Positions 1 through 64,000 of a stretch of 64,000 bases of DNA are shown piece by piece (within the stretch, counting starts at the first letter, position 1; each line of letters opens with the position of its first letter). This DNA comes from Cryobacterium suzukii (lineage in GTDB: Bacteria; Actinomycetota; Actinomycetes; Actinomycetales; Microbacteriaceae), in NCBI RefSeq assembly GCF_004403185.1, contig NZ_SOHJ01000002.1:186001-250000 (forward strand). Reading direction: 5' to 3'. The translations under genes were made by a program, and so were the position numbers. The notes under the pieces are model-generated. The model made no database searches and was not told the DNA's origin. It saw only the letters and a list, made by a program, of their open reading frames with translations.

Positions 1-189
1 GGCCCGATACCCCGCACGAGCGACCAGGTGCGCGTGTTCGACGCCCTGAGCGGTCGCACGCCTCGCACGGTCGCCGATCTGTCACGCCGCGCCGGGCTCT
101 CGACTTCGGCCGTGCGCGGCGCCCTTGGCGGGCTCGATCTCGATGGGGCAGCCCAGGAGCGGGAGGCCGGCTGGGTACGCCGGGCGTAA
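1..189 (+). CDS. dprA: DprA DNA-processing protein, C-terminal end (partial)
   Basis: The window opens inside a reading frame of 62 codons that ends with TAA at 187-189. It begins GPIPRTSDQVRVFDAL and continues with a winged-helix pattern (TVADLSRRAGLSTSAVRGAL, then a short basic end WVRRA). This fits the C-terminal DNA-binding winged helix of DprA/Smf, which loads RecA on incoming single-stranded DNA. The Rossmann core lies upstream of the window. The call rests on this short domain plus context: dprA upstream of xerC, an M23 peptidase and rpsB is a common actinobacterial order. Another winged-helix protein is possible. Confidence 0.65.
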   Translation, partial: GPIPRTSDQVRVFDALSGRTPRTVADLSRRAGLSTSAVRGALGGLDLDGAAQEREAGWVRRA

Positions 190-226
190 AGAGGAGCCGG
201 CTGGAGCGACCCTCCCGTGGCTGGGC

Positions 227-1756
227 TCACAGCGTCCGGCGAGGGATCGCGTGCGTCGTTGCCGACGGGTGCGCAGCCGAGGACGTGGCGGCCGGTCTGC
301 GGTCGGCTGCGACTTCCGGGGCGACAAAGTCTGGGTGCGCGGCTAGGTGATCGGCACCGTCCACGGCCGCGCAGGCCCGCTCCACGGCGACGAGGGAGAG
401 CGCGACGTCCGCGGCATCCGTCGACCAGTTGCTGACCGAGATGCGCAGAATGTCCCGGTCGTGCCAGCGCGACCCCGACATCCACGCCGAACCGTCGGCT
501 ATGAGCTGCTGCGTCACCCGACGGGTGCGATCGTCGCTGCCGAAACTCACACACACCTGCGTGAACACCACTTCGTTGAGTACCTCGGCCCCTGGCATCG
601 ACCGCAGGCCGTCGGCCATGGCGCGCGCATTGGACGCGAGACCGTCAACCAGCGCGATCGTGCCATCGCGACCGAGCGATCGGAGCGCCGCCCACACCGG
701 AACGCCTCGCGCCCGACGGGACAGCTCCGGCACCTTTTCGAACGGGTCGCCGGGGCCAACGTGTCCGGGAGCACCATCGGCTGCCACCAGATAGCTCGTG
801 TGCACGCCGAATACCTTGCGCACGACTTTGGGCCGGGACACGATCGCCACCCCGCAGTCGTAGGGAACATTGAGCGTTTTGTGGGCGTCTGTCGCCCAGG
901 AATCAGCGCCATCCAGACCGGTCAGCTGGTCGCGAGAACTCGGGCTGACCGCCGCCCAGAGACCGAAGGCCCCGTCCACGTGCACCCAGGCTCCCAGCCG
1001 GTGCGCCACGTCGATCGCCGCGACCATTGGGTCGGATGCTCCGGAATGCAAATTGCCGGCCTGCAGGCAGACGATGGCCGGGCCGACGCCGGCGGCCATC
1101 AGCTCGGCGAGACTCTCGGGACGTAACCGTCCTTCACTGTCGACGTCCACCACGATGGGTGCGCCGAGGCCAAGGTAGCGCAGCACGAGATCGATGACGT
1201 CGTGACGCTCGGCCCCCACGAAAACCCGCACTCGCGGCGAACCGGCCAGACCGTCCCGGTCCAGGTTCCATCCGGCCCGATCCAGAACCCACTGCCGACC
1301 GGCGGCGAGGCCGACGAAATTGGCCATCGTCGCGCCAGTGGTGAATCCGACATCCGCTCCGGGTGGCAGGCCAAGCAGATCGAGTAACCAGCCGCCGGCG
1401 GTCTCCTCCAGCACGGCAGCCGCTGGAGTGGCAAACCGCATTCCGGCGTTCTGGTCCCACGCGGTCACCAGCCAGTCGGCGGCGAGGGCCGCTGGCAGGG
1501 TTCCTCCAATCACCCAGCCGAAGAACCGACCGGACGGCATCGCCATCAGACCGGGCTCCGCGAAGGAAGCCAGCTCATCGATGACCTCGGCCGCAGCGGT
1601 CGGAGTCGGGGGAAGGGGGCCGGCCGACAGCGCGGCCAGGGTATCGGCGTCGACGCGGGGGCCGACCGGGCGGGTAGGAAGCGACGCAAGCCAGGCCTGG
1701 GCGTGCAGAAGTGCACGATCCAGAGCCTTGGTGTAGGCGTCCGGCTGGGCAGACAT
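227..1756 (-). CDS. PLP-dependent decarboxylase, group II (aromatic amino acid / glutamate decarboxylase-like)
   Basis: A 509-residue fold-type I PLP enzyme. HVDGAFG (about 259-265) supplies the Asp that contacts the pyridine nitrogen, and DAHKTLN (about 290-296) carries the Schiff-base lysine, K293. Upstream, TTGATMANFVGL is the phosphate-binding region. These are hallmarks of the pyridoxal-dependent decarboxylase family acting on aromatic amino acids, glutamate or diaminobutyrate; the substrate cannot be read from sequence. I chose the ATG at 1756 rather than one 20 codons upstream, because homology starts here and a -10-like TATCAT lies 6 nt before it, suggesting a leaderless transcript. 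The gene is opposite in strand to dprA and xerC, so it interrupts that conserved block. Confidence 0.85.
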   Translation of the reverse strand: MSAQPDAYTKALDRALLHAQAWLASLPTRPVGPRVDADTLAALSAGPLPPTPTAAAEVIDELASFAEPGLMAMPSGRFFGWVIGGTLPAALAADWLVTAWDQNAGMRFATPAAAVLEETAGGWLLDLLGLPPGADVGFTTGATMANFVGLAAGRQWVLDRAGWNLDRDGLAGSPRVRVFVGAERHDVIDLVLRYLGLGAPIVVDVDSEGRLRPESLAELMAAGVGPAIVCLQAGNLHSGASDPMVAAIDVAHRLGAWVHVDGAFGLWAAVSPSSRDQLTGLDGADSWATDAHKTLNVPYDCGVAIVSRPKVVRKVFGVHTSYLVAADGAPGHVGPGDPFEKVPELSRRARGVPVWAALRSLGRDGTIALVDGLASNARAMADGLRSMPGAEVLNEVVFTQVCVSFGSDDRTRRVTQQLIADGSAWMSGSRWHDRDILRISVSNWSTDAADVALSLVAVERACAAVDGADHLAAHPDFVAPEVAADRRPAATSSAAHPSATTHAIPRRTL

Positions 1757-1762
1757 GCCGCC

Positions 1763-1768
1763 ATGATA
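1763..1768 (-). promoter_or_regulatory. -10 hexamer TATCAT, leaderless start of the PLP decarboxylase
   Basis: TATCAT read on the minus strand ends 6 nt before the ATG at 1756, so transcription should begin at or next to the start codon. No Shine-Dalgarno sequence fits in that gap. No clear -35 was seen. Confidence 0.4.
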
Positions 1769-1830
1769 GCCCCGCACGACGCTTCTGTCGGTGGCAGCCC
1801 GTAGGGTGGATTCCAACGAGAGGACGAGGC

Positions 1831-2784
1831 ATGGCGACCGTGCATTGGGGCCAGCATGCGCCCGCCGAGAAGTTACTGGTTCACCTGAGCGACACGCATT
1901 TTCTAGCGGATGCTGCGGCCCTCTACGGTACCGTCGACACCGACCACACGGTGCATCGTGCCCTCGAGCAGCTGCATCGGTCGGGTATCTGCCCCGACGC
2001 GATCGTTCTCACCGGTGACGTCGCCGATCGGGGCGAAGCGGATGCCTACCGTCGCATTCGCGACATTGTTGAAGCCGCCGCCGCCGAATGGGAGGCCAAA
2101 ATCATCTGGGTCATGGGCAACCATGACAAGCGCGCCGCTTTTCGTTCTACCCTGCTGCGCCAGCGCCACTCTGGCGAATCGGCGGACGCAGCTGATCGCG
2201 GCGCCGTCGACCAGGGCACTGGAAATCAGGACCCCGTCGACCAGGTGCACGTCATCGACGGCTTGCGCGTCATCGCCCTCGACACGAGCGTTCCGGGCTA
2301 TCACCACGGCGAGGTCAGCGACGCCCAGTTGGAGTGGCTGCGTGCGGTGCTGAGTACGCCCGCCCGCCACGGCTCGATTCTGGCGCTGCATCACCCGCCG
2401 ATTCCCACGCCGATTCCGTTGATGAAGGTGCTCGAACTGCAGGACCAGCCGCGACTGGCCGCCATTCTGGCCGGCAGTGACGTGCGAGCCATTCTCGGCG
2501 GGCACCTGCACTACTCCACCCAGGGCATGTTCGCCGGCATTCCCGTATCTGTCGCAGCGGCCACTTGCTACACGATGGACCTCAGCGCCCCCGAGCGTGA
2601 ACTCATCGGCGTGAACGGCGGTCAGACCATCAATCTGGTGCACGTCTACGCCGACCAGATCACGCACTCACAGGTGCCCCTCGGGGCCTTCGCCACCGTC
2701 ACACAGTTTCCGTCTGACTATGTCGATCAGCTCGGGGTGCTTACACCCGGGGAACGCTTGCAAGCATTCTCGCGGCAGCGATGA
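1831..2784 (+). CDS. Metallophosphoesterase, CpdA/GpdQ-like (cyclic-nucleotide or glycerophosphodiesterase)
   Basis: A 317-residue calcineurin-like phosphoesterase. The metal-binding motifs appear in order: LSDTHF near the N-terminus, TGDVADRGE, MGNHDKR, LALHHPP and GGHLH. This set matches the class III cyclic-nucleotide phosphodiesterase/GpdQ group, soluble dinuclear-metal enzymes hydrolysing cAMP or glycerophosphodiesters. The ATG at 1831 is chosen because GAGAGGACGAGGC precedes it. An extra acidic stretch between the GNHD and HHPP motifs, rich in Asp and Gly, is a variable loop. It is divergent from the PLP decarboxylase. Its 3' end precedes xerC by about 65 bp. Confidence 0.85.
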   Translation: MATVHWGQHAPAEKLLVHLSDTHFLADAAALYGTVDTDHTVHRALEQLHRSGICPDAIVLTGDVADRGEADAYRRIRDIVEAAAAEWEAKIIWVMGNHDKRAAFRSTLLRQRHSGESADAADRGAVDQGTGNQDPVDQVHVIDGLRVIALDTSVPGYHHGEVSDAQLEWLRAVLSTPARHGSILALHHPPIPTPIPLMKVLELQDQPRLAAILAGSDVRAILGGHLHYSTQGMFAGIPVSVAAATCYTMDLSAPERELIGVNGGQTINLVHVYADQITHSQVPLGAFATVTQFPSDYVDQLGVLTPGERLQAFSRQR

Positions 2785-2848
2785 CGGCGAAGGCTGTAAC
2801 GAAAACCGGGTACCCGCCGGCACAGGCCTGTCGAGGGAGCGAGAAGCC

Positions 2849-3841
2849 GTGTTGCTGACCGAGGATATCGAAGACTTTTTACGCTACTTGAGCGCCGAGC
2901 GAGGCTACTCGGCGCACACCGTTCGGGCATATCGCACCGACCTGGCCCAGCTGGCGAGCTTTGCGGCGGAACGGGGTGCCGAGGCATCCGCTGAGTTGAG
3001 CCTCGAACTCTTGCGGGAATGGCTCTGGGTCGCAACCCAGGCCGGCCTGGCCCGGACCACGCTGGCCCGCCGGTCGGCGTCGGCGCGCAGCTTCACCGCC
3101 TGGCTCGCGCGCAGTCACGACGACAGCACAGACCCGGCGGCGCGTCTGCGCTCGCCGAAACCGGGTCGAACGTTGCCGCGCGTGATCGCCCAGACCCAGA
3201 TGAGCGAACTGCTCGAACTGCTGGCGGCCCGCGCCACCGGGGGAGAGGCCGTCGCGCTGCGTGATCTCGCCATCGTCGAGCTGCTCTACGCCTCGGCGCT
3301 GCGAGTTTCGGAGCTCGTCGGCCTCGATGTCGCCGACGTGGACCTGGAACGGTTGACCGTGCGCGTAACCGGTAAGGGGGCGAAGGAACGTGTGGTTCCG
3401 TTCGGCGTTCCGGCAAAGCGCGCCCTCGTCGACTACCTGCGTCAGGGGCGGAACGTACTTGCCGCGGTCTCGGCAGACGCCGTGACGTCCGGGCCAACGA
3501 CAAAAGCTCGATCAAACGCCGGGGCGCTCGACGCCGCGGCACCAATCAGCAACGCGTCAAATGCCCCGGCGCTGTTCCTTGGCCGCCGGGGCCAGCGCCT
3601 CGGCGTGCGCGGCGTCTACCGCCTTGTAGCGGCGCTGCTGGCCGCGGTCCCCGGCACCGGCCCGGCCGGACCGCACGCCCTGCGCCACACCGCTGCCACC
3701 CATTTGCTCGACGGCGGAGCCGACCTGCGCGCCGTGCAGGAACTTCTCGGGCATGTCAGTCTCGGTACCACCCAGATCTATACCCATGTGTCGGCGGAAC
3801 GCCTCAAAGCCAGCTACGGGCTCGCCCACCCCCGCGCCTGA
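2849..3841 (+). CDS. xerC: Tyrosine recombinase XerC
   Basis: A 330-residue tyrosine recombinase that with XerD resolves chromosome dimers at dif. The N-terminal SAM-like core-binding domain (FLRYLSAERGYSAHTVRAYR) is followed by the catalytic domain: Arg in YASALRVSEL, Lys in VTGKGAKERVVPF, HALRH, GHVSLGTTQ and the nucleophile Tyr in TQIYTHVS. All catalytic residues are present. Start: GTG at 2849, after AGGGAGCGAGAAG; the frame is open further upstream but overlaps the previous gene without homology. A low-complexity insert of roughly 25 residues (Ala/Ser/Asn/Thr-rich, around 3475-3565) lies between the beta-hairpin Lys motif and the LGRRGQRL segment. Gene order with dprA and rpsB supports XerC over XerD. 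Confidence 0.92.
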   Translation: MLLTEDIEDFLRYLSAERGYSAHTVRAYRTDLAQLASFAAERGAEASAELSLELLREWLWVATQAGLARTTLARRSASARSFTAWLARSHDDSTDPAARLRSPKPGRTLPRVIAQTQMSELLELLAARATGGEAVALRDLAIVELLYASALRVSELVGLDVADVDLERLTVRVTGKGAKERVVPFGVPAKRALVDYLRQGRNVLAAVSADAVTSGPTTKARSNAGALDAAAPISNASNAPALFLGRRGQRLGVRGVYRLVAALLAAVPGTGPAGPHALRHTAATHLLDGGADLRAVQELLGHVSLGTTQIYTHVSAERLKASYGLAHPRA

Positions 3842-3885
3842 CCCGGCCGAGGGAGATATCGTTTCGTGCACGGGTCACGGCCCCA

Positions 3886-4416
3886 TCACGGCACCAACGG
3901 CAACAAAATCGCGCGCGGCACTGTCCCGAGAAAGAGTAGGGGCGACACGTATAGCCCGTGCAGTCGCACACCGAAATGCAGACAGCCGGGAGGGCAATGG
4001 CCACCGCTCGCCACTGTACCGATCACCTCTCCGGCGCGTACACGGTCTCCCTCCTCGACAGTGGCGATCACGGGCTCGACCGTCGAGATCAGATCACCCG
4101 GCTGGGTGATCGACAGCACCGGCCGATCAACGACACGACCCGCAAACGATACGACGCCGTCGTGCGGCGCAAACACCGCGTCATTCGCCGCCGCAGCCAG
4201 ATCGATGCCGCGATGACCGCTCGTATATTGCGACTCCGGTGCTTCGAAGGACCGGGTCACCCGGTGCGGCGACGCGACCGGCCACACCCAGGTCGCTGCC
4301 ATGGTGGGGGCTGAAACCGCCGTCCGCTCCAACGCGGCACCCGACGACTGGCCAGCGCCCGCACCCAGGATCACAATGATGAGAGCGGATGCAGCCAGTG
4401 CGCGTAAGTTCTGCAT
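3886..4416 (-). CDS. Exported M23-family (LytM-like) peptidase
   Basis: A 176-residue protein with an N-terminal hydrophobic signal segment (LAASALIIVILGAGAG, about residues 6-21) and a C-terminal peptidase M23 domain. Zinc ligands are visible in HRGIDLA (H-x3-D) and in the LHFGVRL motif, where the usual HxH becomes C-L-H, so the first His of that pair is absent. M23 enzymes cleave peptidoglycan cross-bridges, or act as inactive LytM activators when ligands are missing. It is convergent with xerC and divergent from rpsB, a position conserved in actinobacteria. The altered HxH makes catalysis uncertain. Confidence 0.85.
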   Translation of the reverse strand: MQNLRALAASALIIVILGAGAGQSSGAALERTAVSAPTMAATWVWPVASPHRVTRSFEAPESQYTSGHRGIDLAAAANDAVFAPHDGVVSFAGRVVDRPVLSITQPGDLISTVEPVIATVEEGDRVRAGEVIGTVASGGHCPPGCLHFGVRLHGLYVSPLLFLGTVPRAILLPLVP

Positions 4417-4727
4417 GCCCCTACCCTGCCGCTCGGCCCCGATCCCGCCCGGGCATCGGGCACATCCGTGTAGGCATCCACCGTTACCTGACCTGTGCAG
4501 GAGGCGGTCGCAGCAGTATGCCCGGCGGTGATACGCTATCCCCAGCAGCGCTTTGTGCGCTGACTACGCGTGCCCATTTGGCCGCCATGTCCAATCGGTC
4601 CCGTCTCACGCGAAACTTACGTGAACAGGGCGGACGTGTGCCGGGCACCAGGAGTAGCGATCGACCGATCGTTACACAAACCGATTGATGTGGCTTTCCA
4701 GTCTGCATCAGAACAGGAGTACGGCAC
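4417..4727 (+). promoter_or_regulatory. rpsB upstream region
   Basis: No gene seen in this 311-bp divergent gap. An extended -10 (TGaTACGCT, hexamer at 4532-4537) points toward rpsB; with a start near 4544 the mRNA leader would be about 180 nt, long enough for S2 autoregulation as known in other bacteria. GAACAGGAGTACGGCAC supplies the rpsB ribosome binding site. I could not fold a convincing conserved leader by eye. Confidence 0.35.
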
Positions 4728-5666
4728 ATGGCCGTCGTAACCATCCGCCAGCTGCTCGACAGCGGCGTGCACTTCGGGCACCAGACCCGCCGTTGGAACC
4801 CGAAGATGAAGCGCTTCATCTTCACCGAGCGCTCCGGCATCTACATCATCGACCTGCAGCAGTCGCTCGGGTTCGTTGACAAGGCCTATGACTTCGTCAA
4901 GGAGACGGTTGCCCACGGCGGCACCATTCTCTTCGTCGGCACCAAGAAGCAGGCCCAGGAATCCATCTCAGAGCAGGCGCAGCGCGTAGGCCAGCCCTAC
5001 GTCAACCAGCGCTGGCTCGGTGGACTTCTCACCAACTTCCAGACCGTGTCCAAGCGTCTGGCCCGCATGAAAGAACTCGAAGAGCTCGACTTCGAAGACA
5101 CCGCCAAGAGCGGTTTCACGAAGAAGGAAATGCTCATCAAGAAGCGCGAGCTCGTCAAGCTGCACAAGAGCCTCGGCGGAATCCGCAACCTCACGAAGAC
5201 CCCGTCTGCGCTGTGGGTCGTTGACACCAACAAGGAGCACCTCGCCATTGACGAGGCGCGCAAGCTCGGCATCCCCGTCATCGCCATCCTCGACACCAAC
5301 TGCGACCCCGACGACGTGCAGTACCCGATCCCGGGTAACGACGACGCCATCCGCTCCGTTGGTCTGCTGACCCGCATCATCGCGGACGCCGCAGCCGAAG
5401 GACTCATCCAGCGCCACGCCAAGCCGGAGGCCGAAGTTGAGCCCCTCGCCGCGTGGGAAGCTGAACTGCTCCAGGCCTCCGACACCGAGACCACCCCAGC
5501 GCAGTCCTCCGCCGAGACCGAGAAGGTTGCCGACGCTACCGTCCCAGCCGACGAGGCCGTCGTTGCAGAGCCCACCATCGCCGACGCTGTCGCCGACTCC
5601 GACGTTGCAGCCGTACTGGCTGCCGTCGCGGACGACACGACCGTTGTTGCCGACGAGACCAAGTAA
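4728..5666 (+). CDS. rpsB: 30S ribosomal protein S2
   Basis: 312 residues with the full S2 signature: [20 protein letters not shown] at the N-terminus, [29 protein letters not shown], and [20 protein letters not shown]. It binds the 30S head-body junction, recruits S1-type activity and helps initiation. The conserved protein ends near residue 235; a further ~70 residues are Ala/Asp/Glu/Val-rich and low complexity, a tail common in actinobacterial S2. The ATG has a strong AGGAG. tsf follows after 10 bp, so the two are cotranscribed. Confidence 0.98.
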
Positions 5667-5676
5667 GGAACCCGGT

Positions 5677-6504
5677 ATGGCAAACTTCACACTCGAAAAC
5701 GTCAAGGCTCTTCGCGAGAACCTCGGCACCGGAATGGTCGACACCAAGAATGCCCTCGTTGAAGCCGACGGAGACATGGACAAGGCCATCGAGATCCTGC
5801 GTCTCAAGGGTGCCAAGGGCAACGCCAAGCGCGCTGACCGTTCCACCTCTGAGGGACTCGTCGCTGCCAAGGAAATCGGCACGACCGCGTACATGATCGA
5901 ACTGGCCTGCGAGACCGACTTCGTCGCCAAGGGCGACAAGTTCGTCGTTCTGGCCGATAAGGTTCTCGACGCGATCGCCGCCGCTGGCGCGACCACGGTT
6001 GAGGCCGGACTGGCCGCCACGGCCGGCAGCCAGACCGTCGCCGAGCTCATTGACGGCGAAGCGGCAATCATCGGCGAGAAGTTCGAACTTCGCCGTGTTG
6101 CCGCCGTCACCGGTGAGTCGTTCTCGATCTACCTGCACAAGACCAGCAAGGACCTGCCCCCGCAGGTCGGCGTTGTTCTCGGCTTCTCCGGAGCCGACGT
6201 GGAGACCGCCCGCAGCGTAGCCCAGCACATTTCGTTCGCCAACCCCGAGTACCTCGCGGCGAGCGATGTTCCTGCTGACCTCGTGGAGACCGAGCGCAAG
6301 ATCGTCACCGAGATCTCGAAGAATGAGGGCAAGCCGGAAGCGGCACTGCCCAAGATCGTTGAGGGACGCGTCAAGGCCTACCTCAAGCAGGTTGCCCTGC
6401 TCGAACAGGACTACGCGAAAGACAACAAGTTGTCCGTCGCCAAGGTTCTGGATGATGCAAAACTGACCGTGTCGGGCTTCGCCCGGTTCAAGGTCGGCGC
6501 CTAA
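5677..6504 (+). CDS. tsf: Elongation factor Ts
   Basis: 275 residues. The N-terminal UBA-like domain (NVKALRENLGTGMVDTKNAL) and the EF-Tu-contacting core (IELACETDFVAKGDKF) are clear; this protein exchanges GDP for GTP on EF-Tu. The ATG at 5677 with AAGGAACCC is chosen; the frame upstream overlaps the rpsB tail. The product ends with LTVSGFARFKVGA and is followed within 10 bp by a strong intrinsic terminator. Confidence 0.98.
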   Translation: MANFTLENVKALRENLGTGMVDTKNALVEADGDMDKAIEILRLKGAKGNAKRADRSTSEGLVAAKEIGTTAYMIELACETDFVAKGDKFVVLADKVLDAIAAAGATTVEAGLAATAGSQTVAELIDGEAAIIGEKFELRRVAAVTGESFSIYLHKTSKDLPPQVGVVLGFSGADVETARSVAQHISFANPEYLAASDVPADLVETERKIVTEISKNEGKPEAALPKIVEGRVKAYLKQVALLEQDYAKDNKLSVAKVLDDAKLTVSGFARFKVGA

Positions 6505-6513
6505 CACAAAATG

Positions 6514-6553
6514 ACGGAGGTCGGATTGCGAAAGCGATCCGGCCTCCGTTTTT
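6514..6553 (+). terminator. Rho-independent terminator of rpsB-tsf
   Basis: Inverted repeat ACGGAGG(t)CGGAT ... ATCCG(g)CCTCCGT with a short GCGAAAGC-containing loop, followed by a run of Ts (TTTTTGTG). Stem of about 12 bp with one G-T wobble. It separates rpsB-tsf from pyrH. Confidence 0.9.
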
Positions 6554-6626
6554 GTGTGCCCCTCGTGGGTACACGCTGCGCACTTGGTAGTTTGGTTCCA
6601 CCCCCTCTCGGAAGGCCCCGCACGAC

Positions 6627-7367
6627 ATGACTGACACCACCCCACTGAATCCCACCGCGGTCGTCAAGAAGCGACGGGTGCTCCTTAAACTGTCCGGTGA
6701 GGCCTTCGGCGGCGGCGCCGTCGGGGTGAACCCTGATGTGGTCAGCTCGCTGGCCAGAGAGATCGCCGAGGGTGCCAAGCAGGTCGAAGTGGCCATCGTC
6801 GTCGGCGGCGGAAACTTCTTCCGCGGCGCCGAGCTCTCCCAGCGCGGCATGGACCGCGGACGCGCCGACTATATGGGAATGCTCGGTACCGTCATGAACG
6901 CTCTGGCCCTGCAGGACTTTCTCGAACAGGCCGGGGCGGAAACCCGCGTCCAGTCAGCCATCTCGATGACCCAGGTCGCGGAGCAGTACATTCCGCGGCG
7001 CGCGGAACGCCACTTGGAGAAGGGACGTGTCGTTATTTTCGGTGCCGGCGCCGGACTGCCCTACTTCTCGACCGATACCGTCGCCGCGCAGCGCGCCCTC
7101 GAAATCGATGCCGACGTTGTGCTCGTGGCCAAGAACGGCGTGGACGGCGTCTATTCCGACGACCCCCGTACGAATCCCGACGCCCAGAAGATCCACCACA
7201 TCACCTACCTGGAAGCCCTCCAGCGCGGCCTCAAAGTGGTCGACTCGACCGCGTTCAGCCTGTGCATGGACAACCACATGCCCATGCAGGTCTTCGGCAT
7301 GGCACCGGAAGGCAACGTCACCGCGGCCATCCTGGGCGCCGATCTGGGCACTCGCGTCTCCAACTAG
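6627..7367 (+). CDS. pyrH: UMP kinase
   Basis: 246 residues of the amino acid kinase fold. [14 protein letters not shown] is the phosphate-binding N-terminus; [12 protein letters not shown] binds [23 protein letters not shown] and [20 protein letters not shown] are the typical hexameric UMP kinase segments; [16 protein letters not shown] is the nucleotide-binding region. It makes UDP from UMP and ATP in the cytosol. A GGAAGG precedes the ATG. frr starts 30 bp downstream, giving a pyrH-frr-cdsA transcript separate from tsf. Confidence 0.97.
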
Positions 7368-7397
7368 AATTGTTCCACCACCAATAAAGGAGTCACC

Positions 7398-7952
7398 GTG
7401 ATCGCGGATGTTCTTTCCGACGCCACTGCGCGCATGAACCGGGCCCTCGAGGCCGCCAAAGACGACTTTGGCACCGTGCGTACCGGCCGCGCCAACCCGC
7501 AAATGTTCGCGAAAATTCTGGTGAGCTATTACGGCACACTGACCCCGCTGGAACAACTCGCATCGCTGCAAAACCAGGAAGCGCGCACCATGCTGATCGG
7601 TCCCTACGACAAGGCAGCGCTGCGCGACATTGAGATCGCCATCCGCGACACTCCGAATCTGGGCGCCAACGTCGGTAACGACGGCACCACCATCCGGGCC
7701 ACGCTGCCCGAACTCACCACGGAACGCCGCAAGGAATTTGTGAAGATCGTCAAGGCCAAGGCAGAGGATGCCCGCATTTCAGTGCGCAACATTCGCCGCA
7801 AGGCCAAGGACGAGCTCGATGCGCTCAAGAGCGAGGTCGGCGACGATGAGGTCGGTCGTGCTGAGAAAGAGCTCGAGCTGATCACCAAGAGCCACGTGGA
7901 CGGTATTGACGACGCATTCAAACGCAAGGAAGCCGAACTCCTCGAGATCTAG
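7398..7952 (+). CDS. frr: Ribosome recycling factor
   Basis: 184 residues, the usual family length. Helical domain I and the hinge are recognisable: [20 protein letters not shown] near the start, [20 protein letters not shown] in domain II, and [20 protein letters not shown] in the C-terminal helix. It splits post-termination ribosomes with EF-G. Start is GTG at 7398 behind AAAGGAG. It sits between pyrH and cdsA in the conserved order. Confidence 0.97.
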
Positions 7953-7963
7953 GAAGCGTTCAG

Positions 7964-8977
7964 ATGACCGAGCAACCGGAAAACGGCCAGCCGCACAAAC
8001 GCGGTCACGGTGTCAGTCGCGCCGAGTTTCGGGCGCAAGTGAAAACGACGCGCGCTGATTTCGAGCGTCAGGTGCAGACCACCAAGGCCGATTTTGAACG
8101 CCAGGTGCAGGCCACCCGGGCTCAACTCGATGCAACGAACGAACGCATCGCAGCGCGCACCGGGCGCAACCTCATTTTGGCCATCCTGATCGGACTCGTG
8201 CTCGGCGGCTCAATGCTGGTCAGCCTCATCATCATCAAACAGCTCTTCATGATCTTCGCGGTCGTAATTGTCGGATTCTGTGCGTTCGAACTGGCGCAGG
8301 CCCTGCGGCGCGCCGGACGCAACGTGCCGCGCATCCCCGTGATCATCTCTGCGGTTGCCATCGTTCCGGCTGCGTTCTACGGCGGGGCAACCGGCCAATG
8401 GCTCGTCATGCTCGGCGGCATCGTACTAATCGGACTGTGGCGCTTGGCCCTGCTCGTGCTGCCGTCGCACCGCGCCACCGCCCGTTCCCTCCTCGGCGAC
8501 GTGGGCGGTGGCATCCTGATTCAGGTCTACGTCGTCTTTCTCGCGAGTTTTGCCGTTTTGCTGGTCGCCCAGGACCACGGTCAGTGGTGGACGCTCGCCT
8601 TTCTGATCCTGGTCATTTCTGCCGACACCGGTGCGTACGTCAGCGGCCTGAACTTCGGCAAGCATCCGATGGCGCCTTCGATCAGCCCGAAGAAGACGTG
8701 GGAGGGCTTTGTTGGCGCCGGACTGATCTGCATGATCGCTGGCGTGCTGCTCTCGATCTTTATGCTTGACCAGCCCTGGTGGTTCGGTTTGGTCTTCGGA
8801 GCCGTCATTCTGCTCACCGCGACTTTTGGCGACCTGGCCGAATCGCTCATTAAACGCGACCTGGGAATCAAGGACATGAGTTCATGGTTGCCCGGACACG
8901 GCGGCTTTCTGGACCGGCTCGACTCGATTCTGCCGTCGGCCGCTGCCGCCTACGCCCTCTATCTGGTCTTTGCGTGA
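7964..8977 (+). CDS. cdsA: Phosphatidate cytidylyltransferase
   Basis: 337 residues. The membrane domain has about eight hydrophobic segments from residue 65 on, and the C-terminal CTP-transferase signature runs SADTGAYVSG ... SPKKTWEGFVGAG ... GDLAESLIKRDLGIKDM ... GHGGFLDRLDSI. It makes CDP-diacylglycerol from phosphatidate and CTP for phospholipid synthesis. The first 60 residues are unusual: a charged helical segment with a repeated ADFERQVQ(T/A)T unit, predicted coiled coil and cytosolic, not part of the catalytic family. Start ATG at 7964 has AGGAAGCG. frr ends 12 bp upstream. Confidence 0.95.
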   Translation: MTEQPENGQPHKRGHGVSRAEFRAQVKTTRADFERQVQTTKADFERQVQATRAQLDATNERIAARTGRNLILAILIGLVLGGSMLVSLIIIKQLFMIFAVVIVGFCAFELAQALRRAGRNVPRIPVIISAVAIVPAAFYGGATGQWLVMLGGIVLIGLWRLALLVLPSHRATARSLLGDVGGGILIQVYVVFLASFAVLLVAQDHGQWWTLAFLILVISADTGAYVSGLNFGKHPMAPSISPKKTWEGFVGAGLICMIAGVLLSIFMLDQPWWFGLVFGAVILLTATFGDLAESLIKRDLGIKDMSSWLPGHGGFLDRLDSILPSAAAAYALYLVFA

Positions 8978-9024
8978 GCGCAACCGATTTTCCCCCCGCG
9001 AACCCGGTACGAGACAATAAAGGT

Positions 9025-9753
9025 ATGAGCACCATATTTTCGCGAGTGGGCAAGAAGTCCCTCGGCTACAACGTCACCCAGGTCGATGCGTTTCTGGCTG
9101 CGGCCCGGCGCGCATACGACCAGCCTGACCCCCACGACGACGAACTCGATGCTGATACCGGTGCTGTGGGATCCGTTGACGAGATCGCCGCCGGTGCCGA
9201 GACCGACACCACGCTGCCGCCGACCATGGGCGACGGGTCGGGCGCCGCCGACGGCGCCGAGGCCATCCACGCGCTGGTCGCGGAAGGAGCCGAGGCGGAA
9301 GAAACCCGCACCGGTGCGAGCTTGACGGCCGAGGGGATCCGGCACACCGCCTTCGCAATGCACAAGGGCGGATACTCGCCCGACCAGGTCGATGCGGCAC
9401 TGGAACGGCTTGAAGACGCATTTGCCGCTCGAGAACGCGATCAGGCGACCAGAGACGGGGGAGAGCGGGCGTGGATGGTTGACGCCGAGGGCACCGCTGA
9501 GGTGATCGTCGCTCGGCTCAGCCGCCCCCCAGGCTACCGCTTCACGCGCACGAGCGTTCTGGCGGTCGGCTACAAACGAGTGGACGTTGACCGTCTCGCC
9601 AACAAATTGGTGAAGTATTTCCAGGACGGTCGTGAGCTCACGGTCGATGAGGTGCGAACGGCAGTATTTCGGCCTGAACGTGGAGGATACCGGGAAGCGC
9701 AGGTAGACCTCGTGTTGGACAGCGTCGTGGACGTCATGCTCGCGGTCCGCTGA
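9025..9753 (+). CDS. DivIVA-domain protein with four G-Y-x-VD repeats
   Basis: 242 residues, acidic. Four short units resemble the DivIVA N-terminal motif: LGYNVTQVDAFLAAARRAYD, GGYSPDQVDAALERLEDAFA, VGYKRVDVDRLANKLVKYFQ and GGYREAQVDLVLDSVVDVML. Each is a turn (G-Y) followed by an amphipathic helix. In DivIVA proteins such a motif binds curved membrane; here four copies surround an Ala/Asp/Glu-rich linker and the long coiled coil is missing. Start ATG at 9025 after AATAAAGGT. It follows cdsA by 47 bp. A membrane- or pole-associated role is inference. Confidence 0.7.
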   Translation: MSTIFSRVGKKSLGYNVTQVDAFLAAARRAYDQPDPHDDELDADTGAVGSVDEIAAGAETDTTLPPTMGDGSGAADGAEAIHALVAEGAEAEETRTGASLTAEGIRHTAFAMHKGGYSPDQVDAALERLEDAFAARERDQATRDGGERAWMVDAEGTAEVIVARLSRPPGYRFTRTSVLAVGYKRVDVDRLANKLVKYFQDGRELTVDEVRTAVFRPERGGYREAQVDLVLDSVVDVMLAVR

Positions 9754-9768
9754 CTTGGTCACCGTTGC

Positions 9769-9798
9769 TTGGCCGTTATCAAATTTGTCGGCTAAGGT
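9769..9798 (+). promoter_or_regulatory. Promoter of the transglycosylase-like gene
   Basis: TTGGCC (9769-9774), 18-bp spacer, TAAGGT (9793-9798), 9 nt before the ATG at 9808. Predicted transcript is leaderless or nearly so. Confidence 0.5.
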
Positions 9799-9807
9799 CA
9801 TTTAGTA

Positions 9808-10470
9808 ATGGGTAGGCATCTGCAAGTAATCGACACTGTCCCGGCCACGGCACGGCCGACTGTTCGTCGAACTCGATCCCGGGTGAAGCCAGCGCACTTT
9901 CTTTTCGGGTTCACCGCAGCCTGCGCGTTCGTGCTCGTCACCGTGGTCGACCCCTACTCGGGTGCTACGGCGTCACCATACTTTCAAATAGCTGGCAGTA
10001 CGACCGACGACGGGCCCGCCCAGGCCGTTCTCGTCGCCGGCAGCTACACGAATACCATCACTCGGGACGGCTATGCCGTCACCGAAAAGCCCAAACCGGT
10101 GCCCGTCGTGGTCGCGGTAGAAAAGAAGACCCAGAGCTTCACCGCTCCATCGGCTGCTGTACCCGATCCAGGCTCGGCCCAGGCATACGCCTACGACGCC
10201 GTTGCGGGTCGCGGGTGGGGTGAAGACCAGTACAACTGCTTGGTTTCGCTCTGGCAGAAAGAGTCACGCTGGAATGTGAGCGCCCAGAACGGTTCGAGTG
10301 GTGCCTATGGTATTCCGCAGGCGCTGCCCGGCTCGAAGATGGCTAGCGCTGGCGACGACTGGGCCACAAACGCCGGGACCCAAATTGAGTGGGGTCTTGG
10401 GTACATCACGGGCCGCTACGGCACTCCGTGTGGCGCCTGGGAGAAGTCCCAGGCTTCGGGCTGGTACTAG
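9808..10470 (+). CDS. Exported lytic-transglycosylase-like (SLT-fold) protein
   Basis: 220 residues. A basic N-terminus and hydrophobic segment (FLFGFTAACAFVLVTVVD, about residues 31-48) export it. The C-terminal ~80 residues match the short SLT/lysozyme-like domain of actinobacterial surface proteins: QYNCLVSLWQKESRWNVSAQ with the presumed catalytic Glu in QKESRW, then SGAYGIPQALPGSKM and WGLGYITGRYGTPCGAWE. The family cleaves or binds peptidoglycan glycan strands. Two Cys flank the domain and may form a disulfide. It is monocistronic, with its own promoter just upstream. Confidence 0.8.
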   Translation: MGRHLQVIDTVPATARPTVRRTRSRVKPAHFLFGFTAACAFVLVTVVDPYSGATASPYFQIAGSTTDDGPAQAVLVAGSYTNTITRDGYAVTEKPKPVPVVVAVEKKTQSFTAPSAAVPDPGSAQAYAYDAVAGRGWGEDQYNCLVSLWQKESRWNVSAQNGSSGAYGIPQALPGSKMASAGDDWATNAGTQIEWGLGYITGRYGTPCGAWEKSQASGWY

Positions 10471-10521
10471 GCGCGCTCTGGTGCGCTGAGCCTGCTGGCG
10501 TTCGGCACCAGGCCCGCACTT

Positions 10522-10527
10522 TAGACT
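10522..10527 (+). promoter_or_regulatory. -10 hexamer TAGACT, leaderless start
   Basis: TAGACT ends 6 nt before the ATG at 10534; no Shine-Dalgarno can fit. Predicted leaderless transcript. Confidence 0.45.
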
Positions 10528-10533
10528 GGGACC

Positions 10534-10839
10534 ATGGCGCGCAGCAATCGACCCCGAGGCCGCAAGGCCCCGCAGTCGGGCGACGACGAGGCAGACGTTA
10601 GCCTGAATCATCTGCTCGAGGGGTGGCGTCGCAGCGAAGTTCGACGTGACGGCCTCTGGCACGTTCAACCGGTTCCCGCCAAACAGGCAATCAAGTCCTA
10701 CCTGTGTCCCGGATGCACCCAGGGCATCGCCCCTGGTACCGCGCACATCGTCACGTGGCGCGGTGATGGGGTGCTCGGTGACGATGCCGACCTCGCCAAC
10801 CGGCGGCACTGGCACACCCACTGTTGGAAAATCAAGTGA
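10534..10839 (+). CDS. Small conserved actinobacterial protein with Cys/His cluster
   Basis: 101 residues, no recognised function. The N-terminal ~20 residues are basic and polar (ARSNRPRGRK). The body has CPGCTQGI around residue 58 and ends RRHWHTHCWKIK, so two Cys plus His/Cys near the end could bind one metal ion. No membrane segment. Homologues of this size in related actinobacteria are, as I recall, often labelled ATP/GTP-binding, but no P-loop is present here. It overlaps or abuts the downstream hydrolase gene, suggesting cotranscription. Confidence 0.75.
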   Translation: MARSNRPRGRKAPQSGDDEADVSLNHLLEGWRRSEVRRDGLWHVQPVPAKQAIKSYLCPGCTQGIAPGTAHIVTWRGDGVLGDDADLANRRHWHTHCWKIK

Positions 10840-10874
10840 CCAATGGCCCCGAGAGCAGAGGAGAACCAGCGACC

Positions 10875-11609
10875 GTGTCGGTTGACATTCGTGGCGGCAT
10901 CGAACTGCCGGCCACCATCGAAAGCGTCGAGCTGCAAACGAGCGACGGCCTCACCCTGGTCGGCGAACTGGCCACCCCGGTCGGCAGCACCCCGGTCGCG
11001 ACGCTCGTGACGCTGCATCCGCTGCCCACCGCCGGCGGTTTCATGGACTCGCACATTCTTCGGAAGGCGGCAAACCGGCTGCCCGCCCTGGCTGATCTGG
11101 CCGTGCTACGGTTCAACACCCGCGGCACGTCATCGCCGCGCGGTACGAGCGACGGCAATTTCGGTCACGGACTGACCGAACGGGCCGATGTCGCCGCGGC
11201 GATGGCCTTCGTCGCCGAGCGTCACCTGCCCAACCCGTGGCTGGTCGGCTGGTCATTCGGCACCGAACTGGCCCTGAAATACGGCCTGGAGCATCCCATC
11301 CGTGGCGCCATTCTATTGTCACCCCCGCTGCACCGCACGACCAACGAAGAGTTGGCGGCGTGGGCGGGGAACGAACGAGAATTGGTAGCTGTGATCCCCG
11401 AATTCGACGATTATCTCAGGCCGGACGCCGCCCGCTTGCGGTTCGCCAGCGTGCCCGATCTTCGCTTTGTCGCCGTTGAGGGTGGCAAACACTTGTGGGT
11501 TGGCGAGAATCTGACCCGCCGCGTCCTCAGCGAGATCGTTGCCACCGTGAACCCCGGCGCACTTCCCCTGCCGACTGAGTGGAACACCGGTTTGCCCAAC
11601 GCTTCTTGA
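10875..11609 (+). CDS. Alpha/beta hydrolase
   Basis: 244 residues from the GTG at 10875, which has AGAGGAG 11 nt upstream; TTG at 10824 or GTG at 10836 would add up to 17 residues and overlap the previous gene. The fold is shown by LVTLHPLPTAGGFMDSHI (oxyanion region), LRFNTRGTSSPRGTSDG, the nucleophile elbow LVGWSFGTELAL (Ser of G-W-S-F-G) and a C-terminal VEGGKHLW supplying the catalytic His. Most like the KANL3/Tex30-type serine hydrolases of unknown substrate. No signal peptide. Confidence 0.85.
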   Translation: MSVDIRGGIELPATIESVELQTSDGLTLVGELATPVGSTPVATLVTLHPLPTAGGFMDSHILRKAANRLPALADLAVLRFNTRGTSSPRGTSDGNFGHGLTERADVAAAMAFVAERHLPNPWLVGWSFGTELALKYGLEHPIRGAILLSPPLHRTTNEELAAWAGNERELVAVIPEFDDYLRPDAARLRFASVPDLRFVAVEGGKHLWVGENLTRRVLSEIVATVNPGALPLPTEWNTGLPNAS

Positions 11610-11628
11610 ACGTGCGGTGGTACCGGCT

Positions 11629-12678
11629 TCAGAGTTCGTTCTGGCGGGGGATAACGACCTGTTTGACGATCATGATGACCGACGCGGCGACGGGGATGGC
11701 GATCAGCGCGCCGAGGATGCCGAGCAGGCTGCCCCCGGCCAGGGCCGCGATCACGACGACCGCGCCCGGAATCGACACGGCCCGGTTCATGATCTTCGGA
11801 CTGAGCAGGTACGCCTCTACCTGCATATAAATGAGGTAATAGATCGCTGCGGCCAGGGCTGTCTGCGGAGAGCTGCCGATTTCGGGGATCAGGCAGGTCA
11901 GCACGATGATGACCGAACCCGAGATGGTACCGATGAGCGGAATCAGCGAGAGCAGGAAGGCGATGAACGCGAGCAGCGCCGGAAACGGGGCTCCGATGAT
12001 CGAGAGAAAGATGAAGCTCAGCACGCCGTTCACCGAGGCCAGAGCGGCCTGTCCCACGATGTAGCGACCGACGGCTGTGATGATTTGCTCGCTGATATCG
12101 GTGAACCGCTCCCGCTTGGACGCGGGAACCAGCTGATAGGTGGCGCGCTTCATGCTGTTCAGTGAGGCCGTGAAGTAGAGCGTGAGAATGAGGATGATGA
12201 GGCCGCCGAAAAGGCCGTTGACAATGGCGAGGCCGGACTGAACGACCGTCGTGGTGATGTTGGTGAGGTTGCCGCCGAGAAAATCGGTGGTCGTCTTCGT
12301 GATTTCGTCGATGTCGAGACCGGGGAACTGTTTTTTCAGATCGTCCAGAAAGGTCGAGCTGTTCACCCCTCGCACCAGCTCCGGAACGAGCTTGGACAAC
12401 TTGGACACCTGGCCGACGATGATCGGCACGATCGCGAAAATCACCGCGGTGAGCACGCCGAGCACCGCTGCGACCACGGTCAGAATCGCCGCCCAGCGTG
12501 GGAACTTCTTCTTCTCCAGCCACGAGACGGCCGGGTCGAGGCCGAGCGCGATGAACAGCGCGGCCCCGACGTAGATGATGATCGTCTGCAGGGTGATCAC
12601 CGAGGTGATGATCAGTAGGCCAAGGCCAACGCCCAACGTTCCGACGAGTCCGAACCGGAAGGCATTTTGTATTCTCAC
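11629..12678 (-). CDS. AI-2E family (PerM/YdiK-like) membrane protein
   Basis: 349 residues with seven to eight membrane segments: two at the N-terminus (about 7-62), one at 63-88, then a ~80-residue extracytoplasmic domain, and a C-terminal bundle. Family marks are YVGAALFIALGLDPAVSWLE, IPLIGTISGSVI and SIPGAVVVIAALAGGSLLGI. Members transport small molecules or ions; the AI-2 export assignment of the founding protein does not predict substrate here. Start is GTG at 12678 after CTGGAGTCGACAC. It lies 23 bp downstream of the coiled-coil gene on the same strand and is convergent with the hydrolase. Confidence 0.88.
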   Translation of the reverse strand: MRIQNAFRFGLVGTLGVGLGLLIITSVITLQTIIIYVGAALFIALGLDPAVSWLEKKKFPRWAAILTVVAAVLGVLTAVIFAIVPIIVGQVSKLSKLVPELVRGVNSSTFLDDLKKQFPGLDIDEITKTTTDFLGGNLTNITTTVVQSGLAIVNGLFGGLIILILTLYFTASLNSMKRATYQLVPASKRERFTDISEQIITAVGRYIVGQAALASVNGVLSFIFLSIIGAPFPALLAFIAFLLSLIPLIGTISGSVIIVLTCLIPEIGSSPQTALAAAIYYLIYMQVEAYLLSPKIMNRAVSIPGAVVVIAALAGGSLLGILGALIAIPVAASVIMIVKQVVIPRQNEL

Positions 12679-12701
12679 GTGTCGACTCCAGGAGTGGGGA
12701 A

Positions 12702-14309
12702 TTACTCGGCTGCGACCCGTTCTGCTTGGGTCAAAACGCTACGCAGACTTTCAAAGTAACCGGCCACGGCGTCGCGCTCAATTCTAATCTGGGACAGCCG
12801 GTCTTCGGCGTCTGCCACGAGGGTGCGTGAGCGTGTTGTAGCGTCGGTCACGAGAGCGGTAGCAGCGGTGTGCGCGTCCCTGAGAATGCGTGCGGCGTTC
12901 TCTTCGGCGAGTTCCTTGTTCGCTTTGGCCTCTTCGCGGGCGCCGGCATCGAGTTGTTCGTTGAGGGTGCGCAGCTCGGCCGTGCGCTCGCTCGTCTCGG
13001 TGAGCTGCCTGGCGGCATCCGCTTGAAACTTCTGAGTCTGCGCCACGGCCTCCTGGTGCCGGGCGAGGTGCCCCTGCTCGGCTTCGTCGCGGCGGGCTTT
13101 CAGCTCGACATCAAAGTCGGCTCGCGCCTGGTCGATCTCCCTGGCCAGCCGGCTCGCCTCGTGCTCGCCCTTTTTGCGCGTGGCGGTGAGGTGGTTCTCC
13201 AGATCGATGCGGGCCTGCTCGGCCTCGGCCTCGGCGTCGATGCGGGCCTGCTGGTTCTCCCGATCCAGGTCGGCGGCGGCCTGCTCAACCTCGGCGGCGA
13301 GGGCAGCGCGGCCTTGCTCGATCTCGCGGGCCAGACCGGCGCGTTTGCGATCGAGCTCGCGAGCGAGATCGGTCTGGGCCTGCTCTTGTTCGACCTCGGT
13401 CACGGCGTGTGCCTGTTCGATTTCGCGGGCCAGGTCGATTCGCCCTTGCTCGACCTCGGCGGCGAGCAAGGTGCGGGCCTGGTCTGCCTCGTGGGCGCCG
13501 GCCAGCCGCCCCTGCTCGGATTCCCTGGACAGATCGACCCGGGCCTGCTCCGTTTCGGCGGCCAGATCGACGCGGGCCTGTTCCGTTTCGCGCTGCAGGT
13601 CAGCGCGCTGCTGGTCGAGTTCCAAGGCCACTTCCGCGCGGGTGAGTTCGGTTTCGTGGGTAAGCCCCGCCGCGATCTCACGAGCCTCGGTGGCTTCCCG
13701 CTGGGCCACTACACGCACTTCTGCCGCCTCACGATCGGCTTCAGAGCGGATGGCCGACACCTCACGCTTGACCGTTGCCCGCGCTTCGGCGGCCTCGGTG
13801 GCGACAGCGCCCCGAATCAGGGAGGCATCGCGAACCGCATCCTGGACAACCTGCGCCTGGTCGTCCTGGGCGCGGGCGCGCACGTCATCTGCTTCAACTC
13901 GCACGTCATCGAGTACCCGACGTGCCTTGACGGCGGCATCAGACAGGGTGCGTTCGGCCTGCTCGAGGGCATTGTGGCGAAGCAGTTGCACCTCATCGGT
14001 CGTCGCGGCGCGCAGCTTCTCCGCGTCGATATCGGCCTGGGCGATGACTCGGGTGGACTGCTCTTCGGCCACGCGAAGGGTATTCTCCAGTTTGGTCCCG
14101 AGGCCGGAGAAGGTGGGGCTGCCGACCTCTTCGATCTCAGCGTTGAGATCGTCAATACGCGTCACCAACCGTTTGACTTCACGACCGGCCTCGGCGTTTT
14201 GAGTGTTGGCCTGGATCAGTTCGCGACGCAGGGACTGGATGGCCTTGGCGACCTCGTCCTTGTCGTAGCCGCGAAATACCTGGGTGAAATCAGCCTCGTC
14301 GTCAGACAC
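12702..14309 (-). CDS. DivIVA-like cytoskeletal protein with hendecad coiled-coil repeats
   Basis: 535 residues. An N-terminal DivIVA-type motif (FTQVFRGYDKDEVAKAIQSL) is followed by an almost wholly helical, charged body. Between about residues 230 and 375 at least twelve consecutive units of exactly 11 residues occur, of the form EQARxDLAxEx (examples EQARVDLAAET, EQARVDLSRES, EQGRIDLAREI, EQARIDLENHL). An 11-residue period gives a right-handed or nearly straight coiled coil, as in Scy/FilP-type polar-growth scaffolds. The end (LSQIRIERDAVAGYFESLRSVL) is a separate helix. ATG at 14309 follows AAGGAG. Role in pole or septum organisation is inference from the N-terminal motif and architecture. 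Confidence 0.8.
   Translation of the reverse strand: MSDDEADFTQVFRGYDKDEVAKAIQSLRRELIQANTQNAEAGREVKRLVTRIDDLNAEIEEVGSPTFSGLGTKLENTLRVAEEQSTRVIAQADIDAEKLRAATTDEVQLLRHNALEQAERTLSDAAVKARRVLDDVRVEADDVRARAQDDQAQVVQDAVRDASLIRGAVATEAAEARATVKREVSAIRSEADREAAEVRVVAQREATEAREIAAGLTHETELTRAEVALELDQQRADLQRETEQARVDLAAETEQARVDLSRESEQGRLAGAHEADQARTLLAAEVEQGRIDLAREIEQAHAVTEVEQEQAQTDLARELDRKRAGLAREIEQGRAALAAEVEQAAADLDRENQQARIDAEAEAEQARIDLENHLTATRKKGEHEASRLAREIDQARADFDVELKARRDEAEQGHLARHQEAVAQTQKFQADAARQLTETSERTAELRTLNEQLDAGAREEAKANKELAEENAARILRDAHTAATALVTDATTRSRTLVADAEDRLSQIRIERDAVAGYFESLRSVLTQAERVAAE
13190..13640 (-). repeat. 33-bp tandem coding repeats (11-residue units)
   Basis: Within the coiled-coil gene, degenerate 33-bp units follow each other without gaps, each coding EQARxDLAxEx or a variant. 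The + strand shows recurrent GCGGGCCTGCTC-like and GATCTCGCGGGCCAG-like words spaced by 33 bp. Such repeats can expand or contract by recombination. Confidence 0.8.
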
Positions 14310-14554
14310 GTATTACTCCTTACAAATGGGGCCCCGGCCCTCGGTGGATCATGCATGACGGGGAACACCCCCAATTTTAGTGTGTTGGCGCCGCCGCGAG
14401 TACCCGCCCATTCGACGGTGGGCTCTCTGGCGCTATTAGGCACCTCTCAGGAGAAGGCAGTAACGTAGAACGTCTGTGTCGGAGCACCTTCAGGCACAGG
14501 AGTCAGCCAGAGTGACTGAAGAGTACCAACCAGCCACAAGCTGAAGGGTGATAC

Positions 14555-16384
14555 GTGCGTTTTGTTCTTGCCATTGTGGCCTTCGTGCTTGCTGCCGTGA
14601 TGATCGTTCTCGGCATCGCACAGCGAACGATCCTGCTCGAGCCCGCTTTTACTTCCCTGACATCTTCCGTCACCGGCGACGCGAAATACACCGTGATAGA
14701 TCCGAGCGCGCTGGCAGCGTCGACGGGCAGCCAGACCATCGACGTGCGCGGAGATGGCGCGATCTTCCTCGCGTACGGGCGTTCGGAAGACGTCGCGGCC
14801 TGGATCGCGGACGACGCGTACGCCACTGTCACCCTCAGCGAGAAAACGGGCGAGCTCACCGCCACAGTCACCGACGCCGAAACCGCCGATGATGCCGAGG
14901 GAACCGCGGGTGATGCCGCCACACCGGATGCCGACGCCGCGATTGTGAATCCGGCTGGCTCAGACCTGTGGCTCGAGGAATACACCGGCACGGACTCTGT
15001 GACTACCACGCTGACCTTGCCGGAGGGTATTTCTGTGCTCGTCGCGTCGGACGGGATCGAACCGGCACCGTCCAGCATCCGTTTGTCGTGGGCGTCCGAC
15101 AATTCCACCCCGTGGGCGGGCCCGCTGCTCGCTGGTGGTGCCGTGCTTCTGTTGGCCGGCCTGGTGTTGTACGTGCTGGCCCTGCTGCATCTGCGGCGCT
15201 CGCGCAGGCCGCGTCGCAATGTCCCACGCGGTCCTCGCATGCCGCGTTTGCCGCGCGCACCACGCCCGAAGGCTATTAAGGCCAGTCAGATCACGACTTC
15301 GCGGCGGGGGATCGCCCGCCGGGTGGCCATTCTTCCCATGATCGTGGTCTCCGGCCTGGCGCTGAGCGGCTGTTCGGCCGACCTGTGGCCCGATTTCAGC
15401 ACGGCCAGCACGGCTACCGCGACGCCAACACCGACGCCTCAGCCCACTGATTCCGTCGAAGCCGCCGCCGAGCTGCCGCCGCCCGCCGTCACGGTCTCCC
15501 AGCTGGAAACGATCATGAGCGAGATCTCGCTGCTCAGCGCGGACGCCGATGTGAACCTGAATGCAGAGACTATTGCAACGCGATTCACCGGCCCGGCACT
15601 GGAACAACGACTGGCCAACTACAAGATTCGTGCCGTCGATCCGGCAGTAGCCCCCCTGATTGCTCTGGCGGGTGCGCCCCTCACGTTTACACTGCCGCAG
15701 CAGACTAACTCCTGGCCTCGTGTCGTCATGACGGTGATTCAAGACGAAAACGAACCCAGCATCCCGACCATGGCGGTCATCCTCAAGCAGGAATCACCCC
15801 GCACAAACTATCAAGTGGAGTATCTGTTCGCACTGGAGCAGTCGGCGCACGTTCCGAAGGTGGCGCCGGCCGTCGTCGGCGCCCCCGCCATCGCTCCCGA
15901 CAACAAGTTGTTGTTGCTGCCGCCGAACGAATTGGCCGCAGCGTATGCCGACATCCTGCTGCAGGGCGAGGCGAGCCCCTCATTCGGACTGTTCGAGAGC
16001 GAGGGGGATAATTTTCGCGTACAGGTTGCTGACCTGAACGCGGCCAAGATCGCCGCTTTGCCGTCGACCGCTTCGATCGAATTCGCAGCGGCTGCGGGCA
16101 GCGACGAGGCCGTAGCCCTCGCGACCAACGACTCTGGCAGCATCGTGGCGGTCAGCATGACGGAGACTGAAACGGTCAAACCGGTCGATACCGGGGCCAC
16201 GGTGGGCCCGGCCGCCGATGCCCTCGCCACGAAGGCGCTATCCGGCATCACCACCACGGCTAAGGGCTTTCAAAACACCTACCGCGACCAACTGCTGTTC
16301 TACGTACCCACGGCCGGTTCTAGCGACAAAATCGTGCTTCTGGGCTTTGCCCAGGGCCTCATCACATCGGCGGAGCTCCCATGA
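14555..16384 (+). CDS. Unrecognised membrane protein with an internal lipobox-like segment
   Basis: 609 residues, no family recognised. Layout: TM1 (about 3-22), an extracytoplasmic domain of ~160 residues with an acidic Ala/Asp-rich stretch (105-130), TM2 (about 187-212), a very basic Pro/Arg-rich loop (RRSRRPRRNVPRGPRMPRLP), then a third hydrophobic segment (256-270) ending in LSGC at 270-273, followed by a Thr/Pro-rich linker and an exported ~310-residue C-terminal domain. The second half alone would look like a standard lipoprotein (RRVAILPMIVVSGLALSGCS), so the gene may be an old fusion. Start GTG at 14555 after GAAGGGTG. Its stop overlaps the ATG of the next gene (ATGA), so the two are translationally coupled. 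Confidence 0.8.
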   Translation: MRFVLAIVAFVLAAVMIVLGIAQRTILLEPAFTSLTSSVTGDAKYTVIDPSALAASTGSQTIDVRGDGAIFLAYGRSEDVAAWIADDAYATVTLSEKTGELTATVTDAETADDAEGTAGDAATPDADAAIVNPAGSDLWLEEYTGTDSVTTTLTLPEGISVLVASDGIEPAPSSIRLSWASDNSTPWAGPLLAGGAVLLLAGLVLYVLALLHLRRSRRPRRNVPRGPRMPRLPRAPRPKAIKASQITTSRRGIARRVAILPMIVVSGLALSGCSADLWPDFSTASTATATPTPTPQPTDSVEAAAELPPPAVTVSQLETIMSEISLLSADADVNLNAETIATRFTGPALEQRLANYKIRAVDPAVAPLIALAGAPLTFTLPQQTNSWPRVVMTVIQDENEPSIPTMAVILKQESPRTNYQVEYLFALEQSAHVPKVAPAVVGAPAIAPDNKLLLLPPNELAAAYADILLQGEASPSFGLFESEGDNFRVQVADLNAAKIAALPSTASIEFAAAAGSDEAVALATNDSGSIVAVSMTETETVKPVDTGATVGPAADALATKALSGITTTAKGFQNTYRDQLLFYVPTAGSSDKIVLLGFAQGLITSAELP

Positions 16385-17361
16385 CGAATATGCCCCCTCT
16401 CGGATCGAACCTGCGCGGAGCGGTCGATCTTTCTTCGCTCGTGAACCGTGCCCCGGCGGGAACGACCCCGGCGGCCACCACTGGCGCACCCGTGGCCGGC
16501 GAGGCTGCTGCACCCTCCGGCGCAGTCACCCTGCCGAGCCTTGTTCTCGACGGTACCGACGCCAACTTTGGTGAACTGCTCGAGCTGTCTTCCCGCGTTC
16601 CCGTAGTCGTCGGACTGTGGGCATCCTGGAGTGAACCCTCAACGCAGCTCATGATCGCATTGGAAAGGATCGTTCTGGGCTTCGCCGGCAAGTTCGTGCT
16701 GGCCCGCGTCGACATCGACACGAATCCGCAGCTCGCACAGGCATTCCAGGCCCAGTCCGTGCCGACGGTCGCCGCCGTCATCACCGGTCAGCCGGTGCAG
16801 CTTTTCAACGGTCCGCTCGGTGAGGAGCAGATCACCGAGGTGCTCGGTCGTGTTCTGGAGCTCGCAGCGCAGCAGGGTGTGACGGGCACGGCCCAGGCCA
16901 CAGACGCGGACGCCGACGCCGAACCGATCGCCGCGGCCCCGGAGCCACTGCCGCCGCACCACCTTGAGGCGTACACAGCGATCGAGGCCGGCGACTATGC
17001 CACCGCTCAGAGTGAGTACCGCACCGCGCTGGCGCAGAACCCGAACGACACGATGGCCGTTGCCGGTCTGGCCCAGGTCAGCCTGCTCGCCCGGCTGCAG
17101 GGCAAGACCATCGACCAGATTCGCAATGGCGCGGCATCCGCTCCCGACGATCTCGATGCACAATTACTGGTCGCCGACCTCGACTTATCCGGTGGTCACA
17201 TCGAGGACGCCTTCGATCGCCTGCTGGGACTTTTTACGGCACAGCCCGCCGCAGGCCGCAACACGATTCGCGAGCGCCTTCTCGAGCTGTTCGAGGTCGT
17301 CGGTCAGGATGATCCACGGGTTCCCCCCACCCGTTCGCGGCTCACTGCCCTCCTGTACTGA
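16381..17361 (+). CDS. Thioredoxin-fold/TPR protein, CnoX (YbbN)-like
   Basis: 326 residues. After a ~60-residue flexible Ala/Pro-rich start comes a thioredoxin fold: VPVVVGLWASWSEPSTQLMI, DIDTNPQLAQAFQAQSVPTV. The CxxC active site is replaced by S-E-P-S, so no dithiol chemistry is possible. The C-terminal third contains tetratricopeptide-like helices (HLEAYTAIEAGDYATAQSEY, then YRTALAQNPNDTMAVAGLA). This domain pair is that of CnoX/YbbN, a chaperone-holdase working with EF-Tu and DnaK or GroEL. The ATG overlaps the stop of the membrane protein upstream. A cytosolic location is expected, as no signal is present. Confidence 0.85.
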   Translation: MTNMPPLGSNLRGAVDLSSLVNRAPAGTTPAATTGAPVAGEAAAPSGAVTLPSLVLDGTDANFGELLELSSRVPVVVGLWASWSEPSTQLMIALERIVLGFAGKFVLARVDIDTNPQLAQAFQAQSVPTVAAVITGQPVQLFNGPLGEEQITEVLGRVLELAAQQGVTGTAQATDADADAEPIAAAPEPLPPHHLEAYTAIEAGDYATAQSEYRTALAQNPNDTMAVAGLAQVSLLARLQGKTIDQIRNGAASAPDDLDAQLLVADLDLSGGHIEDAFDRLLGLFTAQPAAGRNTIRERLLELFEVVGQDDPRVPPTRSRLTALLY

Positions 17362-17404
17362 TTTACCCTGTACTGATTTCCCCTGTGCGCTCGAGCGGGA
17401 TGCG

Positions 17405-19729
17405 CTAGCGGCGCAGACGCAACCATAAGCCGGCCAGCGGCGGCAGGGTCAGGGTAGCGGATGCCGGACGACCGGCCCACGGCTCGTTGTAGGCCTCCAC
17501 GGCGCCCTGGTTTCCCACGCCCGACCCACCGAAGTCGCCGGCATCCGTGTTGAGAATCTCCTCCCACTGCCCGGCGAACGGCAAGCCGACGCGGTAGTCG
17601 GTGTGCGGCTGCCCGGCGAAGTTGAAGAAGCAAGCGACCGGAACGCCGTGGTTGTCCCAGCGCAGAAACGACACGACATTCTGGGCCGCTGCGCCGCCGT
17701 CGAGGAGTTCGAAGCCGCCCGGGTCGTTATCGCGGCTCCACAGGCTCGCATTGTCGCGGTAGACCCGGTTGAGCTGGGCAACCAGGTTGAACAGGCCACG
17801 GTGCGCCGGCTGGTCGAGCATCCACCAGTCCAGTCCGCGCTCCTCGCTCCACTCCGAGCGCTGACCGAACTCGCTTCCCATGAACAAAAGTTGCTTTCCC
17901 GGGTGCGCCCACATGAAGGAGAGGTAGGCCCGCACGTTGGCGAGCTGCTGCCAGGAATCACCGGGCATCTTCGATACCAGGGCACCCTTGCCGTGCACGA
18001 CCTCGTCGTGGCTGATTGGCAGCAGAAAGTTCTCACTGAAGGCATAAATGAACGAGAACGTGATGTCGTTGTGGTGGTACGAACGGTACATCGGGTCGAC
18101 CTGCATATACTCCAGCGAGTCGTGCATCCAGCCCATGTTCCACTTGAAGCCGAAGCCGAGCCCGCCCCCGCTGGTCGGCGCCGTCACCCCGCCCCAGTTC
18201 GTGGATTCTTCGGCGATCATGATGGTGCCCGGATTGCGCTTGTACGCCGTTGCGGTGATCTCCTGCAGCAGGCTGATCGCCTCGAGGTTCTCGTTCCCGC
18301 CGTACTGGTTCGGCTCCCACTGGCCATCTTCGCGCGAATAGTCCAGGTAGAGCATCGAGGCGACCGCGTCGACACGCAGCGCGTCGATGTGGAATTCTTC
18401 GAGCCAGTACAGGGCGTTCGCGACCAGGAAGTTGCGCACCTGCATCTGACCGAAGTCGAAGATGTAGGTGCCCCAGTCCAGCTGCTCGCCGCGACGCGGG
18501 TCGGCGTGCTCGTAGAGCGCCTGGCCGTCGAAGCGAGCGAGGGCGAAGTCGTCTTTCGGAAAGTGGCCGGGAACCCAGTCCATGATCACGCCGATGCCGG
18601 CCTGGTGCAGCCGGTCAATGAGATAACGCAGGTCGTCGGGGGAGCCAAACCGGCTGGTCGGAGCGTAGTAGCCGCTCACCTGGTAACCCCAGGAACCGCC
18701 AAACGGGTGCTCCGCGAGCGGCATGAATTCCACGTGAGTGAAGTTGAGTTCGTGCAGGTACCCGACGAGCTCATCGGCCAGGTCTCGGTACCCGAGGCCA
18801 GGGCGCCAGGAACCGACGTGCATCTCGTAGACACTCATAGCCTGGTTGTGGGGATCGTTAGACTTGCGATTAGCGAGCCAGGCGGCATCCGACCACTCGT
18901 AGTGCGATTCGGTGACGATCGACGCGGTCTGCGGCGGCACCTCGGCGAGCCGGGCCATCGGGTCGGCTTTCTCAACCCAGTCGCCGGACTGCGCGAGCAG
19001 CTGGAACTTGTAGTTGGCGCCGAGTTCGAGGCCCGGAATGAACAGCTCCCAGACGCCGGTGCTGCCCATGTTGCGCATCGAATGGGTGACGCCGTTCCAG
19101 CCGTTGAAGTCGCCGATCACACGGGCGGCGCTGGCGTGCGGCGCCCACACCGCGAATGAGGTGCCGGTGGATGACTCCGTGACACCCTGGTGCCGGCGGT
19201 GGTGGGCCCCGAGCACGTCCCAGAGCCGTTCGTGGCGACCCTCACCGATCAGGTGCAGGTCCAGCTCGCCGAGCGTCGGGATGAACCGGTACGGGTCACC
19301 ACAGATCCAGGCCGGCGCGCTCTCATAGCGGGCCTCGATCGTGTAGTCGCTGAGTCCGACGATGCTCTCGCCCTGCCAGATACCGTGCGCGAGGTGGGTC
19401 AGCGCGACTCGCGATCCGTTGGCGAGAATGGCGAACACCTCGGTGGCGAGTGGACGTAGTGCCCGGATGATGACGACCGGGTCTGACCCACCGTCGTGGT
19501 TCGCGAGGTGCTGGCCAAGAACTTCGTGCGGGTTGTAATAGCGGCCGGCGGCGACGGCCTCGAGCACGTGGTCGGGCACCAGTTCGATCGGGGCCGCGTG
19601 CTTCTGGACTTTCCTGGTCCCGGATTTCGGGGACTGTGCCTTCTTGCCGTCGATGTTCTTTCCCTGACCCTTCGTGTTTGCTGTTTCTTGTTTCTTGCGT
19701 TTTTTGTCTTTGTCTTTGCCGCCGCTCAT
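17405..19729 (-). CDS. glgB: 1,4-alpha-glucan branching enzyme
   Basis: 774 residues, GH13 branching enzyme. The CBM48 module ([30 protein letters not shown]) precedes the barrel with [32 protein letters not shown], nucleophile Asp in [16 protein letters not shown], acid Glu in [12 protein letters not shown], and [11 protein letters not shown]. It transfers glucan segments to alpha-1,6 positions. The first ~40 residues are a Lys/Gln/Gly-rich low-complexity extension absent from the typical family. Its ATG overlaps the glgE stop (ATGA), so glgE-glgB is a coupled pair: GlgE elongates and GlgB branches. Confidence 0.97.
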
Positions 19730-21831
19730 GGGCGGACCCGGGTTGGATCGTGTGGCGTGACGTGCAAAATATGCACCGGTTCGGTGAAAGCGTCGAGACG
19801 CACGAAGTTATCGGACGACCAGGTCCAGGTGGCGCCTGAGACGAGGTCGTGCACGTCGAAGTTGTCGCCGCGGGCAATGCCGAACCGGGTCACGTCGAGG
19901 TGTACCACCGTTTGGCGCACCGAGTGCGGGTCGACGTTGGCGACGACGATGAGGGCATCCGCCTGACCCGTACCGGTGAAGGCAGCGTCGAGAAATTTAC
20001 TGTAGACGAGGATCGAGTCATCGTCGCTCGAGTGGATGTCGAGGTTGCGCAGCTGGCCCAGGGCGGGATGCTCGGAGCGGATGCGGTTGAGCAGGGTGAG
20101 ATATGGCGCGAGAGACCTTCCGAGCTCCTCGGCCGTGTTCCAGTCGCGCGGCCGGTACTCGTACTTTTCGTTGTCGATGCTCTCCTCGGCACCGGGCCTC
20201 GCGACGTTCTCGAACAGGTCGAAACCGGCATATACCCCCCAGCTCGGCGCGGCTGTGGCGGCGAGCGCCGCCCGAATCTTGAACGCCGCCGGGCCGCCGA
20301 ATTGCAGATACTCGGTGAGAATATCGGGGGTGTTCACGAACAGGTTCGGGCGCAGAAAGTCGGGGGTGTCGGTGGCTAGACCGTCGAAAAATTCCTCGAG
20401 CTCGCTCTTCGTGTTGCGCCAGGTGAAGTAGGTGTACGACTGCTGAAAGCCGACCTTGCCGAGGGCCTGCATGAGCGCCGGACGGGTGAATGCCTCGGCC
20501 AGAAACACCACGTCGGGGTCAGTTGCATTGACCGCGGCGATGAGCCACTCCCAGAAGTCGAGCGGCTTGGTGTGCGGGTTGTCCACGCGAAAGATGCGCA
20601 CGCCGAGGCTGATCCAGTAGCGCAGCAGTCGCAGCGCCTCGGCCCGGATGCCGGCGGGATCATTATCGAAATTGATCGGGTAAATGTCCTGGTATTTTTT
20701 TGGTGGGTTTTCCGCGAAGGCAATTGTGCCGTCGGGCAGGCTCGTGAACCACTCCGGGTGCTCCGCTACCCAGGGATGATCGGGGGAGGCCTGCAAGGCG
20801 AAGTCGAGAGCGAGTTCTAGGCCAAGGGAGGCTGCCTTTTTCAGAAAATAGCTGAAATCGGCGACGGTGCCGAGGTCTGGGTGGATGGCGTCGTGCCCGC
20901 CGTCAGACGAGCCGATCGCCCAGGGCGACCCCGGGTCGCCGGGGACGACGGTGAGCGAATTGTTCGGGCCCTTGCGGAAGGCTTGCCCGATGGGGTGGAT
21001 CGGCGGCAGATAAAGCACGTCAAATCCCATGGCGGCCACGGCGGGCAGGCGTTTGGCTGCAGTGCGAAAGGTTCCGCTCTTCCAGCTGCCGTTGGCGCGG
21101 CGAACGGCGCCCTCAGAGCGCGGGAAGAACTCGTACCAGGCACCGACACCGGCTTTTGCTCGTTCGACGATGATCGTGCGTTCGGCCGAGAGCGAGGCCA
21201 GGCCAGCGAGGGGGCGGGCAGCGATGGCCTGCCGCAGCGCGGCATCCGCTACCGTGAGAAAACGCTCCGTAGCCGATTTGCCGGTGTCGGCGAGCGATTT
21301 GGCAGCGGCCTGGAATAAACGACGGGCAGCGACTGGGCGGCCCGTGTCGAGGCCGGCCTGTGCCAGGAGAACCCCGCCGATGGTGAACATGAGCTCGACG
21401 TCGATGCCCGCCGGTATCTTGATCGCCGCGTTGTGTTCCCAGGTCGCGAAGTCGTCGGCGTAGGCGCGCACCCGATATTGCCAGCGACCCGGAACGCCGA
21501 GCTGCGCCTCGACACCGTAGCGGTCGGTGCCGTCGGCCTGCAGCACCATCGGATGCCGCGTCGTGCTGCCGTCCGGCGCCGTGAGTTGCAGGTCGACACC
21601 GATGAGGTCGTGCCCCTCGCGAAAAGCGGTCGCGCCAAACGGTACGACTTCGCCGACGAAGGCGCGGACCGGCCAGCGATTGTCGCCCAGCTGAGGAGAC
21701 AGGTCAAGAACCGGGATACGACCAATGGCGGCGGCGAAACGGCTCCCCGCCCCGGCGTCTGCGGACACGGTCGTGCGAGCCTCGCTCGATACTGCCGGCG
21801 GGATCGTCTTTTTCGCTGCTGTCTTGGCCAC
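19726..21831 (-). CDS. glgE: Alpha-1,4-glucan:maltose-1-phosphate maltosyltransferase
   Basis: 701 residues from GTG 21831. GlgE extends alpha-1,4 glucan with maltose from maltose 1-phosphate. Marks: N-terminal immunoglobulin-like domain ([20 protein letters not shown]), [53 protein letters not shown], catalytic Asp in [19 protein letters not shown] and Glu in [15 protein letters not shown] is preferred because TACGGT (-10) lies 6 nt before it; longer starts would run into glgP on the other strand. Partners that supply maltose-1-phosphate (TreS/Pep2 or GlgM) are not in the window. Confidence 0.95.
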
Positions 21832-21837
21832 ACCATG

Positions 21838-21843
21838 ACCGTA
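21838..21843 (-). promoter_or_regulatory. -10 hexamer TACGGT, leaderless start of glgE
   Basis: TACGGT on the minus strand, 6 nt before the GTG at 21831. It supports that start codon. Confidence 0.45.
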
Positions 21844-21930
21844 GCGTGAACCGCGGCCATGGCGCTCCCCTTCGGTTGGGCTTGCCCGCGTGCGTTGATC
21901 GAGGGTTACAGATTGGACACCCAGCACCCC

Positions 21931-21936
21931 TAAGGT
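21931..21936 (+). promoter_or_regulatory. -10 hexamer TAAGGT, leaderless start of glgP
   Basis: TAAGGT ends 7 nt before the GTG at 21944. With the glgE signal it makes a compact divergent promoter region of 112 bp. Confidence 0.45.
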
Positions 21937-21943
21937 TGACCTC

Positions 21944-24511
21944 GTGAAGGCCATCCGCAAATTTACCGTCCGAGCCGTTCTCCCCGAGCCCCTCGCGGCT
22001 CTCGAGGAGCTTGCCGGCAATCTCCGCTGGTCGTGGCATGAACCCACCCGGCAGCTGTTCGAGCGCATCGCCCCTGAGCTCTGGCGCGAGATCGGTGCCG
22101 ACCCGGTCGCCCTGCTCGGCGCCGTCGACCCGCGTCGCCTCGACGAGCTGGCGCAGGACCACGACTACGTGGCCCAGGTTGACTCCACCAGAGACGGCCT
22201 GCGCGACTATCTCGAACAGCCACGCTGGTACCAGGAGCTCGAGGGCGAAAAGCCCGCTGCGATAGCGTATTTCTCACCGGAGTTCGGCATCGCTGCCGCC
22301 CTGCCGCAGTATTCAGGGGGCCTGGGCATTCTGGCCGGTGACCACCTTAAGAGCGCGTCCGACCTTGGCCTGCCACTGGTGGGCGTGGGGCTGTTCTATC
22401 GCGCCGGTTACTTCAGCCAGGCCATCTCGCCTGACGGCTGGCAGATGGAGAGCTACCCGCTGCTCGACCCTGACGGGCTGCCGCTCGCCGTGCTGCGTCG
22501 AGCCGACGGTTCGGCCGTGCAGGTTTCCCTCGCTCTGCCCGACGACCGCACGCTGCATGCCCGCGTCTGGCAGGCCAAGGTCGGTCGGGTTCGACTGCTG
22601 CTGCTCGACGCCGACATTCCCGAGAACGCTGACGACCTGCGGCTGGTCACCGACCGCCTGTACGGCGGCGGCGGCGAACACCGATTGCTTCAGGAACTTC
22701 TGCTGGGTATCGGCGGTGCCCGCGCCGTGAAGTTGTGGAGCTCGCTGCACGGACTGCCAGAGCCGGAAGTGTTCCACACCAATGAGGGCCACGCCGGGTT
22801 CCTCGGCCTCGAGCGTATCTCCAGCCTGATCGGCGAGGGACTGAGCTTTCAGGAAGCCCTGCAGGTTGCCCGCGCCGGAACCGTCTTCACCACCCACACC
22901 CCGGTCGCCGCTGGCATCGACCGCTTCGAGCGTTCCCTCGTGCGGCGCTACTTCGGCACCGATCTGCTGCCCGGTGTCGACGTGGAAGACCTGCTCGCGC
23001 TGGGAGCAGAGAGCTACTCCGGCGGCTCCTCCGAGGTGTTCAATATGGCCATTATGGGATTACGCCTCGGCCAGCACGCCAACGGCGTATCGACCCTGCA
23101 CGGCGAGGTCAGTCGAAGAATGTTCAACGGGCTCTGGCCTGGTTTTGATTCAGCGGATGTGCCGATCACGTCGATCACTAACGGTGTCCACGCGCAGAGC
23201 TGGACCGACCCGGCCCTGAAGAGCCTCGCCAACACGAAGCTCGGCACGAGCGACACCTCGACGGCAAACTGGGCCTCCCCTGATGTGTCCGACCAGGACC
23301 TGTGGTCGGTGCGGGGGCAGATGCGCCTGCAATTCGTCGAGGATGCCCGCCGCCGTCTGCTCAATGCCTGGCGCGACCAGAATCCGGGCGGGATCCCTCC
23401 GGCCTGGATTAGCCGAGTGTTCGACCCGAGCGTGCTGACCATCGGATTCGCCCGCCGAGTCCCCACTTACAAGCGCCTGACCCTGATGCTGCATGACCCT
23501 GAACGGCTGCGCGCCCTCCTGCTGCACCCGGAGCATCCGATTCAGATCGTCATCGCCGGCAAGTCACACCCCGCCGATGAAGAGGGCAAACGACTGATCC
23601 AGAAGATCGTGCAGTTCGCGGCGGATCCTGCCCTGCGCACGCGCATCGCTTTTCTCCCCGACTACAACATTGCCATGGCCCAGCTGATGTATCCGGGAAC
23701 GGATGTCTGGCTCAATAATCCACTACGCCCGCTGGAGGCCTGTGGCACGAGCGGCATGAAGGCGGCACTGAACGGCGCCCTCAACCTGTCGATCCTCGAC
23801 GGCTGGTGGCCTGAATATTACGACGGCAAGAACGGCTGGGCAATTCCGTCGGCCGATTCGGCCGGCGACTCCGCCGAACGCGACCGGCTCGAAGCTGAAG
23901 CGCTGTACGACCTCATCGAACACCAGGTCGCGCCGACGTTCTATGAACGCAACGGTGACGATGTACCCGCACGGTGGGTATCAAATATCCGGCACACTCT
24001 CAGTACCCTGTCGCCCGCACTGTCCGCTGACCGCATGGTCAGCGAGTATGTGCAGCGTCTGTATCGCCCGGCCGGGCACTACCAGGCGCTCATGTCGGCG
24101 AACAACTACCGCGCGGCCCGCGAACTGGCGGCGTGGAAGGGACGGATCGTTGCGGCCTGGCCGCAGGTTGCGGTGACCCACGTCGAATCGGGCGGCGTTT
24201 CGTCGGTGCCCGAAGTGGGTGATGACCTGCACCTGCGCGCGCACGTGCAGCTCGGTGGACTCGTTGCTGACGACGTGACCGTCGAGGTTGTCTATGGTAA
24301 AAGCCTCGGCACCGACGAACTGCGCGATGTGGCGACTCAGGCGCTCGAACCGGCACTCGTGAAAGGTGCACCGGCCGGGGGAGCCACCCTGTTCACGGGA
24401 ACGGTCGAACTCGACCGGGCCGGAGCCTTCGGTTACACCGTGCGCGTCGTTCCCAAGAATGACCTGCTGATCAGCCCGGCCGAAATGGGGTTGGTCGCCG
24501 TCGCAAGTTAG
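21944..24511 (+). CDS. glgP: Alpha-glucan phosphorylase
   Basis: 855 residues, the GT35 alpha-glucan phosphorylase of the bacterial/archaeal subgroup with an N-terminal DUF3417 domain (LEELAGNLRWSWHEPTRQLF). Further marks: AYFSPEFGIAAALPQYSGGL, NEGHAGFLGLERI, FTTHTPVAAGIDRF, and the PLP-lysine segment EACGTSGMKAALNGALNLSI. It releases glucose 1-phosphate from linear glucan ends. The GTG at 21944 is the only start that fits homology, MKAIRKFTVRAVLPEPL. Divergent from glgE-glgB: synthesis and breakdown genes share one control region. Confidence 0.96.
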   Translation: MKAIRKFTVRAVLPEPLAALEELAGNLRWSWHEPTRQLFERIAPELWREIGADPVALLGAVDPRRLDELAQDHDYVAQVDSTRDGLRDYLEQPRWYQELEGEKPAAIAYFSPEFGIAAALPQYSGGLGILAGDHLKSASDLGLPLVGVGLFYRAGYFSQAISPDGWQMESYPLLDPDGLPLAVLRRADGSAVQVSLALPDDRTLHARVWQAKVGRVRLLLLDADIPENADDLRLVTDRLYGGGGEHRLLQELLLGIGGARAVKLWSSLHGLPEPEVFHTNEGHAGFLGLERISSLIGEGLSFQEALQVARAGTVFTTHTPVAAGIDRFERSLVRRYFGTDLLPGVDVEDLLALGAESYSGGSSEVFNMAIMGLRLGQHANGVSTLHGEVSRRMFNGLWPGFDSADVPITSITNGVHAQSWTDPALKSLANTKLGTSDTSTANWASPDVSDQDLWSVRGQMRLQFVEDARRRLLNAWRDQNPGGIPPAWISRVFDPSVLTIGFARRVPTYKRLTLMLHDPERLRALLLHPEHPIQIVIAGKSHPADEEGKRLIQKIVQFAADPALRTRIAFLPDYNIAMAQLMYPGTDVWLNNPLRPLEACGTSGMKAALNGALNLSILDGWWPEYYDGKNGWAIPSADSAGDSAERDRLEAEALYDLIEHQVAPTFYERNGDDVPARWVSNIRHTLSTLSPALSADRMVSEYVQRLYRPAGHYQALMSANNYRAARELAAWKGRIVAAWPQVAVTHVESGGVSSVPEVGDDLHLRAHVQLGGLVADDVTVEVVYGKSLGTDELRDVATQALEPALVKGAPAGGATLFTGTVELDRAGAFGYTVRVVPKNDLLISPAEMGLVAVAS

Positions 24512-24514
24512 CTT

Positions 24515-24546
24515 GTTCGGGGCCTTCGAATCCGAAGACCCCGAAC
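24515..24546. terminator. Bidirectional hairpin between glgP and glgX
   Basis: GTTCGGGG(c)CTTCG-aatc-CGAAG(a)CCCCGAAC, 13 base pairs interrupted by one mismatch, just after the glgP stop and 4 bp short of the glgX stop. No T-run on either side, but its place between convergent genes fits termination. Confidence 0.75.
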
Positions 24547-24550
24547 TGGC

Positions 24551-26629
24551 TTAGGCAAGCGGCGTGCGGCGCGGCACGAACGCGCCGTGAGCGCGCATGA
24601 GCTGCATCGAGGCACCCGGAACAAACAGGGAAGTTCCCGGTCTGTGTTCGATGACCGAGTCGCGCAGGTCGTCGTGACTGGAATCCCAGAGCAGCGTATA
24701 CGCATCCACTCCCTCATGCCTTGGCAGTATGACGGTCTCGTCCTGCTCCCGCGCGTTGATCACGAGCAGGATGCGGTTGAACGCTTCATGCTCGGGGGTC
24801 GACGCCGCCATGTACTGCAGAGTGCGCTCGGTCGGTGAGTTCCAGGCGTCGCCGGTGAGCGCCTCACCGGCGACGTTGTACCAGTCCAGCTGGCTGGCGC
24901 TCGGCGTGGTCTCGCCGAACCGCCCGAAGTGCACCGGACGCAACGCCGGGTTCTCGCGGCGCAGTTGAAGCAGGCGGCGAGTGACCCGGTGCAGGTCCTG
25001 CTGCCAGTCGTCGAAATCCCAGTTCAGCCAGGTCAGCTCGCTGTCCTGGCAGTAGGCGTTGTTGTTGCCCCGCTGGCTGCGCCCGAACTCGTCGCCGGCG
25101 GTGAGCATGGGAATGCCGGCCGACAGTAGCAGAGTGCCGAGTAGGTTGCGCATGGCCTTACGGCGGGTGGCCAGTATGGCCACGTCGCGAGTCGGCCCCT
25201 CCACCCCGTGGTTGTACGAGCTGTTGTTGTCGGTGCCGTCACGGTTCGACTCGCCGTTGCCGAGGTTGTGCTTCACGTCGTACGCGGTCAGGTCGGCGAG
25301 GGTGAACCCGTCGTGCGCGGTGATGAAGTTGAGTGAGGCGAGCGGGCCGCGCTTCTCGGAGAAAGTGTTCGAGGAACCGGCGACCCGGGTCGCGAACCGT
25401 CCGATCCCGCTGCCGGCCGAGCCGCTTTGGCGCAGGCTCTTCATATCGGAGAGCCAGAAGTCCCGCATGCGATCGCGGTAGCGGTCGTTCCACTCGGTCC
25501 AGCCGGGCGGAAAATTGCCGGTCTGCCAGCCGCCCTGGCCGACATCCCATGGTTCTGCGATGAGCTTTACGCCGGCCAGCTCCGGGTCGTCGCGAATCTC
25601 AGTGACCAACGGATGCTCCGGGTCGTAGACGACACCAGCGTCGCGACCGAGCGTCGCGGCCAGATCGAAACGGAAGCCATCGATCTGCACGTCGTTGGCC
25701 CAGTAGCGCAGAGAATCGAGCACGAGCCGTTTGGGCACGTCGTGGCCGAAGTTGACCGTGTTGCCGCACCCGGTCACGTCGATGTAGGCGCCGGACTCGT
25801 CCTGCCGGTAGTAGGCCGCGTTGTCGATGCCGCGCAGACTCGTGACCGGGCCGTTGCGACCCTCCTCGGCGGTGTGGTTGTAGACCACGTCGAGGATGAC
25901 CTCGAGCCCCGCCTCGTGCAGCAGCTTGACCATTCCCTTAAACTCGCGAAGCACCGCTGCCGGCCCGGCGGAATGGGCCGCCTGGGTGGCGTAGTCCGCG
26001 TGTGGCGCAAAGAAGTTGAGGGTGTTGTAGCCCCAGTAGTTGATCAGACCCTGCTTAATCAGGCGCTGCTCCGACACGAACGCCTGCACCGGCAACAGTT
26101 CAACCGCGGTCACGCCGAGGTCCTTTAGGTAGCCGATGGTGGATTCATGGGCGAGGCCGGCGTAGGTACCGCGCAACGCGGCCGGAACCAGCGGATTGAG
26201 CCGGCTGAGACCGCGCACGTGCGCCTCGTAGACCACGGTGTGGTCGAGGGCTGTGGCTGGCTTCTCGGTGCCGTTCCAGTCAAAATAGTCGTCGACCACC
26301 GTGGACTGCCACAGCCCGGCACCCACCCGAACCAGACCGCGGGAATACGGTTCGATCAGGGTTTTTTCCGGGTGAAACGAATTCTGCGGGCTGGCCGGAC
26401 CAGACACCCGGATGCCGTAACGACGCCCGGGCGAGAGGGTGCGCGACCTGCCGGACCACACGCCGTGCACGTCCTGTGCCATCGGCACGCTCTTGATGAT
26501 CCAATTCGGATCGGTGTCGTCGAACAGGCACAGCTCCATGGCATCGGCGTGTTCGGCCCAGACACGGAGTTCACCGCCCGCGCTGGTCAATCGCACACCG
26601 AGGTTGCGCAGGGGGTCGGTGGAACTCAT
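24551..26629 (-). CDS. glgX: Glycogen debranching enzyme GlgX
   Basis: 692 residues, GH13 isoamylase type. CBM48 N-terminal module (LRVWAEHADAMELCLFDD), then VYEAHVRGLSRLNP, DVVYNHTAEEGRNGP, nucleophile Asp in QIDGFRFDLAATLGRD, Glu in KLIAEPWDVGQGGWQTGNFP and ITAHDGFTLADLTAYDVKHN. It cleaves alpha-1,6 branches left after GlgP action. ATG at 26629 has TACTCT 7 nt upstream. It is convergent with glgP and divergent from the cysteine desulfurase. Confidence 0.95.
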   Translation of the reverse strand: MSSTDPLRNLGVRLTSAGGELRVWAEHADAMELCLFDDTDPNWIIKSVPMAQDVHGVWSGRSRTLSPGRRYGIRVSGPASPQNSFHPEKTLIEPYSRGLVRVGAGLWQSTVVDDYFDWNGTEKPATALDHTVVYEAHVRGLSRLNPLVPAALRGTYAGLAHESTIGYLKDLGVTAVELLPVQAFVSEQRLIKQGLINYWGYNTLNFFAPHADYATQAAHSAGPAAVLREFKGMVKLLHEAGLEVILDVVYNHTAEEGRNGPVTSLRGIDNAAYYRQDESGAYIDVTGCGNTVNFGHDVPKRLVLDSLRYWANDVQIDGFRFDLAATLGRDAGVVYDPEHPLVTEIRDDPELAGVKLIAEPWDVGQGGWQTGNFPPGWTEWNDRYRDRMRDFWLSDMKSLRQSGSAGSGIGRFATRVAGSSNTFSEKRGPLASLNFITAHDGFTLADLTAYDVKHNLGNGESNRDGTDNNSSYNHGVEGPTRDVAILATRRKAMRNLLGTLLLSAGIPMLTAGDEFGRSQRGNNNAYCQDSELTWLNWDFDDWQQDLHRVTRRLLQLRRENPALRPVHFGRFGETTPSASQLDWYNVAGEALTGDAWNSPTERTLQYMAASTPEHEAFNRILLVINAREQDETVILPRHEGVDAYTLLWDSSHDDLRDSVIEHRPGTSLFVPGASMQLMRAHGAFVPRRTPLA

Positions 26630-26636
26630 GGATTCA

Positions 26637-26642
26637 AGAGTA
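26637..26642 (-). promoter_or_regulatory. -10 hexamer TACTCT, leaderless start of glgX
   Basis: Minus-strand TACTCT, 7 nt before the ATG at 26629. Confidence 0.4.
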
Positions 26643-26687
26643 ATCAGTGCGGGGGGAGTGCGACGACCACCGGCATCCGCTCGACTG

Positions 26688-26693
26688 TAAAAT
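26688..26693 (+). promoter_or_regulatory. -10 hexamer TAAAAT, leaderless start of the cysteine desulfurase
   Basis: TAAAAT ends 6 nt before the ATG at 26700, in the 70-bp divergent gap with glgX. Confidence 0.5.
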
Positions 26694-26699
26694 AGTGGA

Positions 26700-27911
26700 A
26701 TGGTTGTCTATCTGGATCACGCGGCGACCACGCCCATGCTTCCCGCCGCTATTGCCGCCTACGCCGAAGCGATGAGCGTCGTCGGTAACCCCGCCTCGGT
26801 GCACAGCCAGGGCCAGAATGCGAAGCGGATGCTCGAAGAGTCACGTGAAATCGTGGCCACGAGTCTTGCCTGCGATCCGATCGAGGTGGTCTTCACCGGC
26901 AGCGGCACCGAGGCGATCAACCTCGGCATCAAGGGCCTGTACTGGGCCCGAGCCCCGCGCCGGCGCATCTTGGTGCCTGGCGGCGAGCACCACGCGACCC
27001 TCGATACGGTGGAGTGGCTCGCGCAGCACGACGAGGCCATCGTCGAGTGGATTCCGCTCGACCATGAGGGACGCATTGACCTCGACGCGCTGGCGGATGC
27101 CATTGCGCGCGACCCCCTGAACGTTGCCCTGGTGAGTGTGATCATGGCTAATAATGAGGTCGGCACCATCGAACCCGTTGCCGAAGTGGCAGCGCTCGCC
27201 GCGGCCAACGGCATTCCGGTGCACGTCGACGCTGTCGCAGCCTACGGCTACATTCCGATCGACTTTCGCACGCTCGCCGCCGCCGGTGTGTCGGCGCTGA
27301 GCGTATCGGCGCACAAGGTCGGCGGCCCGGTCGGCATCGGCGCGCTCGTGCTTGGCCGGGCGACGACCGTCGAGCCCCTCATCCACGGCGGCGGGCAGCA
27401 GCGTAAGGTGCGAAGCGGTACCCAGGATGTCGCGGCGGCGGTCTCGTTCGCGGTGGCGGCATCCGCCCTGACCGTTGAACAGCGGGCGGCCGCGTTGTCT
27501 CCGGCTGCGGGCGGCGTCGAAGCCGCGCGTCTGGCCGCGCTGCGCGACCGGGTGATTGCCGGTGTGGCGGGGGTCGCTCCCGGCGCTGTACTCAACGGCG
27601 ACCCGACCAACCGGCTGCCCGGAAACGCGCACTTCAGCTTTCCCGGCTGCGAGGGCGACTCGCTGTTGTTTCTGCTCGACGCCGCCGGGGTGTCCGTGTC
27701 GACCGGGTCAGCCTGTCAAGCCGGCGTGCCGGAACCCTCGCACGTACTCCGGGCCATGGGACGCAGCGAGAGTGAATCCCGCGGCGCCCTGCGCATCACC
27801 CTCGGCCACTCGTCGACCGACGCCGACGTCGACGCACTGCTCGCGGCGCTGCCGGCCGCGCACGCCCAGGCGCTCGCCGCAGGCATGGCCGATCGGGTGC
27901 CAGGGCGCTGA
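26700..27911 (+). CDS. Cysteine desulfurase (IscS/NifS-like)
   Basis: 403 residues, class V aminotransferase fold. YLDHAATTPMLP at the N-terminus, TGSGTEAINLGIKG, the PLP lysine in SAHKVGGPVGIGALVL, and the mobile-loop cysteine in STGSACQAGVPEPSHVLRAM. The enzyme takes sulfur from cysteine to a persulfide. With mnmA 37 bp downstream it likely supplies sulfur for tRNA 2-thiouridine, and possibly Fe-S clusters. A ~15-residue Ala-rich insertion follows the PLP region (around 27480-27530). Confidence 0.95.
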   Translation: MVVYLDHAATTPMLPAAIAAYAEAMSVVGNPASVHSQGQNAKRMLEESREIVATSLACDPIEVVFTGSGTEAINLGIKGLYWARAPRRRILVPGGEHHATLDTVEWLAQHDEAIVEWIPLDHEGRIDLDALADAIARDPLNVALVSVIMANNEVGTIEPVAEVAALAAANGIPVHVDAVAAYGYIPIDFRTLAAAGVSALSVSAHKVGGPVGIGALVLGRATTVEPLIHGGGQQRKVRSGTQDVAAAVSFAVAASALTVEQRAAALSPAAGGVEAARLAALRDRVIAGVAGVAPGAVLNGDPTNRLPGNAHFSFPGCEGDSLLFLLDAAGVSVSTGSACQAGVPEPSHVLRAMGRSESESRGALRITLGHSSTDADVDALLAALPAAHAQALAAGMADRVPGR

Positions 27912-27913
27912 CG

Positions 27914-27942
27914 TTGGCTCAAACGGGCACTCCGCGTACACT
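27914..27942 (+). promoter_or_regulatory. mnmA promoter
   Basis: TTGGCT (27914-27919), 17-bp spacer, TACACT (27937-27942), then 6 nt to the GTG at 27949. Best-formed sigma-70-type promoter I found in the window; predicts a leaderless mnmA mRNA separate from the desulfurase transcript. Confidence 0.65.
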
Positions 27943-27948
27943 CGTTGA

Positions 27949-31387
<3,439 letters not shown>

Positions 31388-31476
31388 CCTACTCACTGAC
31401 CGACTGGTCTCGCCCTTGCCAGTTTCGACTGCCGCGAGCATGCTGGAAATGCCGGAAAGCACAGAGAGGTGAAGAC

Positions 31477-33309
31477 ATGGCAACCGTCAGCGAATTCGTG
31501 ATCCAGCGCGTGAGGGAATGGGGTGTCAGCCGGGTGTTCGCTTACCCCGGGGACGGTATCGGTGAGTTCGACGGTGCCCTCGGCAAGGCCGAACGCGACG
31601 GCGTCGGCCTGCAGTACGTGCGCCCGACACACGAGGAGATCTGCTCGCTCATGGCGACGGCACACGCCAAATTCACCGGTGAAGTCGGCGTCTGCATTGC
31701 AACATCGAGCCCGGGCGCATTCCATTTGCTCAACGGGCTCTACGACGCCCAGATGGACAATCAACCGGTTGTCGCCATCATCGGCCAGCAGGGGCTGAAT
31801 GCCCTGGGCACCTTCACGCAGCAGGAGAGCAACCTAGAGCGCACCATGGCGGATGTCGCCGTCTATGTGCAGACGATCGTCTCTCCGGAGCAGGCTCAGG
31901 CCGTCGTGGATACGGCGTTTCGAACCGCCCTCGTGCGACTCGGCCCGGCCGTGATCATCCTCCCTCACGACGTACAGGGCATGAAGATGCCAAAGCTGGC
32001 CCCGGCGAACTGGGTGTCTCGTTCGAGCGCCGTCGCCCCTTCGACCTCGATCGTCCCGCCGCAGAGCGAAATCCTCAGGGCGGCTGCCCTCATCAACGCC
32101 GGCAACAAGGTCACGTTCATCGTCGGTCACGGCGCCAACGGGGCAACGGACGAGGTCTTGAAAGCAGCCCAGGCCTGTGGCGCCGGGCTCATCACGACAT
32201 TGCGCGCCAAGCAGGTGATTCCGTCCGACGTGCCGTACCATTCCCAGCAATTGGGGTTGCTCGGCTCGTTGCCGAGCGTGCACCAGATGAGCGGATGCGA
32301 CACCCTCGTGTTCCTCGGAACCAACTACCCCTACGGTCAATTCCTGCCGGCCAGCGGACAGGCCAGAGCTCTCCAGGTGGACCTCAAGCCCGAGCAGATG
32401 GGTTTGCGTTACCCCACCGAGCTCAACCTGTGGGGCGACGTTAAGGCGACCCTCGCTGCCCTCATCCCGCATCTCGACCAGAAGACCGACCTGTCCTGGC
32501 AGAACACCATCGCCGAGGAGATGGTGGCTTGGGAAAATGAGATGGAAGCCCAGGCGATGGTGACCTATAAGGACGGTGTCAACCCCCGGCGGGTGTACCA
32601 CGAACTCAACAAACGCCTTCCCCCACGCGCCATCGTCACCGCCGACGTCGGAACGACCGCCGACTGGTATGGCCATCACATCCGCCTCCGCCGCGGGATG
32701 CTGGGCGATCTCTCCGGGCGCCTCGCGAGCATGCTGGCGGCCATGCCCTACGCGATTGCCGCTAAGTTCGCCTATTCCGACCGATCGGTCATCTGCACCA
32801 TCGGCGACGGAGCCTTCCAGATGCTCGGCATGAACGAGCTCATCACAATCAAGAAATACCTGAACGAGTGGGACAACCCCCAGCTGATCATCCTGGTTCT
32901 ACACAACGACGACCTCTCCCAGGTGTCGTGGGAGATGCGCACCGAAGACGCCAACCCGGTGTGGCCAACCTCACAGAATGTCGAGTCGGTCGACTACGCC
33001 GGGTGGGCGGAGTTGCTCGGCTTCACCGGAATCCGAGTCAAGACCGACGATGAGGTGGAAGCCGCATGGGACGCCGCGTTCGCCAATCGAGGAATCACCC
33101 TCATCGATGCGTACACGAGCAAAAACGTGCCGCCGCTTCCCCCGCACATCTCCCGTGAGTTCGCGAAGAACACCGCTGAAGCGTTGCTCAAGGGCGACCC
33201 TGACGAGATGAATGTCATCCGTGACTCGGCGAAGGCGCTCGTCACCGAAGGCATCGAGCGGGTCAAGGGGAAGCTGAATATTGGCCAGGACCGCAATGAC
33301 AACGACTGA
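31477..33309 (+). CDS. ThDP-dependent pyruvate-oxidase/acetolactate-synthase-like enzyme (YdaP type)
   Basis: 610 residues with the three-domain POX layout. Pyr domain: WGVSRVFAYPGDGIGEFDGA with the conserved Glu in THEEICSLMATAHAKFTGEV; central domain: LGTNYPYGQFLP; PP domain: TIGDGAFQMLGMNELITIKK ending in LVLHNDDLSQVSWEM, a GDG...ND diphosphate motif. Closest in character to Bacillus YdaP, a stress-induced pyruvate oxidase. No FAD test is possible from sequence by eye. RBS AGAGAGGTG. It begins an accessory block of redox genes between ligA and gatC. Confidence 0.85.
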   Translation: MATVSEFVIQRVREWGVSRVFAYPGDGIGEFDGALGKAERDGVGLQYVRPTHEEICSLMATAHAKFTGEVGVCIATSSPGAFHLLNGLYDAQMDNQPVVAIIGQQGLNALGTFTQQESNLERTMADVAVYVQTIVSPEQAQAVVDTAFRTALVRLGPAVIILPHDVQGMKMPKLAPANWVSRSSAVAPSTSIVPPQSEILRAAALINAGNKVTFIVGHGANGATDEVLKAAQACGAGLITTLRAKQVIPSDVPYHSQQLGLLGSLPSVHQMSGCDTLVFLGTNYPYGQFLPASGQARALQVDLKPEQMGLRYPTELNLWGDVKATLAALIPHLDQKTDLSWQNTIAEEMVAWENEMEAQAMVTYKDGVNPRRVYHELNKRLPPRAIVTADVGTTADWYGHHIRLRRGMLGDLSGRLASMLAAMPYAIAAKFAYSDRSVICTIGDGAFQMLGMNELITIKKYLNEWDNPQLIILVLHNDDLSQVSWEMRTEDANPVWPTSQNVESVDYAGWAELLGFTGIRVKTDDEVEAAWDAAFANRGITLIDAYTSKNVPPLPPHISREFAKNTAEALLKGDPDEMNVIRDSAKALVTEGIERVKGKLNIGQDRNDND

Positions 33310-33372
33310 TGCCATCACCGTTGCACTGGTCGAATTCGCACGGTAAATGCGGCGAGATCGTTCGACGTTGGC

Positions 33373-34515
33373 CTACTCAGGCTTGAGGATGACCTTGGTC
33401 CAACCATTGGTGCGGTCGTTGAAGTTCTGGTAAGCGTCCGCGGCTTTGCTGAGGGGGATCTCGTGGGAAACGATCCAGGATGGCTTGGCCTTGCCCACAG
33501 CAATCAGGTCGCGCAATTGCCGATTGTATTTCTTCACTGGGCATTGACCGCTGCCCATGCTCTGGCCCTTGAGCCACTGCAGGCCGTAGTCAATGGCAAG
33601 CTTGCCCTGCTTGGCATTCTCGTCGAAGCCGCCAGGATCGGCCGGCAAAAAGACCCCGACAACACCGATTCCTCCAGTGATGCGCACAGACTGAATCAGC
33701 CGATTCAGAGTCATGGCGGGGTCTTCGGTGCCCTGCGGATCGTGGGCCTGATAGCCCACGCATTCACAACCCCGGTCTGCGCCAATACCCTTGGTCTGGT
33801 CCAGTACGAACTGAACCGGATCCGTCTTTGAGTCATCAACGGCGATTGCACCGATCTGCTCAGCGAGGGCCAGCCGGTCCGGGCGTCGGTCCACAACCCA
33901 GACTTTACTCGCGCCCTTGATCGTCGCAGACAGGGCGGCCATCAGCCCGACCGGACCCGCACCGTAAACCACTACTGTGTCACCGGGCATGACGCCGGCC
34001 ATCACGGTCGCGTGATATCCGGTCGGGAAGATGTCCGACAGCATCACGTAATCGTTTTGCTTTTCTATCGCGTCTTCCCCCAAGCGCAGGCAGTTGTTGT
34101 CACCGTAGGGCACACGCAGCATTTGGGCCTGCCCACCGGGATACGGACCCATGCCAGCAAAGCCGTAGGCGGCGCCCGCGCCGACCGGGTCCGGTTGGGT
34201 AGTCATGCAATAGTTGGTAAATCCGCGCTCGCAATTTTTACAGAAGCCGCAGGAGATATTGAACGGCAGCACGACCCGATCGCCGACCTTGACGGCGTCG
34301 ACGCCGTTACCGACCTCGATGACCTCGCCCATGTTCTCGTGACCAAACGTGCGTCCAACTTCGAAATCGGTGCGTCCCTCGTACATGTGCAAATCTGAAC
34401 CGCAAATATTTGTCGCTGTAATGCGTACCAGAACGTCGGTGGGGCGTTCGATCTTGGCGTCCGGAACGTCTTCAACACTGACCGAGTTAGGGCCTTTATA
34501 AACGACTGCCTTCAT
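33373..34515 (-). CDS. Zinc-dependent formaldehyde-dehydrogenase-like alcohol dehydrogenase (glutathione-independent type)
   Basis: 380 residues of the medium-chain dehydrogenase family. Catalytic zinc: TNICGSDLHMYEGRT and FGHENMGEV; structural zinc: CGFCKNCERGFTNYC; NAD site: VVVYGAGPVGLMAALSATIK; the long insertion ECVGYQAHDPQGTEDPA marks the FdhA subgroup, which oxidises formaldehyde or other aldehydes without a free thiol. Start ATG with AAGGAG about 10 nt upstream. Two perfect palindromes lie in the 220-bp upstream gap. Confidence 0.88.
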   Translation of the reverse strand: MKAVVYKGPNSVSVEDVPDAKIERPTDVLVRITATNICGSDLHMYEGRTDFEVGRTFGHENMGEVIEVGNGVDAVKVGDRVVLPFNISCGFCKNCERGFTNYCMTTQPDPVGAGAAYGFAGMGPYPGGQAQMLRVPYGDNNCLRLGEDAIEKQNDYVMLSDIFPTGYHATVMAGVMPGDTVVVYGAGPVGLMAALSATIKGASKVWVVDRRPDRLALAEQIGAIAVDDSKTDPVQFVLDQTKGIGADRGCECVGYQAHDPQGTEDPAMTLNRLIQSVRITGGIGVVGVFLPADPGGFDENAKQGKLAIDYGLQWLKGQSMGSGQCPVKKYNRQLRDLIAVGKAKPSWIVSHEIPLSKAADAYQNFNDRTNGWTKVILKPE

Positions 34516-34548
34516 TTCTCTTCACTCCTTGATTTTCATGACCGTGAA

Positions 34549-34563
34549 GACGGAAGTTCCGTC
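34549..34563. promoter_or_regulatory. 15-bp palindrome upstream of the formaldehyde-dehydrogenase-like gene
   Basis: GACGGAAgTTCCGTC, perfect, 34 bp before the start codon of the minus-strand gene; a half-like GACGGAG follows at about 34570. Candidate operator, regulator unknown. Confidence 0.4.
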
Positions 34564-34626
34564 TCCACTGACGGAGATGTACCGAGTATGAATGTCCGGA
34601 CAGCTGCGGGCTGCGCGAAAAGTGTG

Positions 34627-34641
34627 TAGACCTCAGGTCTA
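34627..34641. promoter_or_regulatory. 15-bp palindrome TAGACCTcAGGTCTA
   Basis: Perfect inverted repeat, 112 bp upstream of the formaldehyde-dehydrogenase-like gene and downstream of the aldo/keto reductase stop. Candidate operator for a dimeric regulator. Confidence 0.4.
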
Positions 34642-34735
34642 TCACGATCGCATTTGACCTGCCAGTGTCCCTCGTGTGCGGGTTGGGCCGCAGTGCGTTG
34701 GCCGGATCGTGCTCGTCACGAAAAAGCAGAAGACC

Positions 34736-35557
34736 TCACAAAATATCGAGCGGTTGCTTGAGGCGGGGCGGCGGAAATGCGTTATCCAACGACAGACAAT
34801 CCTCGGCGTCGAGGACCACCGCACCCGCGCCGACATTCTGATGCACGTGTTCGAGGGACGAGGCCTTGGGGATTGCGATGACGCCCGGTTGCCTGATGAC
34901 CCAGGCCAGAGCGATCTGGGCACCAGTCACTCCGTGCCGCTCTCCGATTTCGGCCAGTAGCGGATGCTTGAGCAGGGTCGGACCCTGACCGAGTGGCGAA
35001 TATGCCATGAGCGGCATGCGCAGGCGTTGTTGCCAAGGGAGGAGGTCAAATTCGATGCCCCGACTGCCGAGGTTGTAGAGCACCTGATTGGTGGCGCATC
35101 CGTCTGGTGCTCGCCTCAGATCATCCCGGTCGAAGTTCGACAAACCCCAGCTCCGAATCTTGCCAGCCGCACGAAGGGTTTCGAACCCTTCGACGGTTTC
35201 GGATAGTGGAAAACTTCCGGACCAATGCAGCAAATAGACGTCGAGCCGATCGGTGCCGAGCCGGCGCAGACTGCGCTCGCATGCAGCCACAACGCCGCTG
35301 CGGCTCGCGTTATGCGGGTAGACCTTGCTGACCAGCACGACCTCATCGCGGTGACCTCGGACGGCCTCGCCGACCAGTTCTTCCGAGGCGCCATCACCAT
35401 ACATTTCGGCGGTGTCGATCACGGTCAGGCCCGCGTCGATCCCCGCGCAGAGGGCCGACACCTCGCTCTTTCGCTTCGCGGCGTCCTCACCGAGATGCCA
35501 GGTTCCCTGGCCAATGACGGGCACCCTGACGCCGTCAAATAAATCAGTCTCGCGCAT
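34736..35557 (-). CDS. Aldo/keto reductase
   Basis: 273 residues, a TIM-barrel NAD(P)H-dependent carbonyl reductase. The catalytic tetrad is seen in DAGLTVIDTAEMYGDGASEE (Asp, Tyr), VLVSKVYPHNAS (Lys) and DVYLLHWSGSFPLSE (His). WGLSNFDRDDL and AIPKASSLEHVHQNVGA bind the cofactor. The ATG at 35557 follows GAAAGGACAGCGC and is preferred over one 8 codons earlier. It is 39 bp downstream of the quinone oxidoreductase on the same strand, probably one transcript. Confidence 0.88.
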   Translation of the reverse strand: MRETDLFDGVRVPVIGQGTWHLGEDAAKRKSEVSALCAGIDAGLTVIDTAEMYGDGASEELVGEAVRGHRDEVVLVSKVYPHNASRSGVVAACERSLRRLGTDRLDVYLLHWSGSFPLSETVEGFETLRAAGKIRSWGLSNFDRDDLRRAPDGCATNQVLYNLGSRGIEFDLLPWQQRLRMPLMAYSPLGQGPTLLKHPLLAEIGERHGVTGAQIALAWVIRQPGVIAIPKASSLEHVHQNVGAGAVVLDAEDCLSLDNAFPPPRLKQPLDIL

Positions 35558-35596
35558 GCGCTGTCCTTTCATAATGTGCATTCGAGACGGTCTGAC

Positions 35597-36583
35597 TTAC
35601 CGTTCCTCGATACTCAGCACGATTTTGCCCAGGTGGGAGTTGGCGGCCATGAGATCCTGCGCTTGTTGGACTTCGGTCCAGGGCAGAATCCGATCGATCG
35701 ATGGGCGTAATGCTTCGAAAGAGGGGTCGACCTCGGACAGCAGCGCACCGACGATGGCGGCCTTTTCCGCAGCGTCACGGGTACGAAAGGTGACCCCAAT
35801 GATGCTCAATCGTTTAAAGGCCAGCGTTTCCAGATCCAGAACACCGTGGGCACCGCCGAGGCGCCCCACACCGACCAGGCGCCCCAGGAGTGCGGCGCAG
35901 CGAATATTGTCCGCAAGATACGGGCCACCAACATGGTCAACGATGACGTCGACCCCGCGGCCATCCGTCAGTTCCAAAACCCGATCAGCGAAACCGGCCT
36001 CGCCAACCTCGACCACGTGATCGGCACCCTGAGAACGGAGCAGGTCCGTTGCCCGGTCCGTGCGAACGGTAGCAATAACCGCTCCAGCGCCCAGGTATTT
36101 TGCCAGCTGTACGCACTGAAGCCCCACCGACGAGGCAGCGGCATGAATCAGCACGGTTTCGCCGGGCTTGAGGCCGCCCGCAGTGCGGAGCGCGTTGTGC
36201 TCGGTCATCAACCCGAGGATGGCAGCGGCACCCTCCTCGTAGGACCACGCATGCGGAATCGGTACGACCAGCGCAGCGTCAACAACGACTTCCTCGCTCA
36301 AACCACCACTGACGATGGCCATGACACGGTCCCCGACCCGCACGCCCGTCACCTCGCGCCCCACCGATACGACGTCGCCCGCCGCATCCAGCCCCACAAT
36401 GACCGGTGCGCTGCCCGAGCTGACCGGCTGGTGGGTTCCGGCGCGCTGGGCAAGGTCGGCACGGTTCACCGACGCAGCCCGCACACGGATCTTCACCTGA
36501 CGCGGGCTCGGTTCAGGGCTCGGGAGATCGCGCATCGCAAGCACGGATCCACTCGGGTTCTGCTCAATAACAATTGCCTTCAT
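35597..36583 (-). CDS. Quinone oxidoreductase-like (zinc-free MDR, Qor family)
   Basis: 328 residues. MKAIVIEQNPSGSV start, RAASVNRADLAQRAG, VGLDAAGDVVSVGREV, NADPH site VLIHAAASSVGLQCVQLAKY and DVIVDHVGGPYLADNIR. No zinc-ligand Cys cluster, as in the NADPH:quinone reductase branch that reduces quinones or enones. GGAG lies 12 nt before the ATG. First gene of the qor-aldo/keto reductase minus-strand pair; together with the formaldehyde-dehydrogenase-like gene it suggests reactive-carbonyl defence. Confidence 0.87.
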   Translation of the reverse strand: MKAIVIEQNPSGSVLAMRDLPSPEPSPRQVKIRVRAASVNRADLAQRAGTHQPVSSGSAPVIVGLDAAGDVVSVGREVTGVRVGDRVMAIVSGGLSEEVVVDAALVVPIPHAWSYEEGAAAILGLMTEHNALRTAGGLKPGETVLIHAAASSVGLQCVQLAKYLGAGAVIATVRTDRATDLLRSQGADHVVEVGEAGFADRVLELTDGRGVDVIVDHVGGPYLADNIRCAALLGRLVGVGRLGGAHGVLDLETLAFKRLSIIGVTFRTRDAAEKAAIVGALLSEVDPSFEALRPSIDRILPWTEVQQAQDLMAANSHLGKIVLSIEER

Positions 36584-36754
36584 ATCTGCAGTGTGCTCCT
36601 ACACGGTGCCTTCCCGTGGGATTTATGGCTCCGCGCAGATTTCTCTTTCGTCGTCAAATGGTTTGAACATAGCCTGCCCCCCTTGAAGTGCGGTTGCTGC
36701 CGGTGTAGACCGAGTTGCAGACCGATGCGATATTGCCCTTTACGAAGGAGTGTC

Positions 36755-36808
36755 ATGCTCAGCAAATGCAGTCAGCGACTCTACGCCGAACTCGTTCGTC
36801 GATCATGA
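36755..36808 (+). CDS. Possible 17-residue leader peptide
   Basis: A tiny frame, MLSKCSQRLYAELVRRS, has the best Shine-Dalgarno of its neighbourhood (ACGAAGGAG, 4 nt spacing). Its TGA overlaps the ATG of the membrane protein gene (ATGA at 36805), a layout for translational coupling. It contains no strong attenuator-type codon run. Could also be chance; no homologue judged. Confidence 0.4.
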   Translation: MLSKCSQRLYAELVRRS

Positions 36809-37287
36809 GCCTGCTCCGTGGGCTCCTCGGCGGTGCAGCTGCCGGCGCGGCAGGTACCACCGCCCTCAACGCCGTGAGCTACCTGGAGATGGCGGTCAAA
36901 GGCAGACCCGCCAGCACAACGCCGCAGGACACCGTCGAGAAATTCGCCCACGTCGCCCAGCTCACAATCGCCGGATCCGATGAGGTCAGGAAAAATCGGA
37001 TCGCCGGCATCGGGCCGTTGACCGGTCTGGTCGTGGGCGTGGGTGTTGGGGCACTCCTCGGACTCTCCCGCTCTGCCGGTTGGCGACCCGGCCCGGTGGT
37101 GAGCGGCATGGCGGCCACGGTCGGCGCGTTAATCGGCGGCAATGTGCCGATGACGGTACTGAAAGTGACCGACCCCCGAACCTGGACCGCCAAGGACTGG
37201 GCAAGCGATATCGCTCCGCACCTGGCTTACGGAGTTGTTGTCGCCGCGACCTTGTGGGGCTTGGGGCGGCACGGGACGTCGCGCTGA
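36805..37287 (+). CDS. Small membrane protein of unknown function
   Basis: 160 residues. Gly/Ala-rich N-terminal segment (LLRGLLGGAAAGAAGTTALN), a polar stretch (VKGRPASTTPQDTVEKFAHV), then two or three hydrophobic segments (LTGLVVGVGVGALLGL, VVSGMAATVGALIGGNVPMT, HLAYGVVVAATLWGLG). I do not recognise the family. The ATG at 36805 itself has no ribosome binding site and depends on the short upstream frame. Divergent from the qor pair. Confidence 0.7.
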   Translation: MSLLRGLLGGAAAGAAGTTALNAVSYLEMAVKGRPASTTPQDTVEKFAHVAQLTIAGSDEVRKNRIAGIGPLTGLVVGVGVGALLGLSRSAGWRPGPVVSGMAATVGALIGGNVPMTVLKVTDPRTWTAKDWASDIAPHLAYGVVVAATLWGLGRHGTSR

Positions 37288-37463
37288 TCGGGTCGCCGCG
37301 CTGATCGGGCCGTCTTGCTAGTCCAGGGGGCAACTGCGACGGTCGCCCCGCGAACTCGGCACGACCGCGCCCGCTTGCGACGCTGCGGCTTTAGACGAGG
37401 GAAGGGCGGTCGGCGGCTGGCGAATAGGATTGGAGTATCCACCCCAATGCGTATCGGAGCACC

Positions 37464-37760
37464 ATGTCTGAAATCACGGCCGAGCAGGTTGCCCATTTGG
37501 CATACCTAGCCCGGATCGACCTCAGCCCCCTCGAGATCACCAGCCTCACCCATGACCTCGGCCAGATCGTCGACTCGATCGCCAAAGTGTCTGAGGTTGC
37601 TACAGCCGATACTCCGGCCACGAGCCACCCGATGCCGTTGACCAACGTGTTCCGCGAAGACGTCGTCGTGCCATCGCTCACGGTCGAGCAGGCCCTGTCC
37701 GGTGCGCCCGACCGCGCCGGTGACAAATTCCGCGTGCCCGCGATTCTGGACGAGGAGTAA
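37464..37760 (+). CDS. gatC: Aspartyl/glutamyl-tRNA amidotransferase subunit C
   Basis: 98 residues, normal for Gat[19 protein letters not shown] and [16 protein letters not shown] are the two helical parts, and [17 protein letters not shown] the extended belt that wraps GatA. GGAGCACC precedes the ATG. First gene of gatCAB, which amidates Glu-tRNA(Gln) or Asp-tRNA(Asn). Confidence 0.95.
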
Positions 37761-37762
37761 GC

Positions 37763-39310
37763 ATGACCTATCTCACCAAACTCTCCGCCGCCGCGCTGAG
37801 CGAACTGTTGGTCAGCAAGCAGGTCAGCGCCGTCGAAGCGACCCACGCTCACCTGGACCACATCACGGCCGTCGACACCGACCTGCATGCTTTTCTGCAT
37901 GTCGCCGGCGACGCCGCCCTGGCGACCGCCGCTGAGATCGATGCCCGCCGCGCTGCGGGTGAAGTGCTGAACCCGCTTGCCGGTGTTCCGATCGCGATCA
38001 AAGACGTGCTTGCCACCCAGGACATGCCCACCACAGCCGGGTCGAAAATTCTCGAGGGCTGGGTGCCGCCGTACGATGCGACCGTCGTCTCCCGCCTGCG
38101 TGCAGCCGGGCTGATCCCGCTCGGCAAGACCAACATGGACGAATTCGCCATGGGGTCCTCCACCGAACATTCCGCCTATGGCGTCACCCGCAACCCCTGG
38201 GACCGCGACCGCATCCCCGGCGGTTCCGGCGGCGGCTCGGCTGCGGCCGTCGCCTCCTTTCAGGCGCCGCTCGCCCTCGGCAGCGACACCGGCGGATCGA
38301 TTCGCCAGCCGGCCGCAGTGACCGGATCGGTCGGCGTCAAGCCCACCTACGGCGGAGTCTCCCGCTACGGCGCTATCGCCCTCGCGTCGAGCCTTGACCA
38401 GGTCGGCCCGGTCTCCCGTTCGGTATACGACGCCGCCCTCCTGCACGACGTCATCGGCGGGCACGACCCGCTGGACTCCACCTCGCTGACCGACAGCTGG
38501 CCCTCCATGGCCGCCGCAGCCCAAGCCGGCCTCAAGGACGGCGCCCTCAAGGGCGTGCGCGTCGGCGTCATCAAAGAGCTCTCCGGCGACGGATTCCAGG
38601 CCGGCGTCACCCAGCGTTTCACGGAGACCCTCGCCCTGCTCGTCGCTGCCGGCGCCGAGATCACCGAGCTCTCCGCCCCGAACTTCGAATACGCGGTCGC
38701 GGCTTACTACCTCATTCTGCCGGCCGAAGCCTCGAGCAACCTGGCCCGCTTCGACTCGGTGCGCTTCGGCATCCGGGTCAACCCGGACAGCGGCTCGCTC
38801 ACGAGCGAGCACGTCATGAGCGCCACCCGCGAGGCCGGATTTGGCCCCGAGGTCAAGCGCCGCATCATCCTCGGCACCTACGCACTCAGCGCCGGCTACT
38901 ACGACGCTTACTACGGCAGCGCGCAAAAGGTGCGCACGCTCATTCAGCGTGACTTCGCCGCCGCGTTCAGCCAGGTCGACGTGCTCGTCTCGCCGAGTGC
39001 CCCGACCACCGCGTTCAAGTTCGGTGAAAAGCTCGCCGACCCGATGGCCATGTACCTCAACGACGTGACCACCATTCCGGCCAACCTCGCCGGCGTGCCC
39101 GGCATGAGCATCCCAATGGGCCTCGCGCCCGAAGATGGCCTGCCCGTCGGCCTGCAGATCATGGCCCCGGCCAAAGCGGATGCCCGCCTGTATACCGTCG
39201 GCGCCGCTATCGAGCAGCTGCTCGAAGCGCGCTGGGGACACACCATGCTCAGCCAGGCACCCGCCCTGACCCCGACCGAAATGTTTGCCAGCGAAGAGGG
39301 AGCCGTCTGA
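37763..39310 (+). CDS. gatA: Aspartyl/glutamyl-tRNA amidotransferase subunit A
   Basis: 515 residues. Amidase-signature enzyme with the Lys of [12 protein letters not shown], the Ser-Gly-rich [20 protein letters not shown] and Ser of [20 protein letters not shown] forming the Ser-cisSer-Lys triad that frees ammonia from glutamine. [20 protein letters not shown] is GatA specific. Two bases separate the gatC stop from its ATG; its TGA overlaps the gatB ATG. Confidence 0.97.
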
Positions 39311-40815
39311 TGGCCAAGGCTGAATTGATGGACTTCGACAAAGCACTCGAATTGTTCGAGCCGGTGCTCGGCTTCGAGGTGCACGTCGAACTCAACACCA
39401 AAACCAAAATGTTCTGCGGTTGCGCCAACGAGTTCGGCTCCGGCGCCAACACGAACACCTGTCCCACCTGCCTTGGCCTGCCCGGCGGGCTGCCGCAGGT
39501 GAACAAGAAGGCGATCGAATCCAGCATCCGCTTGGGGCTGGCTTTGGGGTGTGAGATCGCGGAACACTCGCGGTTCGCCCGCAAGAACTACTTCTACCCC
39601 GACACGGCGAAGAACTTTCAGACCAGCCAGTACGACGACCCGATCTGCCACGACGGTTCGATCACGATCGAACTCGAAAGTGGTCGTCTGGTCACCGTCG
39701 AGATCGAACGCGCCCACATGGAGGACGACGCCGGCAAGCTCACCCACATGGGTGGCGCCACCGGACGCATCCAGGGCGCCGACTACTCGCTCGTCGACTA
39801 CAACCGCGGCGGAGTCCCGCTGGTAGAGATCGTCACCCAGATGATCGAGGGCGCCGAACACGACGCCCCCGAGATCGGCAAGACCTACGTCGCCGCGATT
39901 CGTGAGATCGCCAAGGCCCTCGGCGTCTCCAACGCGCGCATGGAGGAGGGCAACGTGCGCTGCGACGCCAACGTCTCCCTGCGCCCGCGCGGGTCGAACG
40001 TGCTCGGCACTCGCACCGAAACGAAGAACGTCAACTCGCTGCGCTCGGTCGAACGCGCCGTGCGCTACGAAATCCAGCGCCAGGCTGCCGTGCTGGCCAG
40101 CGGCGGCACCATAACGCAGGAGACCAGGCACTGGCACGAAGACACCGGAATCACCAGTGCCGGTCGGCCCAAGAGCGACGCCGACGACTACCGCTACTTT
40201 CCCGAGCCCGACCTGCTGCCGATGGCGCCGTCGCGCGAATGGGTTGAAGAACTGCGCCTGACCCTGCCCGAGCCGCCCGCGGCTCGTCGCAAACGCCTGC
40301 AGGCGGCATGGGGTTTTGTGAACCTTGAGTTTCAGGACGTCGTGAACTCCGACCTGCTCGACGCGGTCGAAGCGACCGTCGCAGCCGGGGCATCCGCTCA
40401 GGCCGCACGCAAGTGGTGGACCGGCGAAATCGCCCGGCTCGCCAACGCGGCCGGTGTCGCCGCCGACTCGCTCGTGACACCGGCGCAGCTCGCCGCGCTG
40501 ATCGAACTCGTCGAGGCCGGAACCCTCACCGACCGTCTGGCCCGCCAGGTACTCGAGGGCGTCATCGCCGGGGAGGGCACCCCGGCCGAGGTCGTCGACA
40601 GCCGCGGCCTCGCCGTGGTCTCCGATGACGGCGCGCTCATTGCGGCCATTGACGCGGCGCTGCTCGGCCAGCCGGACGTGCTCGCCAAGATTCGGGACGG
40701 CAAGGTGCAGGCCGCCGGAGCCGTGATCGGCGCGGTCATGAAGGCCATGCGCGGGCAAGCGGATGCTGCGCGCGTGCGCGAACTCGTGCTCGAACGCGCC
40801 GCCACAATCGAGTAG
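39310..40815 (+). CDS. gatB: Aspartyl/glutamyl-tRNA amidotransferase subunit B
   Basis: 501 residues. Kinase-like cradle domain: [67 protein letters not shown]; two Cys pairs in the N-terminal part hold zinc. The helical and tail domains ([33 protein letters not shown]) bind tRNA. It phosphorylates and amidates the mischarged aminoacyl-tRNA. Overlaps gatA by one base. Confidence 0.97.
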
Positions 40816-40818
40816 CAG

Positions 40819-41085
40819 GTGACAACTCAGGCTTTCGGGGTTGGCGTGCAGGTTATCGTGCGGCTCGATCGCACCCGGTTTCCCGACTCCCTGATCGACG
40901 ACCCGATCGGAGTGATCGTGGCGGCAGGGGAGTCGGAGGGCGCTGGACTGTACGCGCCCACCGTGGTGCGGGAAAGATTTTGGGTCGTCCAGTTCGAGGA
41001 GCCGTTCTTCGGTCTCGACGGCTCCGGCCCGCACGACTCCGCCCGCATCCCGCAGAGTTTTCTGGAAGCGGCGCCGGAGGCGTGA
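40819..41085 (+). CDS. Small hypothetical protein downstream of gatB
   Basis: 88 residues from GTG at 40819, not recognised. It is acidic, with alternating beta-like segments (VQVIVRLDRTRFPDSL, ERFWVVQFEEPFFGLD) and no membrane segment or Cys. Support for it being real: only 3 bp after gatB, and its TGA overlaps the GTG start of the next gene (GTGA at 41082), a coupling arrangement. Function unknown. Confidence 0.6.
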   Translation: MTTQAFGVGVQVIVRLDRTRFPDSLIDDPIGVIVAAGESEGAGLYAPTVVRERFWVVQFEEPFFGLDGSGPHDSARIPQSFLEAAPEA

Positions 41086-42191
41086 ACGCGATCTTTCCAG
41101 AGCCGGGCGAACGCACCCCGTCGACCCGCGACATCCGTCGGTGGCGGCAATACCTGGCCGACGAACAGGCCGAGGCCGCGGTGTACCGCGACCTCGCCAA
41201 CCGTCGCGCCGGCGAAGAGCGCCAGATTTTGCTCGCCCTCGCCGACGCTGAAGGAAGGCACGAGGAACACTGGCGGCAACTGCTGGGCAGTGACGTGGGC
41301 TCGCCCAAACGTGGCGCGCTGCGCACCCGATTTCTGGCGCTGCTCGCCCGCCGGTTCGGTTCGGTGTTTGTGCTTGCCCTCGCCCAGCGGGCCGAGGGCC
41401 GGTCGCCCTACGACGCGGATGCCGACGCGACCAACGCCATGGCCGCCGACGAGACCGTGCACGAAGAGGTTGTGCGCGGTCTCGCCGCTCGGGGCCGCAA
41501 ACGCTTGTCGGGAACCTTTCGGGCCGCCGTGTTCGGCGTCAATGACGGGCTGGTGAGCAACCTCGCTCTCGTGCTCGGCATCGGCGCGACCGGCGTACCC
41601 GCCGCGACCATTTTGTTCACCGGCGTCGCCGGACTGCTGGCTGGGGCGCTCTCGATGGGTGCCGGTGAGTACGTCTCGGTGCGGTCCCAGCGGGAACTGC
41701 TCGACGCTTCCACGCCCGCGGCGCCGGCCAGGAGCGTGCTCTCCCACCTCGACCTCGCAGCCAACGAGCTGACCCTCGTCTACCGGGCCAGGGGCATGTC
41801 AGAAGACGAGGCGGAGGCGTACGCCCGCGGGGTACTGGCCACCGCCTACGCGGCGACCGGACCGATCTCCGCGGTCCGGTCGCAGACTCCCACGCATGAC
41901 GAACACGAGGCCGTCGGCACCGGCACCGGAGCGGCACTGTCGAGTTTCTGCTTCTTCGCCTCGGGCGCGCTATTGCCGGTGCTGCCCTACCTGTTCGGCA
42001 TGAGCGGCTACGCGGCCATCATCGTCGCGACCGTGCTGGTCGGCGTGGCGCTTCTTGCCACCGGTGCCGTTGTGGGCCTGCTTTCCGGCGGTCCGCCGCT
42101 CAAGCGTGCGCTGCGCCAGCTCGTCATCGGCCTCGGCGCGGCCGCGGTCACCTACCTGCTCGGGCTGGTCTTCGGCACCGCGATCGGGTAG
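41082..42191 (+). CDS. Ferritin-like/VIT1 membrane protein (MbfA-like iron or manganese exporter)
   Basis: 369 residues. The N-terminal ~140 residues are a rubrerythrin-type helical domain with possible diiron ligands in DEQAEAAVYRDLAN, AEGRHEEHWRQLL and ADETVHEEVVRGLA. The C-terminal half is a VIT1/CCC1 transporter: FGVNDGLVSNLALVLGIGAT, AGALSMGAGEYVSVRSQREL and three further hydrophobic segments. The pair is that of membrane-bound ferritin MbfA, which exports Fe(II) to limit peroxide stress. GTG start with CGGAGGC; overlaps the preceding small gene by 4 bp. Confidence 0.88.
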   Translation: MNAIFPEPGERTPSTRDIRRWRQYLADEQAEAAVYRDLANRRAGEERQILLALADAEGRHEEHWRQLLGSDVGSPKRGALRTRFLALLARRFGSVFVLALAQRAEGRSPYDADADATNAMAADETVHEEVVRGLAARGRKRLSGTFRAAVFGVNDGLVSNLALVLGIGATGVPAATILFTGVAGLLAGALSMGAGEYVSVRSQRELLDASTPAAPARSVLSHLDLAANELTLVYRARGMSEDEAEAYARGVLATAYAATGPISAVRSQTPTHDEHEAVGTGTGAALSSFCFFASGALLPVLPYLFGMSGYAAIIVATVLVGVALLATGAVVGLLSGGPPLKRALRQLVIGLGAAAVTYLLGLVFGTAIG

Positions 42192-42225
42192 CTGCCAGCC
42201 CTGAACCACCCCCGCCACCGCATAA

Positions 42226-42244
42226 CTCCTGCAAATTGCAGGAG
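42226..42244. promoter_or_regulatory. Inverted repeat CTCCTGCA-aat-TGCAGGAG
   Basis: Perfect 8-bp arms, 3-nt loop, between the VIT1 gene and dinB. No T-run follows, so it may be a weak terminator or an operator for dinB. It does not resemble the actinobacterial SOS box (GAAC-N4-GTTC type). Confidence 0.4.
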
Positions 42245-42284
42245 ATATGCCCGAAAATGGACGCGCCCCCGGTCCGGATCGGGT

Positions 42285-42290
42285 TAGGGT
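42285..42290 (+). promoter_or_regulatory. -10 hexamer TAGGGT, leaderless start of dinB
   Basis: TAGGGT ends 6 nt before the GTG at 42297. Confidence 0.45.
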
Positions 42291-42296
42291 TTTTCG

Positions 42297-43511
42297 GTGG
42301 GCAGACAGGACGGCAGCGGGCGGCAGATTTCGGCGGACGACGTCGACGACCGTTCAGCGACGATGCTGCACGTTGACCTGGACGCGTTCTTTGTCTCGGT
42401 CGAGTTGCTCTCCCACCCCGAATTCGTACACCTGCCGGTGATCGTCGGCCACCGCGGTGGACGTTCGGTCGTCACCGCGGCCAACTACATTGCCCGCAAA
42501 TACGGCGTGAACTCGGCCATGCCAATGTCGCTCGCGCTGCGCCAGTGCCCGAACGCGATCGTACTCGAGCCGCACATGGGACAGTATCGGCACTTTTCCA
42601 ACCGAGTGATGAGTATCTTCGACGACGTCACCCCGCTGGTGGAACGGCTCGGAATCGACGAAGCCTTTCTTGACGTTGCCGGCGCGACTAATTTATTCGG
42701 TTCTCCGGCTGTGATCGGCGAACTCATTCGCGCGCGCGTGTTTGCCGAAACCGGCCTCGTCTGCTCCGTGGGCGCGGCGTCGACCAAGTTCGTCGCCAAA
42801 CTTGCCTCCGGCCTGGCCAAACCCAACGGTCTGCTCGTCGTGCCGGCCGATGCGACGGTCGAGTTTTTGCATCCGCTGCCCGTGACCGCCCTGTGGGGCG
42901 TGGGGTCCGCTACCGAGCAGATGCTGACGCGCCTCGGCCTGAAACTCATCGGCGATATTGCGCACACGCCGCTAGACGTGCTGAAAAAGATGCTGGGGGA
43001 GGCCTCCGGTGTGAAGCTGTTCGAGTTGTCTTGGGGGCGTGACCCACGCTCGGTGACGGTCGAGCGGGAAGAGAAAAGCGTCGGCCACGAAGTGACGTTT
43101 GAGCACGACGAGACCGACATCGACCGACTGCACAGTGAGTTGCTGCGGCAGTGCGACCTTGTGGCCGCTCGGCTGCGGCGCAGCGATCTCGTGGCACGGC
43201 GCGTGGCACTCAAGCTGCGCTACACCGACTTCAGCACCGTTACCCGGTCGCGTACCCTCGCTGAACCGACGAATGTCGGCCGGCGAATTTATGAGGAAGC
43301 AGTCGCTGCGTTCGACCTGCTGGCCGCGTCGGGTATTCGGGTGCGACTGATCGGCGTGCGGGCCGAGCAGCTCGGTACGGCGTCGGGATCGGTGGGTCTG
43401 TGGGATCCCGACGAGGACTGGCGGGGCGCCGAGCTGGCGGTCGACTCCGTGACCGAGCGATTCGGGGCGGGAAGCGTGCGTCCGGCCTCGTTTTTCAAGC
43501 CTCGCCCATAA
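42297..43511 (+). CDS. dinB: DNA polymerase IV (Y family)
   Basis: 404 residues. Catalytic acids lie in HVDLDAFFVSVELLSHPEF and RLGIDEAFLDVAGATNLFG; GYR-like region RSVVTAANYIARKYGVNSAM; thumb HhH LPVTALWGVGSATEQMLTRL; little finger with SVGHEVTFEHDETDIDRLH. It bypasses lesions and lacks proofreading. GTG start, predicted leaderless; about 20 residues precede the polymerase core. No C-terminal beta-clamp motif is obvious in the terminal VRPASFFKPRP. Confidence 0.94.
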   Translation: MGRQDGSGRQISADDVDDRSATMLHVDLDAFFVSVELLSHPEFVHLPVIVGHRGGRSVVTAANYIARKYGVNSAMPMSLALRQCPNAIVLEPHMGQYRHFSNRVMSIFDDVTPLVERLGIDEAFLDVAGATNLFGSPAVIGELIRARVFAETGLVCSVGAASTKFVAKLASGLAKPNGLLVVPADATVEFLHPLPVTALWGVGSATEQMLTRLGLKLIGDIAHTPLDVLKKMLGEASGVKLFELSWGRDPRSVTVEREEKSVGHEVTFEHDETDIDRLHSELLRQCDLVAARLRRSDLVARRVALKLRYTDFSTVTRSRTLAEPTNVGRRIYEEAVAAFDLLAASGIRVRLIGVRAEQLGTASGSVGLWDPDEDWRGAELAVDSVTERFGAGSVRPASFFKPRP

Positions 43512-43524
43512 GGCACGAGTCGGC

Positions 43525-43530
43525 TACCCT
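43525..43530 (+). promoter_or_regulatory. -10 hexamer TACCCT, leaderless start
   Basis: TACCCT ends 6 nt before the ATG at 43537. Confidence 0.45.
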
Positions 43531-43536
43531 GTTGGA

Positions 43537-43866
43537 ATGACCAGCCTCCCGGAAAAACTCGCAGACACCTTCCGTTCCGCCGGTGTGAAATCGGCTTACG
43601 GTGATCCCGTGCAAATTGACGGCGTCACCCTCGTACCAGTGGCGCTCAGCTACTACGGTTTCGGTGGCGGTGATGCCGGCGAAGGTGGTGCTGCCGGATC
43701 CGGTGGAGGCGGCGGTGGGGTATCGCTGCCGATCGGCGCCTATGTCAAGGCGGGCAGCACCGCTCGATTCGAGCCGAACGTCATCGCCCTGCTCGCCGTC
43801 GGTGTGCCGTTCCTTTTTGTCGCCGGCCGAGCCCTGGCCCGAGTAATCCGAGCCCTGAAGAAGTAG
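43537..43866 (+). CDS. GerW (YtfJ)-family protein
   Basis: 109 residues. The pattern YGDPVQIDGVTLVPVALSYY followed by a Gly-rich loop (GFGGGDAGEGGAAGSGGGGG) and PIGAYVKAG is that of the GerW/YtfJ family, first known from Bacillus spore germination but widespread in non-sporulating actinobacteria. A C-terminal hydrophobic helix (VIALLAVGVPFLFVAGRALA) with basic end anchors it in the membrane. Function outside Bacillus is unknown. Confidence 0.75.
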   Translation: MTSLPEKLADTFRSAGVKSAYGDPVQIDGVTLVPVALSYYGFGGGDAGEGGAAGSGGGGGGVSLPIGAYVKAGSTARFEPNVIALLAVGVPFLFVAGRALARVIRALKK

Positions 43867-43877
43867 CCCCGCTCCCT

Positions 43878-43927
43878 GGACGGGGCCCGGGCCCCGTCCG
43901 TGGGCCCAGTCTATAAACTGGGCCCAC
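43878..43927. terminator. Two adjacent strong hairpins
   Basis: First: 22-bp perfect palindrome GGACGGGGCC/GGCCCCGTCC (43878-43899). Second, directly adjoining: GTGGGCCCAGT-ctataa-ACTGGGCCCAC (43900-43927), 11-bp stem. No T-runs. They sit between convergent genes ending at 43866 and 43932, so a bidirectional terminator is likely. Confidence 0.7.
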
Positions 43928-43931
43928 GGTC

Positions 43932-44189
43932 CTAAGGTGGGCCCGGACGCGTACCGCGAGGGCGACGCGCAGAACGGATGCGGCGGGGGCGACGCGCAGA
44001 CCGGGGTCGGCGGGGCCGGCGCCCGAAACGTCGGCGGGCCCATAGGGGCACCCGTGGGCGCAGCCAGTCCGGAAAATGCCACGGGCCGCTCACCGGCAAT
44101 CCCTGGGCGATGCGTCGACGCCGCATCAGGAAGCGACGCATCAACACGAGATACAGCGCCGCCAACACGAGCAGGATGCCGATGCTCAT
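43932..44189 (-). CDS. Possible small membrane protein
   Basis: 85 residues. N-terminal hydrophobic helix (IGILLVLAALYLVLM, residues 3-17), a basic stop-transfer (RRFLMRRRRIAQGLP), an aromatic patch (GPWHFPDWLRPRVPLWARRR) and an Arg/Pro-rich tail. The first 55 residues look protein-like; the tail may be low-complexity coding. A convergent double hairpin follows its stop, which favours a real gene. No clear ribosome binding site. Confidence 0.45.
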   Translation of the reverse strand: MSIGILLVLAALYLVLMRRFLMRRRRIAQGLPVSGPWHFPDWLRPRVPLWARRRFGRRPRRPRSARRPRRIRSARRPRGTRPGPP

Positions 44190-44241
44190 GTCGTGATTCC
44201 CATGCCGTAAGTCTAGGCGGGGCGCTAGAATTGAAAACGAT

Positions 44242-44342
44242 CACGGGAGTCCGGTACACCGGGCTGAGAGGAAGCTGACCAAGCTTCGACCGTCGAACCT
44301 GATCTGGATCATGCCAGCGCAGGGAGGCTTCTCGATCCCGTG
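44242..44342 (+). promoter_or_regulatory. TPP (THI-box) riboswitch
   Basis: The outer stem CACGGGA/TCCCGTG closes the element. Inside are the conserved CTGAGA (44274-44279, in GGGCTGAGAGG) and ACCTGATCTGGATCATGCCA (from about 44298) followed by GCGCAGGGA, the standard thi-box core. It ends 32 nt before the ykoE start, close enough to control its ribosome binding site (GGAAAGGGC) when thiamine diphosphate binds. Confidence 0.95.
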
Positions 44343-44374
44343 CCCTGTATTCACCTACGGAAAGGGCACGAACA

Positions 44375-45034
44375 GTGCACGCTACAACGACTTCACTCAA
44401 TCAGTCCATTCGCCCGGCTTCGACGGCGAAGAAGCCGCGCAACTTTCGCTGGCGCGTGGTCGACATCGTCGTCGCGAGTGTCATCGGCGTCGCGAGCGGG
44501 GTGATCTTCTGGGCCTGGGGCCTGGCCTGGTCCCCGCTCAGCGCCATCCTCGCGTTCACGCCCGGCCTCGAAGGTCTCCTGGCCGGTGGCTGGCTGTTCG
44601 CCGGAGTACTCGGCGGCCTCATCATCCGCAAGCCCGGCGCGGCCGTGTACACCGAGGTCGTCGCCGCCGTCGTGTCGATGCTGATCGGCACCCAGTGGGG
44701 ATTCTCCACGCTCATCTGGGGCGTCGTCGAGGGCCTGGGCGCCGAGATTATTCTCGCGCTGTTCCTGTATACCAACTGGCGGCTCGGCGTCGCCCTGCTC
44801 GCTGGCGCGGGCGCCGGCGCGGCAGTAGGTTTCCTCGACACGACCTTCACGAGCTATGCGGCACTGGATTTCGGCTACAAGGCCGTCTATTTCGTATCCG
44901 CTGTCGTGTCCGGCACCGTGCTGGCCGGCCTGCTGTCCTGGCTGGCCGTGCGCGGCCTGGCCCGCACCGGTGCGCTGAGCCGGTTTGCTGCCGGTCGGGA
45001 AGGGTCGCGAGCACCCTCCGCCGCGATCAGCTAG
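44375..45034 (+). CDS. ykoE: ECF transporter S component, YkoE family (thiamine/HMP uptake)
   Basis: 219 residues with five to six membrane segments, after a ~22-residue polar N-terminus. DIVVASVIGVASGVIFWAWG, FTPGLEGLLAGGWLFAGVLG, IIRKPGAAVYTEVVAAVVSM and VEGLGAEIILALFLYTNW are YkoE landmarks; the family binds hydroxymethylpyrimidine or thiamine for an energy-coupling-factor transporter. Start GTG at 44375 behind GGAAAGGGCACGAACA. The TPP riboswitch directly upstream confirms the vitamin B1 link. Confidence 0.93.
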   Translation: MHATTTSLNQSIRPASTAKKPRNFRWRVVDIVVASVIGVASGVIFWAWGLAWSPLSAILAFTPGLEGLLAGGWLFAGVLGGLIIRKPGAAVYTEVVAAVVSMLIGTQWGFSTLIWGVVEGLGAEIILALFLYTNWRLGVALLAGAGAGAAVGFLDTTFTSYAALDFGYKAVYFVSAVVSGTVLAGLLSWLAVRGLARTGALSRFAAGREGSRAPSAAIS

Positions 45035-45037
45035 CGG

Positions 45038-46567
45038 ATGTTGCACACCCCGCCGTTCCCTGCCGGTCACGATGCGCAGATTCGGGCCGTGCAGATTCGA
45101 GCCAGTGGCTGGGGCTGGCGCCACGCCGGGCGCCACAACCAGGCGGTGTCCGGGCTTGACCTGCAGATCGAGCCCGGTGAGCGGGTTTTGCTGCTCGGTG
45201 CCAGCGGTGCCGGCAAGAGCACCCTGGTGCACGCGCTGGCCGGTGTGCTTGGCGATGCCGAAGACGGCGACGAGACCGGCAGCCTGCTCATCGACGGCCG
45301 CCGCGCGGCCGAGGCGCGCGGGAGGGTCGGACTCGTACTACAGGATCCGGACTCTCAGGTCGTGCTGGCCAGGGTCGGAGACGATGTCGCGTTTGGCTGC
45401 GAGAACCTCGCCGTTCCGCGCGCCGAGATTTGGCCGCGGGTGCGGCAGGCTCTTACCGAGGTCGGCCTGAACCTGCCCCTCGACCACCCCACCTCGAGCC
45501 TGAGCGGCGGGCAGAAGCAGCGTCTGGCTCTGGCCGGCGTGCTCGCCATGCGGCCGGGGCTGCTGCTGCTCGACGAACCGACCGCGAACCTCGACCCCGA
45601 TGGTGTCATCGAGGTGCGCGACGCCGTTGTGCGCTCCCTCGATCGATCCGGGGCCACCTTTGTGGTCATCGAGCATCGGGTCGAGGTCTGGCAGGACGTC
45701 GTCGACCGCGTCATCGTGCTCGACCCGGCCGGGGGTGTGCTGGCCGACGGTCCCACCCGCGAAATCCTGTCGAGGCAGGGCGAACGGTTGGCCACGGCCG
45801 GCGTCTGGGTACCCGCCCTGCCCCCCCGATTTCCGACGCGCTCTCCGATTGCCCCGGCAGAGACCCTGCTGCGGGCCGAGGGACTCGCGGTCGGTCGCGT
45901 TCCGTTTGGCCGGCGCGCGGCATCCGTTGTCGCCGCTGGCATCACCCTCAATCTACGGGCAGGCACCGCCACCGTTGTGACCGGCCCCAACGGCGCTGGA
46001 AAATCCACTCTCGCCCTCACGCTGGCCGGATTGCTGAAGCCGGCGGGGGGAACGCTGCAGGCGAGCGACAAATTTGCGGCCGGTATCGCTTCCGAGCCGC
46101 ACCGCTGGCGTTCCCAGCAGCTGCTGACCCGCATTGGAACCGTTTTTCAAGACCCGGAACATCAATTCCTGGCCGCGACGGTGCGGGCCGACCTACTGAT
46201 CGGCCCGCATGCCCTCGGGCTCAGCGCGGCTGAACAGACCAGCCGCGTCGACGAGCTGATGCACCGGCTGCGACTTGACCATCTCGCTGACGCCAACCCG
46301 TTCACCCTGTCGGGCGGCGAGAAGAGGCGGATGTCCGTCGCCACCGTTCTCGCGACCCGTCCCCGCCTGCTCGTGCTCGATGAGCCGACCTTCGGCCAGG
46401 ATTCCCGTACCTGGCAGGAACTCGTGACCCTGCTGGCCGAGCTGCTCGATGAGGGTACCGCGCTCGTCGCGGTCACCCACGACGCCCAGTTCGTCAGCGC
46501 CCTTGCCGACGAGGAATACCGGCTCGGCACGCCTGACCCGATCCGGCTCGGGGCGGGAGCGCTGTGA
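45038..46567 (+). CDS. ykoD: ECF transporter double ATPase, YkoD
   Basis: 509 residues, two fused ABC ATPase domains. First: Walker A LLLGASGAGKSTLVHALAG, Q-loop LVLQDPDSQ, signature LSGGQKQRLALAG, Walker B LLLLDEPTANLD. Second: VTGPNGAGKSTLALTLAG, TVFQDPEHQ, LSGGEKRRMSVAT, LLVLDEPTFGQD. Both sites look intact. It energises YkoE/YkoC uptake. ATG-like start (ATG at 45038) is 3 bp after ykoE; its TGA overlaps ykoC. Confidence 0.93.
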   Translation: MLHTPPFPAGHDAQIRAVQIRASGWGWRHAGRHNQAVSGLDLQIEPGERVLLLGASGAGKSTLVHALAGVLGDAEDGDETGSLLIDGRRAAEARGRVGLVLQDPDSQVVLARVGDDVAFGCENLAVPRAEIWPRVRQALTEVGLNLPLDHPTSSLSGGQKQRLALAGVLAMRPGLLLLDEPTANLDPDGVIEVRDAVVRSLDRSGATFVVIEHRVEVWQDVVDRVIVLDPAGGVLADGPTREILSRQGERLATAGVWVPALPPRFPTRSPIAPAETLLRAEGLAVGRVPFGRRAASVVAAGITLNLRAGTATVVTGPNGAGKSTLALTLAGLLKPAGGTLQASDKFAAGIASEPHRWRSQQLLTRIGTVFQDPEHQFLAATVRADLLIGPHALGLSAAEQTSRVDELMHRLRLDHLADANPFTLSGGEKRRMSVATVLATRPRLLVLDEPTFGQDSRTWQELVTLLAELLDEGTALVAVTHDAQFVSALADEEYRLGTPDPIRLGAGAL

Positions 46568-47358
46568 GCCTGCTGACCCCGACGATCCGCCCGAGCGTTG
46601 TCGCCCGACTCAACCCGGTCGCCAAGCTCGCCGTTGCCCTGATCGTGAGTTGTGCGCTCCTGCTTTCGATCGACTGGGTCTCGGCGGGGGTTGCCCTGCT
46701 GCTCGAGGCCGGGCTTTTGCTCTGGTGCGGTCTGAGTGCCCGACAATTTTTGCTGCGAACCGCGCCGGTCTGGATCGCGGCCCCAATGGCTGCGGTCACG
46801 ACGGTGCTCTATGGCGAAGACTCCGGCGCGCTGCTGTGGCAGTTCGGATTCATCTCCGTGACCGAAGGCTCAACCCAGCTCGGCCTGGCCATCGGGCTGC
46901 GGGTACTCGCCATCGGTCTGCCCGGCATCGTACTGCTCGCCACAACGGATCCGACGGACCTCGCCGACGGCCTCGCCCAGGTGCTGCGCCTGCCCGCGCG
47001 ATTTGTGCTCGGCGGCCTGGCTGGCCTGCGACTCGTCGGTATGTTCATCGAAGACTGGCACTCGCTCACGCTGGCCCGTCGGGCCCGCGGGGTCGGCGAT
47101 GGTGGTGGACCGCGCGGCGCCGCCCGCCGGTTCTTCGGCCCGGCCTTTTCCCTGCTCGTCATTTCGGTGCGTCGGGGCAGTAAACTCGCTACGGCCATGG
47201 AGGCGCGCGGATTCGGCAGCGACGAGCCCCGCACCTGGGCCAGACCGTCGCGGGTCCGAGCGGCCGACGCGGTCTTGGTCGGCATCGGATTCGCCATTGC
47301 CGGTATCGCCATCGGCGTCGCAGTCTGGGCCGAGACCTGGAGCTTCATTCTTGCCTGA
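46564..47358 (+). CDS. ykoC: ECF transporter T component, YkoC (CbiQ/EcfT family)
   Basis: 264 residues. Hydrophobic segments at about 20-70, 100-125 and 235-260 and the cytosolic coupling helices with the Ala-Arg-Gly signature (LTLARRARGVGDGG and LATAMEARGFGSDEP), which contact the two ATPase domains. Membrane coupling subunit of the thiamine-precursor transporter. GTG start overlaps the ykoD stop (GTGA). Confidence 0.92.
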   Translation: MSLLTPTIRPSVVARLNPVAKLAVALIVSCALLLSIDWVSAGVALLLEAGLLLWCGLSARQFLLRTAPVWIAAPMAAVTTVLYGEDSGALLWQFGFISVTEGSTQLGLAIGLRVLAIGLPGIVLLATTDPTDLADGLAQVLRLPARFVLGGLAGLRLVGMFIEDWHSLTLARRARGVGDGGGPRGAARRFFGPAFSLLVISVRRGSKLATAMEARGFGSDEPRTWARPSRVRAADAVLVGIGFAIAGIAIGVAVWAETWSFILA

Positions 47359-47962
47359 CACCGATACAGGGCCGGCCGCACACGACGATATGGTCTTGCT
47401 GGCACCAATACTGCAGGCCGTGGCCGCTGCCGGTCCGAACCCCGTGGTACTCATCGACGGCCCCAGCGGTGCGGGCAAGAGCACCCTCGCCGACGCGCTC
47501 AGAAAGCACTGGCCTGGCCCGCTTAGGCCGCAACTGGTGCGGATGGACGACATCTATCCCGGTTGGGACGGCCTCGACGCTGCCGTCTGCCATCTGCGCC
47601 GCCACGTTCTCCAGCCACGGCACTTGGGCCTGCCAGCGTCGTGGCAGCGCTACGACTGGACTGCGAGTCAGGCGGCGGAGTGGAATCCGCTTGACGCGGC
47701 GCGCCCCCTCATCGTGGAGGGTTGCGGAACTCTCGCGGCCGCGCACGAACGGCTCAGCCACGTGCGGGTCTGGCTCGCGGCCGACGACGCTCTACGCAAA
47801 CAACGTGCGCTCGATCGCGACGGAGAAGCGTTTCGCACCCACTGGGACCAGTGGCAGCAGGAATGGGCGACCTATCTCGAACAGGAGTCGCCTGAACCTC
47901 GCGCAACCGTCCGTCTACGGGCGGGCAGCTCGGACCGTAGGGGACTAGATTGTCTGCCATGA
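47351..47962 (+). CDS. P-loop kinase-like protein (AAA/nucleoside-kinase type)
   Basis: 203 residues. VVLIDGPSGAGKSTLADALR is a Walker A; LVRMDDIYPGWDGLDAAVC resembles the substrate-binding DD of uridine-kinase-like enzymes; PLIVEGCGTLAAAHERLSHV follows; RKQRALDRDGEAFRTHWDQW is a lid-like segment. Substrate unknown. I chose TTG at 47351 because GGAG lies 8 nt upstream and the frame overlaps the ykoC stop; ATG at 47390 is the alternative. Coupling to ykoC could mean it acts on the imported pyrimidine, but this is inference only. Confidence 0.75.
   Translation: MPDTDTGPAAHDDMVLLAPILQAVAAAGPNPVVLIDGPSGAGKSTLADALRKHWPGPLRPQLVRMDDIYPGWDGLDAAVCHLRRHVLQPRHLGLPASWQRYDWTASQAAEWNPLDAARPLIVEGCGTLAAAHERLSHVRVWLAADDALRKQRALDRDGEAFRTHWDQWQQEWATYLEQESPEPRATVRLRAGSSDRRGLDCLP
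47946..47951 (+). promoter_or_regulatory. -10-like hexamer TAGATT
   Basis: TAGATT ends 7 nt before the ATG at 47959. A second, internal promoter giving a leaderless mRNA is possible although the gene is also coupled to its upstream neighbour. Confidence 0.3.
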
Positions 47963-48222
47963 GCAATACTGACAGCGCAACCCCGACCCTGTACATCGCC
48001 GAGTTCATTGATGGCCCGCTCGAGGGTCAGATCGATTCCCGGGCCCTCGTGCGCGGCAAACACGTTGCACGCATCAGCATGGTGGCCGCCGTCGCCGGAC
48101 TGGAATCGGTGTTCTGGTACGACGAGGTTGACCAACGAGACGTGAGCGGGCAACTCCGCGTGCGCTACTCCTTCGACGAGGGCGAGAGCGATCCGGTCGA
48201 CGCCGAGGTCGATCCGATTTAG
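47959..48222 (+). CDS. Small conserved hypothetical protein
   Basis: 87 residues, not recognised. Beta-rich pattern: TLYIAEFIDGPLEGQIDSRA, VFWYDEVDQRD, GQLRVRYSFDEG; acidic end. No Cys, no membrane segment. Its ATG overlaps the stop of the kinase-like gene (ATGA). Its stop TAG directly abuts the stop of the convergent peptidase gene. Confidence 0.7.
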   Translation: MSNTDSATPTLYIAEFIDGPLEGQIDSRALVRGKHVARISMVAAVAGLESVFWYDEVDQRDVSGQLRVRYSFDEGESDPVDAEVDPI

Positions 48223-49518
48223 TTACTGGTCGAGTAACGCCGAGATCATCGCGACCGGATGGAGCAGCCGCCAGCCCAGTCCAGGGTCGTTGATGGCCTG
48301 GTCGAGTTTCAAGGCGGCCGAGAGCTTCTCCCCGGCGACGGTGAGCCGCACCTGGCCGATGTTCGCGCCGGTGCGGGCCGTGGCGAAGTCCTCGAGCGTG
48401 ACCGTTGCGGCCTCCGGGCTAGCCGCCTGCCAGGCATAGCGCGTGCGAGAGACGCCGACCACGGCCGAGGCCTCATCACCCCACGCGGATTCAAACGTCG
48501 CGTATGCGTCACCGGCGGCCAGGACAGGTAACGGGCCAACTCCGGCCCGCGCGCTCGCCATGAGGGCGGTCAGATCTGCCGTGAGCGCATCATAGGACGG
48601 TTCGCCAATGTAGGCACCCGAGAACGTGAAGCTTGAGGCGCCGTCACTGATCTCGGCGGTGAATAGAAAACAGACCCCGGCCGCATCCGTGTAGCTACGT
48701 GAAATGCCCGTAATGCCTTCCTCGGGCAGATAAGACGTGGTGTTCTGCACACCGCGGCGGTCCGCCAAAGCGGATGCGGGACTCTGCAGCATGGCCGACA
48801 CGATCGGGTCGCTTGCGGCGAGGCCGGCCAGGCGGGCCAGATCGGTGGCGGTGCCGGCGCTGGCATCGTGCAGCCCGGTCGCGTCGACGACGGCGGAATC
48901 GGCGAGCCCGTTGCGCTCCAGCCAGGCGTTGGCGGCGACCACGTAGGCGTCGACCGACCCGAACGCCCAGCGGGCCACACTATCGGCGTGGTTGTTGCTC
49001 GATCCGAGCAGTAAGCCCTGCAACAACTCGAGTTCGGTCCACTGTTCATCAGCGAACACAGTGACTGATCGGGCACCGGCCTTGTCGTAGTCGAGGTAGC
49101 TCTGAAAATCGGCCGCCGTGAGCGTCACTACCGGGCCGCTCTCGCCGGCCACAATCGGTTTCTCATCAAGAACGACCAGGGCGGTCACGACTTTGGCAAT
49201 GGATGCCATGGGGAGCGCGTCGGCCGTTCCGGCGACCGCGATGGGCTCGGGGACCGCCGTGCCGGTTGAATCCGTGCCGGTGGAGGTCGTACCGGATGCG
49301 TCACTGGTCGTCGCAGCGAGCACGGTGATGGCGCTGGCGCCGTTGGCGGACAGAACTGGGGGAGTGGGCGCTGTGGTTGTCGAGTCAGGGATGACGGTGG
49401 TCGCGGTGACGCGCGGAAGGGGGCCAAGCAAAGTGGCGGGGCCGTAGACGCCGAGGCCGAGGATGACCACCGTTCCGACCAAAATGCCGACGAAACGGCC
49501 GGGACGGAAGGAACTCAT
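48223..49518 (-). CDS. D-alanyl-D-alanine carboxypeptidase-like (S11) exported protein
   Basis: 431 residues. N-terminal membrane anchor (VGILVGTVVILGLGVYGPAT), a Thr/Ser-rich linker, then a penicillin-binding fold with S-x-x-K in MASIAKVVTALVVLDEKP and S-x-N in LLGSSNNHADSVARWAFG. The third motif, normally KTG before YTxAAG, reads ISRSYTDAAGVC, so the KTG Lys is replaced. The usual reaction is trimming the terminal D-Ala of peptidoglycan stems. Activity is therefore uncertain. ATG at 49518 has a -10 TACCCT 6 nt upstream. Confidence 0.88.
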   Translation of the reverse strand: MSSFRPGRFVGILVGTVVILGLGVYGPATLLGPLPRVTATTVIPDSTTTAPTPPVLSANGASAITVLAATTSDASGTTSTGTDSTGTAVPEPIAVAGTADALPMASIAKVVTALVVLDEKPIVAGESGPVVTLTAADFQSYLDYDKAGARSVTVFADEQWTELELLQGLLLGSSNNHADSVARWAFGSVDAYVVAANAWLERNGLADSAVVDATGLHDASAGTATDLARLAGLAASDPIVSAMLQSPASALADRRGVQNTTSYLPEEGITGISRSYTDAAGVCFLFTAEISDGASSFTFSGAYIGEPSYDALTADLTALMASARAGVGPLPVLAAGDAYATFESAWGDEASAVVGVSRTRYAWQAASPEAATVTLEDFATARTGANIGQVRLTVAGEKLSAALKLDQAINDPGLGWRLLHPVAMISALLDQ

Positions 49519-49524
49519 GTCCCA

Positions 49525-49530
49525 AGGGTA
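49525..49530 (-). promoter_or_regulatory. -10 hexamer TACCCT, leaderless start of the S11 gene
   Basis: Minus-strand TACCCT, 6 nt before the ATG at 49518. Confidence 0.45.
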
Positions 49531-49542
49531 GACCGCTGGAGG

Positions 49543-49893
49543 CTAGCCCCAGCCGAGTTCGTGCAGCCTGTCGTCATCTATGCCGTAGAAATGGGCGATT
49601 TCATGAACCAGGGTGATGTGAATTTCATCGTGCAGGTCGTCAAGGGTTTCACAGATCGCCAGCAACGGTTCCCGGTACAGCACAATGCGATCTGGCATCT
49701 CGCCAAAGCCGTACTGACCACGTTCGGTAAGCGCGACCCCGTCATACAGGCCCAGAATGTCGAGGGTGCCATCTTCGGGACGATCTTCGACCACGAAGAT
49801 TACGTTGTCCAGTCCGTCGACCATGTCGTCGGGCAGCAGATCAAGCTCGTCAACCACGAGACGCTCGAATTCGGAGGCGTCGAGTTCTAACAT
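49543..49893 (-). CDS. Zincin-like metallopeptidase family protein
   Basis: 116 residues from ATG 49893 (AGAAG upstream; a GTG 12 codons earlier is possible). FERLVVDELDLLPDDMVDGL is the N-terminal helix; the zinc site is HITLVHEIAHFYGIDDDRLH, an HExxH with an extended His/Asp. This is the minigluzincin-like family, common in actinobacteria. No signal peptide, so a cytosolic function; substrate unknown. Confidence 0.85.
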   Translation of the reverse strand: MLELDASEFERLVVDELDLLPDDMVDGLDNVIFVVEDRPEDGTLDILGLYDGVALTERGQYGFGEMPDRIVLYREPLLAICETLDDLHDEIHITLVHEIAHFYGIDDDRLHELGWG

Positions 49894-49967
49894 GCGGCTT
49901 CTAACATCGCGGCCTGCTTTCACCAACACAGCAATGGCCTAAGGCCGAACTCGCGGTGTTTCATTGG

Positions 49968-50041
49968 GGTGAGTAACGGGGATTGAACCCGCGACCTCCT
50001 GGACCACAACCAGGCGCTCTGCCAACTGAGCTATACCCACC
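49968..50041 (-). tRNA. tRNA-His (GTG)
   Basis: Minus-strand cloverleaf: acceptor GTGGGTA/TACTCAC, D arm GCTCAGTTGGCAGAGC, anticodon arm CCTGG-TTGTGGT-CCAGG with anticodon GTG, T arm GCGGG-TTCAATC-CCCGT. An extra encoded G at 50041 can pair with the discriminator C (49968), the G-1:C73 pair specific to tRNA-His. CCA is not encoded. Confidence 0.97.
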
Positions 50042-50083
50042 ATGCGTCCCACGTCTACAACGCGGGGCAACTCAGCAATCCTA

Positions 50084-50758
50084 TTACACCTCGGAGGCGA
50101 ATAAGTGCACAACTTCGGCGGCGTGCAATTTGGCCTCGTCGCTGGTCGGACCGGGGTCGGCCACGAACACTGTCTGGCGGTAGTAGGCGAGCTCTCGAAT
50201 CGATTCGAGAATGTCGGCGAGGGCGCGGTGGCCGCCGTCCTTGGCTGGGGCGTTGAAATATACCCGCGGGTACCAGCGTCGGGCCAATTCTTTGATCGAC
50301 GACACGTCGACGTTACGGTAGTGCAGCTGATTGTCGAGGCGCGGCATGTAGCGGGTGAGGAAGGCCCGGTCGGTACCGATGGAGTTTCCGGCGAGCGGAG
50401 CCTTCTGCTCGGCCGGGATGAATTTCAACACGTATTCGAGAACCTGAAACTCGGCCTCGGCGGCGCTGACGCCGTTCGGGATCTCGGTGATGAGGCCAGA
50501 GGAGGTGTGCATGTTGCGCACGAAGTCGCCCATGTTCTCGAGGGCCGAGTCGTTGGGCTTGATGATGATGTCTAGCCCGGGATCGAGCACATTGAGGTCG
50601 TAGTCGGTGATAACGACGGCAATCTCGACGAGCTCGTCGCGGTCCAGGTCAAGCCCGGTCATTTCGCAGTCGATCCAGACCAATCGATCGGGACTCTTCG
50701 ACGTCGGGGAGTTTGCGGGGGCGGTCGTCGGTGCTTCACCAGTCGTGCTGTTCGTCAT
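50084..50758 (-). CDS. orn: Oligoribonuclease
   Basis: 224 residues, DEDDh 3'-5' exonuclease that degrades 2-5 nt RNAs and pGp[21 protein letters not shown] carries D and [21 protein letters not shown] the second [21 protein letters not shown] the H and last D. About 25 Thr/Pro/Ser residues precede the core. ATG at 50758 has TAGACT 6 nt upstream. Confidence 0.96.
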
Positions 50759-50764
50759 GCCCCG

Positions 50765-50770
50765 AGTCTA
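50765..50770 (-). promoter_or_regulatory. -10 hexamer TAGACT, leaderless start of orn
   Basis: Minus-strand TAGACT, 6 nt before the ATG at 50758. Confidence 0.45.
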
Positions 50771-50839
50771 CCGGTGGCCTGCGACACGGCCTGTAAACTT
50801 GGACGCTACCGAACTCAACGCGCGACCTGCGAGGCCCTG

Positions 50840-51100
50840 ATGGAATTCACACTGTATTCGTCGTCATTCTGCGAACCGTGCATGCAAACGCGGGCGGTGC
50901 TCGCCGAAGCGAAACGACTGGTTCCCGGTGCGACCGTGCGCGAAATCGATGTCGCCGGTGAGCCGGAGCAAGCCGAGGCGCTGCTCATTCGCAACACTCC
51001 CACGGTCATCATCACCAATGGCGCCGGCACCGAGGTCTTTCGTGCAGCCGGCGTTCCGACCCTGTCCCAGGTTCTCGTCGCCGCAGCCAAAGCACTCTGA
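50840..51100 (+). CDS. Glutaredoxin/thioredoxin-like small redox protein
   Basis: 86 residues. EFTLYSSSFCEPCMQTRAVL has a CxxC (CEPC) after the first strand; TPTVIITNGAGTEVFRAAGV contains the cis-Pro. Size fits glutaredoxin-like or minimal thioredoxins. GAGG precedes the ATG; TAAACT at about 50791 is a possible -10. Divergent from orn, convergent with the GntR regulator. Confidence 0.85.
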   Translation: MEFTLYSSSFCEPCMQTRAVLAEAKRLVPGATVREIDVAGEPEQAEALLIRNTPTVIITNGAGTEVFRAAGVPTLSQVLVAAAKAL

Positions 51101-51107
51101 GCGGGCT

Positions 51108-51875
51108 CTACACCGGGGCTTCGTACGCAACGTTGCCGAGTGCTGCCCGGCTCTCCGGCGAAATGATGTCGCCGTAGTATTCGATGACGAAGGACCGGGC
51201 CAGTCGTCCGGCGGTCGCTCCGTCTCCCGCCGAGATCGCGGCCAGAATCTCACGATCGTGGGCAAGCGAGAGTTCCATCCTGGCCTGGGAGTCGGGTGCT
51301 CGATCGAGTTCGTCGCTGACCATGTCGATGAGGGCGCCGCGGGTGGCCTCCCCGCAGATCTGCAGGAGCTGATTCTGGCTGGCCGCCCACACGCTTACGT
51401 GGAAGGCGACATCCGCTTGGCTGAACGCGACCGGTCCGTGGGCCACTTCCGCCTGCATCGCGTCGATGGCCGAACACATCTCGTTGAGCTGCACCTCGGT
51501 GCGGCGTTGGGCAGCCAGGGTGCAGGCGGCGCCTTCGAGCATGATGCGAAACTCTACGAGTTCCGACAGGGCGATGGTTTCCAGGCGTACCAAACGGTTG
51601 ACCGTTTTCGCCAGGATGGCCGGCGAGGCCTGCAGAACCTCGGGCCCGCGCGGGTCGCCGGGGCGCGAGCGTACCAGCCCGGTGCTTTCGAGAACGCGCA
51701 AGGCCTCACGAATGGTCGACCGGCTCACTTCGAAAGTCAGCATCAACTCGCGCTCGCTGGGCAGGCGGTCGCCGGGACGCAGCTCCCGTCTGCTGATGGC
51801 GCCCTCGATCTGCTCGACGACGCGTTCGTAGGCCTTGACTGTTTTGACGGCGGTAAATGCGGCTGTGTGGGTCAT
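51108..51875 (-). CDS. GntR-family regulator, FadR subfamily
   Basis: 255 residues. Winged HTH at about 18-85: IEGAISRRELRPGDRLPSER and FEVSRSTIREALRVLESTGL; C-terminal all-helical FadR/FCD ligand domain (LSELVEFRIMLEGAACTLAA; FHVSVWAASQNQLLQICGEA; LAHDREILAAISAGDGATAG) with His and Asp residues typical of the metal-binding FCD pocket. ATG at 51875 has GAGGGAG, so the longer frame is rejected. It is divergent from the ABC transporter operon; TGGTCTGACCA in the shared gap and again at 61046 is the likely operator. FCD regulators usually bind a carboxylic acid effector. Confidence 0.92.
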   Translation of the reverse strand: MTHTAAFTAVKTVKAYERVVEQIEGAISRRELRPGDRLPSERELMLTFEVSRSTIREALRVLESTGLVRSRPGDPRGPEVLQASPAILAKTVNRLVRLETIALSELVEFRIMLEGAACTLAAQRRTEVQLNEMCSAIDAMQAEVAHGPVAFSQADVAFHVSVWAASQNQLLQICGEATRGALIDMVSDELDRAPDSQARMELSLAHDREILAAISAGDGATAGRLARSFVIEYYGDIISPESRAALGNVAYEAPV

Positions 51876-51971
51876 CTGCACTCCCTCGAGGTTGCGACCC
51901 AGTGTCAATATCGGGGTCGATCTTGACGATCTGAGATCAACATGTAAAGCTGACTTTGGTACAGAGTGTAC

Positions 51972-51982
51972 TGGTCTGACCA
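51972..51982. promoter_or_regulatory. FadR-type GntR operator TGGTCTGACCA (site 1)
   Basis: Matches the FadR-subfamily consensus TNGTNNNACNA exactly and lies between the regulator gene and the binding-protein gene. The same core, in a longer palindrome, is found at 61042-61058. Confidence 0.75.
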
Positions 51983-52080
51983 TGTGTGTCACCGGTATGG
52001 ACAGTAGATTTCCGCAGTATTTCTCGCATTATTTCCGGCCGACCTGCGTTAGGCCAGCCGAACCAGAGGGGCACGTTCTA

Positions 52081-53592
52081 ATGAGGGCACACACCCGGCG
52101 AAGCATGTTCGCCAGCATTGCCACGATCATGGTCGCGTCCATGGCGCTGGTCGGTTGTTCCAGCGGGTCGACGACCGCCGAGGGGGAGCCGGACACGTCG
52201 TTGACCGTTGGTCTGCTGGCCACTCCCGGCAACCTCGACTACACCACCACCGCCGGTGCGGCCATTCCGCAGGCCCTCCTCTACAACGTCTACGAGGGGC
52301 TGGTGAAACTCGACAACGACGGAACCATCATTCCCCTGCTCGCCGAGTCGTGGACGGTCAGCGACGACGGGTTGGTCTATGACTTTCTGCTGCACGACGG
52401 CGTGACCTTCTCCGACGGTTCGCCGTTCACAGCGGAGAGCGTCAAGTTCAGCCTCGAACGTGTCAAGGACAACTGGACCGCCAACGGACCCGCGTACCTC
52501 GACCCGATCGCCAGCATTGAGGTGGTCAGCGATACCGAGGCGCGCATCATCCTGTCGAAGCCGAGCAACAGCTGGCTGTTCAACATGAGCGGTCCGGTCG
52601 GCACCATGTTCACCGAATCAGCCCTGGCCGACCTCGCCACCGCTCCGGTCGGTACCGGGCCGTACACGGTCAGCTCGTTCAAAACCGGTGACAGCCTCGT
52701 ACTCGCCGCCAACGCCGACTATTGGGGCGAGGTCCCGTACATGACCGACGTGACGCTGCGCTATTTCACCGACGCGACCGCGCAGACCAACGCGCTGCTG
52801 AGCGGCGACATCAACCTCATCTCGGGCATTTCCCAGTTCCAGCTGGTCGACCAGTTCAAGTCCAACACCGACTTCCAGGTGCTCGAAGGCGCCAGTACCG
52901 GTGAGGTCACGCTGTCGATGAACAATGCCAGCGATGCTTTCAGCGACGTTCGAGTGCGGCAGGCGGTCATGTACGCCATCGACCGCCAGGCGGTCATGGA
53001 CACGGCGAACAGCGGCTACGGTCTGCTGATCGGTTCCATGGTGCCGCCGACCGACCCCTGGTACGACGAGAGCCTGGCCGATCTCTACCCGTACGACCCC
53101 GACCAGGCCACCGAACTCCTGGCCGAGGCCGGAGTCAGTGATCTGACCGTCGCCTTCAAGATTCCCAACCTGCCCTACGCCGTGGCTGGCGCCCAGGTGG
53201 TCAAGGATCAGCTCGCCAAGGTGGGCATCACCGCCGACGTGACGGTGCTCGAATTTCCGGCGGTCTGGCTCGACGACGTCTTCTCCAGCCACGACTACGA
53301 CATGTCGCTCATCATGCACAGCGAGCCGCGCGACGTGAACGCCTTCGCCGCCCCCACCTACTACGCGGGCTACGACTCGCCCGCGGTGATGGCCAAATTC
53401 GCCGAAGCGGATGCCGCCGACGCGACCACCTACGTCGAACTGATGAAGGAGGCCACGACGACCATGGCCGAGGAAGCCGCCGCCGACTGGCTCTACCTGC
53501 AGCCGGCCATCTCCCTCGCCGACGCCGATCTGCTCGGGGTTCCGAAGAACACACCGAGCCTCGCCCTGGATCTGTCGACCATCGCACGATAG
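52081..53592 (+). CDS. ABC transporter substrate-binding lipoprotein, family 5 (peptide/nickel type)
   Basis: 503 residues. Lipoprotein signal MRAHTRRSMFASIATIMV ... SMALVGCSSGS with the lipid-bearing Cys in VGC. The body has the SBP_bac_5 layout: YEGLVKLDNDGTIIPLLAES, VSDDGLVYDFLLHDGVTFSD, FSLERVKDNWTANGPAYLDP, VGTGPYTVSSFKTGDSLVLA and VRQAVMYAIDRQAVM. It captures a solute outside the membrane. ATG at 52081 follows AGAGGGG. First gene of a five-gene operon; other family members bind peptides, opines, nickel or glycosides. Confidence 0.94.
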   Translation: MRAHTRRSMFASIATIMVASMALVGCSSGSTTAEGEPDTSLTVGLLATPGNLDYTTTAGAAIPQALLYNVYEGLVKLDNDGTIIPLLAESWTVSDDGLVYDFLLHDGVTFSDGSPFTAESVKFSLERVKDNWTANGPAYLDPIASIEVVSDTEARIILSKPSNSWLFNMSGPVGTMFTESALADLATAPVGTGPYTVSSFKTGDSLVLAANADYWGEVPYMTDVTLRYFTDATAQTNALLSGDINLISGISQFQLVDQFKSNTDFQVLEGASTGEVTLSMNNASDAFSDVRVRQAVMYAIDRQAVMDTANSGYGLLIGSMVPPTDPWYDESLADLYPYDPDQATELLAEAGVSDLTVAFKIPNLPYAVAGAQVVKDQLAKVGITADVTVLEFPAVWLDDVFSSHDYDMSLIMHSEPRDVNAFAAPTYYAGYDSPAVMAKFAEADAADATTYVELMKEATTTMAEEAAADWLYLQPAISLADADLLGVPKNTPSLALDLSTIAR

Positions 53593-53635
53593 GGCTCGTT
53601 GCAGCCGGTACGCGTACGGTGGTTGTTCGAGCGCA

Positions 53636-53664
53636 TGGTCCGACACTTGTTCAGTGTCTGGCCA
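53636..53664 (+). repeat. Imperfect stem-loop between binding protein and permease
   Basis: TGGTCCGACAC-ttgttca-GTGTCTGGCCA, 9 of 11 positions pair. In binding-protein operons such hairpins often protect the upstream mRNA and raise binding-protein yield. One arm also resembles the TGGTCTGACCA operator. Confidence 0.5.
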
Positions 53665-53694
53665 ACCGTGAATTAGTCAGAGGAAAGTCCCGTT

Positions 53695-54642
53695 ATGGTT
53701 CTTGTGGTTCTGCGTCGCATGGGCGTGTTTGCCACCACGGTCGTCGTGGCCTCAATCGTGACATTCCTGATGCTGTCTATTTTGCCCGGCAACGCCGCAC
53801 GGATCGCCTTGGGCGTGCAGGCGACCGAAGCGGATGTCGCCGCGCAGGCCACGGCCATGGGACTCGACCGCCCCGCGGTCGTGCGCTACCTGGACTGGTT
53901 TGGGCGCGTGCTCATCGGCGATTTCGGTACCTCCACCGTGAGCCGCCAGGCGATCGGCCCCGAAATAACGGATGCCCTCGGCATCACGGTGATCCTCGTG
54001 CTCACCAGCGTCGTGCTGGCTCTGCTCTTCGCGATTCCGTTCGGAATCCTGACCGCGGTCAGGCAGCGAAAGCCCGACGGCGCCATCCTGTCTGGCATCA
54101 GCCAGATCGGCGTGGCCGTACCCGGATTTTTGGCCGGGATGCTGCTCGTCACGGTCTTCGCCGTGACGTTCCGCTGGCTTCCGGCGGGCGGCTGGGTCGA
54201 CCCGGGCGAGAACTTCAAAGAATTCCTTGAACACCTGATTCTGCCCGCGATCGCCCTTGGCAGCGTGCAGGGCGCCGTGCTCAGCCGGTATGTGCGCTCC
54301 TCGGTGTTGGAAGTCATGCGGGAAGACTTCATCCGCACCGCACGGGCCAAGGGCCTCGGCGCCGGGCGGGCCCTGTTCCGGCACGGACTGCGCAACGCCG
54401 CCGTGCCGGTGATGACCGTGCTGGGCCTGCAAATCGCCACCCTGCTGGTCGGCGCCGTCGTGATCGAGCGGGTCTTCAGCATTCCCGGCCTCGGCAGTCT
54501 GCTGCTCGACAAGGTGGCCCTGCGTGACCTCCCGGCCGTGCAGGGCATCGTGCTCGTGCTCGTCGTATTCGTGCTGGCCCTGAACTTTCTGGTCGACCTC
54601 GCCTTCACGCTGATCGACCCCCGACTCCGGAGCGCCGCATGA
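53695..54642 (+). CDS. ABC transporter permease, DppB type
   Basis: 315 residues with six membrane segments. N-terminal VVLRRMGVFATTVVVASIVT, LDWFGRVLIGDFGTSTVSRQ, the EAA loop VLEVMREDFIRTARAKGLGA and C-terminal VLALNFLVDLAFTLIDPRLR are the DppB pattern. AGAGGAAAG precedes the ATG. Its end overlaps the next permease (ATGA). Confidence 0.94.
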   Translation: MVLVVLRRMGVFATTVVVASIVTFLMLSILPGNAARIALGVQATEADVAAQATAMGLDRPAVVRYLDWFGRVLIGDFGTSTVSRQAIGPEITDALGITVILVLTSVVLALLFAIPFGILTAVRQRKPDGAILSGISQIGVAVPGFLAGMLLVTVFAVTFRWLPAGGWVDPGENFKEFLEHLILPAIALGSVQGAVLSRYVRSSVLEVMREDFIRTARAKGLGAGRALFRHGLRNAAVPVMTVLGLQIATLLVGAVVIERVFSIPGLGSLLLDKVALRDLPAVQGIVLVLVVFVLALNFLVDLAFTLIDPRLRSAA

Positions 54643-55499
54643 CCGCGATCAAATCCGAGACCGTGACCCGCCGTCCGGCCGGTCACGGCGGCGGCGCCAC
54701 GCTCTGGGCCGGCCTCGTGCTCATCGGCCTCGTGCTGTTGGCGGCCGTCGTGTCCGTGTTCTGGACACCGTTCGACCCGGAAGGGGTCTTCTCGGATTCC
54801 ATCCTTCTGCCGCCTGGCGCGGAACATCTGCTCGGCACCGATAGTTTCGGGCGTGATGTGTTCAGTTCCATCCTGCGCGGTGCCCAGATCTCACTGCTCG
54901 TTGGCACCGTCGCGGTCGGGATCGCCGCGGTTCTCGGCGTGCCGTTCGGCATCGTGGCCGGCATGAATCCGGGCCGTCTCGACCAGTTCATGATGCGCGG
55001 CAACGACATCTCCCTCGCCTTTCCCGCCCTGCTGCTCGCGATCATTTTCGGTGCCATCTTCGGCGCGGGCACGGTCACGGCCATGGTCGCGCTCGGTATC
55101 GGCACGGCACCCGCGTTCGCCCTCATCGCCCGCAGCGGCACCATGCAAATCATGAGCCGCGAATACCTGCAGGCGGCTCGCGCCTCGGGCAAGAGCGGCC
55201 TCTTTATCGGCCTGCGGCACGTGCTGCCCAACATCAGTGGCATGCTCATCGTGCAGGCCTCGGTGTCGTTCGGCATCGCGGTGCTCGCCGAGGCCGCACT
55301 GTCCTATCTGGGACTTGGAACACCGCCACCCACACCGTCCTGGGGGCGCATGCTGCAGGACGCCCAGGGCTACCTGTTCATCGAGCCGCTGCTCATCGTC
55401 TGGCCGGGAATCGCCATCGCCGTCGCGGTACTCGGTTTCAACCTGCTCGGTGATGGCCTCCGCGATCGCTTCGACCCCAGAATGCAGGTGAATCGATGA
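54639..55499 (+). CDS. ABC transporter permease, DppC type
   Basis: 286 residues. N-terminal anchor, then LLGTDSFGRDVFSSILRGAQ, DISLAFPALLLAIIFGAIFG, EAA loop MSREYLQAARASGKSGLFIG and YLGLGTPPPTPSWGRMLQDA, all DppC marks, ending NLLGDGLRDRFDPR. It pairs with the DppB-type subunit as the membrane channel. Stop overlaps the ATPase start (ATGA). Confidence 0.94.
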   Translation: MTAIKSETVTRRPAGHGGGATLWAGLVLIGLVLLAAVVSVFWTPFDPEGVFSDSILLPPGAEHLLGTDSFGRDVFSSILRGAQISLLVGTVAVGIAAVLGVPFGIVAGMNPGRLDQFMMRGNDISLAFPALLLAIIFGAIFGAGTVTAMVALGIGTAPAFALIARSGTMQIMSREYLQAARASGKSGLFIGLRHVLPNISGMLIVQASVSFGIAVLAEAALSYLGLGTPPPTPSWGRMLQDAQGYLFIEPLLIVWPGIAIAVAVLGFNLLGDGLRDRFDPRMQVNR

Positions 55500-57268
55500 C
55501 CGAGAAGCCCACCCTCAGCGTGAAAGACCTGCGGGTCGGTTCCCCCTTCACCGAGCTGCTGCACGGCATCAGCTTCGACATCGCCGCCGGCGAACGGGTC
55601 GGCCTGATCGGGGAATCCGGGTCGGGAAAATCGCTCACCGCGACCTCCGTGATGGGACTGCTGCCGGAGACCCTCACGGCCACCGGCACCGTGAGCCTCA
55701 ACGGAGCTGACGCTGACCTGCTCACTGCCGGTGAACGTCGCCTCAACCAGCTGCGCGGCAACACCATGGCGATGGTGTTCCAGGAGCCGATGACCGCCCT
55801 GAACCCGCTCATGCGGGTCGGAGCGCAGGTGGCCGAGATCATGACCGTGCACCACCCTGACCGCGGACGGCGGCAGGCTCGTCAACGCGCCGTCGAACTG
55901 CTGGCCCAGGTAAAACTGCCGAACCCCGCTGAGACGGCCCTGGCGTTTCCGCACCAGCTTTCCGGCGGGCAACGCCAGCGCGTCATGCTCGCGATGGCCA
56001 TGGCCAACGACCCGCAGCTGCTGCTCTGCGACGAACCCACCACGGCCCTCGACGTCACCGTGCAGGCCGAGGTACTCAAACTCATCGGCAACCTGGTCAC
56101 CGACCGCGGCACCGCGCTGCTGCTGATCACGCACGACATCGCGGTGGTCGCCGAGGTGTGCCAACGGGTGCTCGTCATGTATCAGGGCGACATCGTTGAA
56201 GACGGACCGGTCGGTCGCGTGTTGACCGCGCCGCAGCATCCGTATACCCAGAAACTCATCGCGGCCTCCGATCTCTCCTCGGTCGACGACCGTGGCCGGC
56301 TGCACACCATGTCGATGCCCGTCATCAGCACCCCGGGCGCGGCACAATCCTCGCCCGGCCCGATTCAAGCGGATGCCGCAGCAGCGCTGACGGTGCCGCC
56401 GCACCGCGCCGCCCACCAGCGCCTCGAACCCGACGGCCCACCGGTCATCTTCAACGAGGCCACCGGGGCACCCGCCATCTCGGTGCGCGGCCTCAGCCGG
56501 CAGTATCGGCGGCGCGGCGGCGGACTGTTCGCCCCGGCCCCGATCGTGCACGGACTGCGGGAGGTGTCGTTCGACGTGGCCGAGGGTCAGCGGTTCGGCA
56601 TCGTGGGCGAGTCCGGCTCCGGCAAATCCACCCTCATGCGCATCCTCTGCGCCCTCGACCAGCCTTCCAGCGGCACGGTCAACGTGCTCGGCCAGTCCAT
56701 CGATGGTGCCTCGGAACGGCAACTGCGCAACTTTCGCAGCCAGGTGCAGATCGTCTTCCAGGACCCGATGGGGTCGCTGGATCCGCGCATGAGAGTGCGC
56801 GATATCGTCGCCGAACCCCTGCGCCAGGTCAGCCGTGCCGAGGCCCTGGCCCGGGTCGAAGCCCAGCTCGCCGCGGTCGGGCTCGACGCCGACGTGATGC
56901 ACCGGCATCCGCACCAGTTCTCCGGCGGCCAACGCCAGCGCATCTCCATTGCACGAGCGCTCATCACGCGGCCGCGCGTGCTCGTGGCGGACGAAGCGGT
57001 CAGCGCCCTCGACGTGTCGGTGCGGGCCCAGGTGCTCAACCTGCTCGCCGATCTGGTCGACGAATACCAGCTCACCCTCGTGTTCGTCTCCCACGACCTC
57101 GGCGTCATCCGTCACCTCTGCGACACCGTCGCCGTCATCTCCGACGGACGCATCGTCGAGTGCGGGCCCACCGCCAGCGTCTACGACCGCCCCCTGCACC
57201 CGTACACGCAGCAACTGGTCAGCGCGACACCGTCGATGCACGAGCTCGCCCGACGCGTCACCTCCTAA
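55496..57268 (+). CDS. Fused double ATPase (DppD-DppF) of the ABC transporter
   Basis: 590 residues, two oligopeptide-type ATPase domains in one chain. Domain 1: GLIGESGSGKSLTATSVMG, FQEPMTALNPLMRVG, LSGGQRQRVMLAMAMAN, LLLCDEPTTALD. Domain 2: GIVGESGSGKSTLMRILCAL, FQDPMGSLDPRMRVR, FSGGQRQRISIARALIT, VLVADEAVSALD. Both Walker sets are intact. The linker (about 275-320) is Pro/Ala-rich. Most Dpp/Opp systems have two genes; the fusion guarantees a 1:1 heterodimer. Confidence 0.94.
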   Translation: MTEKPTLSVKDLRVGSPFTELLHGISFDIAAGERVGLIGESGSGKSLTATSVMGLLPETLTATGTVSLNGADADLLTAGERRLNQLRGNTMAMVFQEPMTALNPLMRVGAQVAEIMTVHHPDRGRRQARQRAVELLAQVKLPNPAETALAFPHQLSGGQRQRVMLAMAMANDPQLLLCDEPTTALDVTVQAEVLKLIGNLVTDRGTALLLITHDIAVVAEVCQRVLVMYQGDIVEDGPVGRVLTAPQHPYTQKLIAASDLSSVDDRGRLHTMSMPVISTPGAAQSSPGPIQADAAAALTVPPHRAAHQRLEPDGPPVIFNEATGAPAISVRGLSRQYRRRGGGLFAPAPIVHGLREVSFDVAEGQRFGIVGESGSGKSTLMRILCALDQPSSGTVNVLGQSIDGASERQLRNFRSQVQIVFQDPMGSLDPRMRVRDIVAEPLRQVSRAEALARVEAQLAAVGLDADVMHRHPHQFSGGQRQRISIARALITRPRVLVADEAVSALDVSVRAQVLNLLADLVDEYQLTLVFVSHDLGVIRHLCDTVAVISDGRIVECGPTASVYDRPLHPYTQQLVSATPSMHELARRVTS

Positions 57269-57302
57269 AATCCGCACCACCTGACCCATTGGAAGAGGCA
57301 CC

Positions 57303-58736
57303 ATGACCGAGATCGCGCCCATCGAAAGCCTGCCGGCGACCGAACTCGTCGCACGCTACCGCAGCGGCGACCTCTCACCGGTCGAGGTGACGGTCGCGGT
57401 GCTCGAGCGGGCCGAGCGCCTGCAGCCCGAGCTGAACTGCTTCTGGGGTCTCGACCGGGTCGGGGCGCTCGCCGCGGCCGCCGCGAGTGAACATCGCTGG
57501 GCGGCCGGAACTCCGCTCGGAACGATCGACGGCGTGCCGACGAGCATCAAGGAAAACGTCGCCGTGCGCGGCTTCAGTCAGCCGTCCGGCACCGCCGCCA
57601 AGTTCGATGCACCGGTCGCGACCATGGACGGACCGAGCGCCGCGCGCATCCGGGAGGCCGGCGGTGTCATCTTCGGTGTCACGGTGATGCCCGACTACGG
57701 CATGCTCTCGTCCGGCGTCTCGAGCCTGCACGGCGTGACCCGCAGCCCGTGGAACCCGGCCTGGACGGTCGGCGGGTCGAGCGCCGGCGCTGGCGCTGCT
57801 GCCGCCGCCGGAATCGGTCCGCTGCACGTCGGCTCGGACATCGGCGGCTCGCTGAGGCTGCCGGCCACCTGGCTCGGGCTCGTCACGTTGAAGCCGAGTT
57901 TCGGCCGCGTCGCCGTCGACCCGCCCTACATGGGCCGGGTCGCCGGACCACTCACCAGAACAGTGGATGACGCGGCCCTGTTCCTGGGAGTGCTCACCCG
58001 GCCAGACTCGCGCGACTACACCGGCCTCGGCGAGCAGAACCTGGATTGGACCGACGTGCACTGCGGCGAATCGGGCGTGGCTGGATTGAAAGTAGGCTTT
58101 CACCTCGCGGGCGGGGCAGGCCTCGCGACCGACCCGGAGGTGGCGGCATCCGTTCTGCGGGCGGTGGAACTCTTTGCGGCGGGAGGCGCGATCGTCGAAG
58201 AGATCGCCCCTCCGATGACAGAGAAATACCTCGCCGACCTGGACCTGTTCCTGCGGGTGCGCTCCCTCGCCGACTATGAGGTGCTCGAACCGGCCAGGCA
58301 GGCGATGGTGCTGGACTTCATTCGGGACTGGGTGCTGGCCGGGTCGGGGGTGTCGGGCACCGAGGTGCTGCGCTGCTATCAGAGTATTCAGGACCTGCGT
58401 AAGGCGACCGTCGCGACGACCGCCCCCTACGATGTGGTGCTGTCGCCGGTGTCGCCGGTCGCAGCGTTTCCGGCGGAATGGCCGATGCCGACCAACGACC
58501 CGGCCACCTCGCTTGATCACATCGCGTTCACCGCGCCGTACAACTTTTCGGAGCAGCCAGCCAGCTCGGTGAACTGCGGGTTCACCGCCGACGGACGTCC
58601 GATCGGGCTGCACATCGCCGGTCGCCGCTTTGAAGACCTCACCGTGATGCGCGCCACGCACTGGTACGAGCAGGCGCGGCCAGCACAGGCCGAGCCGGTC
58701 TGGCCCTTTCACACCGTGGGCCAGCTGGCGCGCTGA
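57303..58736 (+). CDS. Amidase (amidase-signature family)
   Basis: 477 residues. Catalytic Lys in GVPTSIKENVAVRGF; GGSSAGAGAAAAAGIGPLHV and SDIGGSLRLPATWLGLVTLK provide the cis-Ser and nucleophile Ser; PSFGRVAVDPPYMGRVAGPL follows. It hydrolyses a carboxamide to an acid plus ammonia or amine. Last gene of the transporter operon, with GGAAGAGGCACC before the ATG. Being cotranscribed with an importer suggests it acts on the imported solute in the cytosol; it is not GatA, which is present elsewhere. Confidence 0.93.
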   Translation: MTEIAPIESLPATELVARYRSGDLSPVEVTVAVLERAERLQPELNCFWGLDRVGALAAAAASEHRWAAGTPLGTIDGVPTSIKENVAVRGFSQPSGTAAKFDAPVATMDGPSAARIREAGGVIFGVTVMPDYGMLSSGVSSLHGVTRSPWNPAWTVGGSSAGAGAAAAAGIGPLHVGSDIGGSLRLPATWLGLVTLKPSFGRVAVDPPYMGRVAGPLTRTVDDAALFLGVLTRPDSRDYTGLGEQNLDWTDVHCGESGVAGLKVGFHLAGGAGLATDPEVAASVLRAVELFAAGGAIVEEIAPPMTEKYLADLDLFLRVRSLADYEVLEPARQAMVLDFIRDWVLAGSGVSGTEVLRCYQSIQDLRKATVATTAPYDVVLSPVSPVAAFPAEWPMPTNDPATSLDHIAFTAPYNFSEQPASSVNCGFTADGRPIGLHIAGRRFEDLTVMRATHWYEQARPAQAEPVWPFHTVGQLAR

Positions 58737-58748
58737 CCGCCTCGGTGG

Positions 58749-59522
58749 CTAGGAGTTCGGCGGGTCGAACCGGCCGTCGACGGCCGTCCAGCCACCGTCG
58801 ACGGTGAGCACCGAGCCGGTGACGAACCGGGACGCGTCCGAGGCGAGGTAGACCACGGCACCGGCGAGTTCGCTCGGTGTCGACCAACGGCCGAGCGCGC
58901 TCTTGGCGGCATAGGCGTTGTACCATTCGGGATCGTTCTTGATCTGGGCCGTCAACGGGGTTTCGACAACGCCGGGGGAGATAGCGTTCACCCGTACCCC
59001 GGCCGGCCCGTATTCGGCGGCGGCCGTGCGCAACAGTTGCACCAGTCCGGCCTTGGTTGCGGCGTAGACCCCCTGGCCGGGCTCGACCGTGACCGCCCGA
59101 ATCGACGCGAAGCCGATGATGCTGCCGCAGCCGTTGGCCGCCATGTTCGGCGCGAAAGCCTGGATGAGTACGAAGGCGGCGCGAAGGTTGAGATTCACGA
59201 CGCGATCGAACTCGTCGAGCGTGTAGTCCGCGATGCGCTTGCGCACATTGGTGGCGGCCGTGAAGACGAGAGCGGTCAGATCGGTCAGGTCGCGGGCAAC
59301 GGCACGCACGGCGTCCTGGTCGAGAACGTCGAGTTGCAGCGAGCTGGCTCCGGCACCGAGCTGCGCCGCGGTGGCCGCAGCGCTCGGGGCATCCCGGTCG
59401 GCGCAGATGACCGTGGCGCCGTGGGCGTGCAGGGCCAGGGCACTCTCCCGGCCGATGCCGCTGCCGGCCCCGATCACAAGCACGCGGCGACCGGAGAACT
59501 GGAACAGTTGGGTGTAGTCCAC
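58749..59522 (-). CDS. Short-chain dehydrogenase/reductase
   Basis: 257 residues. NAD(P) motif RRVLVIGAGSGIGRESALAL, then ADRD at the end of beta-2, which favours NAD. Active site: GFASIRAVTVEPGQGVYAATKAG with Ser, Tyr and Lys (Y-A-A-T-K); VNAISPGVVETPL and VTGSVLTVDGGW close the fold. Start GTG at 59522 after AGAAGGAAA. It oxidises a secondary alcohol or reduces a ketone. It follows the aldehyde dehydrogenase by 20 bp on the same strand, and is convergent with the amidase with a 12-bp gap. Confidence 0.92.
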   Translation of the reverse strand: MDYTQLFQFSGRRVLVIGAGSGIGRESALALHAHGATVICADRDAPSAAATAAQLGAGASSLQLDVLDQDAVRAVARDLTDLTALVFTAATNVRKRIADYTLDEFDRVVNLNLRAAFVLIQAFAPNMAANGCGSIIGFASIRAVTVEPGQGVYAATKAGLVQLLRTAAAEYGPAGVRVNAISPGVVETPLTAQIKNDPEWYNAYAAKSALGRWSTPSELAGAVVYLASDASRFVTGSVLTVDGGWTAVDGRFDPPNS

Positions 59523-59542
59523 GGTATTTCCTTCTGAATGAG

Positions 59543-60991
59543 TCACGGGCGGATCATGGCCATGCGGGTCACGGTGAACTCTTCGATGGCGAACCGCGGC
59601 CCTTCCCGGCCGGTGCCGGAGTCCTTGACGCCGCCGTAGGGCATGATGTCGGAGCGAAAGCCGGGAATCTCGTTGACCACGACGCCGCCGACATCCAGCT
59701 CGTTGATGGCGCGAAAGGCGCGTTGCAGTGAACCGGTGAAGATGGCGGCCTGCAGACCGTAGCGTGAGCGGTTGACCAGCTCGATGGCTGAACCCAGGTC
59801 GGAGATGCGCTGCAGCACGACGACCGGTCCAAAGATCTCCTCGCACCAGGCCAATGCCTCGTACGGAACATCCGTCAGCACGGTCGGGGCGATGCTGCGG
59901 CCGATCCGGTGGCCGCCGGCCAGTACCCGGGCCCCGCTTGCCCGGGCGGCGGTGATCCAGGCCAGGATGCGCTCGGCCCCGGCCTCGTTGATGACCGGCG
60001 CTACGCGCGTGCTCTCGTCGCGGGGGTCACCGACGAGCACCTCGGGGAGGCGGGCGAGCAGCATCCGCTCGAATTCGTCGGCGATCGAATCGTGCACCAG
60101 AATGCGCTGCACCGAGATGCAGGCCTGACCGTTGGCATAGAAGCCGCCGCGAATCACCGCGTCGACCGCCTTCTCCACGTCGGCGTCGCACGCCACGATC
60201 AGTGCGGTGTTGGCGCCGAGTTCGAGCACGACCTTGCGTGGGGCGGCGTCGCGGGCAATCTGGTGTCCGACGGCGGCAGAGCCGGTGAATGAAACGACAG
60301 CCACCCGCGGATCGCGCACCAGCGCTTCGCCGACGGCGATTCCGCCAGTGACGAGTTGAACGGCAGCGGTCGACACTCCGTGGTCGCGCAGCACCCCGCG
60401 AATGAGGTCGACCACCCACAGTGTGGTCAGAGGGGTGTTCGGGGCCGGTTTGATGATGATCGGACAACCCGCCGCAAGAGCGGGAGCGAGCTTGTGGCTG
60501 GCCAGCAAAAAGGGGTAGTTGAAGCCGGTAATGCCCACAACGATTCCGGCCGGCCGTCGCGTCCAGTAGCCAATCATTCCCACACCGCTGGGCTGCAGGT
60601 CGAGCGGAACGGTTTCACCGTGCAGGTGGGCGACCTCCTCGGCGCTCGCCGACCAGGTGGTGAGGGCGCGAGCGACCTCGGTGCGGCAGTCCACGAGCGG
60701 CTTGCCGGTCTCCAGCACGAGCAGCTGCTCGAATTCGCCGGTTCGCTCGGCGAGGGCGTCGTGAATGCCGATGAGCAGGGCACGACGGATGCCCGCGCTC
60801 AGCCCGGCCAGTTCCGCGCGTACCGAAGCTGCCGCGTCCACCGCGAGCACGGCCTGCGCCCCCGTGCCGACCGGGGCTGACGCGACGGGGGAGCCGTCGA
60901 AGGGAAACACGATCTCCTGCTGCTCGGAGCAGTCCAGCCAGCGCTCGCCGATGGGGAGCCCGGCCGGGTAGGGGATCGGAAACGGAATCAC
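59543..60991 (-). CDS. Aldehyde dehydrogenase family protein
   Basis: 482 residues. GITGFNYPFLLASHKLAPAL (cofactor and catalytic Asn), KPAPNTPL, VSFTGSAAVGHQIARDAAPR, catalytic Glu in KVVLELGANTALIV, nucleophile Cys in GGFYANGQACISVQRI and EEIFGPVVVLQRI. All ALDH residues are present; the group resembles broad-range or lactaldehyde/GapN-like enzymes. GTG start after AGAAGG. First gene of the minus-strand pair, whose promoter region holds operator site 2. Confidence 0.93.
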   Translation of the reverse strand: MIPFPIPYPAGLPIGERWLDCSEQQEIVFPFDGSPVASAPVGTGAQAVLAVDAAASVRAELAGLSAGIRRALLIGIHDALAERTGEFEQLLVLETGKPLVDCRTEVARALTTWSASAEEVAHLHGETVPLDLQPSGVGMIGYWTRRPAGIVVGITGFNYPFLLASHKLAPALAAGCPIIIKPAPNTPLTTLWVVDLIRGVLRDHGVSTAAVQLVTGGIAVGEALVRDPRVAVVSFTGSAAVGHQIARDAAPRKVVLELGANTALIVACDADVEKAVDAVIRGGFYANGQACISVQRILVHDSIADEFERMLLARLPEVLVGDPRDESTRVAPVINEAGAERILAWITAARASGARVLAGGHRIGRSIAPTVLTDVPYEALAWCEEIFGPVVVLQRISDLGSAIELVNRSRYGLQAAIFTGSLQRAFRAINELDVGGVVVNEIPGFRSDIMPYGGVKDSGTGREGPRFAIEEFTVTRMAMIRP

Positions 60992-61041
60992 GGGGCTGCC
61001 TTCTGTTGAGAGGTGCTGCTACCAAGAGATGCTGGCATTTC

Positions 61042-61058
61042 TACTGGTCTGACCAGTA
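61042..61058. promoter_or_regulatory. FadR-type GntR operator, 17-bp perfect palindrome (site 2)
   Basis: TACTGGTCtGACCAGTA, perfect on both arms, in the divergent gap between the aldehyde dehydrogenase and the dehydrogenase at 61136. It contains the same TGGTCTGACCA core as site 1; site 1 is also preceded by TAC but lacks the matching right flank. Confidence 0.8.
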
Positions 61059-61135
61059 ACCTAACTAGAGTATCGAGTGGCGATCATCAGGTCAATCATC
61101 TGTAGCGGCACTCATCCATTCATGAGGGAGAGCCA

Positions 61136-62374
61136 ATGACGAGCACAGCGAGAGTTCACCGGCTGGCCGTGATCCGCGGTGACGGAATCGGCCCCGAGGT
61201 TATCGATGCCTCACTCGAGGTGCTCGGCGCAGCGCAATCGGCATTCGGTTTTCGCGCCGAACTCACCCAGATTTCAGCCGGTGCCCGGCACTACCTGGCC
61301 ACCGGCGAACTCTGGACGCCCGCCCTTCAGGCCCAGCTTCGAAACCACGACGCCATTCTGTTCGGTGCGATGGGTGACCCGGCCGTCGCGCCGGGCATTC
61401 TGGAACGAGGCTTTATTCTCGAGATGCGACGCAGCTTTCAGCAGGCGGTGAACCTGCGACCGGTCAAGTTGTATCCCGGCGTGACCACGCCCATCGCCGG
61501 CCTCACGCCGGAACGTTGCGACATTGTCATCGTTCGGGAGAACACCGAGGGATCCTACGTCGGGCGGGGATCGACGGTGCATGCCGGTACACCGCACGCG
61601 GTCGCCGTGCAGGAATCGGTCAATACCCGCATGGGCGTGGAGCGGGTGGTCGAGTTCGCGTTTCGTCTCGCCGAACGACGCGGCGGAACCCTGACCCTGT
61701 GCCACAAGAAGAACATCCTGATCGAAGCAGGCACCCTCTGGCAGTCGACGGTCGACGACGTGAGTGCGCGTTTCCCGGCCGTTCCGGTGGACTACGTGCA
61801 CGTCGACGCCCTGTGTTTCTACCTGCCGACGACTCCGGAACGCTTTAACGTGATCGTGACCGACAACCTCTTCGGCGACATCATCACTGACCTGGGAGCG
61901 GCCATCCAGGGTGGTCTCGGAGTCGCCGCGAGCGCCAACCTAAACCTCGACGGTTCTGGCCCGAGCATGTTCGAGGCCATCCACGGCTCTGCTCCCGACA
62001 TCGCTGGCCGGGGCTGGGCCAACCCGATCGGGGCGGTGCTCTCGACTGCTATGTGCCTGGCCCACCTCGGCGAGACCGACGCGGCTCGAGCCATTGAAGC
62101 GGCCGCCGTGCACATTCTGGCCCAGTTGCCGGCGATGGCCGGACCCGCGATGGGGCTTTCGACCGAGGAATTAGGCCGCGAGATCGCGAGGCTTGTGCAG
62201 AGCGGTGCGCCCGTGCCCGTCGTCCCCGGTCACTCCGTCATGGACGACCTTGCTGCACTGCGCCGAGCGGATGAACTCGCCGCACCTGCTGACGGCACCG
62301 GATCACGGCCGGCGGCCTGTAACCTTGAACAGTCCCGCCCCCGTAGCTCAGTGGATAGAGCACCGGCCTTCTAA
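61136..62374 (+). CDS. Isocitrate/isopropylmalate-type dehydrogenase reading into tRNA-Arg
   Basis: 412 residues. Beta-decarboxylating hydroxyacid dehydrogenase: VIRGDGIGPEVIDASLEVLG, substrate Arg in QAVNLRPVKLYPG, VRENTEGSYVGRGS (NTEG loop typical of tartrate, homoisocitrate or isocitrate branches), Lys in LCHKKNILI, metal Asp in VTDNLFGDIITDLGAAIQGG and IHGSAPDIAGRGWANPIGAV. The family normally ends near residue 355. Here the last ~55 residues are non-conserved and the final codons (SRPRSSVDRAPAF, stop TAA at 62372-62374) are the 5' half of the tRNA gene. RBS GAGGGAGAG. Third unit under the GntR operator. Confidence 0.9.
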   Translation: MTSTARVHRLAVIRGDGIGPEVIDASLEVLGAAQSAFGFRAELTQISAGARHYLATGELWTPALQAQLRNHDAILFGAMGDPAVAPGILERGFILEMRRSFQQAVNLRPVKLYPGVTTPIAGLTPERCDIVIVRENTEGSYVGRGSTVHAGTPHAVAVQESVNTRMGVERVVEFAFRLAERRGGTLTLCHKKNILIEAGTLWQSTVDDVSARFPAVPVDYVHVDALCFYLPTTPERFNVIVTDNLFGDIITDLGAAIQGGLGVAASANLNLDGSGPSMFEAIHGSAPDIAGRGWANPIGAVLSTAMCLAHLGETDAARAIEAAAVHILAQLPAMAGPAMGLSTEELGREIARLVQSGAPVPVVPGHSVMDDLAALRRADELAAPADGTGSRPAACNLEQSRPRSSVDRAPAF

Positions 62375-62412
62375 TCCGATTGTCGTAGGTTCGATTCCTA
62401 CCGGGGGCACCA
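62337..62412 (+). tRNA. tRNA-Arg (TCT)
   Basis: Acceptor GCCCCCG/CGGGGGC, D arm GCTC...GAGC, anticodon loop CTTCTAA giving TCT, T arm GTAGG-TTCGATT-CCTAC, discriminator A and encoded CCA (62410-62412). The anticodon stem CCGGC/TCCGA has only three Watson-Crick pairs, with C-A and C-T mismatches at its ends. The preceding CDS stops inside it. Confidence 0.93.
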
Positions 62413-62860
62413 CATAAACACCGGGATGCAAGGCAATCTGCCCCACGCTCGCAGTAGCCACTACAGCCAATACGTTAGCCATACCCTCCGAGCGACTGCA
62501 GAACTCGGCGGGGAGCCGATCGGGCCGGCACCGACTCCAGTACAGATTTAAGCGGATGCCACCGCAAGCGTGAAACGTACCGGTATTGAATCCGCCAGTT
62601 AGGGTAGCGCCGACGACGACTCCGGCAAGTGCCATTACCTGTGGGTCCATAGTCGGAACGATATCTCAATCGAAGGAGGTCGCACTGGGTTTCGCGCACG
62701 GGTACAGACTGCCGGGGCTCAGGCGGCGAGTAGGCGCGTGTGCACCTTGCAGACCATCTTTCGGTGTCGGATGAGGCAGGCTAACCTACCCACAATCGGA
62801 AACGTGACTTCACTCAACTGTCCCGCGTTGTTGTCGTCGTGATGTGGTGGGATTGGGTAT
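62413..62860. other. Gene-poor region after tRNA-Arg
   Basis: 448 bp with no convincing intact gene. It holds a possible gene remnant on the minus strand (62580-62650) and one GCGGATGC word at 62552. No direct repeat of the tRNA 3' end, as an att site would give, is visible up to 64000. Confidence 0.5.
62580..62650 (-). pseudogene. Possible N-terminal gene remnant
   Basis: A minus-strand frame starts MDPQVMALAGVVVGATLTGG, very like the N-terminal membrane helix of a common class of small accessory-region proteins. After about 22 residues the likeness ends; the rest runs into the antisense of the tRNA. Read as a truncated gene. Confidence 0.3.
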
Positions 62861-63352
62861 ATGTTGACTTGGATTGAAAAGGCCTACGCGCCGGAATTGA
62901 TTCGCGCAGTGGGTGTCGTGGTGATGACGGCGGCATGGGTAGAGGATCTCGCCGGTGAACTCGTACAGCTCAGCGGTTACTTGAAAAGCGATGATCCGAA
63001 CAAGCCCGTCAAGGGCTGGGCGGCGACAGGTGAGCAACTGGCTGCGGCTTTGGAGAGTGTCGCTGGCGAGGAGTTAGCAAACCGCTTGCGGCGGGCCCAG
63101 GTCCTCCGGCACAAGGTAGTGCACGGCATCTTCCTCGATCTCGGCGGCCTTCCTGACGAACACTCTGGCTGGGCCTCTATAAAGCGGAACCTCTCGAAGA
63201 ACGACCCGCCCTCGGTGGAGTTCGCTACCTGGAAAACTGGGGGCTTGGACACGCTGATTCAGGAGTTTGCGGCGATTGAGGACATCCTTGACGACGAGAT
63301 TAGTTACGCCATGGGACTCAAGGAGCGCGCTACTCCAAAGGAGCGAAGCTAG
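62861..63352 (+). CDS. Orphan hypothetical protein, helical
   Basis: 163 residues, not recognised. Mostly alpha-helical and soluble: AYAPELIRAVGVVVMTAAWV, EDLAGELVQLSGYLK, GEQLAAALESVAGEELANRL, VLRHKVVHGIFLDLGG, LDTLIQEFAAIEDILDDEIS. The RHKVVHG with surrounding helices recalls HEPN-like or AbiV/RiboL-type R-x4-6-H proteins, but the match is weak. Weak ribosome binding site. Base composition is less GC-rich than the core genes, and it lies alone after tRNA-Arg, so it may be acquired. Confidence 0.65.
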   Translation: MLTWIEKAYAPELIRAVGVVVMTAAWVEDLAGELVQLSGYLKSDDPNKPVKGWAATGEQLAAALESVAGEELANRLRRAQVLRHKVVHGIFLDLGGLPDEHSGWASIKRNLSKNDPPSVEFATWKTGGLDTLIQEFAAIEDILDDEISYAMGLKERATPKERS

Positions 63353-63736
63353 GACCCCAGTACGGTGCGGTTCCACCCAGTCAGAAGTTTCGTACTCCCC
63401 GTTCGCTTCGACTCTGCACAGTCTCTGTCGCGGCGCGGCAGCGCCCCGGCTGGCAGGGGTTGGGCGTGTCGGCATGGGCGGCTGTGAGCGCTCGCTGAGC
63501 GGCCAAATGGCCATCTGCCTGCCCGCACGGTACGCCAGCCAACCCAACGCGGCAGCGGGTCGCGGGGCGGTGCACCGCGACGGGCACGCCGTGGTCCGCT
63601 AACACCGTCGCGAAGGTGCAGAAGCGCCTCGGTGCCATCAACCGCGCCAAGGAAACCGAAGCGCCGCTCGCCACCTGACACGCGAACCACCCGCCCAACG
63701 CACCTCGTAGGGGAGCAACCCGATGGCCTCTGCCGT
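63353..63736. other. Region with gene debris
   Basis: 384 bp without an intact gene. The only protein-like signal is the frameshifted recombinase-like tail described at 63500-63678. Confidence 0.45.
63500..63678 (+). pseudogene. Possible frameshifted serine-recombinase C-terminal fragment
   Basis: One frame reads ...GAVHRDGHA then VVR and a stop at 63600-63602; shifting by one base at about 63590 gives DGHA-WSANTVAKVQKRLGAI continuing to a TGA at 63676-63678. The combined string resembles the 'W-S-x-x-T-V-x-x-V' tail of resolvase-type recombinases. Short and by eye only. Confidence 0.3.
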
Positions 63737-63964
63737 ATGACGCTTTTTGGTGCACTGCTACTCTCCCTCACGCCCCTACTGGCCTTCTGGCCGTCCATTG
63801 GCAGCGTTGACGAGTTGGTCACCAGATTCGGGTTCTTCGGAATGGGTGTGGCACTCGTTGCGTTCGTCGGTCATACGTTGTCTTTGCCCGCTTTCCACGA
63901 GCACAAGATCGGACTCACGTCCTCGATTCGTGGGGTAGGACTCTCCGGTGGAACGCGTCGTTGA
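63737..63964 (+). CDS. Small membrane protein, possibly frameshifted
   Basis: 75 residues from ATG 63737: two hydrophobic segments (LFGALLLSLTPLLAFWP and FFGMGVALVAFVGHTL), then a polar end. After its stop, another frame reads SLTALLGLVFTVLI, again hydrophobic, up to the window edge. Either a second membrane protein begins, or one gene is split by a frameshift near 63925-63960. No family recognised; ribosome binding site weak. Confidence 0.45.
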   Translation: MTLFGALLLSLTPLLAFWPSIGSVDELVTRFGFFGMGVALVAFVGHTLSLPAFHEHKIGLTSSIRGVGLSGGTRR

Positions 63965-64000
63965 CCGCGCTCCTGGGGCTGGTCTTCACCGTCCTCATCA

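Follow-up and report, generated by a model that had tools for sequence, protein, structure and literature searches.

The window analysed here is a stretch of 64,000 nucleotides from Cryobacterium suzukii (contig NZ_SOHJ01000002.1), and its gene of interest occupies positions 12702-14309 of the minus strand. The features of this gene and its two relevant neighbours are as follows.

12702..14309, minus strand: FilP-type coiled-coil protein gene, 535 aa, GTG start at 14309, with N and C modules homologous to FilP
14316..14321, minus strand: AAGGAG, Shine-Dalgarno-like, ending 6 bases before the GTG of this gene
14124..14309, minus strand: residues 1-62, DivIVA-like domain made of a short helix, a loop with RGYD and a coiled-coil helix, from profile matches and predicted helices
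13680..14105, minus strand: N-terminal rod module, residues 69-210, constant in length and containing GLGTKLE..LRVAEEQ, from absence of indels, invariant columns and predicted helix
13203..13664, minus strand: variable hendecad array with 14 clear units, residues 216-369, from unit fit, phase model and indel positions
13149..13178, minus strand: phase shift, residues about 378-387, where the two main length classes differ by 7 residues
12705..13148, minus strand: C-terminal rod module, residues 388-535, with a conserved SRTLVADAEDRLSQIRIERDAVAGYFESLR stretch at its end
11629..12678, minus strand: AI-2E family (PF01594) membrane protein gene directly downstream of the FilP gene, its probable operon partner
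9025..9753, plus strand: PolyDIV protein (DivIVA domain repeat protein), TIGR03543, 7.1e-59

The DivIVA-like motif RGYDKDEV lies at residues 13-20 of the window protein, ahead of the coiled coil, with an A in place of the final D of the consensus RGYDxxEVD; that D is present in 90% or more of the 23 diverse family N-termini that make up our profile A1. The AlphaFold2 model, based on 35 aligned homologues, contains helices at residues 5-11 and 17-62, followed by an unbroken helix at residues 69-534, which would be ~69 nm long by arithmetic (0.1485 nm per residue). The model has a mean pLDDT of 78 and a pTM of 0.22; the pLDDT is under 50 for residues 1-13 and, within the array, confidence is lowest at residues 301-330 (52-54). 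It describes a single chain, and the dimer considered below is our own deduction. From anchor to anchor, as defined below, the rod measures 420 residues. In comparisons of 22 relatives with the window protein, the N-terminal rod module was free of indels in all 22, and nearly all indels fell within residues 222-387. Searching the host genome with the window protein gave one match only.

Residues 216-369 form 14 gapless 11-mers, each agreeing with LAREIEQARAD, the family consensus, at 5-9 of 11 positions; in the two units after the array (residues 370-391) the agreement drops to 2 and 1 positions. A phase-tracking model built on the family recognises a single in-phase segment in the protein, residues 211-387. 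Over this segment, the mean residue identity at lags 11-55 is 0.397, against 0.113 for shuffled sequences (sd 0.011, maximum 0.163), and none of 20,000 shuffles reaches the observed value of this lag-11 series; at lags 4, 7, 8, 10, 12, 14, and 18, the identity is 0.04-0.07. These results bear out the original prediction of at least twelve gapless units, of a coiled-coil periodicity and of a DivIVA-like N-terminus leading into a hendecad coiled coil. The same prediction called the 11-residue repeats perfect, which holds for their gapless spacing but not for their sequence: compared as DNA, the units share a mean identity of 0.54 (maximum 0.79), and Tandem Repeats Finder, run on the window, reported no array inside the gene. 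Recent slippage in the window gene is ruled out, since unit DNA identity has this low mean and the best 66-nt copy is 73% identical.

In a count of 3,689 units drawn from the two main length classes, 93% have a hydrophobic residue at position 1 (L 71%), and position 5 is T, V, L or I. Position 8 frequently holds a small residue (A 39%, T 19%), and position 10 is A in 50%, with an acidic position 4 (E 72%) and a basic position 9 (R 76%). The family units match the a-d-h pattern of hendecads (PMC9858780) via positions 5, 8, and the next 1. This composition is that of an extended hendecad coiled coil with an Ala-rich core, as in FilP and Scy, the coiled coil itself being predicted.

In 186 of the 194 loci with enough downstream sequence (some genomes being counted twice, by a named and an unnamed locus), the AI-2E family gene comes directly after the FilP-type gene and shares its strand, with a median gap of 28.5 bp. 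Its product is a possible candidate for a membrane partner of the rod; the passages of the FilP literature available to us contain no mention of such a partner. On the other side of the AI-2E gene, the 9025-9753 gene lies near ORF 6627-7367, which we take to be pyrH (UMP kinase). The former had been noted as a second gene with DivIVA motifs, and it does encode a PolyDIV protein (TIGR03543), an already published type that was named in PMC9858780 and described there as mostly having UMP kinase in its vicinity. Its first DivIVA-like motif scores under the cut-off, and the linker that follows varies widely in length among relatives. Adjoining it, the plus-strand ORF 9808-10470 carries an aggregation-promoting-factor C-terminal-like domain (NF052397, 3.8e-35). 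Upstream of the FilP-type gene, the plus-strand ORF 14555-16384 (609 aa) has an N-terminal membrane part and, by eye, an apparent second signal and lipobox after about residue 260, and its residues 310-604 match weakly the SCO2278 lipoprotein family (32.6 of 210 bits); it is possibly two genes fused. Two short tandem repeats were seen elsewhere in the window, one of 15 bp at 17352-17386 (2.3 copies, CCTGTACTGATTTAC), spanning the end of a thioredoxin-TPR gene and preceding the convergent ORF 17405-19729, presumably glgB, and one of 27 bp at 43956-44022 (2.5 copies, 82% matches).

The family position of the protein was determined from both of its ends. Compared with known structures, profile A1 matches DivIVA (2wuj, 2.9e-5) and several GpsB, and Wag31 (6lfa) at 0.029 only; TIGR03544 is matched by all 23 N-termini of the profile. 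At the level of the class, profile A1 finds matches in 101 of 148 genomes. Among these is a group of ten genomes of 7-10 Mb (f21), eight of which have an ORF of 322-337 aa adjoining a long ORF; in genome G381 the short ORF reads 380 aa up to its upstream stop, and in L300 and L303 no long neighbour was found at the threshold applied. Both ORFs were tested in one f21 genome, G361, where NF041483 identifies the long one as Scy with 2124.5 bits against a cut-off of 1040. The short ORF next to it, 311 aa from its likely start, matches the N module of the window protein at 1.1e-14 and the C module at 3.7e-9, and the two full proteins match in BLASTP at 7e-9. The Scy match and the short/long gene pair make it probable that the f21 genomes are Streptomyces. 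Because the Scy-adjoining short ORF matches both modules and the whole protein in BLASTP, the window protein is well supported by sequence comparison as a Microbacteriaceae homologue of FilP, within the FilP/Scy group, an identity that is ordinary in itself. It has homology to FilP at both ends beyond the RGYD motif; NF041483 (Scy) gives no match to it at E 0.1 or better. A plasmid collection searched for a named FilP returned one weak match, from Nonomuraea, which was left unused.

The protein had been classified as DivIVA-type, and this has to be revised. At full length, it scores 18.7 bits with PF05103 (cut-off 28) and 19.0 with TIGR03544 (cut-off 22), and in a genome scan for DivIVA domains it reaches 22.7 with TIGR03544, just above the cut-off. 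The strongest DivIVA-domain match of the genome (54.8 bits) is a separate protein of 207 aa encoded elsewhere, whose neighbours we take from their sequences to be sepF, yggT, and lspA; it is this gene, and not the window gene, that sits near sepF and yggT. The suggested likeness to polar-growth scaffolds of Streptomyces, on the other hand, is upheld by the kinship of both end modules with the FilP/Scy group.

Rod length was measured from column 75, which served as the anchor in the N module, to residue 495, the anchor in the C module. In a family-wide draw, 165 of 199 genomes have a match to the window protein, and named loci of Agromyces and Leifsonia match it as well. Outside the genus, 112 of the 161 genomes with a match were fetched, these being the better-matching ones; the named loci are the closest 80 of 164 matches and are thus biased to the window's own length. 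Both anchors were present in 252 loci, and removal of 59 duplicate rods left 193 distinct rods. Five loci without any two-anchor ORF were left out (L138, L139, L141, L148, and L262); in L148 (G008), the gene is broken into several frames.

The anchor distances range from 77 to 985 residues. Relative to the 420 residues of the window protein, 110 of the 193 rods differ by 11n (including 81 of equal length) and 77 by 11n+4 (equivalent to 11n-7), which places 187 in two classes, 0 and 4, recognised after looking at the data; the six others are L245, L255, L256, L260, L261, and L263. Among the 62 distinct rod lengths, 57 belong to the two classes. When each length is counted once and periods from 3 to 25 are compared, only 11 stands out (Rayleigh 10.8, next 1.2). 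When every rod is counted, periods 7 (52.4) and 8 (49.7) exceed 11 (33.9), because the 81 rods at the window's length lift all periods. In the loci from L118 upward, mostly an even draw of the family in which just 5 rods have the window's length, 104 of 110 rods (61 lengths) fall in the two classes. As a control, the PolyDIV linkers between the first two heads, for which the first anchor is short and weak so that single values may be off, show 16 lengths in 76 distinct proteins and 9 of the 11 remainders, with 19, 20, 21, and 22 residues as the commonest lengths and a Rayleigh value of 1.1 at period 11. Rod length in Microbacteriaceae is thus quantised in 11-residue steps. This quantisation is the new element, DivIVA-like N-termini and hendecads in FilP/Scy being already published; no report of it was found in the part of the literature on the family that was searched, most subscription papers being outside our reach.

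Applied to the 193 rods, the phase model finds one long in-phase segment in 161, two in 2, and none in 30, the longest in-phase stretches being 782 (L201), 749 (L189), and 736 (L193) residues. In the window protein the phase jumps at residue 387, while the class-4 rod L128 stays in phase to 418. Walshaw et al. are said to have described, in 2010, a 51-residue repeat in Scy. No such repeat is apparent in the rods that differ from the window's length, where the identity at lag 51 is 0.07-0.23 against 0.16-0.43 at lag 11, and lag 11 exceeds lag 51 in each printed row of these rods.

The alignments locate the difference between the two classes. For the 12 class-0 relatives among the 22 aligned to the window protein, the gaps are solely of 11, 22, 33, 66 or 99 residues. 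In six of the 10 class-4 relatives, a gap of 7 residues lies at 378-380, and one of these six also has two 2-residue gaps that compensate each other. Of the remaining four, one has a single gap of 18 residues at 367, another has gained 4 residues at 385, a third has gaps of 6 and 1 at 372-385, and L140 has mixed small gaps. On a FastTree tree of 193 rows built from the flanks only, in which 50 of 190 inner branches are weak and some long branches were flagged, rod length needs at least 80 changes and the class (0, 4, or other) just 6. Among 63 sister pairs, 18 are unequal in length, 16 of them by a multiple of 11, and the two exceptions differ by 40 (the step between the two classes) and 24. 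From the same tree, 23 pairs were picked, some with common members; 22 of them have protein gaps, which in 21 are solely multiples of 11, the remaining pair (L232/L244) having gaps of 11, 39, and 16. In the more distant picked pairs, the DNA alignments contain other gaps too, resembling alignment noise. Rod length thus evolves in steps that can be counted, nearly all of its changes being gains or losses of whole 11-residue blocks.

Several close pairs show these steps at the DNA level. The rods of L189 and L201, with flanks 96-100% identical and anchored rods 92% identical and 33 residues apart, are separated by a 99-bp indel; indels of 33 bp distinguish L142/L180, L202/L213, and L202/L215, indels of 66 bp L191/L204 and L146/L149, and one of 132 bp, with two compensating 2-bp gaps, L229/L235. 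In L142, the 33-bp insert and the unit preceding it share 94% identity, and for the four other inserts tested the best match is 60-81% identical. Recent unit copies are present in some relatives: in 9 of the 193 rods, 66-nt copies at least 90% identical occur at lags of 33n bp and at no other codon lags, with up to 100% identity at a 33-bp lag in L193. Such copies support tandem duplication of units, with off-grid changes removed by selection. We also observe that 8% of the aligned rod residues differ between L189 and L201, and that the array seems to evolve faster than the flanks.

Within the genus, the pace is slow. All 57 genomes searched, the window's own included, match the window protein, whose closest relatives among the named loci are from Cryobacterium species, and 50 of the 57 have its length in gapless matches; six differ by -11, -11, -33, -66, -66, and -99 residues, and in the remaining one the gene is split into several frames. 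The rod length of the window protein is thus not a fast-varying one, being identical in 50 of the 57, and the number of units is a slowly changing species trait in the genus, with no sign of a strain switch as far as tested. More length change is seen in some other genera. The expectation that the repeat number varies between organisms is confirmed by differences at the level of species and genera, which is the variation that collections with one genome per species display.

The same spacing extends beyond the family. In other families, 42 of 42 fetched two-anchor FilP-like rods share one remainder, with six lengths (175, 208, 219, 252, 263, and 274 residues), and the three main remainders all fit 175 + 11n + 7h with h = 0, 1 or 2. 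Rods from the families sampled beyond Microbacteriaceae have h = 0, whereas nearly all of those from Microbacteriaceae have h = 1 or h = 2, the latter being the value of the Cryobacterium/Agromyces/Leifsonia group. In L270, from another family, the hendecads have a different consensus. Scy was left out of the length count because the C anchor lands at arbitrary places in it (three Scy rows gave remainders 9, 10, and 0), and rows without a usable C anchor were likewise uncounted (L290, L297, L298, the Scy of L299, L308 twice, L309, L311, and L312).

We consider it highly probable that the product of the gene is a FilP-like scaffold of the poles or septa, and that 33-bp units are gained and lost as its rod evolves, with the coiled coil keeping them in phase. 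The protein would most likely form a parallel coiled-coil dimer, in which a DivIVA-like head is followed by length-invariant N and C rod modules around the hendecad array. As judged from its sequence relatives, it probably serves growing poles or septa as a cytoplasmic scaffold and would interact with DivIVA as Streptomyces FilP does. Tandem duplication or deletion of whole 33-bp units would lengthen or shorten the array. Eleven residues correspond to three helical turns to within about 11 degrees, which would leave the hydrophobic stripe in place, and most indels of other sizes would twist it away; almost only whole units would survive because they preserve the stripe.

The quantisation might also be a mere mutational by-product of recombination between 33-bp repeats, the length of the rod being neutral, a serious alternative that we nevertheless find rather doubtful. 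The recent copies in 9 of 193 rods and the wide length differences among many genera would be expected from it, and the array is the least conserved part, albeit slightly, with a mean identity of 0.64 in pairs of the window's length compared with 0.66 for the C module, 0.69 for the N rod, and 0.78 for the head. Neutral drift is harder to reconcile with the constant length in 50 of 57 genus genomes and with the single length across the tree loci titled Agromyces or Leifsonia, even though these were fetched as closest matches. Nor does it account for the probable Streptomyces FilP, which has no such array and yet a length on the 11-residue grid, or for the rarity of small in-frame indels, which need no repeats. 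A quite different function, in which an amphipathic 11-mer helix formed by the array would bind membrane lipids, as in apolipoproteins or LEA proteins, and help under cold or freezing stress, seems very improbable. The host is a Cryobacterium, and residues 210-373 do match Pfam Apolipoprotein (A1/A4/E) weakly at E 0.0052, but with 16.9 bits against a cut-off of 90. The match is outweighed by the FilP homology of both modules that flank the array and by the presence of matches in 165 of the 199 family-wide genomes and also in Agromyces and Leifsonia, which are mainly soil and plant dwellers. The residues at positions 1, 5, and 8 (L, T/V/L/I, and small A/T) are also those of the hendecad-dimer a-d-h pattern (PMC9858780).

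It is hardly credible that the window protein is a DivIVA paralogue doing the job of DivIVA itself at the poles, a reading to which the RGYD motif, the matches of profile A1 to DivIVA and GpsB structures, and the TIGR03544 matches of all 23 N-termini would lend themselves. The genome has a separate 207-aa protein with a 54.8-bit domain, its gene lying beside what we take to be sepF, yggT, and lspA, and the window protein, which at full length stays below both cut-offs (Pfam and NCBIfam), has N and C modules of the FilP type.

For the scaffold with a unit-wise evolving rod there is a further and more speculative thought, which we hold tentatively and regard as unlikely: FilP rods might be integer rulers, a lineage-fixed number of units setting a distance at the pole or septum (mesh spacing or the reach from DivIVA), long held by selection and shifted by 1.6-nm hendecads through unit duplication or loss. 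In Microbacteriaceae, with three off-grid rods of smaller size set aside, these shifts would span anchor-to-anchor distances of roughly 40 to 146 nm. The part deserving attention is the integer evolution of rod length. FilP and Scy help to organise polar growth, and about 60 natural rod lengths with fixed ends allow the role of length to be probed; rods altered by exact units are also simple to design. The length series also supports, from the side of evolution, a structural unit of 11 residues in the FilP-type coiled coil, and the in-phase hendecad stretches of up to 782 residues offer material for structural work.

Taken together, these observations can be set against the known members of the superfamily. 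Martinez-Goikoetxea and Lupas (2023, PMC9858780) joined DivIVA, GpsB, FilP, and Scy by the RGYDxxEVD motif, reported hendecads with Ala-rich cores in FilP and Scy, and proposed an expansion by hendecads in a group whose lengths go from <200 to >1000 residues. According to passages of PMC11571769, FilP and Scy interact with DivIVA and influence hyphal growth; excerpts of PMC6599971 report 37-nm rods formed by FilP, and parts of PMC4255298 describe FilP orthologues as common across simple actinobacteria. PolyDIV (TIGR03543), of the same superfamily as the window protein, has several heads, no long rod, and unquantised linker lengths. DivIVA and Wag31 share the head motif with the window protein, but DivIVA is short and encoded by a separate gene elsewhere in the genome. 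The FilP of Streptomyces (FilP/Scy group, PMC9858780, PMC6599971) has in common with the window protein the DivIVA-like head, the PS(Y/F)xGLGxxxExxLRxAEE stretch, a long coiled coil, and the C-terminal module. The probable Streptomyces FilP, however, is 311 aa long with a rod of 175 residues and, in the one sequence inspected by eye (L294), no comparable hendecad array, compared with a window rod of 420 residues with its array of 14 units. Scy of Streptomyces (NF041483, PMC9858780) likewise has a DivIVA-like motif and is rich in hendecads; it is a very long relative, and its gene adjoins filP. Unlike the Scy case, Microbacteriaceae have lengthened the FilP homologue itself, once to an in-phase stretch of 782 residues.
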